Shown: piece by piece, positions 1 through 64,000 of the stretch | Position numbering within the stretch: position 1 is the stretch's first letter | Layout of the letters: the number at the start of each line of letters is the position of its first letter | Source: Tetraselmis striata | Taxonomy: Eukaryota; Chlorophyta; Chlorodendrophyceae; Chlorodendrales; Chlorodendraceae | Assembly: GCA_006384855.1 (NCBI GenBank) | Contig: VCJN01000206.1 | Coordinates: 1 to 64,000 of the forward strand | Direction: 5' to 3' | Length of the DNA: 64,000 bases | Program-made: the position numbers and the translations under genes | Notes under the pieces: model-generated | What the model was told of the DNA's origin: nothing | The model's database searches: none | What the model saw: only the letters and a program-made list of their open reading frames with translations

Positions 1-1
1 G

Positions 2-2035
2 CCCCCTGTACCCAGCAGCGCCTCGCTTGTCAACGGGGACCGCCACGGCGTGCCGCTAGCCGAGTTTTTCCTCGTCCTGGCCGCGTTCTACATGACGGCC
101 GACTTAGCTGTCAAGCTCGCCGGCGTCTGGCTCGACATCGCCGCCAAGTGGGTCATCATCGGGCGCCGCGTCGCGGGGCCGCACCCCTTCGACAAGTCGT
201 CCTACAGCCAGCGCTGGCACTTTTACCTGTCCTTCCACGGCTTTTCCAAGGCTATGCTCGAGCGCTGGGTGGGGACATCCATGGTGCCCTGGTACTTCCG
301 CCAGCTGGGCTGCACCATCGGCAAGAACGTCTGCTTCCTGCAGGTGCGAATGTGTACACCCTGGCTGCGGCTCAAAATGTGATAATTATTCGAATAATAG
401 TTACTATGTACTTTTATGTTGTTATAACGGGTTACCTGTATGTATAATTACCCTCACCGGTATGCGGTGGCACAGTCGAGCAGAAGAGAGAGAAAATGGG
501 CTGTTCGGGGGGTGGGGCTGACAGGCCGCCTCTGTGTTCCTACTATGAGATTCACTGCATTTACTACTTTGTGTCATAATATTGTATACCGTCAAATATA
601 TTTCTCTGAGAATCCGCTGTACGCTGCTCATTGACACGTGCTAGTTCATTCCGCGAACAGTCTTGCCTCGGCCCTACACTGTCTAGCATCCCTCCCACCT
701 CGACCTATCTACTCACGCATGCGCATCTAGCTCGCCTGCTCTCTTGCTCACAAGCGAGTTGGTTCTGTGCTTCTTGCGGCGTTGTTGGGATTTTTACAAG
801 GCAAGCAGTATTTCATATATGTTATACACACACATACCTATATGTATATATGTATATATATTTCATACATCATATGTATGTATACATATATGTACACATC
901 TTTATATATATATCTATATCTACATTTCTATATCAATACATACATAGATAGAAGGATATACACATATATGCAAGTAGCGTAGGGGTTTTTAACGGCTACC
1001 CGTAATACGCTATACGCACGCCAATATGTGGCTCCCATGGTACCAGGTTGTACAGTTGATTTATATTCATCAATCAATCGGTTTACATATCACTGCTGGT
1101 GCAGTGTATGTACACTTTCGTTAAAAAAGTGTACCTTCACGAATCGATTCGGGAATACGGTTTGAGCAATGCACGGATTCGGCTGCACAGCTACACGAGA
1201 TATGGCGGTGGTAGCACGACTAGGTGGTGTTTCAATATTGTATGACAGGTCGGCACAGCTCCACCTGAGGCTGAGATACAGAATAGCCCGCGAAAGATTT
1301 TACATCCGGGCTGTTACAGATTCTATTTACACTCCAATAAACCCCAATGATTGTGTCCATTTCTCTCCGGCTGATGCCCTGCCATCTTTCAGCCCGCCAC
1401 CAGCCCGCCTCACCACATGCCGCCTTTGCCGCCCTCTGATGCTGAGCGTCCGACTGGCGGCCCGCTGCACAGGGCGTCACCCCCATGTTCAGCCGCGAAC
1501 CGGACCTGACTACCATTGGCGACAACGTCTGCGTGAACCTCTCCATCATCCGCTGCCACAGCAACGCGCTGGGCATCTTTGAGCTGCAGCCCTGCGTCCT
1601 GGGCCACAACGTCACCCTCCGCAGCGGCGCGGTCGTGCAAGGCGGCGCCAGACTACAGGACAACTCGGTCATGCTGGAGAGGACTCTGGCCATGCCCGGT
1701 GAAATTGTGCGCCAAAGCCTGCTCCGCCCGCCCCTGACTCGCCTGCTTGACACGCGGTTTTTTCACCTAGAAGTGAGCCCTTTTGATTGTGTTCGAGCGT
1801 GTTTCGTTGCTCCCGCACACGAGGTGATCGTAATGTTGTACTGTGCCTGCTGCAGGTCAACTCGGGGATGGCAATGCAGGGCTGGCCTGCCGACGTAATG
1901 GTGCCGGCTCGCATCCGCCAGCATTCGCGCGCCGCAGCGGCTCCCCGTGGCAGCCACGACCCCCTCACGACGCCACTGCTGGGCCCAGCGGATGCGGCTG
2001 GCCAGCACCCCTCTGCAGGCGGCTCGCTGGTCTGA
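2..2035 (+). CDS. 3' end of an NRPS-like / Pls-type protein: membrane segment plus left-handed beta-helix C-terminus (partial gene)
   Basis: Three exons are visible: 2-343 (open at the window edge), 1473-1706 and 1856-2035; both introns are GT-AG and phase 0. The first exon encodes a hydrophobic membrane stretch (about 50-150) followed by W-x-G-T-x-x-x-x-W-Y-x-R-x-L-G-C-x-I-G-x-N-V, the hallmark that leads into the hexapeptide-repeat domain of Pls/NRPS-like adenylating proteins. The second exon continues with I-G-D-N-V, L-G-H-N-V and repeated small-hydrophobic triads typical of left-handed beta-helix acyltransferase-like domains. The third ends with a G-x-x-M-Q-G-W-P-A motif and a low-complexity tail. 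The adenylation and carrier domains would lie upstream, outside the window. In this family the C-terminal part is membrane-bound and its acyl substrate is usually unknown. Intron 1 (1.1 kb) holds AT-rich TATG/TACA simple repeats at about 820-980. No TGTAA signal was found near the stop. Confidence 0.7.
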
Positions 2036-2639
2036 AGCAGTTGAAGCGGGAGACCATGCTAGTAGTGCACCTGGACCAACTCTACGCTATTCACTCTTGA
2101 GCCGCATGTGTTCCGGCTCGCTTGCTGGGTCGCCTGGATTGTTTTCGGTGGCGCTTTCCTTCTTGTGATATATTTTATGATGACAAGTTTAAGCGTTGGG
2201 CTTTGACCCACGATGCCTGCCATTTCGGCGCGGGGGGTACAGTTTTCAGTGAGCGCGGGTGTTTATTGCGTCTCAGCTGTCTCCACATTCTGAACAACAC
2301 CGCGGACTGCAGCCTGGATACGGGATAGATGTGCTGTGACTGGTGCTTTCATCCCCTTCGAAAAGTAGCTCGTGCAGCTGCGCGAGAAATTTCCCCGACG
2401 ATTAAGACGGTTGAACAATGGCAACCGAGCCAATGAGCTACCCAATGAGCTACCGAACCATCGCCAGATTCCCCTCTCGGGTTGCCATCATGCAGACAAG
2501 CAGGACAGTTCCCGGCTGCGGGACCGCACACCCAATCAGCTCAGCAGCACGCTTACCCTGCCGCCTCGCCCCGCCACCATCGAGGTATGCCCATTGAGTG
2601 AATTATGCGTGTCTGAGTAGCATCGTCTCCCGTCCGTGC

Positions 2640-3110
2640 ACCCCGTAACAATTCAGTAGCGACTGTTGGTGCCTCGAACTCCATCGTACTGTGCCGTCCC
2701 GCCTCAGCATACCGTAGTATGCATTTATTTATAATCTCAGTAGATTATTCTTAAAAAACGAATATCCGGATCTTCCGATGACGAAGGCGGCGACATCACG
2801 CGCAATCGCAATTGCTACGGTCCTTTCATTTCCATTTGCCTGATCGCCGAACAATAATTACTAACCTAGAACGTTACATGGCCATTACGTGAACGATGCG
2901 TGAGCATCGTCTCCGGTGTGAGCATCCCGCCACAATTCAGTAGTGTGCCCCCAACTCCATATCGCACTCTGCCGTCCCGCCTCAGCAGACCGTAGTAGGC
3001 AGCGATAATTTAAGATTATTGAAAAACGAATATTCGGATCTTCCGATGACGAAGGTTGCGCTCGCCGCCGACATAACGCGCGATATCGTAATTGCCACAG
3101 TCCCTTGATT
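2640..3110. repeat. Diverged tandem duplication, unit about 270 bp
   Basis: Two blocks, about 2640-2870 and 2920-3110, share several colinear segments, including CGGATCTTCCGATGACGAAG at about 2768 and about 3036, and a GCCGTCCCGCCTCAGCA block at about 2694 and 2973. The copies differ by substitutions and small indels. No coding potential is seen. Confidence 0.7.
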
Positions 3111-3360
3111 TACTCCATTTGTGTGCCAAAGAATCCTAACATTGCATGGCGATGAAAATCCGGGATTTCATTTCCAGCTGACACACGTGCTGATGTTTTT
3201 GGCATTATTTGCCCTGCCATCCAGCAGCATGTATTAAGCTCAACACGTGTCCCTGAGACCAGGCCATCGCTTGCATTGTATTTGGTCATGCCGCCATCGC
3301 CGCTGCTGGGGCTTTGCATGGCTGAAAGGACGCATCGTTGCATTGCGTTCACAGATCAAT

Positions 3361-3448
3361 GTATATGTGTGTGTGTGTGTATGTGTGTGTGTGTGTATAG
3401 TATATATATACACACATACACACCCACACCCCCTCCCCCCCCCCCCCC

Positions 3449-3505
<57 letters not shown>

Positions 3506-3511
3506 ATGTAT

Positions 3512-3598
<87 letters not shown>

Positions 3599-3600
3599 CT
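3361..3600. repeat. Compound microsatellite (GT/TA/C-tract/GA/TA/GT)
   Basis: A run of GT dinucleotides, a TA stretch, a C homopolymer, CA, TA, GA, TA and then a long GT stretch. The apparent long open frames across it on both strands are simple-repeat artefacts. Confidence 0.95.
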
Positions 3601-3761
3601 GTGGTGTATATACACTAACAGCGCCGCTAAGCGCTACCGCGCAACTAAGTATTACATGATGTATCTCCAATCATTTTTGTTGCATCCTGCTGGCAAGTCG
3701 CTCTACATACTGCGGGGAAACGGCGGGAGCGTACGTTGAAGGACTACTACCGGTAGCCAAC

Positions 3762-4130
3762 AATGACAAAGCGTCGGAGCTGCTCGATGAAGCTGAAATG
3801 CATAACAAACCACCACAGAAAGCAAAGTAAAACAGCTGAACTTGGCGTCCAGCCAAGGCGTACACAGTAGGAGCATACCCGCAGCAAACCTTGCCCGGCC
3901 GCAGTGCACTGCGCTGCCATTCAGATTCCGGCACCTCTGCTGCAGCGTCGCCGCCGTCCTCCTCGCCGCCAAAGCCGCCAACGTCAAGCAAAGCAGCGGC
4001 CGCCTCCTCCATGCCAGCGGTGCCGCCCCCACTCTTTCTTCTGCCCTTCTTGGAGGAAGCTGCCCTTCTTGCTGCCGCCGCCCCCGGACTTGATACCTGC
4101 GAGGGCCCCGGCTTGCTCGGCCCACCGGAC
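3762..4130 (-). pseudogene. Duplicated fragment of the CW/PWWP/chromodomain gene (copy of 20983-21351)
   Basis: This stretch is a close copy, in the same orientation, of 20983-21351, which spans the 3' part of the third exon of the large minus-strand chromatin gene and the start of the next intron. Because exon and intron sequence are both copied across the splice donor, it arose from genomic DNA and not from an mRNA. It differs by scattered substitutions and small indels, so it is not a usable exon. Homology stops abruptly after CGGCCCACCGGAC, where a GTGTGG microsatellite and a G tract begin (4131-4240). Confidence 0.85.
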
Positions 4131-4240
4131 GTGTGTGGGTGTGTGGGTGTGTGTGTGCGTCTGTGTGTGGGTGTGTGTCTCTGTCTGTGTCTCTGCGTGT
4201 GTGTCTGTGTGTGAGGGTGGGGGGGGGGGGGGGGGGGGGG
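4131..4240. repeat. GT-rich microsatellite and poly-G tract
   Basis: GTGTGG/GTCTGT simple repeats followed by a G homopolymer at about 4217-4240. It borders the duplicated gene fragment. Confidence 0.9.
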
Positions 4241-4620
4241 AGTGCATCGGCTATTGCAGTCGTATGTTTGCATTGTTACAAGACAGTGCCCGCGACAAGG
4301 AGGGCGGGGAGGCCCCCAGAATCGTGGCATCTGGCTACCGCGAACCTCCTGCGGAGCCCCGGCAGGTGGGCGCCAGCGCGCACCGCACTTTCCTGAGGAG
4401 CACAAACCGGCTCAGCGTGACTCGCCGTGCCAGGGGCCCTTCAAGATGGGATCAAGTCAGTTGGGGAGTCGCACCTCCTCAACAGCTACGCCCGCCCGCC
4501 TACCTCCGTCACCCCCTCTTTCCTTCTCTCCCTTTCCCGCTCTTACTCATGGCTGCGGCAGGGTGTGGCTGAGGACCGAAAGAAGCGCGGGCAATTGATC
4601 TTGCATTTGAGGATATGTGT

Positions 4621-4625
4621 TTACA
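4621..4625 (-). terminator. Candidate TGTAA poly(A) signal of the coiled-coil gene
   Basis: TGTAA on the minus strand 94 bp past the stop codon, the green-algal type of polyadenylation signal. Confidence 0.4.
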
Positions 4626-4718
4626 TTGCGCGGTTATTTACCGCTTACCATCATCGCACGCTTTCAGTAGCCTACCATGGCAGCTATTGTGGGATGAAGC
4701 TTAGTGTATTGGAGGGGT

Positions 4719-5081
4719 TTACTGCCACAGGGGCCGGCCGCTGAAAGCTTCACGAAGGTCGGTGTATCCTAAAGACCCGGAGGATCCGGTGTACTGCGTC
4801 CTGTTCAGGTCTGACATTTCCCGCTCAAGCGCGGTCACGATGGCTTGAAGCTGGCGAAAGTCGCCGGGCGACGGTCCCCGACCCTGAGCTTGGCGCAGCA
4901 TGGCGACGGTTTGCTGCAGTTCTTGCACGGCCTCTCGCAGCTCGCCGACGGACGGGTCAGTGTTCTGCTTCCCTGGTTTGCGCTGGAACAGGTCCATCAA
5001 CTTGCGTGCGACCGGAATGCCGACGTCGTTCAGAATCTCGCAGGCTTGGCGAATTCCAGCCATGATAGCAGTGACGCCCAT
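4719..5081 (-). CDS. Small intronless coiled-coil protein, unrecognised
   Basis: A 120-residue open frame without introns. The N-terminus holds M-A-G-I-R-Q-A-C-E-I-L-N-D and D-L-F-Q-R-K-P-G-K. Residues about 48-95 form a heptad-like stretch (V-x-E-L-R-E-A-V-Q-E-L-Q-Q-T-V-A-M-L-R-Q and L-Q-A-I-V-T-A-L-E-R-E-M) predicting a coiled coil. No signal peptide or membrane segment is seen. A TATAAAT motif lies 195 bp upstream of the start on the same strand (5276-5282) and a TGTAA-type signal lies about 94 bp beyond the stop (4621-4625), so this looks like a complete transcription unit. A second methionine nine residues in, followed by A-G-I-R, could be the real start. Function unknown. The lack of introns contrasts with the large genes here. 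Confidence 0.5.
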   Translation of the reverse strand: MGVTAIMAGIRQACEILNDVGIPVARKLMDLFQRKPGKQNTDPSVGELREAVQELQQTVAMLRQAQGRGPSPGDFRQLQAIVTALEREMSDLNRTQYTGSSGSLGYTDLREAFSGRPLWQ

Positions 5082-5275
5082 GCCGTCGGATCGTAGACAG
5101 ACGCCTCAGTAGGAACAGTCGTACAACGTGTAGATATCGGTGGCAGCGCTTATCCTGCTGCTTTCTGCGCTTGGATGAAGAGGCGCTGTCGCTCTAGAGG
5201 TGACGTGTCGCGGTGTCGGTGAAATGAATTGAGGGAATGGTGACTAGTCAAGTTCTATCTTCGCCAGTGGCCTCC

Positions 5276-5282
5276 ATTTATA
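5276..5282 (-). promoter_or_regulatory. Candidate TATA box (TATAAAT) for the coiled-coil gene
   Basis: TATAAATGG on the minus strand, 195 bp upstream of the ATG at 5081. Its position suits a 5' UTR of about 160 bases. Confidence 0.4.
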
Positions 5283-6120
5283 GCGGGTGTGGGGGCGTCA
5301 AACTTTTGCGGCCGGGCAGCCCGTTGCCCCACCGCGAGGCGGTCGACGACATGACCCGTCGCGCCCACTACCTGTACCGGTACTCCGCGGCCTGGCTGTA
5401 TGCTTCGGGCCAGGAGTAGTTCCAAAGTTCCTTAGTTGAAAGCACATCACGCCCTGGGCCGCGCGCGTTCTGGTCGACCACGTGCGGCCATTGGGAAAGC
5501 AGCGAAGCGTAACAGTACTGGTAGCAGTAGCAAATGCTGTGCTGTGCCCGGTTAAGTATTTCCCGCGCAAAAATACCCAGTATCGATACCAGCGGTGGTC
5601 GCTGTTATTATAAGGATTGTGTAGTCGCTGCTTTAAATATTTTGCCGATATCGACGACTGACTACGCGACTACTACTGTAAAACTGGCACGAAAGGGGAC
5701 GATAGTACGGGTAGTGGATGTTACCTATTGCCTATTCGGGTGGTTTCTTGATCGCCTTTTCCAGCTAGCTCATGTAACGATTAATAGTACGGGTAGCTCT
5801 GCTGTGCCGCGGGCCGTCATGAAAATCATTGCTGAGCTCAGCATAGCACCGCAGTAGTCGTACGAGTGTCTCATACCGGTCATGCCGGTACGATCGCGCC
5901 CACGGCGGCACGCTTATTCCTGAAACGAGTAGTAGTCGACGACAGGGGGCTCAACCAACGAGTCGGGATATTACGCGCCCACCACACTGTCGCCCCCGCC
6001 CCCCGCAGCAAATAAAAGCTGCTAGACAGCTCGAACTGCCTTGGAAGCTCATCAGAACCACCCAGCGCTCGCCACTACTAATTTTGTACTCCTAACCATA
6101 TACGCCTCTCGAGTCTCAAC
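5283..6120. other. Intergenic region
   Basis: No supported gene. It separates two divergent small genes. The distal part (6011-6018, AATAAAAG) may be a weak TATA element for the zinc-finger gene, 110 bp upstream of its ATG. Confidence 0.5.
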
Positions 6121-6327
6121 ATGATTGTCGACTGGGACCCGTGCGAGCACTGCGACGGTGGCACGTACACGAAGACGGCCGACTGCAACAAGTGCAACGG
6201 AAGCGGGCGCTTCAACAACAGGACCAAGTGCAGACGTTGTGATGGTGAAGGCCAAGTGTACTTCACAAGGACGTGCCGAAAGTGTAATGGTATGGGGCAG
6301 GTGGCCTCAGGATTTTGGTGCAACTAG
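6121..6327 (+). CDS. Small DnaJ-type zinc-finger protein (four C-x-x-C-x-G-x-G-like motifs)
   Basis: A 68-residue intronless frame made almost entirely of a DnaJ cysteine-rich domain: C-E-H-C-D-G-G, C-N-K-C-N-G-S-G, C-R-R-C-D-G-E-G and C-R-K-C-N-G-M-G, spaced as in the two-zinc fold of DnaJ, and ending G-F-W-C-N. There is no J domain, so it cannot act as a full Hsp40; family relatives with only this domain (for example plant BSD2-like proteins) work as thiol/disulfide or chaperone factors. No clear transit peptide is seen, so the compartment is unknown. Two TGTAA motifs (6418-6422 and 6431-6435) lie about 90-105 bp past the stop. Confidence 0.7.
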   Translation: MIVDWDPCEHCDGGTYTKTADCNKCNGSGRFNNRTKCRRCDGEGQVYFTRTCRKCNGMGQVASGFWCN

Positions 6328-6417
6328 ATTCCTCGGCTGGCCTCGGATTCTAGCGGTGCTACTTCGGAGCACCGCGTAGTGCCCATCGCCCCCGCGTGCC
6401 AGCAATACTTCCTATGA

Positions 6418-6435
6418 TGTAAATATCGTGTGTAA
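6418..6435 (+). terminator. Paired TGTAA poly(A) signals
   Basis: TGTAAAT and TGTAAAC lie 13 bases apart, about 90-105 bp after the stop of the zinc-finger gene. Confidence 0.5.
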
Positions 6436-7497
6436 ACAATGATCATGTACAGAAAGCGTCGACCATGCAGTCTCCCGACTCGCTGCTCAAGTATGTATAG
6501 ACAGTATCACAATACTGAAACTGCTGCTCTAACAAAAAGTTATTTTATTATATATTCGGCTTTTGTCTTCGAAAACTAAAAGCCGTGTAGTCCAAGAGAC
6601 AGGGCCAAACGCGGGCTGTAAGCGCCCATGCGACATTGCGGCATGCTGCGCATCGCCTCGCTGGGAACGGCAGCTTTGAATGAACCGTCGCTTTTTCGTT
6701 ATTCAACTTATGCCCCGCCGCCGTCTAAGAATGTGAGGCGGCACTTACACAAAAGACTTACCGGCGCAGTTTTGTATTTCGTCGGGCGCGGAGTGTATCT
6801 CTGCGATGTGAACTTATTACGTGGCCGCATGGCGGCCCAGAGAATCCCGCCTCAATGCCAAAGTCTAAAAAAAACCCTGCTAAATAATGTATCGTCAGCG
6901 GTCACTTTTTATCGAAGTACGTGCAGGTGTAAAGACTTGTCTGCCACATGCATTGCGCCATCAGTGCCATAGCACAAGGCTGGGCTTCCCAAGCATGTTT
7001 GCCATGGGTCGTCAATGCGTTGCCATTTACACGCGTACTGCGCAATGAATTATGATGGAACCAAACGATGGTGGAGCCGCTACAATTGCAATATAGCGCC
7101 GGACCGCCCCCATGCTGTATGTAATCATGACAACGCAGTCCAGCAAACATGTGCCCTAGATGCATCGTTCTTGTACCGCCCATGGCTCGGCGATGAGGCA
7201 ATAATGTGCCAAAAGGAGGGGAGGGGGGGGGGGGGGGGGGCAATGCGCTGGGGGTATACATAGTGAACACTGTCTATCATCAACATAGATAGATGATGGC
7301 TGAGCATCCACATGTACACTCATGCATTCAGCGACGACAAGCACCGGCCGTCAATGCGGGGTTCCAAGCACGCTGAACATCACAAGGTTGAATCACAGAT
7401 ATGTAGCAGCTACTAACACGAGACAGTTTGACATGATTCTGGGCGCAGTTATATTACCAGCGGAGTCATAGTCACGAAGAACGCCATTCCCGATGGC
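6436..7497. other. Intergenic region with poly-G tract
   Basis: No supported gene. It contains a G-rich run at about 7217-7240. The open frames overlapping it are low-complexity and lack codon bias. Confidence 0.5.
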
Positions 7498-7502
7498 ATG
7501 GT

Positions 7503-7728
7503 TAAACGGCTCAACCGCGGAGGTGATGGTGAGTGGAAGTGCTCGGAGCATCTTACAGTGGGAGCAGCGAGCCGGGCTCGAGCTGCGGGGACTGTGGACA
7601 GGAAGAGAGTGAAAGCAGAGCCCCCGGCGGGCCGGGAGACAGGCACGCGCGCGCAAAGGCGCGCGGGACATGTGCCCGGCCGGTGCTAGGGTATCGGCCG
7701 GTGCTAGGGTATCGGGCAGATTCCAACA
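7503..7728. repeat. Left terminal direct repeat (226 bp)
   Basis: Begins TAAACGGCTC and ends GATTCCAACA. It matches 8896-9121 throughout. Confidence 0.85.
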
Positions 7729-8593
7729 GCCCCCCTCAATTGTACACAGGGGTCATCTCCGCTTGACCGCTGTGTGCAATTGGAACAATATTCGGAATCT
7801 GGCGCTAATACTACAGTACTGAACAGCAGCAGTAATTAATAGCGACTACTCTATACATCCTTGATAGCTTCCGGGCAACGCGCTTCCGCGTGCACTGCTC
7901 CATGCTGTACTGTCGCCCCACTGTGGAGCTGGCGAGCCGGAGCTGGCTGGTGATGAGGCCGCGAGGGCGTCATCCTCGTGCCCTGTGCGATGCCGGACAG
8001 TGCGCTCCGCAAGATGCTTCTGGCAGCCTCTCCGCGAGCGGGGGGGCTGCTGAGCACGAGCTGCTGGTAGCCAACGCGCAGGCGGGGCGGCACGGGGCGG
8101 GCTGCTCGTAGCTGAGCTGCTGGCACCCAGTAGCAGTGCTGCCTCGCAGTTGCTAGCCCCATACGCGCGGTCGGCGAGTAGCCAGCACCACCACAATGGT
8201 CGTTCACTCCGTCGAAGGTGGCAGGCAGGACGTGATAGGCGGGACCTGGGTAGGTAGGCGCCTGGGCGGTTCGCGTGTGGTTCTCGCTGCGCCGATCTTG
8301 GATGGCTGGGAAACGACGCGCTCCGCTGAAACGCTCCACTGCGTTATCGCTGTCCGGGGTCCAAGGCTCCGCACAGCAGCTCCGCGACGGTCGTCCGGCG
8401 GTCCCTCCAGTAAGCAAAAGCCACCAGCGGGCTCGCAGGTCGTTTCGCCGTATGCCTCCGGTATTGCTAGTGGAACCACGACGTGTGACTGCCTGGCTCG
8501 ACGCAAGGTGTGTTCTCGAAGTCTATTTTTGAAGTTTGAATCTAAAAGCTAAGTACAGCAGTGGTTCGACAAAGTCCCGGGGACTTGTCTGTT

Positions 8594-8711
8594 GAGCGCA
8601 GCCCCGGAGGCTGGCTCTCTCGGGCCGGTAGGCGGAATCCCGATACGGTATGTTGAGCGCAGCCCCGGAGGCTGGCTCACTCGGGCCGGTAGGCGGAACC
8701 CCGATACGGTG
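8594..8711. repeat. Tandem 60-bp duplication inside the small LTR element
   Basis: Two adjacent units beginning TTGAGCGCAGCCCCGGAGGC, with a few differences. Confidence 0.85.
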
Positions 8712-8895
8712 TCGGGAGGGTTGTGTACTGGCCCCGGAGGCTCAGCGTGCATCCCTCGCCCCTTGCGGGCTAGTTTTCGGCGCCCTTGTGGCAGCCGCCT
8801 CGGCCGTTTTTCGAACGACTCCGGACGTGCGCCGAACGCACGGACTTCTCCCTGTACCCCGCTCGCGCCCACGTGACGTGTGAGGGCCCATAACC

Positions 8896-9121
8896 TAAAC
8901 GGCTCAACCGCGGAGGTGATGGTGAGTGGAAGTGCTCGGAGCATCTTACAGTGGGAGCAGCGAGCCGGGCTCGAGCTGCGGGGACTGTGGACAGGAAGAG
9001 AGTGAAAGCAGAGCCCCCGGCGGGCCGGGAGACAGGCACGCGCGCGCAAAGGCGCGCGGGACATGTGCCCGGCCGGTGCTAGGGTATCGGCCGGTGCTAG
9101 GGTATCGGGCAGATTCCAACA
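8896..9121. repeat. Right terminal direct repeat (226 bp)
   Basis: Matches 7503-7728 and is followed directly by the ATGGT target duplication. Confidence 0.85.
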
Positions 9122-9126
9122 ATGGT

Positions 9127-9649
9127 AGGTACGGCCCTGGCATGGCATAGTTGTGAATACCAGCCTCCGTGCCATAGGTGGTTGTGGACCAGTGTATTAG
9201 TGCAAGGTCCAGCTGAAGATCAATCGACGACTCAACTGGGTGATGGTGAGTGGCGGGGCGGGCTCATAATTGCGTGCGGGTGCGTTTGGGGGGAAAGGGG
9301 GGATGGATAGGGCTTCTTGGCTGTGGCCATCGTCGTCGCATGTTTGAATCATTACATGCCGGGGCCCGCAAGAGGCAGCACGCGGGCGTCCCGCACCGAA
9401 GTGCACTCCATCGACCATCACACTCCCAGGACAGGGGATGTCTTCGCACCTCCCCCCCCAGGTGCGCAGCAGCCGGCAGCAAGCTCCCCCCAGAGGAGCG
9501 AGCCGGCGCAGCGTGGCGGCCCACTGTGTGAGAGATTAGATGTCCCTCAAGGCGGGAGTCGCGGCAATGCGGCCGCCGTGGTTGCAGCCGAGGGGTTTCG
9601 AGGCGGCGTTGCTTCACCCGCCTCGGCTGCTCTCTCCCCCCGCCCTGGC
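9127..9649. other. 3' flank of the large chromatin gene
   Basis: No gene is seen. A TGTAA motif on the minus strand (9352-9356), 294 bp beyond the stop at 9650, is a possible poly(A) signal for the gene to the right. Confidence 0.4.
9352..9356 (-). terminator. Candidate TGTAA poly(A) signal of the chromatin gene
   Basis: First TGTAA found beyond the stop at 9650, at a distance of 294 bp. Distance is longer than for other genes here. Confidence 0.25.
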
Positions 9650-12600
9650 TTATGACTGCGGTGGCGGCTGGGCCGGCGGCGGACTCGGCGGGCCGCTGCC
9701 GGCAGGTGCGGCTGGCGCTGCGGCTCCCCCAGGCGGCGGTGCCTCCCGGGGTTGCGCTATCGTGGCGGCCGGCGGGGGCGTGTCGACCAGCATCGGCGAG
9801 CCGCTAGTCGAGGCATCGACCAGCATCGGTGGCGGCGGCTCGGTCGGGGCCGCAGCCGGGGCGGAGCTCGCGGCCGGCGGCTGAGGTGGCGACTGCGAAC
9901 GCGACGGCGGCGCCGGCGGGGCGGGTGCGCCGGAGCCGGGGGCCGGGCCCAGCCACTGCACGAGGGACGACACGCGCGACATGCCCGCAGGGCTGCCGCC
10001 CCCGGGCTGCCCTCCCGGCGCGCCGCCTGGCGGACGCGGCGGCCGGCTGGGGCTGTCGTGAGAGGGCCCGGGGGGCGGCGAAGAGGCGCCCCCTAGCGGC
10101 GACGGCGAGCGCGTGCGCCCGCCCGCGGCCGGCGCTGCCAACGTCGGCGCGCGGGCGGTGGCGGCGCCCGCCTGGGGCTGCTCCGAGGACGGCGGGCGAG
10201 CCGCCGGCTGTGTGGGTGGTGCGGCCCGCGGAGGCGGCGACGACCGCGGCGGTGTCGGCTTCCGGGGCTGCGACTTTGGGGCTGCGGGAGGCGCCACTGC
10301 CGGCGGGGTCGTGGCCCGGACGGGAGGCGCGGTGGCGGGGGCCGGCGGCCGCTGCGCCGCAGCGGTCGGCGCCGCGCCGGTGGACGCGGGTGCGGGTGGT
10401 GCCGCCGCCGCCCCGCTGGCCGTGTTGGGCTGTGCCGCTGGCGGGCCGACCGGCGGCTGCGCGGGTCTCGGCACGGTGCGCGGGCTGCGCGGGCCCAGCG
10501 GGCTGCCCTTCAGGCTCTGGATGACCTGCTGCACCTGCTGGTGGCTCAGCCGCTGGAAGCTCGGCAGCCCGCCCGCCGCCGCTGCAGCCGCCGCAGCGGA
10601 CGGCGCCGGTGCCGGCTTGTTCGCCGCCGCGCCCGCTGGTGGCGCGGCCCCTGCTGCTGGGGCGGCGGCGGCGGGCGGCTGCTGGAAGGGCTTGGGACTG
10701 GGCGAGCCGCTGGGCGGCGGCGCTGAGGCCGACGGCTGTGGCACGGCGCCGGGCGGGCCGCTGCCCCCGGCGGCCGCCTCCGCCTTGACCACCGCCTCCT
10801 TGCCAGCGGGCGGCGACCCTCCCGACGGCGGGGGCTTGGACGCGGCCGCCGCCGCGGCGGCCGCGGCCGCCGCCGCAGCTGCCGCCAGCTGCTGCTGCTG
10901 GGCCTGAGCCTGCGCGGCGTGGGCCGCCTGCTGCTGATGCTGCTGCTGCTGCGCCTGCTGCTGCTGCTGGAACATCGCCTGCTGCTGCACCAGCAGCATC
11001 TGCATCTGCGCCTGCTGCAGCGCCTGCGCCTGCTGCTGCTGGGCGGCCTGGTGGTGGTGGTGGTGCGCCAGGAGGCCCTCCGGCAGCCCCGGGTGCGCGC
11101 CCAGCCCCGACGGCGGCAGCGGCACCCCCGCAGGCGGCCGCCCGGCGCCCTCGCCGCCCTCCTCCGCCCCGCCCGCCCCTGCACCGGAAGGCGCCGCCGC
11201 AGCCGGGGGCCGTGCCATGTCAGCACACCAACACCAGGCGAGTGTGCTCCAGGAAGCCCCCCCCAGCACACACACACACACACACTCGCATGGAGCCGCA
11301 GGTGGCTGGACGGCAGAACGACCGCAACCCCACTCCGGCTACGGCTAAGCGCTCCCCACCAGTCCCACTCCCGCCGCCACTCCCTTCACTTTAACGTCTC
11401 AGCTCAAGCAACGTGCCGCTCGTGCAAGCCGCCGGTGAAACGTGCAGCACCTCCTACTGGCGCTACCGTGGCGCTCCGGGTCCGGACTCACGCAGAGTAA
11501 GAACCCTCCCTACAAGCCTCTTCTTGGGCCTGCATGCAACCTATCCGAGCATTCGCTGGAGTTCCGCTGCAGGTTCGCCTGGAGTTGACCTCAGGCAGGC
11601 AGGGCGGGTCCCTATCCGCAGCGGTCCTTGTGCCGCGTTGGCGCCGGTACTTCAAGCAGGGATCTCGGGGGGGGTGGGGGGGGGGGGGGGGGGGGGGGTC
11701 GAGGCCGAGCGCTACCTGACGGCGGGTCGACCTCCGACTTTGAGAGGTGCATCTGCGGCGCCGGCAGCGTGGAGCCGCCCATCATGACGGGCCGCCCGAC
11801 GGCGCCCAGGCCGGGCGGCAGGCCGGGGCCGCCCGCGCCCGGCGGCGGCACCACGCCCGGCGGCAGCGAGGCCGCCGCGGCGCGGCTCGCCTCCTGGAAG
11901 CGGTTGTACAGGTTGCAGTACTGCTCGCGCCGCGCCGCCATGTAGTGGAACGCCGTCGAGTAGTGCCCCTTGGCCTTGTCGATCGCCGTCAGGGCGCGCT
12001 CGCGCACCTGGGCCAAGCATGGGGGCAAGCGGCTGCCGCGGTCAGGACTCGTATGCATGCAGGGCTAACATGGGGCAGGAGGACGGGCATTCGGCCTGAC
12101 AAACAACGTTTACAACATAAAATAGCACTGGTCAAACGTACAAGTACTCTCTCTCTCCCTCCCTACCCAGGAAACCGGTCGACTGGGGAGACCAGGGCGG
12201 TTTCTAAGGGTGCAGGGTCATGCAGTGTGAGTATGGGGTGTGGGCTTCAGTTTGGTGTCAGATATACTGCACCATCAAACATGTTTTCAGTGTAAAAAAT
12301 GTTCGATGTACATTACACTACGCCACAAAAAACGTGCATTTTCGCCCCAGGGGGAAAGGACTTCAAAAAACTGCACATGTAGTTGATGTACATCTCAGAT
12401 ACTCCGAGCCACAAAACCCACATAATTAAACTACCGATGTATGCGTTTATGTAGCCCGTATGTATTCACATGTTTACATATATGAGGGGGGCAGACAAAG
12501 GGACAAAGAGAGAGAACACAGCCATTTAATTGCCGTGACTCTAGAGCGTCATGGAAGACATGGTATCTCTGGCGTGCATAGGGGGATATACATCCCATCA

Positions 12601-15600
12601 CATCACGTGACCTGGCATGGTTTCGCGCCCGGTGGGAAGGGCGCACCTTCTCCATGAAGCTGTGGTACTCCTCGTCGATGCGCTTCACCTTGGCCTCGTG
12701 GCTCTGGTTGAGGTAGTCCACGTGCTCCTGGATCTGCTCCCCGATCTTGGTCCACTGCCACGTGGACATCACCTCCATGCTGGGCGGGTTCTTCGCCACG
12801 CTGTCCAGCGTCGCGGTCGACTGCAGCACCGCCGCGCATATCTGCCAGTTCTCCTGCACGATGCCGTTCAGCTTGCCCAGAAACTCGGCCGACGCCTCGA
12901 TCAGCGCGTCGCCCGCCAGGCCCGGCACGCCCACCGCGTTGGCTGCGGCCGCCGCCGCCGCCGCGGGGTCCAGCAGGCCCGCGCCCGGCGGGAGCCCGCC
13001 GCCCCCGCCGCCGCCCGGGTCCGCCAGCCCCGGCCGCAGCGCCGCCTCGTGTCGCTGCCGCTCCGTCTCCGCCACCACCGCCGCCTCCATGCCGGCCGCG
13101 TCCTCCACCGCAAACTGCGCCACACGCGCAAGAGGGGCAAGCGGGGGCTCAGCCCACCAGAGCCCCGCCTCAGGGGACCCGCGCGTCCATCCGCGAGTGC
13201 CGACGCCCCTCACAAATAAAACATATGATAAAAATGGAAAAACCCCCACTACAAGCCGCCAGTTGGGCTTGCATGCAAGCTATAAGAGCATTTGCTGCAG
13301 TTCCGTCTACATTGGCCCTCTGGCAGGCAGGGGCATGTTCTCATGCGCATCGGTCGTATAACCGCGTCCGCATTACAACGGCCAAGTAGTGTCAAGGCAC
13401 GGCAGCAGGCAGCCCGCCCCCCCAAAAATCACACTCACCTGGTTGCGCCGGTCGTGGAAGGCGCGGTAGTGGCGGAGGCACTCCAGGATGTGGTCGTACA
13501 CCTGGTCCAGCGCGGCCTCGTCGTGCCCGTAGCGGCCCGCGAGCGTGGCCACGCCGCGCTCACCGCCGGGCAGCGTGATGCGGCACAGGTGCGCCGCGAC
13601 GGCGGTGATGGCCACCAGCGTGTAGTCCTGCGCGCGGGCGGGGGTTGCGGGGCTGTCAGGCGGGGCGCCTCAGAGTGGGGAGGCCGAAAGCAACGCCGCA
13701 ATGACCGTAATGACCTAACTAAACCCTCAATCCCCAAGCGACAAAGGAGATGCTGAGAGGGTATTGTCTTTTTAGGGTTGATGGAGGTCATTCTTGAGGT
13801 AAGGATGAGAACGTCTTTATTTACCTAACTAATTAAGATCGGAGGAGATACTGAGAGGGTTTTTAGGGTTTGGGGAGAAGGATAAGAGCCACATTGATAA
13901 CCTAATTACCACCTGAACCCCTAACCATAGGGCAGGGTGCTTGGGGGCGTAGGGCACCTGGAAGTCCGACAGCGTCTGGCCGTCGTGGTGCAGCACCAGC
14001 AGCACCTCCGCCGCCTCCTTGGCCATCGTGACCAGCTGCTGCTGCCGCTCCTCCTCCAGCCCCGCGTCGGCGCAGACCTCGCTCAGGCGCGCGCCGGCGC
14101 GCGCGAGGATGCGGGCCTCGATGCTCGCGGGGTCGCTGATGGAGGTGCGCACGATGTCCTGCCGCACCAACTCCCGCACCTGCCGAGACGGGGCCCACAC
14201 AGGGGATCGGGCACCCAGTGAATCGGGCAGGGTAACAACTCGTCGCAAGAAGGCATGGGCAAGGGGGTCGTAGCGACGGAACGGTAACGATACTCGTAAT
14301 CGGAATCGCGAGTCGACCAATAGCATACGCGCAAACCGGAGGCGCGCGCACCAGATCCTCGCGCTCGCGCTCGACCGCATCTGGCAGCGCCTTGACGGCG
14401 GCCTTGCCGTCCTTGCGCCGCCGCTTCTTGGGCGTTGCGCCCCCCTCCGGGCCCTCCTCGACCTTCCTGCGCCGCGGCGCGCCCTTGCCGACCGCCCCAG
14501 CGCCGCGCGCCGCGGCGCCCCCGTCATCCTGCGCGCCAGGCGAGGCGGGCGGGTTTCCGTCCGCCCTGTTCGAGTCGCCCTCGTCGGCGTCCTGCTGCTC
14601 CGCCTGAGCCGCCTCGCGCTCGCTCTCCTCCGCCACCAGCTTATCCCAGCTGCGATGACCGCAGAGCAAAACCCCAAGCCGGTCAGTTTGTCGGCCAACG
14701 AGACCAAAGTGTAAGTGACACCCTTAAGCGTCGAGCTGTAAAAGGGTTGAGCAGGAATGTCGGCGGCACGAGAGGGTAGCGACGCGGATCGAAGGGGTCG
14801 CCCCATGGGGGGGAGGGGGGTGTCACCTCTCGCGCAGCAGCGAGTCCCAAAACGTGGCCGCCTCGCGGACGGTCTGGTCGAATCGCTCGATCGCGCCGGC
14901 GCCCTCGGCCTCGGTCTCAAAGGGCGACGTAACCTCCAGCAACGGCATGTGATGCTCGTCCCACGCGCCGACGGCCGCCTCGGCCGCCTCCGGCATCGCC
15001 AGCCTCCAGCGCCGCACAAGCGATCCGCCGACGGCAGACTCGGGGTCCGCCGCGGCCGCGACGATGCCGGCCAGCACCTCTGTGTCCAGCCGCCCCACCA
15101 GCTGCTCGGCGCCCTGCGCCGACGTGAACAGCCGCGCCGAGCCGGCGCGGATGACATCCTCCAGCAGCTCCGACGCCACCGCGACCGCCTTGCCGGCTAC
15201 CGGCCGCAGGATGCCTTCCGCCGCCTGGCCGGCCGCGGCCTGCAGCTCGAGCAGCCGCTCCTCCACGGGCGCCGCGACAATACGGAAGACAGCCAGCCCA
15301 GCGGTGCCGGCCTCGCAGGCCGCCAAACCGAGGCACAGCGGGCGGCTGAGCGAGGCCAGATCTGCCAGCGGGCTAAGCTCCGAGTCGAAGACGACCACCT
15401 TGCTGACGTGCGGTAGGTCGGTGCCCATGCCGAGCAGGCGGGCCTCATGCAGCACCAGCCACTTGAACGTGTTGGGCTCGCGCAGCGAGGAGAAGGTCGC
15501 GTAGCGCTGGGCACTGGGCACCTCGTGGTGGATCACCGCTACCTCCTCCTCGCTGAAGCGCGTCGCAACGTAGACCTGCCGGCCATCCCGGACAAAGAGG

Positions 15601-17335
15601 GAGGTTGAGTCTGCTGGGATAAAGCTTGTTTTGCAGGTGAGGGTGGGCGGTGGCCGAGGCGGGGTTGGGTTTATGTTTGCTGCTGCTGATAATATATAAT
15701 ATGTGTTTATTTCGGTGTCACATGCACCGCCATTAAATGTTGCTGTCGCGTTATTGTTCTTGCTCATATACGGGTATTATGTACTCCCAGGCAGGATTTA
15801 TAGGTGGTTTGTTATTTGCCCCGCTGTGCTACACTGAACCACAAACAACTGTAGAGCGATAACACTTGCCGCATATATTTTTTGTCGGTTTAGTATTACG
15901 CCGTTGAAAGAGAAAGAGAGAGATGTAGAGAGAAAACGTTGCATGGAGCTGTAGGTGGTTGGAGGGGATGGAGTGCGCCTGGTATAGTCGTATGCCCACT
16001 TCGGAGTAACCAAGCCACAAAACCCACACGGATTGTGGCGTAGTAATCATACTCCCCTAGTCAAGGCAAAGGTGGAAAATGATCATAGCTAGCCAATGTG
16101 CCACCGGGTGCATGACGTAGCTATGCGCTTATGGTGCGGATAGTTGTGTCATATCATGACCATCTTGAATTAAGCTTGACCTTACGACTGCTATTGACGG
16201 CTTCAACCCAAAATTCCTTAATAAAAGGGGGGGGGCTCTCACCTCCAGCATGCGCAGGATGCGCGGGCGGTGGCTGAGCAGCAGCACCTGCTTCCCCTCC
16301 TCGCGCAGCAGCGGCAGAAGGCGGTCCAGCAGCTCGAGCTTGCCACTGGCCGCGGCGTCGATGGTGCGCAGGCTCAGGGCCGGGTCGTCCTCCAGCTCCG
16401 CCAGCTCCGGGTAGCTGAACACCTCCATCAGGTCCTCGCACAGCGCGCGCAGCTGCGCGTACCTGCACAACCCCCCAAACAGCGACCGCTCAGGAACGAC
16501 AGATTTAAGCGTGGTAATCATCATGCCTACCACCGTTGCCCCAACCATCGAACAAGCTGCGTGGTTCCAAAATAATGACTGTTGTTGGCAACATGAAGTC
16601 GGGGGCGCCGTGCTGTTTTCGTGGCGTATGCCAAAGCATGGGGACATCACGGGTGCCGACCCGGCAAAAAGAACACTGAGAATACGTACCTGCTCGGCCT
16701 GCCGGGATTCAAATGGAAACAAGAATACATCGGAACTACAGCGAATGATATTTTTGCCGCAACCTGCTTTAAGCACAACCTTGCATGCTTTAAGGTTACA
16801 CGCAACCCCAACTAGAGGCTTGTAAGAAATGCCTTTGTGCATTGCGTCGGCGTTACAATAATCATTTTACTTACAGGTAGCAATCCTGCATGGCACCGGT
16901 AAGTGCAACATTGTTTTCTGTTATGATTGGCAATGTCATATGCGCCGTTGGGGGCTTGGTACGAGCCCGGGTGGGAAGGGGGTGGGGGGGGGGGGGGGGG
17001 GGGGCACCGCTGCGAGGATTGGCGCGACGCCTCGGCGTCGACGAGCAAAGGGAAGGAGCGGATGAGCAGCTCCTGGTGCGCCGCAAGCTGCTTGGCCGTG
17101 GAGGGCACGCGCAGCGCGATGGACATCCGCGGCACGGCGCCACGCTCCGCAGACGCCGCCGAGCGCGGGCGTGCCAGGCTGTTGGACTCCAGCAACTGCG
17201 ACAGCACCTCCACCTGCTGCTGCTGCTCCCACGTCTGGACGCGCGCCGCATCCAAGACGGACGGCACGTCAGCTAACACCGCCCATGCTGCAGCTGCAAC
17301 CTTCCCGCTCTATTTCGACATACATACATATTAAA

Positions 17336-17385
<50 letters not shown>

Positions 17386-20300
17386 CGGTATGTATTTTAT
17401 CCTTATGCCAGGTTTCTGAACTCCAAAAATCGCATTGTGTGACATATTTTTGGTGGTCGATTGTCCTACTTTCACCAGCAATAGTAGCTGAAGCTCTTAG
17501 CACGTCGCTCTGACCTGATAACTACTGTCATGTGATTGTGTTCCCTTTGCCTTGTCAGAAACGAGGGGGTGGCGGCAGTGGGTGTGAAAGTGTGCCCGGG
17601 GGGGGGGGGGGGGGGGGGGGGGACATGCACCTCAAAGCCGTCGGCGACGTCCTTGGTGGACTGGAAGGTTGAGGGCTGCAGGTAGTGCAGCACGTTGAAC
17701 ATGTCGCCCGGGCTGCCGGCCGGCGGGCCGCAGCTGAGCAGCAGCCGGAAGCGCGCGGCGAGGTCGCCCATGGCGGCGTACATGCGCGCGTGCGAGGCGC
17801 GGCTTGGGTTGCGGTCGTCCAGCACCACGGTCTCCCACGCCAGCGCGCCCAGCGTGTCGATGTCGCTCACCACCGCCTCGATGCTCGTCACCACGATGAG
17901 CGGCTTGGGCACCTGGGGCATGTTGGGCGGAGCGCAGAGAGATGGCAGTCAGCCGACATCCAGAGGGCGGCGCGGCGCGCGCCCACCCCTTCCTACCTGG
18001 GCGGCCATCAAACAGTGGAGTCCCTGTCCTTTTGACAGCCAACCGCCGCCCGACAGCCATCGTGCCGCTTCCGAACGCTGGCATCACTTTGGCCGATACC
18101 AGATGTTTCCGAGGATGAAGGTCGAGGTCTTCAAGACAATGTATTTGAGGATCAATGTGACAGGTATACAGTACGAGTGCCGATTCACGACTTTATCAGC
18201 CTCAGTTGGGCTTGCATGCAAGCTGTAGGAAACACTCGGTGCAGTTCCGCTATTGTTTTGTCTATATTTTACCTCTGGCAGGCAGGGCAGGTTATTGACA
18301 GTTTGCTTCGTACCGCGTCCACCTGTAGATAGTGGAAAGCGGTGGAAGAAAATAGTATAGGAATTGCGTGTTAAGCTGAACGAAACATACCGAATGCTCC
18401 TCATGAGTATCCCTCGACATAGTCAAGCGCGGTTGCCGCTGGTGGCAGAGTTACCTTGTGGCGCAGCGGGTTGGAGGCGGCGGTTCTGCCGTCCATGGAG
18501 GAGGGGTGCAGCCAGAGCTCGTGGTCCGCGATCACAGCGCGCGCGGCATTGACGCCCGTGTACATAATGACCCCCGCGCAGTCGCCCGTCCAAAACTCGA
18601 TCTCGCTCTCCCAAAAGTCGATCGATGTCTGGGACGCCACGATCAGGCTGGGCCGCGTCACCTGGTAGTCCTCCACCAGGCCCTGGCAGAGCGGCAAACA
18701 AATGGTTCCAGAGCGGTCAGCATTGCTGCTGCTGGACAGCTGCGTCCCAGCCAAAGAGATGGTTGCAGGGCCTGCGATATAGCTCTAAGTTTTGCTCGCG
18801 GTCCCAATCATTTTGACCTCTTGGCGGCATCGAGTGGGTTGTCTCACCTTCAGGAAGGTCACTACCGCCGCAGTGCGGCCCAGTCCAGGCTCGTCCGCAA
18901 CAATGCCACAGCGCCCTGCCGCCCAGTTCTTCCGGAGCCAGTTGACGGCGTCAAGCTGGTGTGGCTTGAGCATGCCGGGGCCGACCCACGCCGGCTGCTC
19001 CTCCAGCTCCGGCAGGCTGTCGGGCTCCGGGCGCAGCTCCGCCTCAACGGCGAGCGCCTCGGGCGTGGCGCGCTGCGCGGCACAGCGCTGGCGGGTCCAC
19101 AGGCTCTCCATCAGCCCCGCGTGCTCCTTCGCAATCACCAGCCCCTCGCCTTCCGGCTCCCACGTCGCCATGTCGTAGCCGAGCATGCTCCACCGGACCA
19201 GCACCTCCCAGCCGGGGCCTGACACCGCCGGCCGGCGGGCAACAAATCGCTCGGGCACCTGCGGGTGGGAGGAGGAGGGGCAAAAGGGTAGCGCACATCT
19301 CAGAAGCCGATGGAGAGCAGCCAGCTGTGGCGGACTGACGGAGCTGTGCGCGCCATCCGGGGCATTCCACGGCAGACTCACTGCAGCCACATGCATGTTA
19401 CCTGACACTACGGGTGCCGACCCCGACCTATAGGAACGTTCGTTATAGTTTCACTCAAGTGTCATCTACATCCGGTCTCTGAGAGGTAGGGCGGGTTCTT
19501 ATTCGCAGTGCTCTCACGATTACCACGCCGGCACTCGCACCCTGTCTAGGGGGTGATTGCCCGACCAGGGGGTGGAAGAGCCTACCTGCCACTCGGGGCG
19601 CATCAAGTTGCAGGGCGCCTCGCCGTGCTTGCGCTTGAAGGCGGCAAGCTTGCGGCGGGCAAGCGCGGCAACGTTGCTCTCCGGAAGCCACTCGCAGTGG
19701 CAGTACGCGCGGCCGACCCACTTGACGCAGTACTCCGCCTCCGGCTCGGCCGCCACGTCCTCGCCCATGCCCGCCGCCGCAAGCAGAGCCGCCACAGCCC
19801 CCTGCTCGTCCTGACTCACGCCCAGCAGGTCGTCGTCGTCCTTCTTCTTCCCCTTGGACTTGGCGGCGCCTTTGGCAGGGTGGCGCCACCCCACAATGGC
19901 CTCCACCACTTGCAGGTCGCCAGGCTGCGACTGTCCAAGTTGTCGCAAACCTCAGTGACGCCCACTACAACATAAACTGGACATAACTACAGGCGCCGGC
20001 TCGCCTACGAGAACCCTGATCAGCCCCAAATCGGGCTCGCATGCAACCTACTGGACATTCAATCCCGTGGTTCCGCTGTAGTCTCGTCTACCTTTGATCT
20101 CTAATAAGCGGGGCAGGTTTCTATTCGCAGCGTTCATATAACAGGCACTGTAGAAGAGAAAGCGAGCGAGGGAGGCATTCAAGACAGGGAGGGACGGGTC
20201 TCACCAAGGAGAGTGTATCCTCCTCGGCGTCCTCCTCCTCCGAGCCAGGCGCAGGGCGGGCGCCCTTGCCCTTCTTGCTGCCTTTGCTCCGACTCTTGCT

Positions 20301-22328
20301 GCCCTTGCTGCCCTTGCTGCCGGCGCGGGCCTTGCTGCGCGGGTCCGCAGCGCCGGCCGACGCGCCCCAGCCTCCGTCGCTGTCCGACTCTCCGTCCACG
20401 TCCTCATCCTCCTCCCCCTCACTGCGCTGGCGCTCCTCATCCTGCACACACCAGCAGCATCGACAATTGTCAGGCAGAAGTCACACGGCATAGTATCCGG
20501 AGCAGCAGGGCAGACAATGTGCCGCGACAGGGAGGCCAGCCTGACAGCCGCGCACCTTGATGGCGGCTTCAGCAGCAATGACGCAATCCTGGAGCCCAGG
20601 GTCAGCTGATACGTCGCCCCCGTCTTCGCTCCAGAAAGGCTTGACGAGGTCCGGCGTGAGCCAGGCGTACTCCGCCTCGTCCTCGTCCATGCCGGGCGCG
20701 CCCGTGGAGGCCTCGCCAGGGATGCCCTCTGGGGTGAAGAAGATGACGGGCAGGTAGGCGCTCAACGACGCGCCGGGCAGGCTTGGCGGCGGCCCAACCT
20801 CGCGCGGCACTGCGCGCCGCCGCACGACCTTGGCCGGCCACCACTCGTGGCCCTCCACCTTGGCCCAAACCACCTGTCCAGGGGGGGGGGGGGGTTCAGG
20901 AAAAAAATCAGCAATGGCAATGGGATCTCAATGGACATGCATGGAGTAATATGGAGTTGCAGAGGCATAGGTTGCACAGACAACAGTGACAAAGAGTCGG
21001 AGCTGCTCGATGAAGCTGAAATGCATAACAAACCACTGCAGAAAGCAAGCATAACAGCTGAATTTGGCGTCCAGCCAAGGCGTACACAGTGGGAGCGCAG
21101 CATACCTTGCCCGGCCGCAGTGCACTGCGCGGCCATTTGGATTCCGGCACCTCTGCTGCAGCGTCGCCGCCGTCCTCCTCGCCGCCAAAGCCCCCAATGC
21201 CAAGCAGAGCAGCAGCCGCCTCCTCCATGCCAGCGGTGCCGCCCCCAGTCTTACTTCCGCCCTTCTTGGAGGAGCCGCTGCCCTTCTTGCTGCCGCCGCC
21301 CCCGGACTTGATACCTGCAAGGGCCCCGGCCTTGCTCGGCCCACCGGACTTGCCGCTCTTGTTGGAGCCTCCGGGGCGCATCTGCTTGCTGCCGCTGTGA
21401 TGGAGCGATGGCTTGCTCTCCTCCTTCTTGCCCACCACCACACGCCCGCCGACCTTGCTGCTAGGCTTGCTTGAGGATGGGCCCTTGGAGCTCCCGCTTG
21501 GCTTGCTGCTGCCGGGGCGGCTGCGCGGCGAGGGTGCTGTCATCTTGCCGCTTGCAGTGCGGCTTAGGCCGCCGCCGCCTTGGCGGGGTGTGCCTCCACC
21601 GCTGCGGGGGCCAGCGCGGCCACCGCGTTGGCCCGATGGGTCATCCAACCCTTCGTCGTCGGCAGTATCCATCGCTGCGGGACCGGGAGCCTGCTGTGTG
21701 GACGTCAACAACATCACAGCACAGGGGGGGAGGGGGGGAGACGGACAGCACCGATATCAGTCACGCGCAGAAGACCACCACATGACCAAACAGCGCTCAC
21801 GTTGCTGTTGCCATGCCGTGCGTGACAGGATGCCTGGTCACTCTCAGCTTCATCACTCTAGCCAGGGCACGATGCGGCTCGCACCTCCTGCACCTCCTGC
21901 AGAGCGAGGATCTCATCAATCTGCTCATCCGAGAGCGCCTGCGGCACTGAGCACGACTGGTGGTCCTCGTCCCACACGTTGTGCTCACACGACCAGTCCT
22001 CCGCAATGTCGTCATCGTTCAGATCGAAAGGGACCTGCAGAACCCCCAGGGGCTGTGTCAATCCGAGCTGGGCACACAAGCCATCAGAAAAGTAAGATTG
22101 CTCAGAGGCAGAACATGGCAAGCCCGGCTGGGTGGAGTTTGGGATGTCTGAGGTGAAGGTGGGGGGGACCTTGCGCCACTTGTTGCAGCTGGCGCACTGC
22201 ACCCACTTCTGCGGCGCGACCCCACCAGATGCCTGCCCGCCCGCCGCTGCCGCCGCAAACACATTGAGCGCATGTGCAAACGCCTCTTCTCCGTCGTCAT
22301 CCGGCTGCGAGCTGCCTCCGCCCATGTC
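9650..22328 (-). CDS. Large chromatin protein: CW zinc finger, PWWP, tandem chromodomains, degenerate CHD/MOM1-like SNF2 domain
   Basis: Exons on the minus strand: 22328-22170, 22034-21885, about 21690-21106, 20873-20556, 20441-20205, 19930-19586, 19258-18848, 18682-18455, 17912-17631, about 17300-17008, 16462-16243, about 15624-14827, 14649-14352, 14179-about 13960, 13627-13439, 13114-12647, 12007-11716, 11178-9650. Phases agree at every junction except the 15624 acceptor, where a small exon may be missing. Domains in order: CW finger (W-V-Q-C-A-S-C-N-K-W-R-K over exons 1-2), basic Ser/Gly/Lys linker, PWWP (V-W-A-K-V-E-G-H-E-W-W-P), acidic linker, two chromodomains (Y-C-V-K-W-V-G; V-L-V-R-W), SNF2 N and C lobes. 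Motif I reads A-D-E-P-G-L-G-R-T where active CHDs have G-L-G-K-T, the DEAH position reads L-D-D-R-N, and the motif VI arginines are not evident, so ATPase activity is doubtful, as in plant MOM1. The Q/A/P-rich tail is about 510 residues. A histone-reading nuclear role is inferred. The true 5' end is unresolved. Confidence 0.8.
11497..11642 (+). repeat. Dispersed intronic repeat, copy 1
   Basis: Carries GGGCCTGCATGCAACCTAT, a GTTCCGCTGCAG segment and GGCAGGCAGGGCGGGTCC. The same ordered blocks occur at 13241, 18196, 20003 and, more diverged, 19406. Confidence 0.7.
13241..13372 (+). repeat. Dispersed intronic repeat, copy 2
   Basis: Carries TTGGGCTTGCATGCAAGC, GCAGTTCCGTCTACATT and CTCTGGCAGGCAGGG in the same order as copy 1. 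Confidence 0.7.
13690..13920. repeat. Diverged tandem repeat with TTTAGGGTT motifs in an intron
   Basis: Two units of roughly 100-120 bp share CCTAACTAA, GGAGATGCTGAGAGGGT / GGAGATACTGAGAGGGT and TTTTTAGGGTT. The telomere-like TTTAGGG is isolated, not an array. Confidence 0.55.
17338..17384. repeat. GT dinucleotide microsatellite
   Basis: Uninterrupted GT run in an intron of the chromatin gene. Confidence 0.9.
18196..18322 (+). repeat. Dispersed intronic repeat, copy 3
   Basis: Carries TTGGGCTTGCATGCAAGC, GTGCAGTTCCGCTATTG and CTCTGGCAGGCAGGGCAGG. Closest to copy 2. Confidence 0.75.
19406..19535 (+). repeat. Dispersed intronic repeat, diverged copy
   Basis: Begins CGGGTGCCGACCCCGACC, a head also seen at 16647 and 45000, and ends with a GGTAGGGCGGGTTCTTATTC block like the ends of the other copies. 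Confidence 0.45.
20003..20145 (+). repeat. Dispersed intronic repeat, copy 4
   Basis: Carries TCGGGCTCGCATGCAACC, GTGGTTCCGCTGTAG and CGGGGCAGGTTTCTATTCGC in the shared order. Confidence 0.65.
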
Positions 22329-25300
22329 CTGGACACATACCATTATCCCAGTTAGGCTCGCCCTTTATGCGTTTCCCCTTCTCTTCTTTCCACACAGAAT
22401 TGTGGCAAAGCAAGATTCATTCAATCGGCGCGTGGACCCCACCTGGTCGCTACTCATGGTTGGCAATCCGGCTACCGTTCAGCAAGTTGACTTACGCTCC
22501 TCGCTGGCTCACCGCGCATCTGACGAACACACACGGAAGTGCCGTTTCACAGTCGCGGCCTGTGAATGGAGATCGTGGGCCACAGTGGGCTATGGGGTCA
22601 GTTTGCAAAGATGATGCCAATACTCGCATATGCTGGGTTTTAAACCTCATCCTTGTGTGGCAGGGCAGTTGCCTAAAGGGTGGGGGTAGGGCGGGGGGGG
22701 GGGGGGGGGGCTAGGGACAGCCACACTGGTGCAGCTCAGGGTGAGGGAGCACACAATGCGGAGCGACTAGGCGGGCAGGCTAGTTCATGCAACTAGGCAT
22801 GCGGACATCGGCCGCGCTAGCTGCCAAAGCAAAGCTTCTCAGCAGATGCTGTGCAGCGGCATCAGATGTTAATCAACCCCGCTACTCATACCCTGTACAT
22901 GCGCGACCCCGTAGTCGCCGCCAGAACCGCAAGGTCGCGAGGCCGCAAATTCGGGAACTGGGTACCCTGTGGATTTGCGCAATTCTACAGGGCTCGTACG
23001 CTTTTTCAATCTCCCAGAATGGTGTCGCTGATGCGCAGAGGCGCATTGGAACGTGACGAGTGTTGGATGGCATTCGCTCGCGGAGGGGCGCGGCGCTTCG
23101 AGCCGTCGGGGCTGGCGGCGGGAACCCGCACAACAGGATCTCAACAGGAACCCGTTCAACGGGGTGGCCCCAGCCCTCTCCAGTTCCAGTGTACGCGGTC
23201 ACTGCCGTTGAAAGCTAGTGGCTGCGCTACCGGGTGGAAGTGCGCCCCAATCGCGGCAGACTATGGGATTGTCCAGGCTACCGGGCAGGCGGATGGCCGA
23301 CAGCAGCGTGTCAGCTGTTGACGCTGTTGCCACGCTGTTGACGGACGACGACGGCGGGGCCGGGCCGGGGCGGTGGTTCATCAGCACGTGATTGTCGTCG
23401 TCGCGCCGAGGATATCGAAGGCGGAGAACACTGGTACGAGGTACAAGGAGACGCTCATCGGTAGAGAACGGAGGAACGGTAATATGCTTCAAATACGAAT
23501 ACTCGTACACTTGACTTATGCGTACCGGTACGAAGATTCGCTGCCATTGGGTTGTAAAGTACCTCGTATAAGTATTGATAGCTCTGCAGTAGCCGCAACT
23601 CAAAGACTCGTATACGGCGTGCGGCCGCGCTGCCCGTGCGCTGCCGGGCGCCAGGCGAGCCGACACGATAAGGGCGGGAGACCAGCAGCCGCGGCGCGCC
23701 GGGAGGTCCGGACAACAAACCAACAATCACGAAATGGATACGGATCAATTGGGGAGAGAACGAGACTTGGCGAGGCCGAGGAGGGGGGGGGGGGGGGGGG
23801 GGGGTAGGGGGGCGCCGAACGGCTGCTTGCTGCGCCGCGATGCCCGCCGGCAGTGCGTCGAGATCGAACGGCCTTCCGCTACTTGCATGCGGTAGAAGCA
23901 TCAGAAAGAAGGTGGCAGGCAGCGTCGGATACAGATGGATACACGGCAGCGTCCGACGCGCGCTTCGGGGTCACACGAGGCGGAAACCCGTTGCAGGTGA
24001 CGCCGGCGGGGGGAGTGGATGCCAGGATCGCAGAAGTCCAAGTCAGCACACCGCCGAATGATGGTGGGCGATGCGACAATCGGCGTAAAGTATGGAGAAT
24101 TGAATCCCGAAGTGTTGAATCCCAGACAGTGTCACGTGAGGTTTACGTATGGGAAAAACTGTTAACATATGTCTGGGCAGTCAACCAGTATATAACCGTA
24201 CTCATACACGCGGGCGAGATGGATGCTCGCTCGGCTGCCGCCGCCCGCTCCGCGCGACCCGCCCTGGGCTGGCCAAGCTGACCAGAAGTACCTCCAATGC
24301 GGGTTCCTGAAGCACCCCCTATGCTCCCAACGGTCACCTTTCCCAACGAATGAGCTTCACTGTTGGTTTCCCTGGGTTGGGTGTGCTGGGGAGGGGGAAT
24401 CTGCACGGAAATGCGCTGGGATATAACGGCGAGATGTGGCATAGTGAAATGGGGCAATTAACCGGCTGGGAAAAGGTGGGGCGGGCATGCTGGCGGGGGC
24501 AGCAGGCGGTGGAGGCAGTGCATAGCACCAAACGCCCTCCATCCCCAGCTCTGAGTGAAAATATATGGTACCCGCGCCAGGGGTCCCGCATATCTAATCC
24601 TGGGGTGGCCTGCAAGCCAGCCCTAAGGGGAGTGGGGCTAAGCGGGGGGGGGGGGGGGGGGGGGGGGGCAAACCGCCCACATATACTCTGCCAGCGGGTG
24701 CGATCTAGGCGCTTCAGCAGCGGGTGGAGATGGTGGGATGCGGTTTGCAGAGGCTGGGAGATCTTGCTTACCTTCAGATTCCAGACACTTTGCCCTTCAG
24801 CTGTGCTCAGGGAGCCTGCTGTGGAGGGAGGTGAAGGGGAAGGGGAGGGAAGGAGGGGTCCCTAGGTCAGCGCAAAGAGGAACGCCGCCTAACGGGGTGC
24901 CACGCAGTGCTCGTTCCCCCGGGGCCGAGATATGAAGCGGAGGGTGTGCAGGAGCTCACTGCAGGTCTGCCGGAATGTCCCTGGCTCCGCAGTGCAGTGC
25001 CCCGGTGGCGGCCGTAGGCGGTCTCTGGAAGGAGCCGTGGCGACGTCAACTGGGCGCAAGGGCTGTCGGCGACGAGCGCTTCAACGGGTGCGATGTCCCC
25101 GTCACCCGCCAACGTCGACCGGGCGGCGACCCCGCTCGGCAATGAGGGCGGCGCGTGTCGCGCGCTCTCGTCCCTATTTTTCCCGCCTTCATATCAAGCT
25201 TCATTGAATAATAGCGACTAGTAGTGTCGCTATATATCACTCGGCGGGTTCCGTACCACTTTCCGCCCGTACCTGGTACATACTCGTGTCATCACTACAA

Positions 25301-25552
25301 GCGGATAAACGACACAGGGTACTATTTACTGCTCGCCTCAATACTACTACTTTACTTCTCGCCTCAGTACTTCAGTACTTTGTACTCCAACTACTGTTTA
25401 TTTATTGACTTATCGTTCCCTTTCGAGCAGTACAGCAGGTACGAGTACCTGTACCTGTACTCGGTACTAATTCTGAGGAACTGCCCTTTTTGTAATTCAC
25501 ACCTGTACTCGGGACGATTATTTACATGAGCAGAAGGCGATATCGTCGGGAT
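22329..25552. other. Region upstream of the chromatin gene, mostly unassigned
   Basis: No convincing gene beyond the tentative small exon at 24772-24818. Poly-G runs at about 22692-22710, 23784-23804 and 24643-24668 resemble the sense-strand C tracts found in the introns of this minus-strand gene, so parts of this region may be its 5' introns. The frames across it lack recognisable domains. Confidence 0.4.
24772..24818 (-). CDS. Possible upstream exon of the chromatin gene (tentative)
   Basis: On the minus strand CCTCCACAG precedes a 47-base open stretch reading G-S-L-S-T-A-E-G-Q-S-V-W-N-L-K, followed by a strong GTAAGC donor. It ends in phase 0, matching the phase-0 acceptor at 22328 (TGTGTCCAG then GAC-ATG). 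It would supply coding sequence upstream of the methionine at 22325. This rests on splice signals and phase alone. Confidence 0.25.
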
Positions 25553-25871
25553 TTCAAGTTGAGTCTGGTTTTGCCAAAAAGATCGCACAGGCTGTTTCAC
25601 ACGGTCAAGAGCCGAAATTGGCAGGATGGTTTAGCGAAAGCGTGGAGGGAAAACAGAGTGGGGGGCGCTGCGTGGAACGCAGCGAAAACTGGAAGATGGC
25701 AGGCTCAGCTGTTATGGCTGCTTTTATGTCTACTCGTGCTGCACCCAAAAAAAACGCAACGACAGAGGCCTAGTTCCCGTACCACTGAGCAGCACTTGTA
25801 GCCGAAAAGCGGTTAGGTCAAGGGAGGAAATCCCATAAACTAGATCATTTCAAGTTGAGTCTGATTTTGCC
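25553..25871 (-). repeat. B1-A2-B2 end of the recombinase element
   Basis: Short repeat B flanks A2 on both sides (25849-25871 and 25553-25575), with about 106 bp between A2 and the outer B copy. Confidence 0.7.
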
Positions 25872-27143
25872 AGTCATGAGCGAACGGAGAGAGCGGTGGA
25901 TTGACGGAGAAGGGGTAGCGCCAGGTCATGAAGTAGGCACCGGGAAGGCCACCTACCGCTGCGGAGTCCTGTTGGACTTGGAAGTGGCGGAGTGGAGCGA
26001 TGTAGCCAAAGAAGAACCATGCGCCAGGTGAAGGAAGAACGTTGGGGTCGATGTAGTCCAGAACGACGTCGGAGTTTAAGGCCCAGCAGCATTGGTAGCG
26101 AATGTGGGACAATGGTACTCCGATGCCGTTGGCCGCAGACGCTGCTCCCTTGCGAAGGCTGTGTGAAGTCCAGGAATTGCCGGCGGGAAGGGCAGCACCG
26201 ACAAGACGGACGGCTGTAGACATCCAGTCCGACATTGTAGCGGCGGTCCAAGGTTTTGACTGCTCGCTCGGGGTGACCGCCCGGAAGTTTGTTTCAGCCA
26301 AGGCAACAGTAACCCGGGGGGCAGACTGATGTACGTTGTCGAGGAAGTGGTGCAGGAGACGTACAATTCGGGGGTGCTCTGACACCGGAAGGAGAAGTAC
26401 GCGCAGGTCGTCGGGTCCGCCCGTCGGCCAGCGCGGCCTTTTTCGCGGTACACCTGCAGGGTAATGGTGTAATCGTCGACATGCACATCCCGCACTCGGC
26501 AGGAGACCCCAGTAAGTCCTCCGGCAAAGAACATGAAGTTGACAACCGAGGCCACGAGGGCTCGGAAGTCGTGTTGGTACTATGGGGTGGGAGTAGACAC
26601 AATCAGCTCGGCCTTTGTGACGAAGCGGTAAGCTACATCAGCAGGCATAGGAACTCGCAAAGGGGCGGTTTCCAGACGGCGCTGCCGCAGCATCAGCCCA
26701 CGCCTTGCCGAAGTGAGGTGTAGGCTGTCCTTGGCGATTGGGTCGAGGTTGTGCAACTCGAAGAACGTGTTGATTGCAGACAGGTAGGGTTGCAGTGACT
26801 TAGCTCCAATGTGCCCTCGCTCACCAATCCAGGCAACGTACCGAACGACAGTAGCAGTAGTCGCCTCCAGCGGGTTGATGCTCTCGGAGTCGTGGCAGAA
26901 CTCCGCGAACTGAGACAGTCTGCCGGCGTAGCTCTTGAGTGTCTGAGCAGTGAGGGAGCTGGAGAGCAGGTCGAGTGTCCGCTGTCCAAGCTCGTCTGAG
27001 CGGAAAGCATCCTGCAGTCGAGAACGCAGTGAAGCATCCCATGGAGCGACAGCCTCGTGCTCGTCAATCACGTAAGTACGTCGTTTTACCGACAGAGTTC
27101 CAGAGGTGCGACTAATGTTTGCAAAGTACTCGCTCGGCAGCAA
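25840..27143 (-). pseudogene. Tyrosine recombinase region (broken) of the retroelement
   Basis: The upstream part (about 26580-27143) resembles the SAM-like core-binding domain of tyrosine recombinases, with L-K-S-Y-A-G-R-L-S-Q-F and V-R-Y-V-A-W-I. The downstream part carries the catalytic H-S-L-R-K-G-A-A-S-A-A box and a later V-L-D-Y-I-D-P that would supply the nucleophilic tyrosine. The pattern is that of DIRS/PAT/Ngaro recombinases, which integrate circular DNA intermediates. The region is not one continuous frame. Confidence 0.75.
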
Positions 27144-27606
27144 CGGTTAGGTTCCCGGCGGTTGGCCGGTAGATGCTGGACGGGTTTGCAGTAGCACCAC
27201 TGCGGGTTTGCGGGGCAAGGCTCAGATAGGAGGGCCGCCCCGCGCGCCCTTCGCGCTCGTAGCGCCTGTCGCGCGCGTAACGTACACGCGCGAAGCTTGG
27301 TCGTTGCGAACTAGTTGTGACACGCAGTGTAACAACCGACGGACGCAGTGATGGAATGGTACGGGGGGCGATTGGCTGAGCCGCCATATGTGCATGCATG
27401 TGTGCGGATGGTTGAGCCGCACTCGGCTGTAGCTGTAAGAAGCGCCGCACCGAGGAAGGTCTAAATGAAGTCTGTAAGGTGGGGGGGTCAGGTCCTGACA
27501 CATGGCGCTCATCCCGCCGTTGAGCTGCAAGGGTGCGTCTTGCGGCGGTCACCGAAAGGTGGCCTGGCAAAGCTCCAGCAGCTCCGACGAAAGGCGCCCC
27601 ACACCA

Positions 27607-28360
27607 TCATTCGTGCTCACCTTCGCGACCACGCCCGCGTCCACCGCCACGTCCTCGTGCACGTCCGCGACCTGCAACTGCTGCCGCCACCCGAGCGGTA
27701 GAGGTTGCCTTTGCGCTGCTGGCCACACTCGCCTCGAAGACGCGACGCTCGTAGTCCCTCATGAGGTCCCCAAAAATCGCAGAACCCAGGTGCTCAGAAG
27801 CAGGCTGAAAGTGATGAGCTCGCAGCACGTCCAGAACACCTTGGTCACCGTGCACGCGCTTGACCTCATTAAGCCTCCGCAGGAAGGCCAAACGAAAACG
27901 AAACGCCTTGTCGATGGCTTCGGCGTGGTTCCATGCTCTCGCGAGGTAGGGGGTGAAGTCTTGATTTGCAGCAAGGACGAAAGGCAGCAGCTCGTCGAGA
28001 GCCACGATAAGTGCGGCCATGTGGGCGCCGAAACACGACATCCATAGATACTCCTCCTGGGCCGGCAGACGCCGGTCATCATGCTTAAGGTAGTCGTTCG
28101 TTAGGTCGGTGGTTATAGGGGGAAGAGTCCAGGCACTCGGCTGACCGGTCGAACGGCCTCGTAACCAGACTCTGCTCTCTGCAGTAGTTCTGGCACCGCG
28201 AGATAGTCATCCTCGTCACTCACGGATTTTGCTCCGACACGGCCGCTCTGGCTGGGCTAGCTCTAGCAAGTTGGGGCGCTCTGCGGCTCCCCCGCTGCCT
28301 GTCGGCTGTCCCGCGATGCGCTGCCCGGAACCGGAACCATGTGCTCCTTCTCCATCAACA
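27607..28360 (-). CDS. Gag-like protein of the recombinase element
   Basis: The frame starts upstream of a methionine at 28041, with an acidic lead-in (S-D-E-D-D-Y-L-A-V-P-E-L-L-Q), a helical middle (E-E-Y-L-W-M-S-C-F-G-A-H) and an RGG-like tail (G-R-G-R-A-R-G-R-G-G-G-R-G-R-G) suited to nucleic-acid binding. It sits first in the element, where Gag-like proteins lie in this class. Assigned by position and composition only. Confidence 0.45.
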
Positions 28361-28605
28361 ACGCGCTCACGAGCCGTCAATTGGGCCATCGCTGTAGCAA
28401 GCTCCCGTAGTAATGTAGACTGGGCCTTGATTCACATCTGTGTATAGCGACTCGAGCGTCGGCTCAACGACGGGTTCTTCTCCATATGGCATGGTAATGC
28501 ACGGGCGTACGGATGAGAATATCACACACGGGTGGTGAGCCGGGTGTGGTCTTGAACAACCTGGGGTGACCTTGCTCGCAACTGGTTACGAGACAGTTTT
28601 AACGG

Positions 28606-28781
28606 GCGAAAACTGGAAGATGGCAGGCTCAGCTGTTATGGCTGCTTTTCTGTCTACTCGTGCTGCACCCAAAAAGGGCGCAACGACAGAGGCCTAGTTC
28701 CCGTACCACTGAGCAGCACTTGTAGCCGAAAAGCGGTTGGGTCGAGGGAGGAAACCCCATAAATAAACTAGTTTAGATCAT
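28606..28781 (-). repeat. A1 repeat of the recombinase element
   Basis: Begins GCGAAAACTGGAAGATGGC and ends CTAGTTTAGATCAT. Matches 25682-25848. Confidence 0.8.
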
Positions 28782-29204
28782 ATCAGGATATAGTACTGGG
28801 GACGATAATCGCTACGAGTGTATGACGACATATTAGTAACGCGCACACGCAATACGGTGTTCGTTTCAGCAATCCTATAGACAGATATATTTACCCTGTG
28901 TTGTCGCTACGTCTGATGTAGTCAGGCAGACGATTGTTCGCCTTCTGCTGCTAGCTCATGTTATTTTTCGCGCTGCTGCTGGGCGCCTGGGCGGCGCGGT
29001 GATGATAAATCCTTTACTTGGCAAGCTTACGCATCCTCATCCTTTATATGATATATTTACATCGGGGCATCCTCATCCTTTATCGTTGTCATGTCGTGAC
29101 GATATCGTCCCGACTTATCGATTCTCTCGTCATCCCGCAAGAGAGCGGCGCGGCGCGGCGCGGCGCTGGCACTGGCAGAACGTTGCTGTCAGGCGACGAC
29201 AATA
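28782..29204. other. Intergenic region
   Basis: No gene seen. It contains a short direct repeat (GCATCCTCATCCTTTAT at about 29030 and 29068) just ahead of the plus-strand gene. Confidence 0.5.
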
Positions 29205-30056
29205 ATGGACGACGCTGCCGCCGCGGCCGACGTGCTGAGTATGCACTCGAGAGCTGAGTTTGCACTCGAGAGACTTCCTCGGGCAGGTAAGTCAGCACGC
29301 TTGGTACAGGGCACTCATTGTACTGCTGGACAATCGGCAGCGTTCATAGGCAAGAAAGCATTCGGCTGCCAAGTGGAAACACGTTTACATCAGCGTTTTC
29401 GCGTCTCGCCATTTTCTCGGTGGGAGCTGAAGCGAGCTTCTGCACTGCGATTCTATGTCGGCTTCACAGGCGCTGAGTGCGTGCGCATGGACCTGCTCAC
29501 GCCTTCCGCAGCATAATGAGAGACTATCTGGACCTGCACCAAGACATTACTATCCATAAGGTAACGAGTGTCAACCCTCTGCTGCCCCTTGCAGACAGCC
29601 ACTTCAGGCTTGGATCCCAGCCCAACGTAGACCAAAGCGTAATCCCGCCTCCTGACTACAAGGTATTGTTTCTTTGGAAACGTCTGCCTTGGCTTTGCCG
29701 GTGTTGTATAGCTGTTATGGTATAACCAGTGGTGATGAAGTGATTCCTTGTACCAGCACTCTGCACCGTTTACGCTGAAGTGGATTGCTACCAATGTGGG
29801 GACCAAGACCAGAAGAATGCGTGTTATGGATTCGCCAGCAGGTACAAAGGAGAAGGATAAAGGCGCGCAGCTCCATCCGGGATACCTGCCCAACGGGCCG
29901 GTGCTGCACTCCAGTGTGGGTGGCCGGTCCGAAATATGCATCCGACGCCCGGCATCATCACTTTACACGGTGACACGGTATGTACAGTTGCCCCCTCCTC
30001 TCGCGAGCCACAGCAGGGGCCGCAAGGCAAGCGCGGGCTCCGAAGCTCAGCCATAA
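29205..30056 (+). CDS. Unrecognised multi-exon gene (tentative model)
   Basis: Candidate exon 1 starts at ATG 29205 (M-D-D-A-A-A-A-A-D-V-L-S) and has a GTAAGT donor at about 29287. A continuous open stretch at about 29510-29661 reads Y-L-D-L-H-Q-D-I-T-I-H-K, then F-R-L-G-S-Q-P-N-V-D-Q-S-V, ending D-Y-K before a GTATTG donor. The next exon starts after GTACCAG at about 29751 (H-S-A-P-F-T-L-K-W-I-A-T-N-V-G-T-K-T) in matching phase and may read through G-Y-L-P-N-G-P-V-L-H-S-S to a stop at 30056. The exon 1 junction could not be phased. No family was recognised. It converges on the DUF1338 gene; the two stops lie only 10 bp apart. Confidence 0.35.
29963..29967 (-). terminator. Candidate TGTAA poly(A) signal of the DUF1338 gene
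   Basis: Minus-strand TGTAA about 100 bp beyond the stop at 30066. It lies inside the last part of the convergent plus-strand gene model. Confidence 0.4.
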
Positions 30057-30065
30057 AACGAGGCG

Positions 30066-30287
30066 CTACTGCACGCCGCTCGTGCTCTCAAAGATCTTGT
30101 CAGCGCTGGCAGTCTCGAAGCCGTCACGCCGATGGTGCTCTAGCACCTGATCCATCGGCAGGTGCTTGAACTCGGGCAGCACAGAGCGCTCCGCAAATTC
30201 GATGTACGGGCCGGGAACCTGGCCGAGGTCAGCGGCGAAGGGTTGCCTCGTCAAGTGGGCGAGTAGGGTCAGCACATGAAGGGAAGG

Positions 30288-30320
<33 letters not shown>

Positions 30321-32296
30321 CGGGCTCTTGCCTGTCTGGTGGCCCCGCAAGCAAAGGTAAACGTGATGCTATCAGACATGGTGGATGACTGGCGGAGGCC
30401 CTGATCCGGCGAAACCTTCTCCTCACCTCCCGCCGAGTTAAGGACAATCCCCTGCGGGGCGGGCTTCCTTGTGTTAGAGCTTGCAGACAAAGCACTAACG
30501 ATTTTGGAACCAGTGGTCATGGATACCGGTGCACCGCTACCTGTCGATAATCACACTCAGTCAATAAAATACATAAATGCGCGTATATTTCGAAACACGC
30601 ATTGAAAACGTGTACAAAATCAATCAGATTGGAATGCTTCCTGTAACCACGCTTTGGGTCCGCTGCTATGCATCACTGTTCTTGACCCCTGGGTGACGAG
30701 AGGAAAAACATGTCTATCCGGAACCCTATCAGAATGCGCCAGGAAAACTGGACGGGTGTTCCCATTCGATGTTGCAGAAAAGTTCATTTACTGACCTGCG
30801 AGCCAGCTCAATTAAATGGTTCCGTGTACGTCCTCACATGGAGACTAAGCGGGGAAAAGGGCCGGGGGAGGGGGGGGGGAGGGGCACTGCCTCGGCTTTC
30901 ATGACTGGGTTCCACTCGGCGATGGAGGTCTGCGGCAGAGCCAGGCGGTGAACGGTGATGGTGGTGTGGTTGAGCGCGTAGCCGTTGACGAGCACCCAGG
31001 CAGCGTACTCGCTCTCCTCCGCCAGCGCCTCCCAGTCCGCCAGCGCCGGCGTCGCCCAGGGCAGCCGGTTGACAGTCGCTGCGAGGAGGCCATGCCTTGC
31101 AGCGGCCTGGACACTCTGCGCCGGCATCATAGCGTGTTCAGGGAATTGTGGAAGCAGGGGGGAGGGGGGGGGGGATCAATACCGCATCCTTTAGTTGGCT
31201 TCACAGGTCACCAAAAACAATTAATTGTTTCGCATCATCAAGTCGGGAATTCTGTGCTATATTTGCGACTTATTCTGGCACATATCCAGATACATGTAGG
31301 TTTCCCCTCCTCTCGAGCGGGTCAAAAAGAGGAAGACATCGCGCACCCAAGGTGTGGTTACGGTATGGCTGGGCCGTGTGGAGCCGTTGGCCAGCACCCC
31401 CTGCGTGGCGAGGCAGGGAGCCGTACCGCCGGGGAGGTGTACTTATGGATGATGTCCTGCGCCTTCTGGCTCAGCTTATCCACCTCCAGCTCGCTCACAA
31501 AGATGCGGGGTAGCGGGAAGTCCAGCGGCCCGCCGGCATCCGGTGGCGCGTACCACCTCGCCTGAGGAGAGGGTAGGGAAGAGGGGCACGAGCACGCATG
31601 GAGGGGGTAGCGGAGGGTTCCATACTCACCATGACTTGCTTCTGGCAGGAAGCGATCAGCACCATAACCGCATTGCATAGCATTATAAGAAGTCCCCATT
31701 AAAGATAGTGGGAGGAGCCCACCTGCAGCTTCTTCGTCTCAAATGTCAGTCGGTCTGCTGTCTCCTGGTACCCAAGGTCCATCAGACCGGCTGACAGCGA
31801 CGAGATGCCTAGACCCGGCACCTGCGAGTGGGTGCGTAGGCTCAAAACTGGGAATTCTGCGGGGGCGAATGGCGCAGTGGCGGAGGCGGCGGCGTAGGCG
31901 TGACGCACCCCGAAGGTGCGGAAGGCGAAATGGTCAAAGAACACGGGCGTGTCATGAGGCTGCGCGCGCCCGAGGTACTCCATGACCTTCACGGCGGTAG
32001 GGCAGTGGTCTGGATGTGCAGGGGATAAGGGAGGAGTGAGCGAGGGAGTGTCAGTGCAAAGACCGGCGCGCGTGCTATCTCGGCGGCATTGAAGGGGCAG
32101 CTCATAGTGGGGGGAAGGGGGGGGGATATGGCAGGGAGGCCGCACCCCAGTAGTGGTCCACCGCGGCGGTGGCGGCGCCCAGCAGCAGCGGTGAGGCGGA
32201 GCAGGGTGTGCGGCCGTCGGCGAGGCGCTGCAGCACGGGGAGCTCGCGTAGTGCTGATGCCGGTGTGTGAGGGCTGGCAGGCATCGCCGCGGCCAT
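30066..32296 (-). CDS. DUF1338 / HglS-like 2-oxoadipate dioxygenase-decarboxylase (plant FLO7-like)
   Basis: Minus-strand exons: 32296-32146, 32009-31909, 31821-31723, 31561-31427, 31115 (or 31106)-30888, 30451-30332, 30218-30066; phases agree, about 328 residues. Hallmarks in order: F-F-D-H-F-A-F-R-T-F-G (first metal-ligand histidine and nearby arginine of the HglS fold), L-T-F-E-T-K-K-L-Q, P-R-I-F-V-S-E-L, E-S-E-Y-A-A-W-V-L-V-N-G-Y with L-N-H-T-T-I (second histidine), Q-S-S-T-M-S-D, and Y-I-E-F-A-E-R (acidic ligand region). In bacteria HglS turns 2-oxoadipate into D-2-hydroxyglutarate in lysine breakdown; plant homologues act in plastids. No convincing transit peptide is seen. The intron after 30332 appears to be GC-AG (CAG then GCAAGA). 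A TGTAA signal lies about 100 bp past the stop. Confidence 0.85.
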
Positions 32297-34048
32297 GGCA
32301 CTTGCCGCCCGCCGCACCTGTTACACCGGAGCAAGGCTGTGACAACCGGCGGAGAGCTGGTAGCCAATATGTAGCAACTATGCGCCTACTTGTTAACATT
32401 GTGTATTGTCATAATTATCTCAGGAAATATACTTCTCAGCAGTATTATAATTATCTATTTCAACGCTATTTCCCCAGAGACCCCGAGGCCGCATAAAGTC
32501 ACCAGGGGCGGAGAGAGGAGGGCGTGGGGGGGGGGGGGGGGGGGCTGCTGTCTGTGACCCACAACGAAGACTAGTCGACTTGATCCACGCGCAGCCACCT
32601 CGGGAGCGAGGCCAGGGTTGTTCAACACCAACGCTGCCGATAAACGAAATTTCCGCGGCGCTTCACAGCGGCGGGAAGCAGAAGGTCGGGCTGTCGGAGC
32701 TGCTGGCGTGAAATGCGGGGAGACGGTCCTATCGCGGGTTTATTATTTGCAGGTCGTCCGCCGTAGCAGCATACATGCAGGTATGAATGCAGCAAACAGT
32801 CAGGGCATCGGTCGAGCGGGTAGGTACACGACCTGCTCGGACGCGCGCTGCCCGCGCAATCGCTGGTATCGTCAGGGAGGCTGTTGCTAACGTATGGTAG
32901 CGCAGGGGTCCCGGAGGAATAAGATATGTGACTCAGTCCCCGACGGGGCAGGACTCCCGTGCTTACCGGCTGGCAGTGTGGCCGCCTCGCTCCGGCACGC
33001 AGCTCCCCCAGCTGTGGCCCCAGCGGCGTGGCGTGCCTACAGCGTTGCCGGCCGCCGCTGCCCGACACCAGCAACACGGTGGCCGAGCGCGGCCAGCGGC
33101 GGGCGAGAGCGGCGGACATAAGCCGTCGCCACCGCGGACAAAGCACAGGTATCACTCGCTCTGGTCGGCGGGTGAGACCGCGTCACACCACAAGCTTCCG
33201 GAGCGCAGACGTGCCACTAGCGGCAGCTATGGTAGGTCCAAGGTCGGTAGGTGGAGCGGAACTTGATAGTGAGGGGGTTCTCGGTGGCTCCTGGCGACTG
33301 CAGGCGCCAGCAGTGCGTAGTAGCGTCTGGGGCGCGTCTGACGAAGCGATCGGCCTGATGCCGTCAGCTGATGACGACACCGCCCCGTCGACAGCAGAAG
33401 TGCCGGATCGCTGTAGACCCCGGGAGCGACTGTCGCCATGATTAATCAATGGAGACAGAAGGCATGATTCCACCGGCGGCAGCGGAAGCGTTGCACTGTT
33501 CCGAGATTTAACCGCTTATGTATGTACTAGTATAGATGGCTGGAAGTATTCCTAGTGTCGTGTGGTGAAATTATTGAATTTCTACTATACGATTGTTCTA
33601 AATTTACCAACATTAAAATGAGCATAATTTCTAATTCAATATCGGTGGTTCCCCGGAGGTATCGTACTTCAAGTCATTTATATCATCGTACAATCTCGAT
33701 ACTTGCTGACGATACTTACCTATCTGTAGCAGTCCTGGCTGCCCAAGCCCGGCCTCTCATGTCCTCTAGTGTGGGCCAGTACCAGTAGCTGGTGGCATTG
33801 ATTTGAATCAAGCCCATCATGCTTGCATGCGGCGGCTGTCCAGTGGTCTGCCTTCTCTCCGGGTACTGGTGTCATGGCGGAACTTCATGATGCTTATGGA
33901 ACGGTGACACATCCCCCACACCTTCACGTACTCCATCCCAGTTGCTCTGAGTTTGCAGGCCGCCCCCGATTGTTAAGTCTAAATGTCTAGGGGGACAGCA
34001 AACGGGCCATCATGGGAGGGCAGAAGTGCTTGGGGGCGTTCCACACAA
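32297..34048. other. Intergenic region between the DUF1338 gene and Toc75
   Basis: No supported gene. It holds a G tract at about 32528-32544 and an AT-rich patch at about 32390-32460. Confidence 0.5.
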
Positions 34049-34053
34049 TTACA
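34049..34053 (-). terminator. Candidate TGTAA poly(A) signal of Toc75
   Basis: Minus-strand TGTAA about 122 bp after the stop at 34175. Confidence 0.45.
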
Positions 34054-34174
34054 GCCACGCCCGTCTGGACGGATTGTGTTGTGTACACACATAGACGCCA
34101 GGCAGCGCAGCCGCAGGTGTGAAAGGATGTTGCTAGATCAAGGAAAGGGGAAGAGGAGGGGGGGGGGGGGGGGT

Positions 34175-37100
34175 CTAGTAGCGCTCGCCAAAGCGCAGGA
34201 AGAAGTTGCCCTTGCCGGCATTGCAGTCCTTGGCGTACTCCACGCGTACGGGGCCCAGCTTGAGGCCGCCACCCCAGCTGACACCGCTGCCGGCGCGGCG
34301 GAAGTACTCGGTGGGGTTGCCGCGCAGCTCCTTGGACGAGCCGAGGTCCGAGCCAAACTCGTAGAACCCGTAGACCTGCTGGCCGGCCACCGGGACGCGC
34401 AGCTCGCCGGAGACCTCCACAAACTTGCGGCACGCGGCCACCTCGCCGACGTTGTAGCCGCGGATGCTGTGGGGCCCACCGATGGTGAAGTAGTCGTACG
34501 AGGCGACGTCGCCAATGCAGCCGCCGTAGCGCGCGTGCGCGACCGCCACCATCGGCGGGCTGGCGCTGTTGGGCTTGGGGCTCTGCAGCTTGATGAAGCG
34601 CGTGAAGGTGGCCAGGTGGCGGTTGAAGAAGGGCGAGGTGCTGCCGATGCCCAGGCCCTGGTCCACCTGGAAGATGTCGCGCGCGCCGACCACAGAGCCG
34701 TTGACAAAGTAGGTGGTGTCGCGCGTGAGGTTACCCTGCGGCCAGCAAACACACAGCCCAGGCGGAAGGGCGTCAGTGGGCTGGGACACCGCTCGATGCG
34801 GGACTGCGCGCGGCTGCCCACATGCAGTTGTGTTGGCATCTTCCAGGGTATGGGCACCTATCACATGCATATTCTCTTCCTGTCCCCAGACAACTGCAAC
34901 GTGCACTGTATCGATAGGTGCATCAATCGCCTTTCAAATGTCCGCAACTTTGGTATCAAGTCGTGCAAGACACATGCCCGACATATGACACATCAGTCAT
35001 ATGTACACTGCTGATTCAACGCATCGACATAGACATAGACAAATACTACGCGGTACACATGGGGTAACGGCAGCAGCTGGCAGCTGTTGAGCTTTGCGGC
35101 TAGATGGATGGCAGTTGTTCTGTGACAAAGTTTCAACAAGCAGCTGACAACATACCTGTCCCACAGATAAATAAAGGGGAAGATCGCGCGAAGCACCTAT
35201 CAAGCGCACCGCGCATTCCGCCGCCCCATCCCTTGAGCACGCTCACCATGCTAATGTATCACATGAGTGGTGCGCCGTGGCATCTGGTGGTATATTTGTT
35301 CCGGCGCAAGCACACGCTGCGCCCTATGTTGACCGTAAACACCAGGCTGAACCGAAAGTGAGGCGGGAAAAGGGGGGGGGGGGGGGGGGGGGAGGGGGTC
35401 ACCTGCAGGAAGGCGAGGCGGTCGGTGCCGGTGTCGGACAGCGTGGTGGGCGGCCCCTCACCAGCCATCTGCCCCATGGGCAGCTGGCGGGTGCAGTGAG
35501 TGCAGAGGTTGCCGCTGTCGTCGCGGGTGGCGATCTCCTCGATCACCACCCCCAGCGTGCCCTTGCTGTTGCGGCTGTACGTTTCGTGGACAGAGATCTT
35601 GCCGCCCATGCGGTCCACCCACACGGCGGGCACCTCGTCGCCGCCGGGGCCGGGTGTGAAGACGCCGCTGAGCTTGCGGCTGTTGAAGGCGGTGACGCCC
35701 AGCGCGGCGCGGTTAGGGTCGTCGGGGCCGTAGATGTACGGGTGGCGGTAGTCCACACGGAAGCCGAGGTCATCGCCGGGCGAGATGAAGTTCTGCGTGG
35801 AGATGGAGGCGCTCAGGGTGCGCCCCTTCTTGCCCAGGTTGCGGTGCTCAAAGAGCAGCTGGCCGCCGGGCACGATGGACACCAGGCTGGGCTGCCCGCG
35901 GTCGCCGGGCGCAATGGCCCACTCGCACTCCACCTCCGCCGTCTTCATCGGCCGCTCCTTCAGCATGACATCCACGTCGACCTTCTTCTCGTCGCGCGGG
36001 TTGGCGCGCGGCACCACCTGCACGTTGTCAAACATCTGCAGCGCAAAGATGTCGCGCAGCGCGCGGCGGCCGTCTTCTGTGTTGTACAGCTGGCCCGGCT
36101 TGAACGGCAGCTCGCGCAGCACGATATCGGGGTCCGTCTCGCCGCCGCTCTTGCGCGGGTTGCCCTGGTCGTCCACGTACACCACATTGATGTTGTCCAC
36201 CTGCGCGGGGTGCCAAGGACAGGGCGTGTAAGGGAGCGGTGCCAAAGCAAAAAAGAAGGGCATGCAGGGCTCGAGCGCAAGAGGGGGGGCTCACCCTGCC
36301 CTCGACCACATTGGCAACTATCTGGCCGGTGTCCATGCCATCGAAGTGGGAGATGTAGCCAAAGGCGTACCCGCGATCCTGGTACCTGCGGGCGTGAGGC
36401 AGGAACAGCGATGGCGTCAGCAGCCGCATCAAAGGCCGGGGGGGGGGGGGGGGGGGGGGGTCCGCAGCGGTTGGGCAGGGGATGGCACTGGCTCGCAGGG
36501 TGGAGGTATGGCACGTGCGCTCGGCTCACCAGCCCTCGACGATGTTCTTGATAGAGGCGAGCGTCTGCACGGTGGTGGGGCCACCGGGGTGGTTATCCAT
36601 GACCTTGGGCGGCACCTCCTTCGGCAGGATGGACGCGCCGTCCACCGAAAACTCGGTCATGGGCGGCCAGATCTTCTCGCTGAACATGAAGGTCAGGCGA
36701 CTCTTGCCGTTGGCGGTCGGCGTCACGTTGGCGTCCACGTTGTCAAACAGACCCGACCTGGCAGGTGGGGAGGCAAGCGGGCTCAGGGACTCTTGCGTTG
36801 CGCAGCGATTGGCCGGATGGAAGAGAGGGGTGGAGAGGAGGAGGGGGGAGGGGGCGCACTGGAGCAGGGTGCGCAGGTCCTCGGACAGCTCGGCACGATT
36901 GCACTTAAAGCCGGACTGGCACTTGAGACCAGCAAAGAGCTCATCCGCGGTGGGGATGCCCTGTCCAATGGGCAGGCCCTCCGCCACAATTTCATTGCAA
37001 AAAAACTCGTTGGAGTTGGTGGCCGAGTACTCCTCGTCATCGTCGCCATCCTGTTGACGAGAAAGGAAGGCGGGGGTGAGGGAGAGGGGTGGGGGGGGGG

Positions 37101-38000
37101 GGGGGGGGGGGGGGCGGTGCCATCAGGCTTAGGGCACTAAGCATGTCTCATAGGACGTACAGGCAGGCAGACAGGAACGACGCCGCCATCCCCCTCCCCT
37201 CCCACATCACTGCTCCCTGCCCAATCGTCTCCCGGCCAACTCAATCTTGCTGTACGGAGCCGCTACGATATGACAGATTGCTGCCCGCATCTGAGTCAGA
37301 AACGCTCCGAAATTTGCGCTGGTTGATCAGGCACTTAGGGCAGATTAGGACGGGCTCGTCTACAGCCAGCGGAGCAGCCAGGAGCTGAGACAGGACCGCC
37401 CGTAATACTTTCCCTTCAGCCGAATCTTCCCCGTTTAACCAAGTCCCTCAGCTGAGACAGGAGGAAAGGTGTGGATGAGGAGAGGGGCAGAGGGGGGGGG
37501 GGAGGAGCGAGGGGGGGGAAGGGGGGGCGTACCCCGGCGGCCTTGGTCGCAGTGCCGGCGTCAAACTCGTCAAACTCGTCATCGTCGACGTACTCCTCGA
37601 TGATCTCTTCGTCCAAGTCGTTGGGCTGCAGGTCCGCGAGGTCCTGGATAGCGGGCCCCCAGGGGCCGCCGTCGCCCCCGCCGCCGTCACCGCCTCCGCC
37701 CCCGCCCCCGCACCGGCCGCCACCGCCCCCGCCAATCGCGGCGGATAGCACCGGCACCGGCAGCGCGATGGCCAGCGCCGCCTTGGGCTCCCATCGGCCG
37801 CGCCAGAAACCGGCCAGCGCGGCGCCCAAGCTGTTGCAATCGGGCTGCGAGCGCGCCGGGCCCTGGCCGCCCGAGGCGGCCAGCGTGAGCGGGCGGCGGG
37901 CGGTGCTGCGCCGAGAGGGCTGAGCGCGGCCGAGCGGGCGGCGGACAGCCGGCGACGGCGCGCCAGCCAGCGCGGCGGACGAGAGTGCGCCCGCCACCAT
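34175..38000 (-). CDS. TOC75: Toc75, Omp85-family channel of the chloroplast outer-envelope import complex
   Basis: Six exons: 38000-37533, 37050-36860, 36757-36530, 36385-36295, 36200-35403, 34735-34175; every junction is in phase, total 778 residues, close to plant Toc75 (about 800). Residues 1-89 are Ala/Arg/Ser-rich, like a transit peptide, followed by a glycine-rich stretch at about 90-112, a feature plant Toc75 needs for outer-envelope targeting. An acidic segment precedes the POTRA repeats (V-E-G-W-Y-Q-D-R-G-Y-A-F-G and following). The C-terminal barrel has F-T-I-G-G-P-H-S-I-R-G-Y-N-V-G-E, Y-G-F-Y-E-F-G-S-D-L-G-S-S and the terminal F-F-L-R-F-G-E-R-Y beta signal. It forms the pore through which preproteins cross the outer membrane with Toc34/Toc159. 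A TGTAA signal lies about 122 bp past the stop. The start ATG is divergent from the sialyltransferase-like gene. Confidence 0.95.
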
Positions 38001-38980
38001 CGCGGCCCACGATCCCGATGGACCAAATACGCGGCCCGAGGGACTTTACTCCTGTGTTGCGGGTGCGCTCGCTGGGGTTGCGCTGCCGGCAGCGCCTGGA
38101 TTCGTGCCGGCCAAACGCAGTGATGGCGGTATCTTATCCCCTGGCGGTGGCGGCGGCGCTCGCGGATGGCGCAGCAGCAACAATGGAGCGCAGCAGCAGC
38201 ATCCGCAGGTGTGACCCGGGTACACATCCATGTCGTCACTTTTTCCCCGCCCCGGGACATCCTTGTCATCATGCTTGTCTTCTGCGGATACGCGTCGGTC
38301 GAAATGACGCGCGCGCGCACAGCGGTAAGTCGTCCATATCAGCAACGTCGATTCAACCAATACTCTATTGGTTTGACTACGGTTACTGGTACTGCCAGAC
38401 AGTGTATGTGTTTGTACCTGGGTGCTTCTGATGACCGACCGATAGTTGGACCACAATTGGATGAGTGGACCATGATTGGACGACATGGGAGAGCGCGGGC
38501 GCAGCGCCACGGGGGCGCGATCGGGGCCGCAACACACGGGACGCCGTAGTCGTCCGCGAGTCATCATCATCCTCCGTCCGAGGTCAGCTGCTGGTCGTGC
38601 CATTCGTCCTTTCGCGTTCTTTGCTGCCGGTCGCCTCACCGGTATCTCTACGGCGGACAGCGACAGAACGCCGGCCTTAATATTCGCTGCATCTGCCGCG
38701 AACCCGAGCGACTGGACCGCAGGGGTGAGTGCCTGGAGACTGGGCAACAGCAGAACGGCGCGCTCTCGGGTTTGGTAGTCGAGTGCGGGGCGTCGTGCAA
38801 ATGTATCCTGCCTGCCGGCGGGACGCTGGCGGGTGGTTCCCCGCGCCGCGCTGCTCTGGGCGAGAGCAGCACCCTGACGCCTCGCAGGGTGCTGTGCAGG
38901 TGGCATCCGTGCGCGGAAGCCTCGATGCCAGTGTTGTGAGCAGGCGGACGTCTGTTGCCGCGCTCGTTAGGAGGCGGGGC
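38001..38980. promoter_or_regulatory. Divergent intergenic region between Toc75 and the sialyltransferase-like gene
   Basis: 980 bp lie between the two opposite start codons, so it should hold both promoters. No clear TATA box or named element was recognised. Confidence 0.4.
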
Positions 38981-41900
38981 ATGGCGAGCGGTCGCCGGCG
39001 AGAGTGGGCCGGCGCGTCACAGCTGCCGCTGCTGCTTCTGCTGCTGCTGGAGGTGCCTAAGCCTGCGACCGGGGTGCTGGCCCATGGAGAGGCGCCGCGG
39101 CTGAGGGGAGTTGACCATGCCACTGAGGCCCACATCAACACTGCGTGAGTAGCAATAGCCTCCCATTCTAATTAGCACCTGCTGCCGTCATAGTCCACTC
39201 CGCAGAGAGCTGAGATTGGGCCCTGGTCCACTCACCCATCCACCTGACGTTACGGGAGGCGCAGGCTCGCGAGCGTGGAGGTGCGCGCAGGGGGACGGAG
39301 ACGCAGGCTTGGGGAGGTGGAGCCAATCCAGGTGAAGGCGCCGCGCCAGGGCAAGGTGGCCAACTGCCCGGCCTGCGCGGTGCCACCGGTGCCCGGTGAG
39401 GCGCTCTCCCTGCCTTCTTGTGTTGGTCACAACTTTGGCGTCCTCGATGCCCACATGCCTGCTGCGCTTCATGATACAAGCGTACACGGACTGCTGTATC
39501 TCTCCTTTTTTTGTCCGAACAGAGAGGGGAGGGGGGGGGGCATGTATCCGCTCTGCAACCTCGCCGCTGCTAAGCCGCCCCTCTCACTGGCGCTGCCCTC
39601 CAAGATATGTGCGGTTTCCAGGCGGGAACTGAGCCGCCAGGCGCGCGGTGGGAAGACTACCAACCCCTGGATCACGCCGGCGACAACGCAGCGGGCGCGG
39701 AGGGGGGAGGGAAGGGGGGGCACAAGGCGGCGCCGCAGCAGCGCGTCAGCGAGCGGCAGGGCACCGCGGCGCGATGGAACCTGCACGCGGGCCGCGACAG
39801 GCGCGCAACGCAGCAGGAGGGGGCGCTGTGGGAGCCACGCGCCGGCGCGCCGGCCAGGATCCGCCTCAGAGTGCGCCGAGGGGCGAAGCGGCGCGCGGGG
39901 GCGGGGGCGGGGGACCGCGCCAGTGCCATTTCCAGCCTGGCGGAGCATCTCCCGCAGCAGCCGGCTCTGACAGCCGAGGCGGACCATCCTGACGCCGCCA
40001 GCCGGTAAGTGAATCGGTGATGTTTGGGCGCGTTGTGCCGATATCCGGCCATGAATGCCGAGCAGAAGCTGCCTCACTGCATGAGCGGGTGTGCTGCCGA
40101 CGTGTCTCCTTTGCAGGGCGAGGCGCCTGCTGGGCGTCATCCGGCCGCAGCGGCAGTTTGCGCCGCCGTCGCCGCAGACAGCGTCCATGGCGCTGCGCGT
40201 GCTGGCGTCCTGGAAGCGCGACCTGCGCCGCTGCGGTGCGCCCCCTCCTCCTCATCCTCCTCCCGCGGCACCGCGCATGCTTGCCCAATGCCGCTTGCTG
40301 CCCTGGGATAATGCGTCGTATAGCTCGACGTTATACTGGAGCTATAGGTGACGCCACACCCCCACTCCAAACCACAGTGTCGGGGTGTTTAACACTCTGA
40401 CGTGGCCACGTCTTATGTCCAACACACCGGCACGCGGGGTTTGTCACCCGAGCTGCCACACGTTGGTCAGTTTTCGGGGTCATTGGCATCCGGTTGAGGG
40501 CCGATTAAGGGCCAATAATGATAGCGATGATGTCACTAACCAGTTGCCGGTACACTGCCAGCACACGAGGCAGCTAACCCACGAGGCGCACTTGCCCTGC
40601 TGTGCCCCCTTCCCCCCCCCCTCTGTACCTGTAGGCATGTGGACCAAGGACTGCGCCCAGCGGTACCTCATCGGCGGGGAGAGCCTGGTGGGGGGACCCT
40701 GCCCCGACGCTCACTGTTTGCCCTCCGCCCTCGTCGCCGGCACGGCAGCACCCTTCAACCCCCCCCCCCCCCCCCCCCCCCCCCTCCTCTCCCCACTCCA
40801 CCCGGCTCTGCGCAGGGCCTCCCAGGCGCGCACTCGCGCGACCGGCAAATGGACCCGCTGAAAAAGCTGTTCCGCAAGGAGGTGCTCCCGGCGGACGTGA
40901 GGCCACCGCCATCGCCACCTGCTTCCCGGTTCATTGCGTTGGATTCGCTGCCGAATCTCACTGTCTTCGCCGCCCCATCACAAGGCCCGTCATCCAGGAG
41001 TAGCGACTATACGAGATATCAGTCCACCGCCATTATAACAGTATGTGATTTGATTGATATAGGTACCACCAACAGATGAGACCCACAATAGAGGTTCTTA
41101 TTTTGATTTACTAAGTGTTGTAATAATTATAATTAATTAGGATATACTAATAATGGCACATGATTACTACCTGCTAATTATGGTAATTTTAGGATAGGTT
41201 ACGGTCGAGTATTTTACTGTAGTTATGGTATATATAATTACAGTAATTATTTCTAATAATTGGCAATTACTAATCACAGTAACACTAATTATAGTATTAT
41301 ACCAATTATATTCTGCTTTGTATGTCTCCGGTGCGTTTGATTGTGCTACCACCACTTTCCGGGTTGATATTATCGAGATCTACAATCACTCTGGAAAAGG
41401 TGCCAGGGGTTTGCCCCTGCCATGCCATGACGTATTGCGCCGAAACACAAAATACATTGCACATTGCCCCCTTCCCCCTTGGGTGTACCGGCCATGCATT
41501 AGAATGCTACGGTACGCCATCCCACTTTCCAGGTGTCAATAGTACATTGGCGCAGCAGGCTTATTCTGGGCGGGGCACCCCCCTGCAACCTCCCCCCCCC
41601 CCCCCCCCCCCTCCTCTCCCCACAACTCCCCCTGTGCCGTCCCATCCCCCCCCCCCCCCCGCCCCCGCCCCCGGCCCCCCAACAGCCGTCGGATGTGCCG
41701 CGGCTGTTCCCGGACCTGTGGCCCGGCGCGCTGGGCAGCTGCGCGGTGGTCGCAGTGGGCGACAATTTGCTGCGGCAGGGCCGCGGCGCGCAGATCGACG
41801 CGCACGACACGGTGTTCCGCTACAACGCGCCCATGAAAGCGTGCGTCACCGCGCCTGTCAGTGTGCCTTTGGTCGGGGCAGGTGGCAGGAGGGGCATGTC

Positions 41901-43423
41901 TGTGGGGGGGGGGGGGGGGGACGCAGCGTGACGCCCCTTCTGGCACACCGCGCAGGTACGCAAAGGACGTCGGGCGCAAGTCTGATGTGATGTACTGGAA
42001 GGTCCGCACCGGGGAAAAGCAGTATGGCAAGGAGGGGCAGGTGCGCCCGCCCCCCCCCCCCCCCCCTGCTTCTCTGCATTTCTGGTGCGGCATGGCCCCC
42101 TGCGACTGCGTGCCCGACTTGGGGCTGCTGCAGGCCGCCTCGCGCTTCTACATGTGGAAGGACCAGAGCAAGTTTTGGGAGTGGGGCAAGCGTGGGGACT
42201 GGTCCAACAACACCTTTCGCGGCAAGCCCATCCTCTGGAGCACGGGGGCCAGCGCTCAGCTCTGGGTGCGCTCCCCCCACCCCCCCCCCCCCCCCCCCCC
42301 CCCCCGCTTATCTTCATGGCCCCTGTTGTGTTCCTACTGTATCGCTCACCTCAACCGGCCGGCCCACCGCGCAGGAGAGTGTGTACAAGGCCTACAGGGC
42401 GGAGCGCAACAACAAGCGCGCTGGCGTGCAGGTGGCCACAGGCGGCTTCCGCTTCGCGCTCGACGTGCTGGCCTCCGGCTTGTGCCGCCGGATCGATCTC
42501 TACGGGTGAGCCCATCCCACGCTCGGCGGGGCCGAAGGAGAGGCCACTGGCTGGTTGCGCCCTCGATTAGCTGCTCCGACATACCACACAGGAAGGGAGG
42601 ATTATAGATAAGGGGGGATCGTTCAGGTAGTAGAATAGGATAAACAATGCCATGTAGGGAGTGCGTCGAAATTGCGCCAACTTATACATACGCCTCTAAA
42701 AACGTCCACGGCTAAGCAAGGGTCCGTTTTATTGCACTAGAAATAATGACGATGCAGCGACGATGGCTCTACCAATCATACAACCAAGTCGCGCCATCAG
42801 CAGCAGTACCTGTACCAGTAGCATTATACAGCAGCAATATAAGTATGAATAAGTACATATGGCGTAGTGCACGTGATGAAATACATACACTTCCCCAATA
42901 ATAAAATCGCTCCATGCGGTGTCTCTCTCTGCTCATCTCTCAACAATCTGCCCAAAGTACGAGAACTATCATCCGCTGTGCGGGGCGATTGTCGTTTCAT
43001 ACCGCTCGAATAATTAAGCAAAGTAAGGATTTCAAGCGCGCAGCAATGTAGGGCCTTACATTGCGGTCTCAGACATCCCGCTTCCGTTGTGGTGTTCATA
43101 CTCGCCATGCAATCAATCGTTTCAGTCTGATCATATATTTCTACTTGCTCCGCTCACGGTGTATCACCCAGGTTACAAAAAACAATGTTATGTGTGAATA
43201 TATCCGTGCTGACCAGTTTGCAGTCACGGACTATTCAGTTGATACTAACAAATGCCACTCCCCTCCTTCCCCTCCGGCGCGGTTATGCTGCAGCTTTACC
43301 TCACAGGGCAGCGGCAAATACTTCAGCCGTCAGGCGCTGATGAAGCCCGCGCACATCGCCGGGCTGGAGCACTGGGTGTTCCGAGAGGCGCAGGCCGCGG
43401 GGATGCTCTGCATTTACGACTGA
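38981..43423 (+). CDS. GT29 sialyltransferase-like glycosyltransferase
   Basis: Eleven exons, all in phase: 38981-39144, 39265-39395, 39641-40004, 40117-40235, 40635-40687, 40816-40896, 41686-41840, 41956-42040, 42134-42265, 42375-42505, 43294-43423; 514 residues. The N-terminus has a short leucine-rich segment (residues about 20-28), consistent with a type II Golgi anchor, then a long low-complexity stem. The large sialyl motif spans exons 7-8: C-A-V-V-A-V-G-D-N-L-L, I-D-A-H-D-T-V-F-R-Y-N-A-P, D-V-G-R-K-S-D-V-M-Y. The small motif spans exons 10-11: A-T-G-G-F-R-F-A-L-D-V-L, then I-D-L-Y-G-F. The VS motif is present near the end as L-E-H-W-V-F-R-E. Family enzymes use CMP-activated acidic sugars; in plants and algae the donor may be Kdo or another sugar instead of sialic acid. 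A TGTAA signal lies 124 bp past the stop. Confidence 0.88.
41095..41335. repeat. AT-rich island with imperfect inverted repeats in intron 6
   Basis: About 240 bp of strongly AT-rich sequence built from TAATTA and ATAATT words, inside a GC-rich gene. The words recur on both strands, so hairpins are likely. Confidence 0.6.
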
Positions 43424-43546
43424 GGCCGCAGAGGGGCAGGCCGGCAGCGGCGCAGTCAACGCAGCGAGAAAGAGCGGTCGGGCGGGGCAGTCGGCGAGCG
43501 TTTGCCTGACTGGCGCTGGAAGGTCGAAACACTCCGTGCATGCCGC

Positions 43547-43551
43547 TGTAA
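43547..43551 (+). terminator. Candidate TGTAA poly(A) signal of the sialyltransferase-like gene
   Basis: TGTAA 124 bp beyond the stop at 43423. Confidence 0.45.
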
Positions 43552-45870
43552 CAGATATATTTGACGACACCGCGGCAGGCGTCATCGCGGATGTGCTCCA
43601 ACATATCTGGCGGCTGGTACCGGACTAAGGAAGTTCTTTCCTTCGTTCTTTGTGGACATCCGTAACAGATTGAGCTCCGGCCACGCCGAGACGCGCTGCT
43701 CCATGTAATTCGGACCCTCCCCGAATGCACGCAGCGACTCAGCCACGCGCCAGCATTACGCTTCTTCGATCGCAAAGAAGCCAGGCCATAATAGCATGGC
43801 AAATACAGCGACGCTATAATGTCGCAAAAATATTCATATAGTCGAGTTCTCATGACCAAGCTTGCTGGGATTCGCTACCAGGTAGATTTAATTGTTCTGC
43901 CACTCACGAAGAGGGAAGCACTGCATTTATCTACTTGCTAGTCAATCTATCAGTTTTCAGAACGGAAATGACGGAACCCCACTTCAATGGTGCTTAACAT
44001 CACCATTATTATTATTTTGTGAACCCAGAAAGGTATACGGGGTATGCATGTGGAGCATGTCTGCCCACAAATGCGCCACGGCGGTCTGTCTCCCTCTCGC
44101 AGACAAAGCGCACACCTCAAGATTATACCTGTACTCTTCCCCCTATAAATTTTGGGAGCTGTATAGCCGTTCACGAGCTCCCAAAACCGCCTGGACATGG
44201 ATTCCATACAATTGCCACGGGCGCCCTACCTCATTGAGCTCGCCCAGCACATGAATATGATGCGTGGGTGGGTAATAGGAGGTGTGCGCGTCGTACAAGC
44301 GCATTCTACCGGCATACGATGAGTACAACATTCCGGCGGCACCAGCGCCACTGCAGGATGATAAAACACGCGCGGAAAATAAAGACCTTAGGTAAAACTA
44401 AATAATCCACGTGGAGGCACTGATATTGAGGTGGTGAACTTGGCGTCAATACTAGTAGTGCCGCACATATCTGGCACCCAGCAGTTTTCCCATCAGGGTC
44501 ACGTCAGTTGATATCTCATTGGTCGGCTTGCAGCAAATACCGAGCTTTGGGCCGCGCTCGACATCGTCAGTGCTGCTGGTTTTATTGGTTAGCTGTGAGG
44601 CAGGAGTGTCTTGCTGCGTGATTGTCTCTTTCCCTTCTCACCTGCCCGCTCCAAATTGGGTCGTGAACCGGCTCGTCGCAACGATCATCGCAGCCGGTAT
44701 ATGCTAGTGTCCGGATACCTCAGGGCGCAAGTAGACGACAACCTATGACATAATCCTCACACGAGAACTACTACAGGGTAAGAGTACTGCTCTTCCTTGG
44801 TTCTTGGCTTCCTGGCCTCGTGCTTGACCCTTGGTTTCAAGCTTGTATCTCTCTTTTGCTGTCAACCTTTCACAGTTGCTTTTTGTTCTGCTTTTAGTGC
44901 GCGTATGTCAAAGCGCTATGTTTTTTAGTGCGCATTTGTTGAAGCCCTGATGTAAAATCCAGATGTCAAAGCGCTGATGTAAGAAATACTCACTGCACGG
45001 TACGGGTGCCGACTCGACTATAAGAACCCCATTTATTGCTCTCAGAAATAGGGTGCTAGCAAATGTTCTTTACTATCGGAATTACATCGTAATATATCTG
45101 TCTAAAGTTGGACCAGTATTGAGGACGTTGCGCGTTCTTTTTTTTCTCATAGCCGGGTCTGCACCCGTACTGCTGAACCGTTAGCCAATATCGCGTCTGC
45201 AGTTAGCAGGATACATAGAAATCGACGAAAGATGACTTTCTGTACGATTTATATTTAGTTTCCGCAACTATACTACCGCCTACTATCCGCCTTATCTTCG
45301 GTTGACGGGCTACTAGTATGCGGTCTCGACCGTATCCGTACCGCCAACCTATCATCTGTACATTTACCTTATCCATCATCAGACCCTCGATGTAATTTTA
45401 GTTCTTTTTGGTTACAGGGAGAGCGTCCAGAGAATGCACGCAAAGTACTGGGGAAGGAAAAAGCCTACATTTATTAAGCAGAACCCTTGATGTAATAATC
45501 ATCAGACCATTTCCGCACGTGAATACAATCCTTAGGAACCAATCACCCCATCACACCTTTGTGAAATAAAGCCCTGATGTAATAATACTATCCCATCACA
45601 CCTTATCCACCAATCGTACGTACTGGGCCCGGTGGCACTCTGGTGGCAGGCCGCAGGCCGTGCGTGGCCAGCGCGGCGCGGGCGCGCCAGCAGCAGCATC
45701 TGTCGTCGACCGCGCTTCGGGACATGTCGGCTGTTGCTGCCGCTGCCAATCTGCCATCGCACCGACGACGCACCCGCTCTAGTCCGTACGCTCTCCAACC
45801 GAGCCAGTCAGCCGCATCAGACAAGTTCCCAACTGCACAGAAACGGCAGAGGCTCCTCGATACTGTGAGA
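43552..45870. other. Long intergenic region with scattered short motif repeats
   Basis: No supported gene. A CCCTGATGTAA-like motif recurs between about 44945 and 45580. The head of the dispersed intronic repeat (CGGGTGCCGAC) appears at about 45005. Confidence 0.5.
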
Positions 45871-47334
45871 ATGGCCGACGAGCAGACGCCCCCGGCGGAG
45901 GAGGTGGCCACCCCCGTGCCAGCGGAGGCACCCGCGGCGGAGGCGGAGCAGGCCGCGGCCGGGCCGGCCGAGCCGGCCGAGCCGGAGAAGCCGGCGGAGG
46001 AGGAGCCCGCGCCCGCAGCGGAGGAGCCGGAGGCGCCCCCAGCAGCGGAGGAGCCGGAGGCGCCCCCAGCAGCGGAGGAGCCGGAGGCGCCCCCAGCAGC
46101 AGAGGAGTCGGAGGCGGCCCCGGCTGTGGAGGAGCCGGAGGCGCCCCCCGCGGCGGAAGATCCCGCGCCAGCGCCGGAGGACCCTGCCGCGCCGGCGGAG
46201 GCGGAGGCACCCGCGGCGGAGCCGGCGGCGGAGGAGTCCGCCGAGCCCAAAAAGCTGGCGGAGGAGTCCGCGCCTGTAGCTGAGGAGCCGGAGCCGGCGT
46301 CCGAGGGGGTAAGGCCCTTAAGACCTGCAATCCTTGCCTTTTAAAGTGGGTGCCGCCCCCTGTTGCCCGTTGACGTGTGGGGTGCCTCGAGTCCACCCGA
46401 CGCGAAAATTCGGACCGGCCGAGACGATGCCAGCAGGCACGACGTCAGCACCCGCCTCGCCCTGACCGCGGTCGCGTTCGCTGCTCATGCCGACTAACAA
46501 CGTGAACCCGCCCTTGCTGCCGCGTAGAGCTCCAGCATGACCGTGGCGCCCCCGGCTCCCGCGCCGGCGATGAACGCCTCAGAGGAGGCGGAGGTGGACT
46601 CCCTGCTGGGCACAGGCGCGGGCGGCGCGCCCCCCGCACCCAGCAGTGCAGGCAAGCCGCTCACCGTGCGACAGTACCTGGACAGCACCGTGGTGCCCGT
46701 GCTGCGCCTCGGACTGCGCCAGCTGGTCAAGACTCGCCCGGACGACCCCTACGACTTCCTGGTGCGCTCCCCCTCCGGCCCGTCAATGCTGAGCGGCCTC
46801 CGGGCGGACGATTGGGGCGACATCGCACACCGCATGATGCCCGATGCACCTCGGGGCAGCACCGCTCGCCGCCCCGAAACTGGCCCAAGCCCTGCCCAAG
46901 CAATACCTAGACCGGGACCAGGTTGGGTCTCGGAAATAAAAGCGCTGTTTTATACTACTAGGCAAGTACAGGGTGTGTCTGTGGTGGCTGATGCTGCTGT
47001 GTCATACCACCGGCGAGACTGTGATGTGGACTCACCTAGGATCCGTCTCGGTGTAGTTCAAGTGATGCCCAGGAGGGATATGCCTGTGCAGTTGGTCGGC
47101 CATATCTACCCGCTGCACCAAGTTGAGCCTGTCAACTTGCCCGATTCATCCACCAACCATCCAGGCAACCTGGCTAGCTAGCCGCGCAGCAGTGGCCGCC
47201 GGCAGGCCTGTGTGCCTCGGAAGCGGCAGTGCACCCACCCCGCGATGGCGCCATCCCGTGTCTCACCCCCGCGCCTGCCGGACCCTCCTGCACAGGCGGA
47301 CTTCATCAAGGCCAACAAGCCCCCTCCCAGCTGA
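45871..47334 (+). CDS. Dpy-30 domain protein with an acidic P/E/A-repeat N-terminus
   Basis: Three phase-0 exons: 45871-46308, 46528-46761 and 47296-47334, giving 236 residues. The N-terminal ~145 residues are Glu/Pro/Ala-rich with a near-exact nine-residue repeat (E-E-P-E-A-P-P-A-A). The C-terminus is a Dpy-30 dimerisation motif: Y-L-D-S-T-V-V-P-V-L-R-L-G-L, then R-P-D-D-P-Y-D-F-L joined by splicing to A-D-F-I-K-A-N-K-P-P-P-S. This helix pair docks on amphipathic helices in COMPASS histone methyltransferase complexes or, in algae, in flagellar radial-spoke and related complexes. Which of these applies cannot be told from sequence. An in-frame upstream methionine (45643) would add 76 residues of no recognisable domain, so the start after AGAGA at 45871 was preferred. 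Confidence 0.82.
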
Positions 47335-47479
47335 GGCGCCCGCCGCACATCAGCCGGGAGACCACGCAGCGCGGCGGAATTGTGCGCACGAGCGGGGCGC
47401 CGCCGGCCTGGGCTGCCCGGTGGCCTCCTAGCAAGAACAAGAAAGGACGGCGGGGCGGCTTTGCACCCATGGATGATGG

Positions 47480-48765
47480 AGAAGGGGGACAGAAGGGCGG
47501 AGCGCCTCCCCGCAGCCCAGGGCCCCAGCGGGGTCTGGCTCTTTGTTGCGGTGATGCAGTGCATGACAAGGGGGCGAGGGAAGGGGGCTGTGGGCTGCCC
47601 CGTAGCGAGCACCTGAAATGCGGGTATATCACCTGTTGGCCCTTTGCTGTTGCCCGCCGCCCACCCAGCACGCCAACTGGCTCTGCATGCCACCGCGCAC
47701 CGCACCCTCACGCCCACCCCCGCCTCACTTTGCACATGTTCCCCGAGACCCCCCTTTTGCTACACCATGACCAGCCAGAGCCGCTGGCAGTGAATGGCCC
47801 TTCTGCTGTTGACCCTTGATGGCTGTCGCAGCTTATTCCCGGGCAGCGCCGCAGGTTGGCTGTCTCACGGTCCGACCTCATGAACCCGCATCGGGCCGCA
47901 TGGGCCCGTTGCATATTGTCGTCCTTTCAAGGCCGGGCGTCCGCGTCTCCTTCTGCCCTCCTCGGCAGGCATTCGCCGGCAGCCAAGCGGGGGCGGTTTT
48001 CGTCCTGGGGGCTCAGAGAGACCGCGCCGCTACCTTTTCGGTTGCTCTGGTTGATTCCTCCTCGGGGGGGGGGGCTCATGGCGTCCGCCCGTGGGAGATG
48101 GAGTGGGCCGAGGGTACACAATGGAGAAGGAAGACAGAAGGGCGGAGCGCCTCCCCGCAGCCCAGGGCCCCGTTTTTGTTTCGGTGATGCAGTGCATGAC
48201 AAGGGGGCGAGGGAAGGGGGCTGTGGGCTGCCCCGTAGCGAGCACCTGAAATGCGGGTATATCACCTGTTTGCCCTTTGCTGTTGCCCGCCGCCCACCCA
48301 GCACGCCAACTGGCTCTGCATGCCACCCCGCACCGCACCCTCACGCCCACCCCCGACTCACTTTGCACATGTTCCCCGAGACCTTTTGCTACACCGTGAC
48401 CAGCCAGAGCCGCTCGCAGCGGATGGCCCTTCTGCTGTTGACCTTTGATGGCAGCTTATTCCCGGGCAGCGCCGCAGGTCGGCTGTCTCACGGACCGGCC
48501 TCATGAACCGCATTGAGCGGCATTGGGCCCGTTGCATGTTGTCGTCCTTTCAAGGTCGGGCGTCCGCGTCTCCTTCTGCCCTCCTCGGCAGGCAGGCAGG
48601 CATACGCCGCCAGCCAAGCGGGGGCGCTTTTTGTCCTGGGGGCTCAGAGAGACCGCGACGCTGCCTTTTCGGTTGCTCTGGTTGATTCCCCAGGGGGGGG
48701 GGGGGGGAGCTCGTGGCGTCCGCCCAAGGGCGACATGGTGGGTCGAGGGTACATAGTGGTCTTGG
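47480..48765. repeat. Tandem duplication, period about 646 bp, two copies
   Basis: Copy 1 about 47480-48125 and copy 2 about 48126-48765 align along their length with scattered substitutions and small indels; both carry GGACAGAAGGGCGGAGCG-like starts and the CCCCGTAGCGAGCACCTGAAA block. It begins about 150 bp past the Dpy-30 stop. Open frames on both strands occur in both copies but no domain was recognised. Confidence 0.85.
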
Positions 48766-48977
48766 CGGCGGGCAGCGCGTGAAGCGCTGGGATAACCGGG
48801 AGGACATCTCCTGGCTCTAGTTCGTTGTCATTTGAATTGTATTGCAATTCAATGCAGGGCCGTGTCGCTTGGTTTGTCGCATTACGTCCCGACTAAGTGA
48901 ACCCCGGCTTCAGGAGCCACGTGTGGGGTTGACTGGGCCCGTGGCGTGTTGTACTTCGACAGCCAAGTTCTATTGCT

Positions 48978-49289
48978 TTCACAAGGATCGTCTGGTTTGC
49001 CGAAGAATGCCAGGTCTGGTTACAGGTTGTGATATTCAGGAATTTGCAGGCATACGATCCCACAGCCATGGAGGGTTGGGCGGGCTGTGGTGCGCTCGAT
49101 GGAGCGTGCCACAGCAAAGGAGAGTGACCGGTCGGTCCGCCGTGAAGGCAGGTGGGGGCTCTGACCGGCCCCCGCAATCGTGCGCGCGCACACACGCGCT
49201 ACGGGCGCCGCGCCAGGGCTATCTCGTACAGGTAGAGAAACCACATAAACTAGTTTAGAACATTTCACAAGGATCGTCTGGTTTGCCGA
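48978..49289 (-). repeat. B1-A2-B2 end of the RT element
   Basis: Repeat A2 (49084-49263) with repeat B on both sides. Confidence 0.8.
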
Positions 49290-51509
49290 CTAGAAAATGC
49301 CGGGCGCAGCAGGCCACGGGCGGGGGTCACGGGCGGGAATGTTGAAGGCGACGACAGGCCAGCGGGGTGCGCCCACAGGAAGGCGGTCGCCGGTACGGCC
49401 AGGAATGAAGAGGTCGTGGCTCGGCTTCCAAGAGCGCATGTCGGAGCACATCTCCGAGAGGAGCTGGTACCAAGCTTTGTCAGGCCAGTAGGGAACAATG
49501 ACGATGGCTGGGGCACCGCTGGACTCAAGTTTGGAGACTAGATCGCCGATGAGGTTCCACGGAGGGTTACACCAGTTACCTTCGCAACGCCATGCAGCGT
49601 CGGAGAGGCGCAGGGCGTCGACGGCCTCGCACCGCGGGTCACGCCAACGGGCGTTGTAGCGGGGCAGGAGGGCGTTTTCAGAAGTCGCGAAGCGGTCGAT
49701 GGTGCAGGCGCCCCATTTAGCAGTGAGCGAGGCGAATCGACGAGGGTTGAACTGCCAGTCGTCGCAATCAACCTCGCGACTAAGGCAGTCAGCCCAGATA
49801 TTCGCCGCAGAACGGATGTAGCGCACGGAAAGGGTGATGCCGTGCGTGTCCATGAGGTACCACGTTTTGCGTAGCTCAGCCATGAGGCGTGGAGAGCGAG
49901 AGGTGAGGTTAGTGAGGACGCCGACAACTGCTTGGTTATCCTCGTGCAAGCGGATGTGGCGGTTTTGGAGCATGGGGAGGAAGGACTCGATAGCCAAGCG
50001 GACGGCTTTGAGCTCTTTCAGGGTAATGTGCGCATTGCGATCATCGTCGTACCAAAAACCCCGAGCTTCATGGTGCTCGTTCAAAACGGCACCCCAGCCG
50101 TAAGACGAACTGTCGACGTGTAGGTATCCGGTTTCGACGGGGCGGTTAATGGGGCGGCCGTTGTGTTGGGTGGGCACACCCACCCACCATTGCAGATCGC
50201 GCTCGAACTGGCGGGTAAGCTTGACGCGGCCGGACCAAGAGTCGCGCGTCTTGAGCACATCATGCAGCTCACGAAGGTAGAAATGGGCAGGGGCAATGGC
50301 CAAGTAGAGAAACTGGCATTTGCCCGCGAGAGCGGCCAACTCGCGAGCTGGCAACCACCGACGATCGCGTTTTGCTCGTTGGATTAGGCGTTTGGCCGCG
50401 CGAGCAATGCTGGCGAGTTTCTCAGCGGGCGCACGAAGAGTAGGTGACCCCGATGTGTCAATTTCTAACCCCAGGTGCACGAGCTTCTGGGTGGGCTCCC
50501 ACACGCCCTTGTTGGGGTTGCGCAGCAGACCAAAGCCCGAGAGGTGGCGTTCGATGTAGTCACGTTGCCAGATGGCCTCAGCCTGAGTCCGAGCTAGAAA
50601 CAGGAAATCGTCCATGTAGGGCAACATGCGCAGGCCAAATCGTCGCGGGAAAATAGGTGTGCCATCTGCTTCAGCCGGGTTACGACGCAATGCCCTAGTG
50701 AGGACGTTGGTGAATTGGCAGAAGTAATAGGGGGACAGAGACCAGCCCATGGGAAGGCCAGCCAGTCGGTACAGAGTGCCGCGGTAATCGACAGTGAAAA
50801 ATTCCCTGTCCTCAGGGGCGATTCCAACCGCGTAAAACCCGTCTTGCAGGTCCATCTGTAACATGTAGTCTCCAGGGCGCGCCAGGTTGCGTAAATGCGA
50901 AAGCGTCTCAAACGAAAGATCGCGCGTCTCACAATAGCGGTTCAGGGGGCGAAGGTCAATGATGAGCCTCCATTTGTTTGTTCCAGGCTTAGGAACCAGG
51001 AACAGCCGGGACACCCATTTTGCGCAGTAGCCTCGCTCCCAGGCCCCAACGGCCAGGAAGCGAGCCAATTCACCGTCCATAAACTCCAGTTGAGCAGGAG
51101 TAGCATCCCCCATTGACACCCCCTGATGAAAAGAAGGTGGGGCAAGCCCGTCCAAGAAAGGAACGCGTACACCTCGGGATATCCAGTTGAGAACACTGCG
51201 ATTTGCGCCAGCGGCTTGCCAGTTGCCGAGATTACGACGGACGCGATGTCTCATAAAAGGGGAGTCGGGAGTACAGGAATTGGCGCGATGGATGTCGCGA
51301 GGGGGGCGAGCAGAGCGCCCTGTCGCTCTGCTGGCCCTCTCCGCGTCGGCGTCAGGGTCCACGGTGCGCGGCACAGTAGGAGTGCCGCGGCGTGGGAGTA
51401 GCCATGTGCCACTGGGCGCTGGCTTGGCCACTGGCAGTGTACTGTCACTTTGTACTCGAATCTGTACTAGACGACGGGCATACGCCCCAATCGGAGCGCA
51501 TCGCGACAC
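49290..51509 (-). CDS. Reverse transcriptase / RNase H of the DIRS/PAT-like element
   Basis: A single 739-codon frame ending right at repeat B1. RT motifs: L-I-I-D-L-R-P-L-N-R-Y, Q-M-D-L-Q-D-G-F-Y-A-V, L-P-M-G-W-S-L-S-P-Y-Y-F and the catalytic M-L-P-Y-M-D-D-F-L-F-L. The RNase H part follows with Y-L-H-V-D-S-S-S-Y-G-W-G-A and L-H-E-D-N-Q-A-V. A further C-terminal block (F-A-T-S-E-N-A-L-L-P-R-Y, then W-C-N-P-P-W, then V-I-V-P-Y-W-P) is the tail typical of DIRS-class polymerases. It copies element RNA into DNA. Confidence 0.9.
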   Translation of the reverse strand: MSRCAPIGAYARRLVQIRVQSDSTLPVAKPAPSGTWLLPRRGTPTVPRTVDPDADAERASRATGRSARPPRDIHRANSCTPDSPFMRHRVRRNLGNWQAAGANRSVLNWISRGVRVPFLDGLAPPSFHQGVSMGDATPAQLEFMDGELARFLAVGAWERGYCAKWVSRLFLVPKPGTNKWRLIIDLRPLNRYCETRDLSFETLSHLRNLARPGDYMLQMDLQDGFYAVGIAPEDREFFTVDYRGTLYRLAGLPMGWSLSPYYFCQFTNVLTRALRRNPAEADGTPIFPRRFGLRMLPYMDDFLFLARTQAEAIWQRDYIERHLSGFGLLRNPNKGVWEPTQKLVHLGLEIDTSGSPTLRAPAEKLASIARAAKRLIQRAKRDRRWLPARELAALAGKCQFLYLAIAPAHFYLRELHDVLKTRDSWSGRVKLTRQFERDLQWWVGVPTQHNGRPINRPVETGYLHVDSSSYGWGAVLNEHHEARGFWYDDDRNAHITLKELKAVRLAIESFLPMLQNRHIRLHEDNQAVVGVLTNLTSRSPRLMAELRKTWYLMDTHGITLSVRYIRSAANIWADCLSREVDCDDWQFNPRRFASLTAKWGACTIDRFATSENALLPRYNARWRDPRCEAVDALRLSDAAWRCEGNWCNPPWNLIGDLVSKLESSGAPAIVIVPYWPDKAWYQLLSEMCSDMRSWKPSHDLFIPGRTGDRLPVGAPRWPVVAFNIPARDPRPWPAAPGIF

Positions 51510-51836
51510 CTACGCCGAGTAGGGGCCCGTACAGATCGAGCCATGCCCACACGGGAAAGGGCAGCCAGGGGTTACTGTTGGTCGACACTGGTCGAAGGTC
51601 TTGGACCTTGTTCCACTGAATGGGGAAGCGCTGCAGCTTCGTCCTCTCCTCGCGTTGGGCGAGTAATCAGCAGCTCGTTCGCGGGTAGTAGTTAGCACGT
51701 CGCAAGCGGCGCGCGTACATTAACCACACAAACCCTAACGGGTTTCTCCCAGGGGGGGGCCCGAAAGGCGTCGCTCACCGTACATGGTACGATGGCGGAA
51801 GACCGGCACCCTGCGCGGCAAAATTGCCGCGACTTT

Positions 51837-52017
51837 GCTGTGGTGCGCTCGATGGAGCGTGCCACAGCAAAGGAGAGTGACCGGTCGGTCCGCCGTGAAG
51901 GCAGGTGGTGGCTCTGACCGGCCCCCGCAATCGTGCGCGCGCACACACGAGCTACGGGCGCCGCGCCAGGGCTATCTCGTACAGGTAGAGAAACCACATA
52001 AACTAGTTTAGAACATT
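51837..52017 (-). repeat. A1 repeat of the RT element
   Basis: Matches 49084-49263 with very few differences and ends CTAGTTTAGAACATT. Confidence 0.85.
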
Positions 52018-53735
52018 GTTGGAAGCAGGCAGGTCCGGGCATAGCAGGATTACTAGTGGCAGGTGAGCCACTCATGCCAGCGCCCCATTGAATGGAGATT
52101 TGTTGCAACTTGTTCCTGGACAAACCAGGCCAGCTGACTCCCGGCCCGAATACATGCACCCGCATGTGCCCGTAGCATGTTGGCCTTTGAAGACCAAGAG
52201 CCCCATCAGTACCGGCATGTTAAGGTGTGTGATCAGGCGGATAGGCGCAAAGTTAGTAGAGAGGCCACCAAATAGCGCGACAATCAAGTCTGACCAGCAG
52301 ACATCAAGTAAAGAAGTAAAGTCAGAATGAGGAGCAAGCCAGAGGACAACATGTTAACATATTATCTATGTTTATGTGCCCTCGGCATGGAGTAATACAC
52401 GTCCCGCCGAGTAATTATCACCTTCAAGTGACACAAGGGCTTGGTCTATGACAGATTTATTGCAGCCGTCTGTTACATCACACGTATGATTTTGTTGTTA
52501 TTCAGCAAACTCAACAACACCGTAAGTCTTGAGGTTCATCCCATACCCCGCACATAAATCTTTACATGTTCCTAAGAAAACCAGTACTTCACCGCCGCAG
52601 CACAGTATTGTTACAAAGGAACATACATTAATACATCACAGAGGGCATACAGTTTATGTTCATCATACGGGGTCGCAAATTTAGGGTTATGTATACTCGG
52701 CATAGTCTTACTCGAGAAATTACGCAAAACCCTGAAACCAAACCTGCATACTCAAGCAATAAACCCTAACATGGAGTGTTGCCCGTCTAGCGTAATATCG
52801 GTAACCAGTATACACCCCCGTACGGCTAGTTGTGGTTTTATGGGTCTGCTGAGTACCAACACTCCATACATGAGGACATGACGTCCCCAATTCGCCAAAG
52901 ACAATTGTTTTGTGACTGTCGAAATGGCGATACCGGCAATTGATGGCATTGCGCAGTGCAGCAACTGGACCATTGGCATTTTTTTGCGAAATGGAACAAT
53001 CCCATCCCGGGCTGGTGTGTTCGGCCTGTGTGTAACTGTACAGAGAGCGCTGGGAGGTTTTACAGGCGCACTTTCGGAAGAGTTACGCTCGTGCTATGCT
53101 GCACTCTGCAGACAGGCCGATGTATACGTATGACTAGGTACGTGCGGTGTGGTAACATGGTCTGCGAGATTATGCGGGATATGAAGAGCGAGCCGACCAT
53201 GCATCTGTGCGGCATTGGTGGGCGTTCCAAATGAATGTGTTGATGTGATGTCTCATCCCGCGGTGTGCGATAGCGGCAAACCTGTGCTTTTTGGCGATTG
53301 TTGGGTGACAAGCCCCAGCAGCATGCATGAAAATGTCGTGCAGCAGTCTCACTCTTGCGGCAACGTGCGCACATGGCATCCATGGGGCATGGGGGGCTAA
53401 TGGACAGAGTAATCTGCCATATTTGTACTTGTGTATGTGAGATCCTGGACGAAGGCGGATCTCTCGATTAAAAAGAAACGTACATACAGTGATAGTATGA
53501 ACGCCAATATAACCATGTTGGTTTATTGTGGGAAGAAACGATAGTCTAGAGGTGGTCTTGAGGTGTAGTATTAGGTGTAGGTATCATCCGCCTCCTCCTC
53601 GTCCAACAGCAGCCGCCCTTGAATCATCGTTCCATGCGCTCGGAGGGCTGGGCGCACGCGAGGCGGTCGCCGGCGGCAGTGCTCACCCAGTCGACGCTCC
53701 GAGACCTTTATCATGGTGCAGGTGTTCTCGTCGAT
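52018..53735. other. Intergenic region
   Basis: No supported gene, repeat array or RNA gene was recognised in this stretch. Confidence 0.4.
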
Positions 53736-54110
53736 AGAGCACCGACGTCACTCGCCCCACAGGCGCACGGTGTCGTCGCCTGCCGCAACCACGAGCTTCT
53801 CCGCGTCCAGAACCATGATAGGCTGCCCACTCCGCCGCGGTTATCTTGCGCATGTCTGCCACCAGCGCAGATGAGCTCGCCGCGGCCACGCGGTGAACGA
53901 GCACGTTGCCGTCGCTCCCGCTGGCCGGCAGCCCGTCGCCGTTCCAGGCCAGGTTTGACACGCTTCGGGTGTGGCCGCCCAGTGACATCGGCAACCGCTC
54001 ATGAGCACGCTGGACAGCGGGTTGGCCTTGAGGTGCCACACCCGCACCGGCATGTCCGCGCCGTCGCTAGTCAGGACAGACAGGCCGGCGATTGTGCACT
54101 TCGCGCCCAC
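53736..54110 (-). pseudogene. WD40-repeat fragment, Cdc20/Fizzy-like in flavour
   Basis: Three short blocks on the minus strand resemble WD40 blades: P-V-R-V-W-H-L-K-A-N-P-L (about 54040), G-G-H-T-R-S-V-S-N-L-A-W-N-G-D-G then A-S-G-S-D-G-N-V-L-V-H-R-V (about 53900-53980), and V-V-A-A-G-D-D-T-V-R-L-W-G-E with a stop (about 53760). H-T-R-x-V-x-x-L-A-W-N-G is characteristic of Cdc20/Cdh1 activators. The blocks lie in different frames, spaced too closely for normal introns, and the upstream blades are absent, so this is probably a decayed gene piece. A highly intron-split gene cannot be excluded. Confidence 0.4.
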
Positions 54111-54329
54111 GCCACTGCAAATGGCATCACAGCATCCGGTTGCAGCAAAATACAAAGCTTCAAGGTCGCTGCTGCATCGCCAGCCGTCCGGCTCTGTTTA
54201 TCCCAGTATATAGAGGGCGGCAATTCCATGCATAAACCGCCGCCAGCAGTATTATCACACAATGTTATTCAAACTCTTGATTGAATTCGCACAGGTCCGA
54301 GACCAAATTGTTATGGGCTATGAAGACAA

Positions 54330-54460
54330 ATCAGCCAACCCAAATGATGTGTGTCCGTTATGTTTTCTATCAAAGAATTTAAAACAGGAATCGCTCAGTC
54401 ACATTATGTTATGTAACGACAGTGCCCACTCGAACGGCCGACGCCAAAACGGGTAGGGCG
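54330..54460 (+). pseudogene. Possible relic of a mobile-element zinc-binding tail
   Basis: A short frame contains C-P-L-C followed by E-S-L-S-H-I-M-L-C, the C-P-x-C...H-x-x-x-C layout found at the C-terminus of many non-LTR retrotransposon polymerases. Nothing else of such an element is visible. Confidence 0.2.
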
Positions 54461-54779
54461 GACCTTTCGTGGTCAGCGCCGGGTATGTTGATGGTGCCCA
54501 GTGGGTTAGACGGTGATCCAACATTGTTGGGATTTCTGTCACTGGCCTTAGTCTTGCAGAATGCTTCGGCACTTTGCTTGTTGACTAGAATGGAGCATCG
54601 CCAGGGCTTTCCGTGACTGGATCGCTGCATAAACGGCCGTCGTAGACACGCTGCAAGGATTTCACTGTTGCCAATCCTGTCCCGGAGGGGGGGGGGACGA
54701 GCGCGCTTGCTGTCTGAGTAACCCAGCTATACCTCTCCACATAAGCACGGGGTTTACGTTTTCAACCAACATGCCTACA

Positions 54780-55252
54780 TGTTGACGAACACTGGTCGAA
54801 GCAGGTGATCAACTGGTCCACTGAAGTGTAAGTGAGCCCATCTGGCTTATAGGCAAATAGGCCTGATGATAATATATTCGTAATAGTGCAGTATAAATTA
54901 CGGCTACTGCGCAGAAATGATGGAATGTACTGGTACTATCAAGTGACATATACTGGACCTGCAGAGCAAGACAGGTGTGAGGCATGTGAAGACATGCCTC
55001 ATATAACACTTCATCAAACACACCCAGATTTCTGACAGGTGTCCGACTGAACCTGAATAGCCTTTTAGATATTGGAACCAGATCAAGAAGCATGAGAAAT
55101 GGACAGATGAGCAGATGGAGCATGCCCCTAGCAATGAAGGGCATTCTGCAGATGAGATTATAATGGGACATTTCTCATCATTTGTAATTACAATATTCTG
55201 ATCCCACAGACTCTGTCCCAACAGCAAGCTAGGAATTCTCCGAACTTCTAGA
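54780..55252 (+). repeat. 5' LTR of the Copia element
   Basis: 473 bp, matching 61279-61751 with about four differences; preceded by the CTACA target duplication. Confidence 0.95.
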
Positions 55253-55635
55253 GGTTATGGCTAGCTACACGACTCAAAGCTTCCACTGCTTCTAGCCTGC
55301 TGTTCAGTTCATCGTGCCTGTGTGCCTGTGTGCCTGGAGCTGTGTGCTCGCCTACTTCGTGCCAGCTTTGTGCTTACTTTGTGCCAGGAGCTTCGCTGCT
55401 GAGGAGGGGAAACTGTGTGCCTCTCTCAAACGACTTGTCAAACCCCTGGCCAGCTCTCTCGGCAAAACTCGACCGTTCCCTACCTGAGAAGCGACCCAGC
55501 TCCGAACTCTTCTGCCCCCTTCTCAGCCCCACTCAGCTCCACTCTCTGATTGTGGCTGTGACAACCGATCGTCTCAACTTTGGCAAAGCCCCCCCCTGTC
55601 AGTCTCTCCGACTGTGTACCTGACTCCCTTGCATC

Positions 55636-57027
55636 ATGTCTCTCCCTGCCAAACTCAAGCTCAAGGAGGCCAAGTACCTGGAATTTCAGGAGGTCAATGA
55701 TGCTCGCCTCCTCGTGATCTGGTGCATCTCTGTGAAGCGCCACATCCGCGGTGTTCCTGGGTACCGCAACATCTTCAGCGCCCATGACACCACGGTTGAT
55801 GACGCGCATCACAGTGAAGCTGTCAGCTTTATGGCTTCCCTACTGCTAGATAATCAAGCCAAGGGCATCGTGCTCAAGGCCGCTGATCGCGCCAATGAGA
55901 CAGCAGGCGGACGCGCGGCGCTCAAGGCCTTCCAGGAACTCCGCGCTTCATACCTTCCATATGAACGTACCCTTCTCGCTCAACTGAAAGCGTCACTGAA
56001 TCATGGTTAGAGTACTCATGAAAATCTCCTTGACTTCATGACCCGGCTGGAGGACCTGCAAATTGCCATCAAAGACTGTGGTGCGACTGTCTCGGATGAC
56101 GACATGCTTGTATCCCTGCTCAATGGCATGCGCACTGAGGAGGCCACTATCCGAGCAGTGGTGAAGGGGGACCCCACTGTCACCACCTTCGAGCTGGCCA
56201 AGGCAAAGATCAGGACTGTCCAAGACCACAGCATCAGTATGGAGCAACCTGGCGCTGCCTTTGCTGCCCTTGCGCCAACTGGGGCGACCTCCTATGCTGC
56301 CCTCCAAGCCCGCGTAACTGAGCTGGAAGCTGAGAAGAAGAAGGCCGAGGCTGCAACCCGCAAGTCCGAGGTAGACGAACTGAAGGCTATGGTGGCTGTA
56401 ATGCAGTCCCAGCACAACGCTGGAGGCGGCGGCAGTGCACTGCGCTTCAATTCGCAGAACCGCCGCTGCTACAACTGCAATGCCATCGGACATTTGGCCC
56501 GTAACTGCCCCAAGCCCGACAAGAGGAAGACAGCAGGAGAAGGCCGCCCAAGGCTTGCACCTGGTTCAGAGGAGCCGCCCGCCAAGGAGTTTGGAGCACT
56601 GTCGTTCCACATGGCGCTACTTGCCAACGCCACACCTGAGCTCCCACCCATGCCGACTGACGCTTGGTCCGTGATGCCTACTAGCCGTCGCACCATGATC
56701 AGGGCAGCGCCGCCACCCCCGCTCAGCTCTCACAACCCGTTCGGTTCCCTCACCTTCTCCGATGACACCGCTGGCCCAGACGATGAGCCTACCCTCCTGG
56801 AAGAGCGCGAAATGCGAGACGCCATCGCCGCTGTGTCAGCTGAAGAGCAAGCTATTGCTGCCGCCGTTGCGGCAGTCACTGAGGAGGAAGCTGCGGAGCG
56901 TGCCGCCATTGCTGACGTTGCAGCCTTCATCGCAGCCCCACCCTGTGGCCATGACTGTGGCCCGCACAAGCAAGGCGACCATCCTGCCCAACGACGTTGC
57001 CATGCGCCGAGCTATCATCACAAATGA
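55636..57027 (+). pseudogene. Gag region of the Copia element
   Basis: Capsid-like helical region followed by a basic/coiled stretch (L-E-A-E-K-K-K-A-E-A-A-T-R-K) and a zinc knuckle C-Y-N-C-N-A-I-G-H-L-A-R-N-C. Family and order fit Ty1/Copia Gag. Not a single intact frame. Confidence 0.85.
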
Positions 57028-58070
57028 TCCCACCCCATGGCCTGCTGACTGGCTGCACTCGGCCGCCCACCGCTCGGGTAAGGCACCAGTCCCGATGCCA
57101 ACTGTGACGCACGTCGTACCTGCTTCTCGCTTCAACGCGTCGACCATCAGTGGCATGTCTTCTGACTGCAGTCCCCTGAGCGATCGTGATCTCGGATACG
57201 ACAGCGCCGATGATGACGAAGCTATGCTGGTGGATTTCCAGCGTCGCTGGGCGCCGGCTGCACTTGCAGCACGTGGCTTCGCTCCCGCTGATGATCTGAC
57301 ATTGTCACCCGTATCTGACGACACTGGCTGCGAGAACAACAGCGTTCCTGGGCTTATTAGCGACGACAGTATCAGTGACAATGACTTCTCCCAGCACGCA
57401 AGCCCGGCCTCGCTCTGTGGCATACCCACTACTCAGTCGCACACGACTGACAGCGTCTTCCCCGACTCTGACAACATGCCGCACCTGGCCCCGGACAACA
57501 CTGATGATGACAAGGCCGTCTCGATCGGTCGCCGCTCCTCCTCGTTGGGCGCACGCAGCAATCCCAGCACCCGTGCATTAAAACATCACCGCCGCGCCAT
57601 TCATGCCATTGCCCGCACCTTCACAGCGTGGCCCAATGCCAGCCTCCCTGGGACTTCCCCAACTGCGCCTGCTGTCATGCGCAACATATATCTGGACGAT
57701 TCCGTGGACTCCTTTCGCCTCGTGCCCCGCAATGCCGTGTCCATTCAAAATCCATCGACGCAGCATGTTGCTGCTCACGAGGGCGTCTCATCCAGTAACG
57801 CCAGGCTCTCCATGACCAAGAGTGCACGTCGTCATCGCAATCGCCGCTCAGCTCGTCGCCTTCGAAAGCGCGACCCCTTTGCCATCGGGGGCACCAAGCA
57901 CTTTGCAGCCACCACCCCAGTTGTCATCCCCTCGCCCCCTCCCAACGCTATCGACCAACTGGAGACTGCTCTGGCGGCCGCTGAACAGCGTTGTTTCCTG
58001 GGAGAGGCAGCGCCACTGCCGTCCATCCGCCACGTTCGTGCCGACCCTGCAGCACTGATGCCCCACCATC

Positions 58071-58960
58071 CACTCCATGTTGTCATCCTCTGCGCAGGAG
58101 CCACATTTGGCGTCATTGACGGACTCTGTGCAGCCGGACACTGCATTGCTACCATCACACTCGTGGAGAATGACGCCGCAGTGCGTGCTGCCGGGATCCT
58201 GGAGCTCAAAAGAGTCCGTGCAAAATGGACTGCGCTCATCTCATCTGATGCGATCGCCAATGCCTACGATCGCCTACCCACTCATGACGTCCAGCTCCTC
58301 ATCACAGACATGTTTGCAGCACTTCCGCGTGTGGACCTCCTCGTGGCAACACCTCCGTGCCAGCCGTTCTCATCAGCTGGGAGGAATCAAGGCCTGCATG
58401 ACCAGCGAGCCAAGCCCTTCTATGCCGTCTGCCGTCTTGTCAAGGAGCTCAACCGCGTACAGAGCAATATCACATACGTCATCGAGAAAGTCGCTGGAGC
58501 CGGGCGTTTCCCCGCCATTCGCGCAGCCCCGGGGGGCCCTGTCCTGGCCCGCGCACACGAGCTCGGATCATCATCCCGCCGCGATACCCTACTCTGGACC
58601 AATGCGCGCAACCCGGAGGAGCTGCAGGCCCACTACCATCGTTCGCTCTGTCGCCCAAACAGCGTGGGCGATCTGATTTCCAAGGGTGACTTCGCACCAG
58701 AGTGGCAGGCTCCCGCCCACCTGCGTCACAGCAAGTTTGGCAAATTTGTGTCCCGCAAGGGCAGCTATGCGCATCGGATGCATGGGTCCACCCCGGGCAG
58801 CAGTATGTTGCTACACAATGACGTGTATGAGGAGGCACCCACCGACATCAAATGCGTCTCTATGGGCTTCGATGCCAATGCCGTCGACTTCCCCGAGGTG
58901 TCCGCCGATCTGCGTCGACGTATCATCGTAGCTGGCTGTGGACTCAAACGTGGCGCGCTG
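58071..58960 (+). CDS. DNA (cytosine-5) methyltransferase domain captured by the Copia element
   Basis: It lies near the end of a long open frame (56762-59011), between the Gag and protease regions. Signature blocks: the motif I region (V-V-I-L-C-A-G-A-T-F-G-V-I-D-G-L), the catalytic P-C-Q loop of motif IV in V-A-T-P-P-C-Q-P-F-S-S-A-G-R-N-Q, the motif VI region (Y-V-I-E-K), the motif VIII region (S-S-R-R-D-T-L-L-W) and a motif X-like end. Such enzymes transfer a methyl group from S-adenosylmethionine to cytosine C5 in DNA. The roughly 1.3 kb of Ser/Asp/Ala-rich linker before it (56762-58070) has no recognised domain. Methyltransferase capture by retrotransposons has been reported for a charophyte alga and a dinoflagellate; the presence here is seen directly, the role is inferred. 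Confidence 0.85.
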
Positions 58961-59033
58961 GCTGATGGCGGCTATCTCCTCCGCGTCCAAGGACGAGAGC
59001 GCTCTTCCTAGCATTCACACCTTCCCCCACAAA

Positions 59034-61284
59034 TGGATCTTCGACTCTGGCGCTACCTCGCACATGGTGGCGCAGTACGAGGACTACTCCGACTATCAGA
59101 CCATACCGCGCCGATGGATCAGCGGCTTGGGCGCCTACGCTGTGGGTACCGGTACAGTCCATATCAGCATGCGAGCCGTCAACGGCGATTCATCCTGCAG
59201 CACCCTGCACAACGTTCTTCATGTGCCTGATCTCGCTTCCCGCACCAATAACGAGGTGCTTCATCTCTTCAGTGCGCGGCAGGCGCAGGATGCCAATGCA
59301 GCCCTACAGATAGTCATGACAGCGCGCAGCAGCGCCATGCAGATCTCCGATGCCGTAACCATTCCCATCGAGAATGACGGGCGCTTATTTATCTTGCACA
59401 GTCACGTGCTCCGTCACGGATGGCGTCAACGTCACGGTAGGTGGAAGCTGCCACAGCCCTCTCCGCAACACCCTCCAGCGCATTACCATCTGACAAAATG
59501 TTGTGGCATGCGCGCCTCGGTCACATCCACGAGCGCGCCATGCACCGAGTTACCAATGGGGAACCCGATGCCAACCTGCGTCATACCAGCCTTCCGTTCT
59601 GCAAGTCATGCGCAATCGTCAAATCCACTGTGGCCCCGATGCCGCGCATCTGTCATGAGAAACCAACTGTGTCATTCTCTCTCGTTGGGAGCGACTTCTG
59701 GGAGCTGCGCACTCCTTCGTTGCAAGGCCACACGTACTGCTGTGGGTACGTCGACTACGCGACATCTCTGGTGTGCTTGTTCTTCTGCAATTCCCGACAA
59801 TGTGCTACCGTTACTCTGCGTTCATTCAACACCATGGTGGTCAGCTACGGCCATTCCATCGCAGCATTGCGTCTGGACAACGATACAGCCTTCCGCGGTC
59901 AAGCATATGTGTCCGCCTGCGACGCCCTGACCATTCGCCGCACATATGCAGCACCATACAGCCAGTTCCAGAATGGGCTCGCTGTGTGCTGGACTACGCC
60001 AGCCTTAAAGACACCTACTGGGAGTTCGCCATGTCGGTCGCAGCCTACATCTATAACCGCACCTTCCGCCGCGGAGTTCATGGAATTTCACTTCACCTCG
60101 TGACTGGCGCCATCCCAGACTTGCGCCATCTCCGTGTGTTTGGCTGTGATGCCTATGCGCACGTTCCCCGCAGTACCCAGCACAAGGCTGCCCCTTCCGC
60201 CCGCCAAGGTGTCTTCGTTGGATACTCCACAGACTCGCCGGCATGGCTTGTGTACTTTCCCGCCACGCGCTCTGTTGTGGCCAGTCGATCCGTCACCTTC
60301 GATGAAACTGATCGCTCCACGCCCTGCACCCTGGAGCACCCGGATTCATGGCCGTCTGCAGCCCCTCAGGAGGGGATGACTACAGAGTCAGGAGGGGCCA
60401 CAGCCGCCAAGACAGGAGGGGCTGTGCCCCGAGCAATATGCCCTACCTGCTCGGCATCAACTCACTCCGTGGAACTCCCACCAGCATGGAAGCCCACTCG
60501 CGTCTGCAACATGACAATACCATCCGATGTCAGCGAATCCGACAGCTGCAGCGACAGCGACAGCGACAGCAACCCTATCGAGCACCACCGTGTACGCACT
60601 CCGCCCCCGCCTCAGCCACCAGCAGAAGGACCAACACCTCAGCCACCTACCTCAGCTATACCTCCCAGCACCCGTCCGCAGCCCCCAACTCAGGCACACA
60701 TGGAAGATGCACGACACTGCCTCCGGTACCTGAAAGGAACTCATGACCGGGGACTGACTTTCGGAGGAGAATGCGAGTTTCGTCTTCATGGTTACAGCGA
60801 TGCTAACTTCTCAACAATGTATCCCAGTCAGTGCAAGTCGACCAGCGGTTGTGTATTCTTTCTTGCAGGAGCAGCCGTCAGCTACCTATCCAAGCTTCAG
60901 CCATTGGTAGCACTCTCGACAGCAGAGGCAGAATATATAGCGCTTTGTGTCACAGCGCAGGAGGCAATGTTCTTGAGGCAGATGCTATCATAACTGGGAT
61001 TCAGGCAGGACGGCGCCACAGCAATCGGAGAGGACAACCAGGCATGTATTACAATCGCCACCAACGACGTGACCTCACCCCGGACCAAGCACCTGGACAT
61101 CCGACTTCACTTCGTGCGAGATGCACAACGCTCTAAGGAAATCAAGGTGCACTATGTGCCCACTGCTGACATGCTGGCTGACACCTTCACGAAGCCACTT
61201 GCGTCCCGCCAGCAGTTTGAGGCCTTGAACTCGCGCATCATGAAGTACAAGATTGCACCTGCAACCAGTGAGGAGGGGTGTTGA
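59034..61284 (+). pseudogene. Pol region of the Copia element (protease, integrase, RNase H parts)
   Basis: Protease: W-I-F-D-S-G-A-T-S-H-M. Integrase head: L-W-H-A-R-L-G-H-I with a following C-x-x-C; integrase core: L-R-L-D-N-D-T-A-F. Beyond it is the usual Copia G-V-F-V-G-Y-S box. RNase H: Y-S-D-A-N-F and V-A-L-S-T-A-E-A-E-Y, then T-A-D-M-L-A-D-T-F-T-K-P-L. The order protease - integrase - RNase H marks Copia and excludes Gypsy. The region is broken. Confidence 0.88.
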
Positions 61285-61751
61285 CGAACACTGGTCGAAG
61301 CAGGTGATCAACTGGTCCACTGAAGTGTAAGTGAGCCCATCTGGCTTATAGGCAAACAGGCCTGATGATAATATATTCGTAATAGTGCAGTATAAATTAC
61401 GGCTACTGCGCAGAAATGAGGGAATGTACTGGTACTATCAAGTGACATATACTGGACCTGCAGAGCAAGACAGGTGTGAGGCATGTGAAGACATGCCTCA
61501 TATAACACTTCATCAAACACACCCAGATTTCTGACAGGTGTCCGACTGAACCTGAATAGCCTTTTACATATTGGAACCAGATCAAGAAGCATGAGAAATG
61601 GACAGATGAGCAGATGGAGCATGCCCCTAGCAATGAAGGGCATTCTGCAGATGAGATTATAATGGGACATTTCTCATCATTTGTAATTACAATATTCTGA
61701 TCCCACAGACTCCGTCCCAACAGCAAGCTAGGAATTCTCCGAACTTCTAGA
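61279..61751 (+). repeat. 3' LTR of the Copia element
   Basis: 473 bp; preceded by a purine-rich tract and followed by CTACA. Confidence 0.95.
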
Positions 61752-61756
61752 CTACA

Positions 61757-62107
61757 AGTGGCTACGTTGAGGCCGTGCGCGCGTGCATGCACCTCCATCA
61801 GGGTAATCGTCCGGCTTGGGCGCAATGTTGTGGTAGCGCGTTAGATCCGGTTGTGCCGCGTTATAGCCGTTGCCATGCGCATCAATAACACTTTCGCCAT
61901 TTATGTCAAAGCAGTGTGCGTCTGTGGCGATGGCGCTACAAAACCAGAAAAGGCGCCACCCATTCCATCGTTATTGCATATACATAGGCCACACTTGTCG
62001 CCATACCCGCGGAGTCGGACTCCGCTTCGTCGACGTCTCCCTAGCAGACGCGTACGGCGACGGCACCCTCCGCGCGTTCACCCACCCAGACAGCACTGAC
62101 ACCGAAC
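61757..62107 (+). other. Flank with possible decayed coding sequence
   Basis: A stretch at about 62000-62120 reads G-L-R-F-V-D-V-S-L-A-D-A-Y-G-D-G-T-L-R-A-F in one frame and may have belonged with the frame that follows; no family was recognised. Confidence 0.25.
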
Positions 62108-62941
62108 GTGCCCTCTTTGTCCGATCGAGCGGCTATTGCACAGCTCACAGGCTGGATCGACACCGCCTCGGGCCACACCACCAAAAAAGCAAAACCCTCT
62201 GCCCACCGGCGCTCCCAAGGCGAGCACCGCCCGCTGCCTCTCGGCAGCCGAGGCCAGGGCCGCGGCCCCGGCGGTGGTCAACGCCAAATCGCCAACCGTG
62301 GTCGTAGCCACAGCGCGGGCCGCAACTCCCCCGCACCTGCGGCCCGGCCTTTGAGTCCACCGCTCGACACAGCCCCGAGCCACCACCTAACCCACTCACG
62401 GACCCGACAGCCCGCATCCCCACCCAACCACATCGCCAACCCGCGGCGGCAAGGCAGCCCCATGGCACCATCCCGCCGCACCGACGCCGTAGCCCCGCTC
62501 CTCGCCAGAAGCGACTTGCCCACAAACGCACACCGGCCGCGTCCCAATCCCCCCTCATCGGCAAAAAAACCCCAGGCGCCAACGTCTTCTCTCCCGGCCC
62601 GTACCCGACCCCCAGCGGACCTCCCCGGCCGAGACAACTCCCTCGAAGCCGACTTCCGCAAAGAGCTCATCTCGGAGGCCGCCACCTTGCTCGCCCGACG
62701 CTCCCCCCGCACGCACCGCCGCCTCACCGCCAGGATGGCGGCCTTGGGCGCGGGCGGCCCACTGCACCCCATCACACGCACTCCCTCACCGGACCCCCCC
62801 CCCCCCCCCCTCCCCCCGCCCCCCGCGGGGGACGTACATTTGGCAGACGACCAACCAACCTCTGAGGAGGAATACTCCGACCTCGTAGAGGAGGAAAACA
62901 AAGTCGGGAACGAGTCCATGGACGACGACGAAGAACTCTAG
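62108..62941 (+). CDS. Unrecognised 277-residue Pro/Arg/Ser-rich frame with acidic C-terminus
   Basis: Basic, proline- and glycine-rich N-terminal two thirds, a helical patch (L-E-A-D-F-R-K-E-L-I-S-E-A-A-T-L-L) near residue 180, a proline run, and an acidic end (E-E-E-Y-S-D-L-V-E-E-E-N, then M-D-D-D-E-E-L). It could be a Gag/ORF1-like protein of a mobile element or a chance GC-rich frame; the ordered composition slightly favours a real protein. No intron or poly(A) signal was assigned. Confidence 0.3.
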   Translation: MPSLSDRAAIAQLTGWIDTASGHTTKKAKPSAHRRSQGEHRPLPLGSRGQGRGPGGGQRQIANRGRSHSAGRNSPAPAARPLSPPLDTAPSHHLTHSRTRQPASPPNHIANPRRQGSPMAPSRRTDAVAPLLARSDLPTNAHRPRPNPPSSAKKPQAPTSSLPARTRPPADLPGRDNSLEADFRKELISEAATLLARRSPRTHRRLTARMAALGAGGPLHPITRTPSPDPPPPPLPPPPAGDVHLADDQPTSEEEYSDLVEEENKVGNESMDDDEEL

Positions 62942-64000
62942 CTCCTCAACCACGCACTAACCTGAGTCTACCTCCCCCCTGCCACCTACCGTACCGTTGG
63001 CCACCGTCCGACCGCCGAAACACCGCCAGACCCACCCTCACGAACCTTTTGCGCCCACGATCAGGCCGCGTACCCTCATCAACGATCAACCCTAGGCGGG
63101 CACTCCGTGCCCTCATCTCACCGACACCACCGCAGACAGCACCACCACAAACAACAACTCCCCCACCTAGCAACGGCTGCGATGGCGCCCGCTTCGGGAT
63201 GGGGAACCCCGCACAATACCTATAGCGGGCGGGACGCTACGGCTGCCTCAGTCCAACTCGGTCTCCTCTGCGGGCCACCTATGCCATAGTCGGAATGGCC
63301 GGCAACATGACGCCGCCCTAGCCCGCCGCATACCCGAGCAGCGGGTCGAATCTGCGACTAGCGGACCAACAATCTGCGGATTGCCTTGGGCTCTATGCCG
63401 AACTGGGCGCGGAAGACGGAGAAGCCACGAAGCCGGCGATGGTAGACATGCTGGGCAGCCCGAGGCTGCAGCGGAAGGAGGCGGGGATGGACACGACAGA
63501 GGAAGGCCGGTAGCCGGAGTTGTACTACACATATGTGTCCCTACTATGGTTAAAGATGGCAGGCCCTGAGAACAACACGGTCCGGGCAGCGGAGAGCAGC
63601 GGATTAGTTATCGTAATTCAATTTCAATTTCAATTGTCGCCATACTCATCATACCGCCACGTTGTCATTGATTTGCCATCAACTATCCACCGTGAATCTA
63701 GAGCACTGAAAATAGGTCATTCGGGGTGTGGGACAACAACCCATATTTATCGACTCCACTGGCTGATTTTTGGAGCAAACAAATCATATATATGGTGAAG
63801 ATATTTTGTTGTAATTGCTGCTTACGCAAGCGTGAGAGGCTTCTCGCGGCCTCCTTGCCCTGGGGCGAAGCTTCTAGACAGTAGTGCATGGTTGCCTGCC
63901 CATAGCACGCTACGAAGTGGACGAAATTGGCGTGCACGTAAATGCCTTTATCGTGGTTGAACCAGAGTTGTGCACAAATTCAAATTGAGTTCTGTCATAA
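62942..64000. other. Unassigned 3' end of the window
   Basis: No supported gene, RNA gene or repeat structure was recognised. Confidence 0.4.

Follow-up and report, generated by a model that had tools for sequence, protein, structure and literature searches.

Cytosine-C5 DNA methyltransferase (MTase) domains are, judging from the sequences of many copies, almost certainly a regular and selected module of a group of Copia retrotransposons in the green alga Tetraselmis striata. The window, a 64-kb stretch of DNA (contig VCJN01000206.1, positions 1–64,000), contains one such element at 54780–61751 on the forward strand. This copy is defective and dead. Its open relatives, as far as read, retain the catalytic motifs of the enzyme together with very long open frames, and the enzyme of intact copies is probably catalytically active. 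The reading that best unites these observations is that the element in the window is a dead member of a Ty1/copia lineage whose MTase is a regular, selected part of a single Gag-Pol polyprotein and marks the element's own cDNA; to this reading as a whole we would give about an even chance.

Structure of the window copy

The element is flanked by the target-site duplication CTACA (54775–54779 and 61752–61756) and bounded by long terminal repeats (LTRs) of 473 bp at 54780–55252 (CpG observed/expected 0.32) and 61279–61751, which differ at four positions (99.2% identity). The LTR pair and duplication given in the preliminary description were thus both seen. All features between the duplications lie on the forward strand. 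The primer-binding site GGTTATGG at 55253–55260 is presumably of the half-tRNA(iMet) type, as in copia, and a polypurine tract, GAGGAGGGG, occupies 61270–61278. The LTR pair, 5-bp duplication, primer-binding site and polypurine tract of a Ty1/copia element are therefore all present.

The gag region (55639–56936) has an in-frame stop at 56008–56010 and a frame break near 56936, and includes a CCHC zinc knuckle at 56464–56517 (PF00098, E 4.6e-7). An open frame of 770 aa (56699–59011) covers a linker and the MTase. The domain itself (58049–58960; PF00145, E 2.4e-10) scores 40.8 bits against a Pfam gathering cut-off of 22. Along it lie motifs I (58091–58126), IV (PPCQPF, 58346–58381), VI (58475–58501), VIII (58568–58603), IX (58850–58873) and X (from 58913). 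Motif VI reads EKV instead of the ENV of the aligned relatives, and motif X is interrupted by a frame break near 58933. The Copia protease region follows (Pol_BBD, 59034–59240, E 1.4e-11; DSGATSH inside 59034–59069), then gag_pre-integrs and the integrase core (59483–59962), with a frame break near 59439 and a loss of 37 bases near 59971; the integrase match (rve) reaches 31.4 bits, slightly below the Pfam cut-off of 32.6. SH3_retrovirus lies at 60106–60312 (PF25597, E 2.1e-24). At 60313–60740, the position of RVT_2 in intact relatives, the Pfam scan of the window copy gave no RVT_2 match, i.e., no reverse transcriptase (RT). The end of pol (60790–61284, in-frame stop at 60991–60993) gave no Pfam match and is presumably RNase H, to judge from its motifs. 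The Pfam order of the window copy is zinc knuckle, DNA_methylase, Pol_BBD, gag_pre-integrs, rve and SH3_retrovirus; together with motif IV, this bears out the placement of an MTase with a PPCQPF loop between Gag and protease.

The element had been called young. The similarity of its LTRs fits this, whereas the coding part is broken in gag, on both sides of the MTase, in the integrase and in RNase H, and RVT_2 was not found. Among six copies compared, only that of the window shows the 37-base loss and the frame breaks at about 56936, 58933 and 59439, and relatives such as L013 and L049 have a single continuous frame. Programmed frameshifting around the MTase is ruled out by these two observations.

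Copies and subfamilies in the host genome

In the 224-Mb host assembly, where 101 of 535 MTase candidates were scored, at least 102 MTase matches were found, some of them fragments of one copy and with membership in an individual element checked for part of them. At least 28 span the domain without stops in open frames of 1,756–2,483 aa, 16 of these frames being 2,100 aa or longer. The copies fall into at least four subfamilies, A to D, with MTase identities of 32–52%. A TOC75-like plastid gene was also seen in the host.

For the window's family (A), 40 of 103 LTR candidates were scored, and each of the 14 full-size LTR pairs among them encloses the MTase. The preliminary description had named family members without the domain as evidence against its view; none was seen among these pairs. 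Together with three single LTRs, 17 MTase places are linked to an LTR and are therefore element copies. Half of the A pairs (7/14) show no RT match yet retain the MTase, four of these seven in open frames of 1,767–1,806 aa; the loss of RT was read directly in copy C428 and in the window copy.

Relatives flanked by LTRs occur in C and D, and the domain order was read in both. Of 16 long loci in these two subfamilies, 13 have an LTR pair; an exact 5-bp target-site duplication was seen in three (L043, L049, L052) and one of 4 bp in five, while the simple edges taken for the remaining five showed none. Sites similar to the primer-binding site of the window copy directly follow the LTR in subfamilies C (GGTTATAGGCC, GGTTATGGGCC) and D (GGCTATGGGCCC), and the polypurine tract recurs in C, 5' of the 3' LTR. 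Both subfamilies have the Pfam order MTase, Pol_BBD, gag_pre-integrs, SH3 and RVT_2, with CCHC and rve called, of these two, only in C; overall, rve was called in the window copy, A and C, and SH3 in the window copy, A, C and D. The relatives show the Ty1/copia order of Gag, protease, integrase, RVT_2 and RNase H between LTRs, RNase H being recognised by motif only. Against the main reading, a related and very abundant Copia family, of which one copy was read, has no MTase.

Conservation and selection

From 46 loci of the genome, 24 domains of A, C and D were chosen for open frames and recognisable motifs and aligned. All 24 match PF00145 (E <= 0.01), all have ENV at motif VI, and C103, E145-N146-V147, R177 and M271-G272-F273 are invariant among them. 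In B, two copies show PPCQPF, ENV and SMGF, and a third, L038, which lies outside this alignment, has GNV at motif VI. In open relatives of A to D, motifs I, IV (Cys), VI (ENV), VIII (Arg), IX and X occur in order.

The MTase has a dN/dS of 0.20 between A1 (eight copies) and A2 (two copies), compared with 0.73 for the linker and 0.30 for the stretch from protease to integrase. The ratio among close A1 copies (0.46) and that between L022 and L023 (0.78, resting on 13 changes) speak against the main reading. With one sequence per family, identities rank AB > AC > BC > AD in MTase and RT almost alike. This near-identical ranking and the dN/dS of 0.20 mark the MTase as an old, selected module and not a one-off acquisition.

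Origin of the domain

Strong database profile matches are confined to motifs III–VI, which counts against the main reading; with hhalign, the alignment extends to motifs IX and X of M.HhaI and DNMT3A (probability 84% and 80%). The best of 10 references was L002 from Psychrobacillus phage Perkons (E 9.6e-12), followed by L006 (4e-11) and the Dcm-type L007 (1e-10). Eight Copia MTase domains form a clade of their own (100/99). In the best tree, which has long branches and omits one distant row, M.HhaI and a Dcm-type phage enzyme are its weakly supported neighbours (76/91). The alternative grouping of the Copia domains with DNMT3A also passes the AU test (p-AU 0.346), in a set with one DNMT3 and long branches. 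No confirmed relative was found with the window protein and profile A1 among viral contigs, or with the window protein among prokaryote genome contigs.

A fold model (mean pLDDT 53) was built on an alignment with 36 viral relatives. Foldseek gave C5-methyltransferases or their complexes in all of the 50 matches listed, of 341, at TM-scores of about 0.3; because the model alignment consisted of phage methyltransferases, this match is partly built in. Prediction from the single sequence gave a pLDDT of 32.

A more far-reaching scenario is tentative, and we consider it possible but rather less than probable: a C5-methyltransferase of bacterial/phage-like or orphan descent, instead of a host DNMT3, may have been captured independently in this Copia branch, and kept as a Gag-side particle enzyme since before the four subfamilies split. 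Since it is kept even in RT-lacking, helper-dependent copies, it would act in particle assembly or cDNA marking and not be a by-product of pol.

Possible function of the enzyme

In the preferred reading, that of cDNA marking, the enzyme, which in the polyprotein follows the zinc knuckle and precedes the protease, would be produced together with Gag and packed in the particle close to the template, and the protease may release it by cleavage. It would then methylate the element's cDNA ahead of integration. New copies would arrive premarked and so escape a host mechanism that screens for unmethylated DNA; alternatively, premarked copies would be pre-silenced, making insertions cheaper for the host. 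That cDNA is the main substrate is quite possible, if somewhat short of an even chance on the sequence evidence.

The mutation spectrum of the copies bears on this proposal. Rates of CpG and other C:G transitions are 0.0034 and 0.0031 in A, 0.0026 and 0.0030 in C, and 0.0034 and 0.0054 in D (excluding L021 and L025 of A, L052 of C, and L041, L043 and L046 of D; the fragmentary A loci L027–L037 were never included). No clear CpG transition excess was found in A, C or D copies. Heavy CpG methylation with deamination was rejected, since CpG transitions are near or below the others, and the spectrum argues against strong and persistent self-methylation at CpG sites. The mark would therefore need to be short-lived, placed outside CpG, or lost once a copy has integrated.

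The lack of a clear CpG footprint would also suit a substrate other than DNA. The enzyme might methylate RNA, either the packaged genome or the tRNA primer, or serve as a nucleic-acid-binding module of Gag; its position beside the zinc knuckle would make it face genomic RNA, and Dnmt2-type tRNA methyltransferases occur among the profile matches. A SymbioLINE enzyme tested in yeast is reported to have left DNA unmethylated, with RNA discussed as a possible target (PMC5890265). However, pure binding would leave the conserved catalytic residues of open copies unexplained, and the R..L.WTN-like motif VIII that the Copia domains share with phage enzymes leans to DNA; we regard this alternative as unlikely, though worth serious consideration. 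Action in trans on host chromatin or rival elements, altering expression or target choice, seems decidedly improbable. The RT-less A copies with long open MTase frames (four of seven) would suit it, as they imply that the protein may matter beyond the reverse transcription of the copy that encodes it, but these frames may just be recent, the MTase is part of the precursor of the particle, and an expression unit of its own was not seen. That a host or bacterial gene entered one copy by chance or as a passenger, as the broken state of the window copy and its MTase frame being the longest left open might suggest, has a negligible probability and is refuted by the 102 matches, the four subfamilies, 14/14 full-size LTR pairs, the dN/dS of 0.20 and the matching MTase and RT rankings. 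The preliminary description of a Copia element with an embedded C5-MTase is supported.

Comparison with known systems

Transposons here keep a selected methyltransferase although hosts silence transposons by cytosine methylation. One genome offers 28 domain-bearing long-frame copies, RT-less MTase copies and a related MTase-less family as a control, so that the reason for retrotransposon DNMTs is testable in one culture via methylation reads.

The precedents named in the preliminary description, from a charophyte and a dinoflagellate, agree with the literature (PMC5890265). KnitGypsy-Dnmt3 of Klebsormidium nitens is a Gypsy element whose Pol frame includes a Dnmt3-class domain (PMC5890265). 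It resembles the Tetraselmis elements as a multicopy LTR retrotransposon of a plastid-bearing host with a C5-MTase in its polyprotein under purifying selection. The Tetraselmis elements instead have the Copia order (integrase before RVT_2) and place the MTase between Gag and protease, not inside a Gypsy-type Pol frame. Motif IV of A and B elements is PPCQPF, whereas DNMT3A has SPCNDL.

SymbioDIRS-Dnmt3 and SymbioLINE-Dnmt of Symbiodinium are likewise described there as retrotransposons with many DNMT copies, in old and active subfamilies, the SymbioLINE MTase being an orphan lineage (PMC5890265). Unlike the Copia elements, they belong to tyrosine-recombinase or endonuclease-LINE classes with other domain orders; neither a tyrosine recombinase nor a LINE endonuclease was found in the scanned pieces of the window, A, C and D elements. 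One sentence elsewhere names "LTR Copia and DIRS" elements as DNMT3 carriers, without species or structure (PMC12344493); its source, the 2018 work, deals with Gypsy, so that the case may or may not be a true Copia one. The enzyme is named there as a DNMT3; the present domain may or may not be one (p-AU 0.346 for a clade with the single DNMT3 in the set).

Phage cytosine methyltransferases share PCQ..S at motif IV with the Copia domains and, in DNMT3-like phage enzymes, R..L.WTN at motif VIII, but they are free-standing genes with 20–28% identity to the Copia domains. Carriers of the Gypsy (Klebsormidium) and DIRS/LINE (Symbiodinium) types are already known; the Copia clade described here, whose MTase is on the Gag side, adds Copia to the published Gypsy, DIRS and LINE cases.

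Structure of the Element in the Window

The preliminary description of a cytosine-C5 methyltransferase domain embedded in an LTR-bounded Copia element was borne out. The two LTRs (54780-55252 and 61279-61751; 473 bp each, 4 differences) are flanked on either side by the target duplication CTACA. The Pfam matches in the interval run from a CCHC knuckle through DNA_methylase (E 2.4e-10), Pol_BBD protease, gag_pre-integrs and rve (scoring slightly below the cut-off) to SH3_retrovirus; RVT_2, the reverse transcriptase (RT) domain, was not found by Pfam between these LTRs. This copy cannot be autonomous, because gag contains a stop (56008), the frame shifts before and after the methyltransferase and within the integrase, 37 bases of the integrase are missing, the RT is deleted and RNase H contains a stop. 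Its methyltransferase has EKV, not ENV, in motif VI, and a frame break interrupts motif X. In a 4.2-kb alignment of 16 copies of subfamily A, to which the window copy belongs (two others were dropped), the window copy has 50 private substitutions and the other 15 have 5-22. The A LTR terminates in TCTAGA (55247-55252, 61746-61751) and not in the usual CA; the subfamily C LTR of locus L049 has a terminal TTAACA.

The Family in the T. striata Genome

The assembly comprises 224,097,584 bp in 2,903 contigs, the window being 64 kb of one of them. A methyltransferase query gave at least 102 matches (101 of 535 candidates scored), of which some are pieces of one copy, and copies may be missed. Identity to the query is 67-95% in subfamily A, about 43-50% in B and C, and 33-35% in D; a few decayed matches fall between, and a subfamily was given for part of the matches. 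Open frames of 1,756-2,483 aa span a stop-free methyltransferase match in 28 cases (12 A, 2 B, 12 C, 2 D), and in 16 cases the frame reaches at least 2,100 aa; one further such frame has a partial match and another a match with stops. The domain was confirmed from translations in A and B. Downstream of it in C (L049, 2,147-aa frame) and D (L039, 2,164 aa), Pfam identifies Pol_BBD, gag_pre-integrs, SH3 and RVT_2; L049 also has CCHC and rve, neither of which Pfam calls in L039. LTR pairs are present at 13 of 16 long loci, measuring 444-446 bp (94.8-99.6% alike) in five of six C loci, the sixth (L051) having an odd 923-bp pair, and 255-333 bp at seven D loci. Target duplications of these 13 pairs are exact over 5 bp in three and 4 bp in five; none was seen in five at the simple edges used.

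That other copies of the window's LTR family might consistently lack the domain, a possibility raised at the outset, is contradicted by the LTR search (40 of 103 candidates scored, matches on 23 contigs): all 14 full-size pairs among the scored matches, spanning 6.6-8.2 kb, enclose a methyltransferase match. Contig C832 has a short pair with only an end piece of the domain, and C1064 has three LTRs and no match. Single LTRs adjoin a match on C2086, C782 and C205 and stand without one on C638, C2634, C1394 and C1526. Among the scored matches, domain-free LTRs are thus single LTRs or short remnants.

An RT search with a C-type query (142 of 949 candidates scored) found a match between the LTRs in 7 of the 14 A pairs (8.19-8.21 kb) and none in the other seven (C2889, C2406, C428, C341, C817, C870 and the window; 6.57-6.97 kb). 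The region was read directly in C428 and the window, where RT is absent from both and the junctions differ. Four of the seven (C428, C2406, C341, C2889) retain open frames of 1,767-1,806 aa including the methyltransferase. Such copies presumably moved via the RT of a helper, and these four possibly form a helper-dependent subgroup.

Selection and Descent

Comparison of A1 (8 copies) with A2 (2 copies, neither with RT) gives dN/dS values of 0.20 in the methyltransferase, 0.73 in the linker and 0.30 in protease-integrase, from 16 non-independent pairs. For the methyltransferase the ratio is 0.26 between A1 and locus L025 and 0.46 within A1. The A1-A2 dS itself varies by region (methyltransferase 0.18, linker 0.06, protease-integrase 0.075), suggesting recombination between A lineages.

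With one sequence per subfamily, identities are 52 (AB), 46 (AC), 44 (BC), 36 (AD), 35 (BD) and 32% (CD) for the methyltransferase, and 72 (AB), 66 (AC), 60 (BC), 40 (AD), 39 (CD) and 38% (BD) for RT. Because the two rankings are almost alike, the data would fit a single domain co-inherited with pol from before the A-D split. Family E, a related family with RT 50-51% identical to C and 42% to D, accounts for about 85 of the 142 scored RT matches, and many of its frames are 1,561 aa long. The single copy read has its protease soon after the zinc knuckle, which was recognized by eye, and shows no sign of the methyltransferase (profile score -1.6). In this unrooted comparison, either one gain on A-D or a gain plus a loss in E would account for the pattern.

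Nature of the Enzyme

In 24 aligned domains from A, C and D, chosen from 46 loci of this genome for open frames and recognizable motifs, there is no variation at the catalytic Cys, ENV, the motif VIII Arg or MGF of motif IX; a B copy outside this alignment has GNV in place of ENV. Profile alignment with M.HhaI and DNMT3A extends through motifs IX-X, and the strongest profile alignments are to phage enzymes, both DNMT3-like (L002, from Psychrobacillus phage Perkons, and L006) and Dcm-type (L007). Single-sequence folding of the domain was unsuccessful. A model built with 36 viral relatives reached pLDDT about 80 in core residues 90-150 (mean 53), and the best 50 of 341 Foldseek matches were all C5-methyltransferases or complexes of these. 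M.HaeIII and DNMT3 headed the list, TM-scores stood at about 0.3, and 10 matches had E <= 0.001; this fold match is partly built in by the phage alignment behind the model.

The Copia domains group as a single clade (100/99) in a 24-sequence tree (8 Copia, 12 viral DNMT3-like, two other phage enzymes, M.HhaI and DNMT3A). In the best tree, with one distant sequence left out, this clade has M.HhaI and a Dcm-type enzyme as weakly supported neighbours (76/91), and topologies that unite it with DNMT3A (p 0.346) or with the viral group (p 0.166) are not rejected. Given this weak placement and the surviving alternatives, we would not file the enzyme under DNMT3.

CpG Content of the Copies

CpG transitions per site, relative to other C:G transitions, are 1.1-fold in A, 0.85-fold in C and 0.63-fold in D. 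These ratios argue against heavy, maintained CpG methylation of the copies, for a lineage in which 5mC mutates. The LTRs stand against this result. In a comparison of A (window copy only), C and D LTRs with host windows, CpG observed/expected is 0.32 in A, 0.33-0.44 in C (L049, L050, L052, L053, L054) and 0.82-0.86 in D. The A and C LTRs combine CpG depletion with TG/CA excess, whereas D LTRs and host DNA are without strong depletion: none of 566 overlapping 473-bp windows in the 64 kb lies at or below 0.40. Shuffles as CpG-low as the LTR numbered 0 of 5,000 for A or C and 862 for D. The depletion would fit either long-term promoter methylation or selection acting against CpG where promoters are exposed to the enzyme.

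Other Features of the Window

A TOC75/OEP80-type (Omp85) host gene, probably intron-split, lies at 34178-36290 on the minus strand; its best match of solved structure is chain 7vcf_B (E 4.8e-32), a Toc75 that we take to be algal. Since the window encodes this TOC75-like protein and an Omp85 domain, the host is, judged from sequence, plastid-bearing and plausibly a green alga. A second retroelement (49293-51509, minus strand) has a 739-aa frame with RVT_1 and RNase H-like domains and a weak Dam N6-adenine methyltransferase match (E 0.0052, below cut-off). Each of the two retroelements in the window may carry a DNA methyltransferase. DIRS elements with Dam-like domains have been described (PMC5890265). 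A further DIRS-like remnant is perhaps represented by a minus-strand frame at 25843-26637, which matches Phage_integrase (tyrosine recombinase) weakly (E 0.0036, below cut-off).

Comparison with Known Systems

Among the papers that literature searches listed, none describes in its title or the opening of its abstract a green-algal Copia element carrying a methyltransferase. PMC9998398 reports finding no DNMT3 among the green algae whose transcriptomes it covers. ChloroDNMTs and orphans are described in PMC12344493, where a sentence without detail assigns DNMT3 to "LTR Copia and DIRS" elements. The nearest detailed cases, in PMC5890265, are methyltransferase-bearing LINE/DIRS elements in Symbiodinium and Gypsy elements in Klebsormidium.
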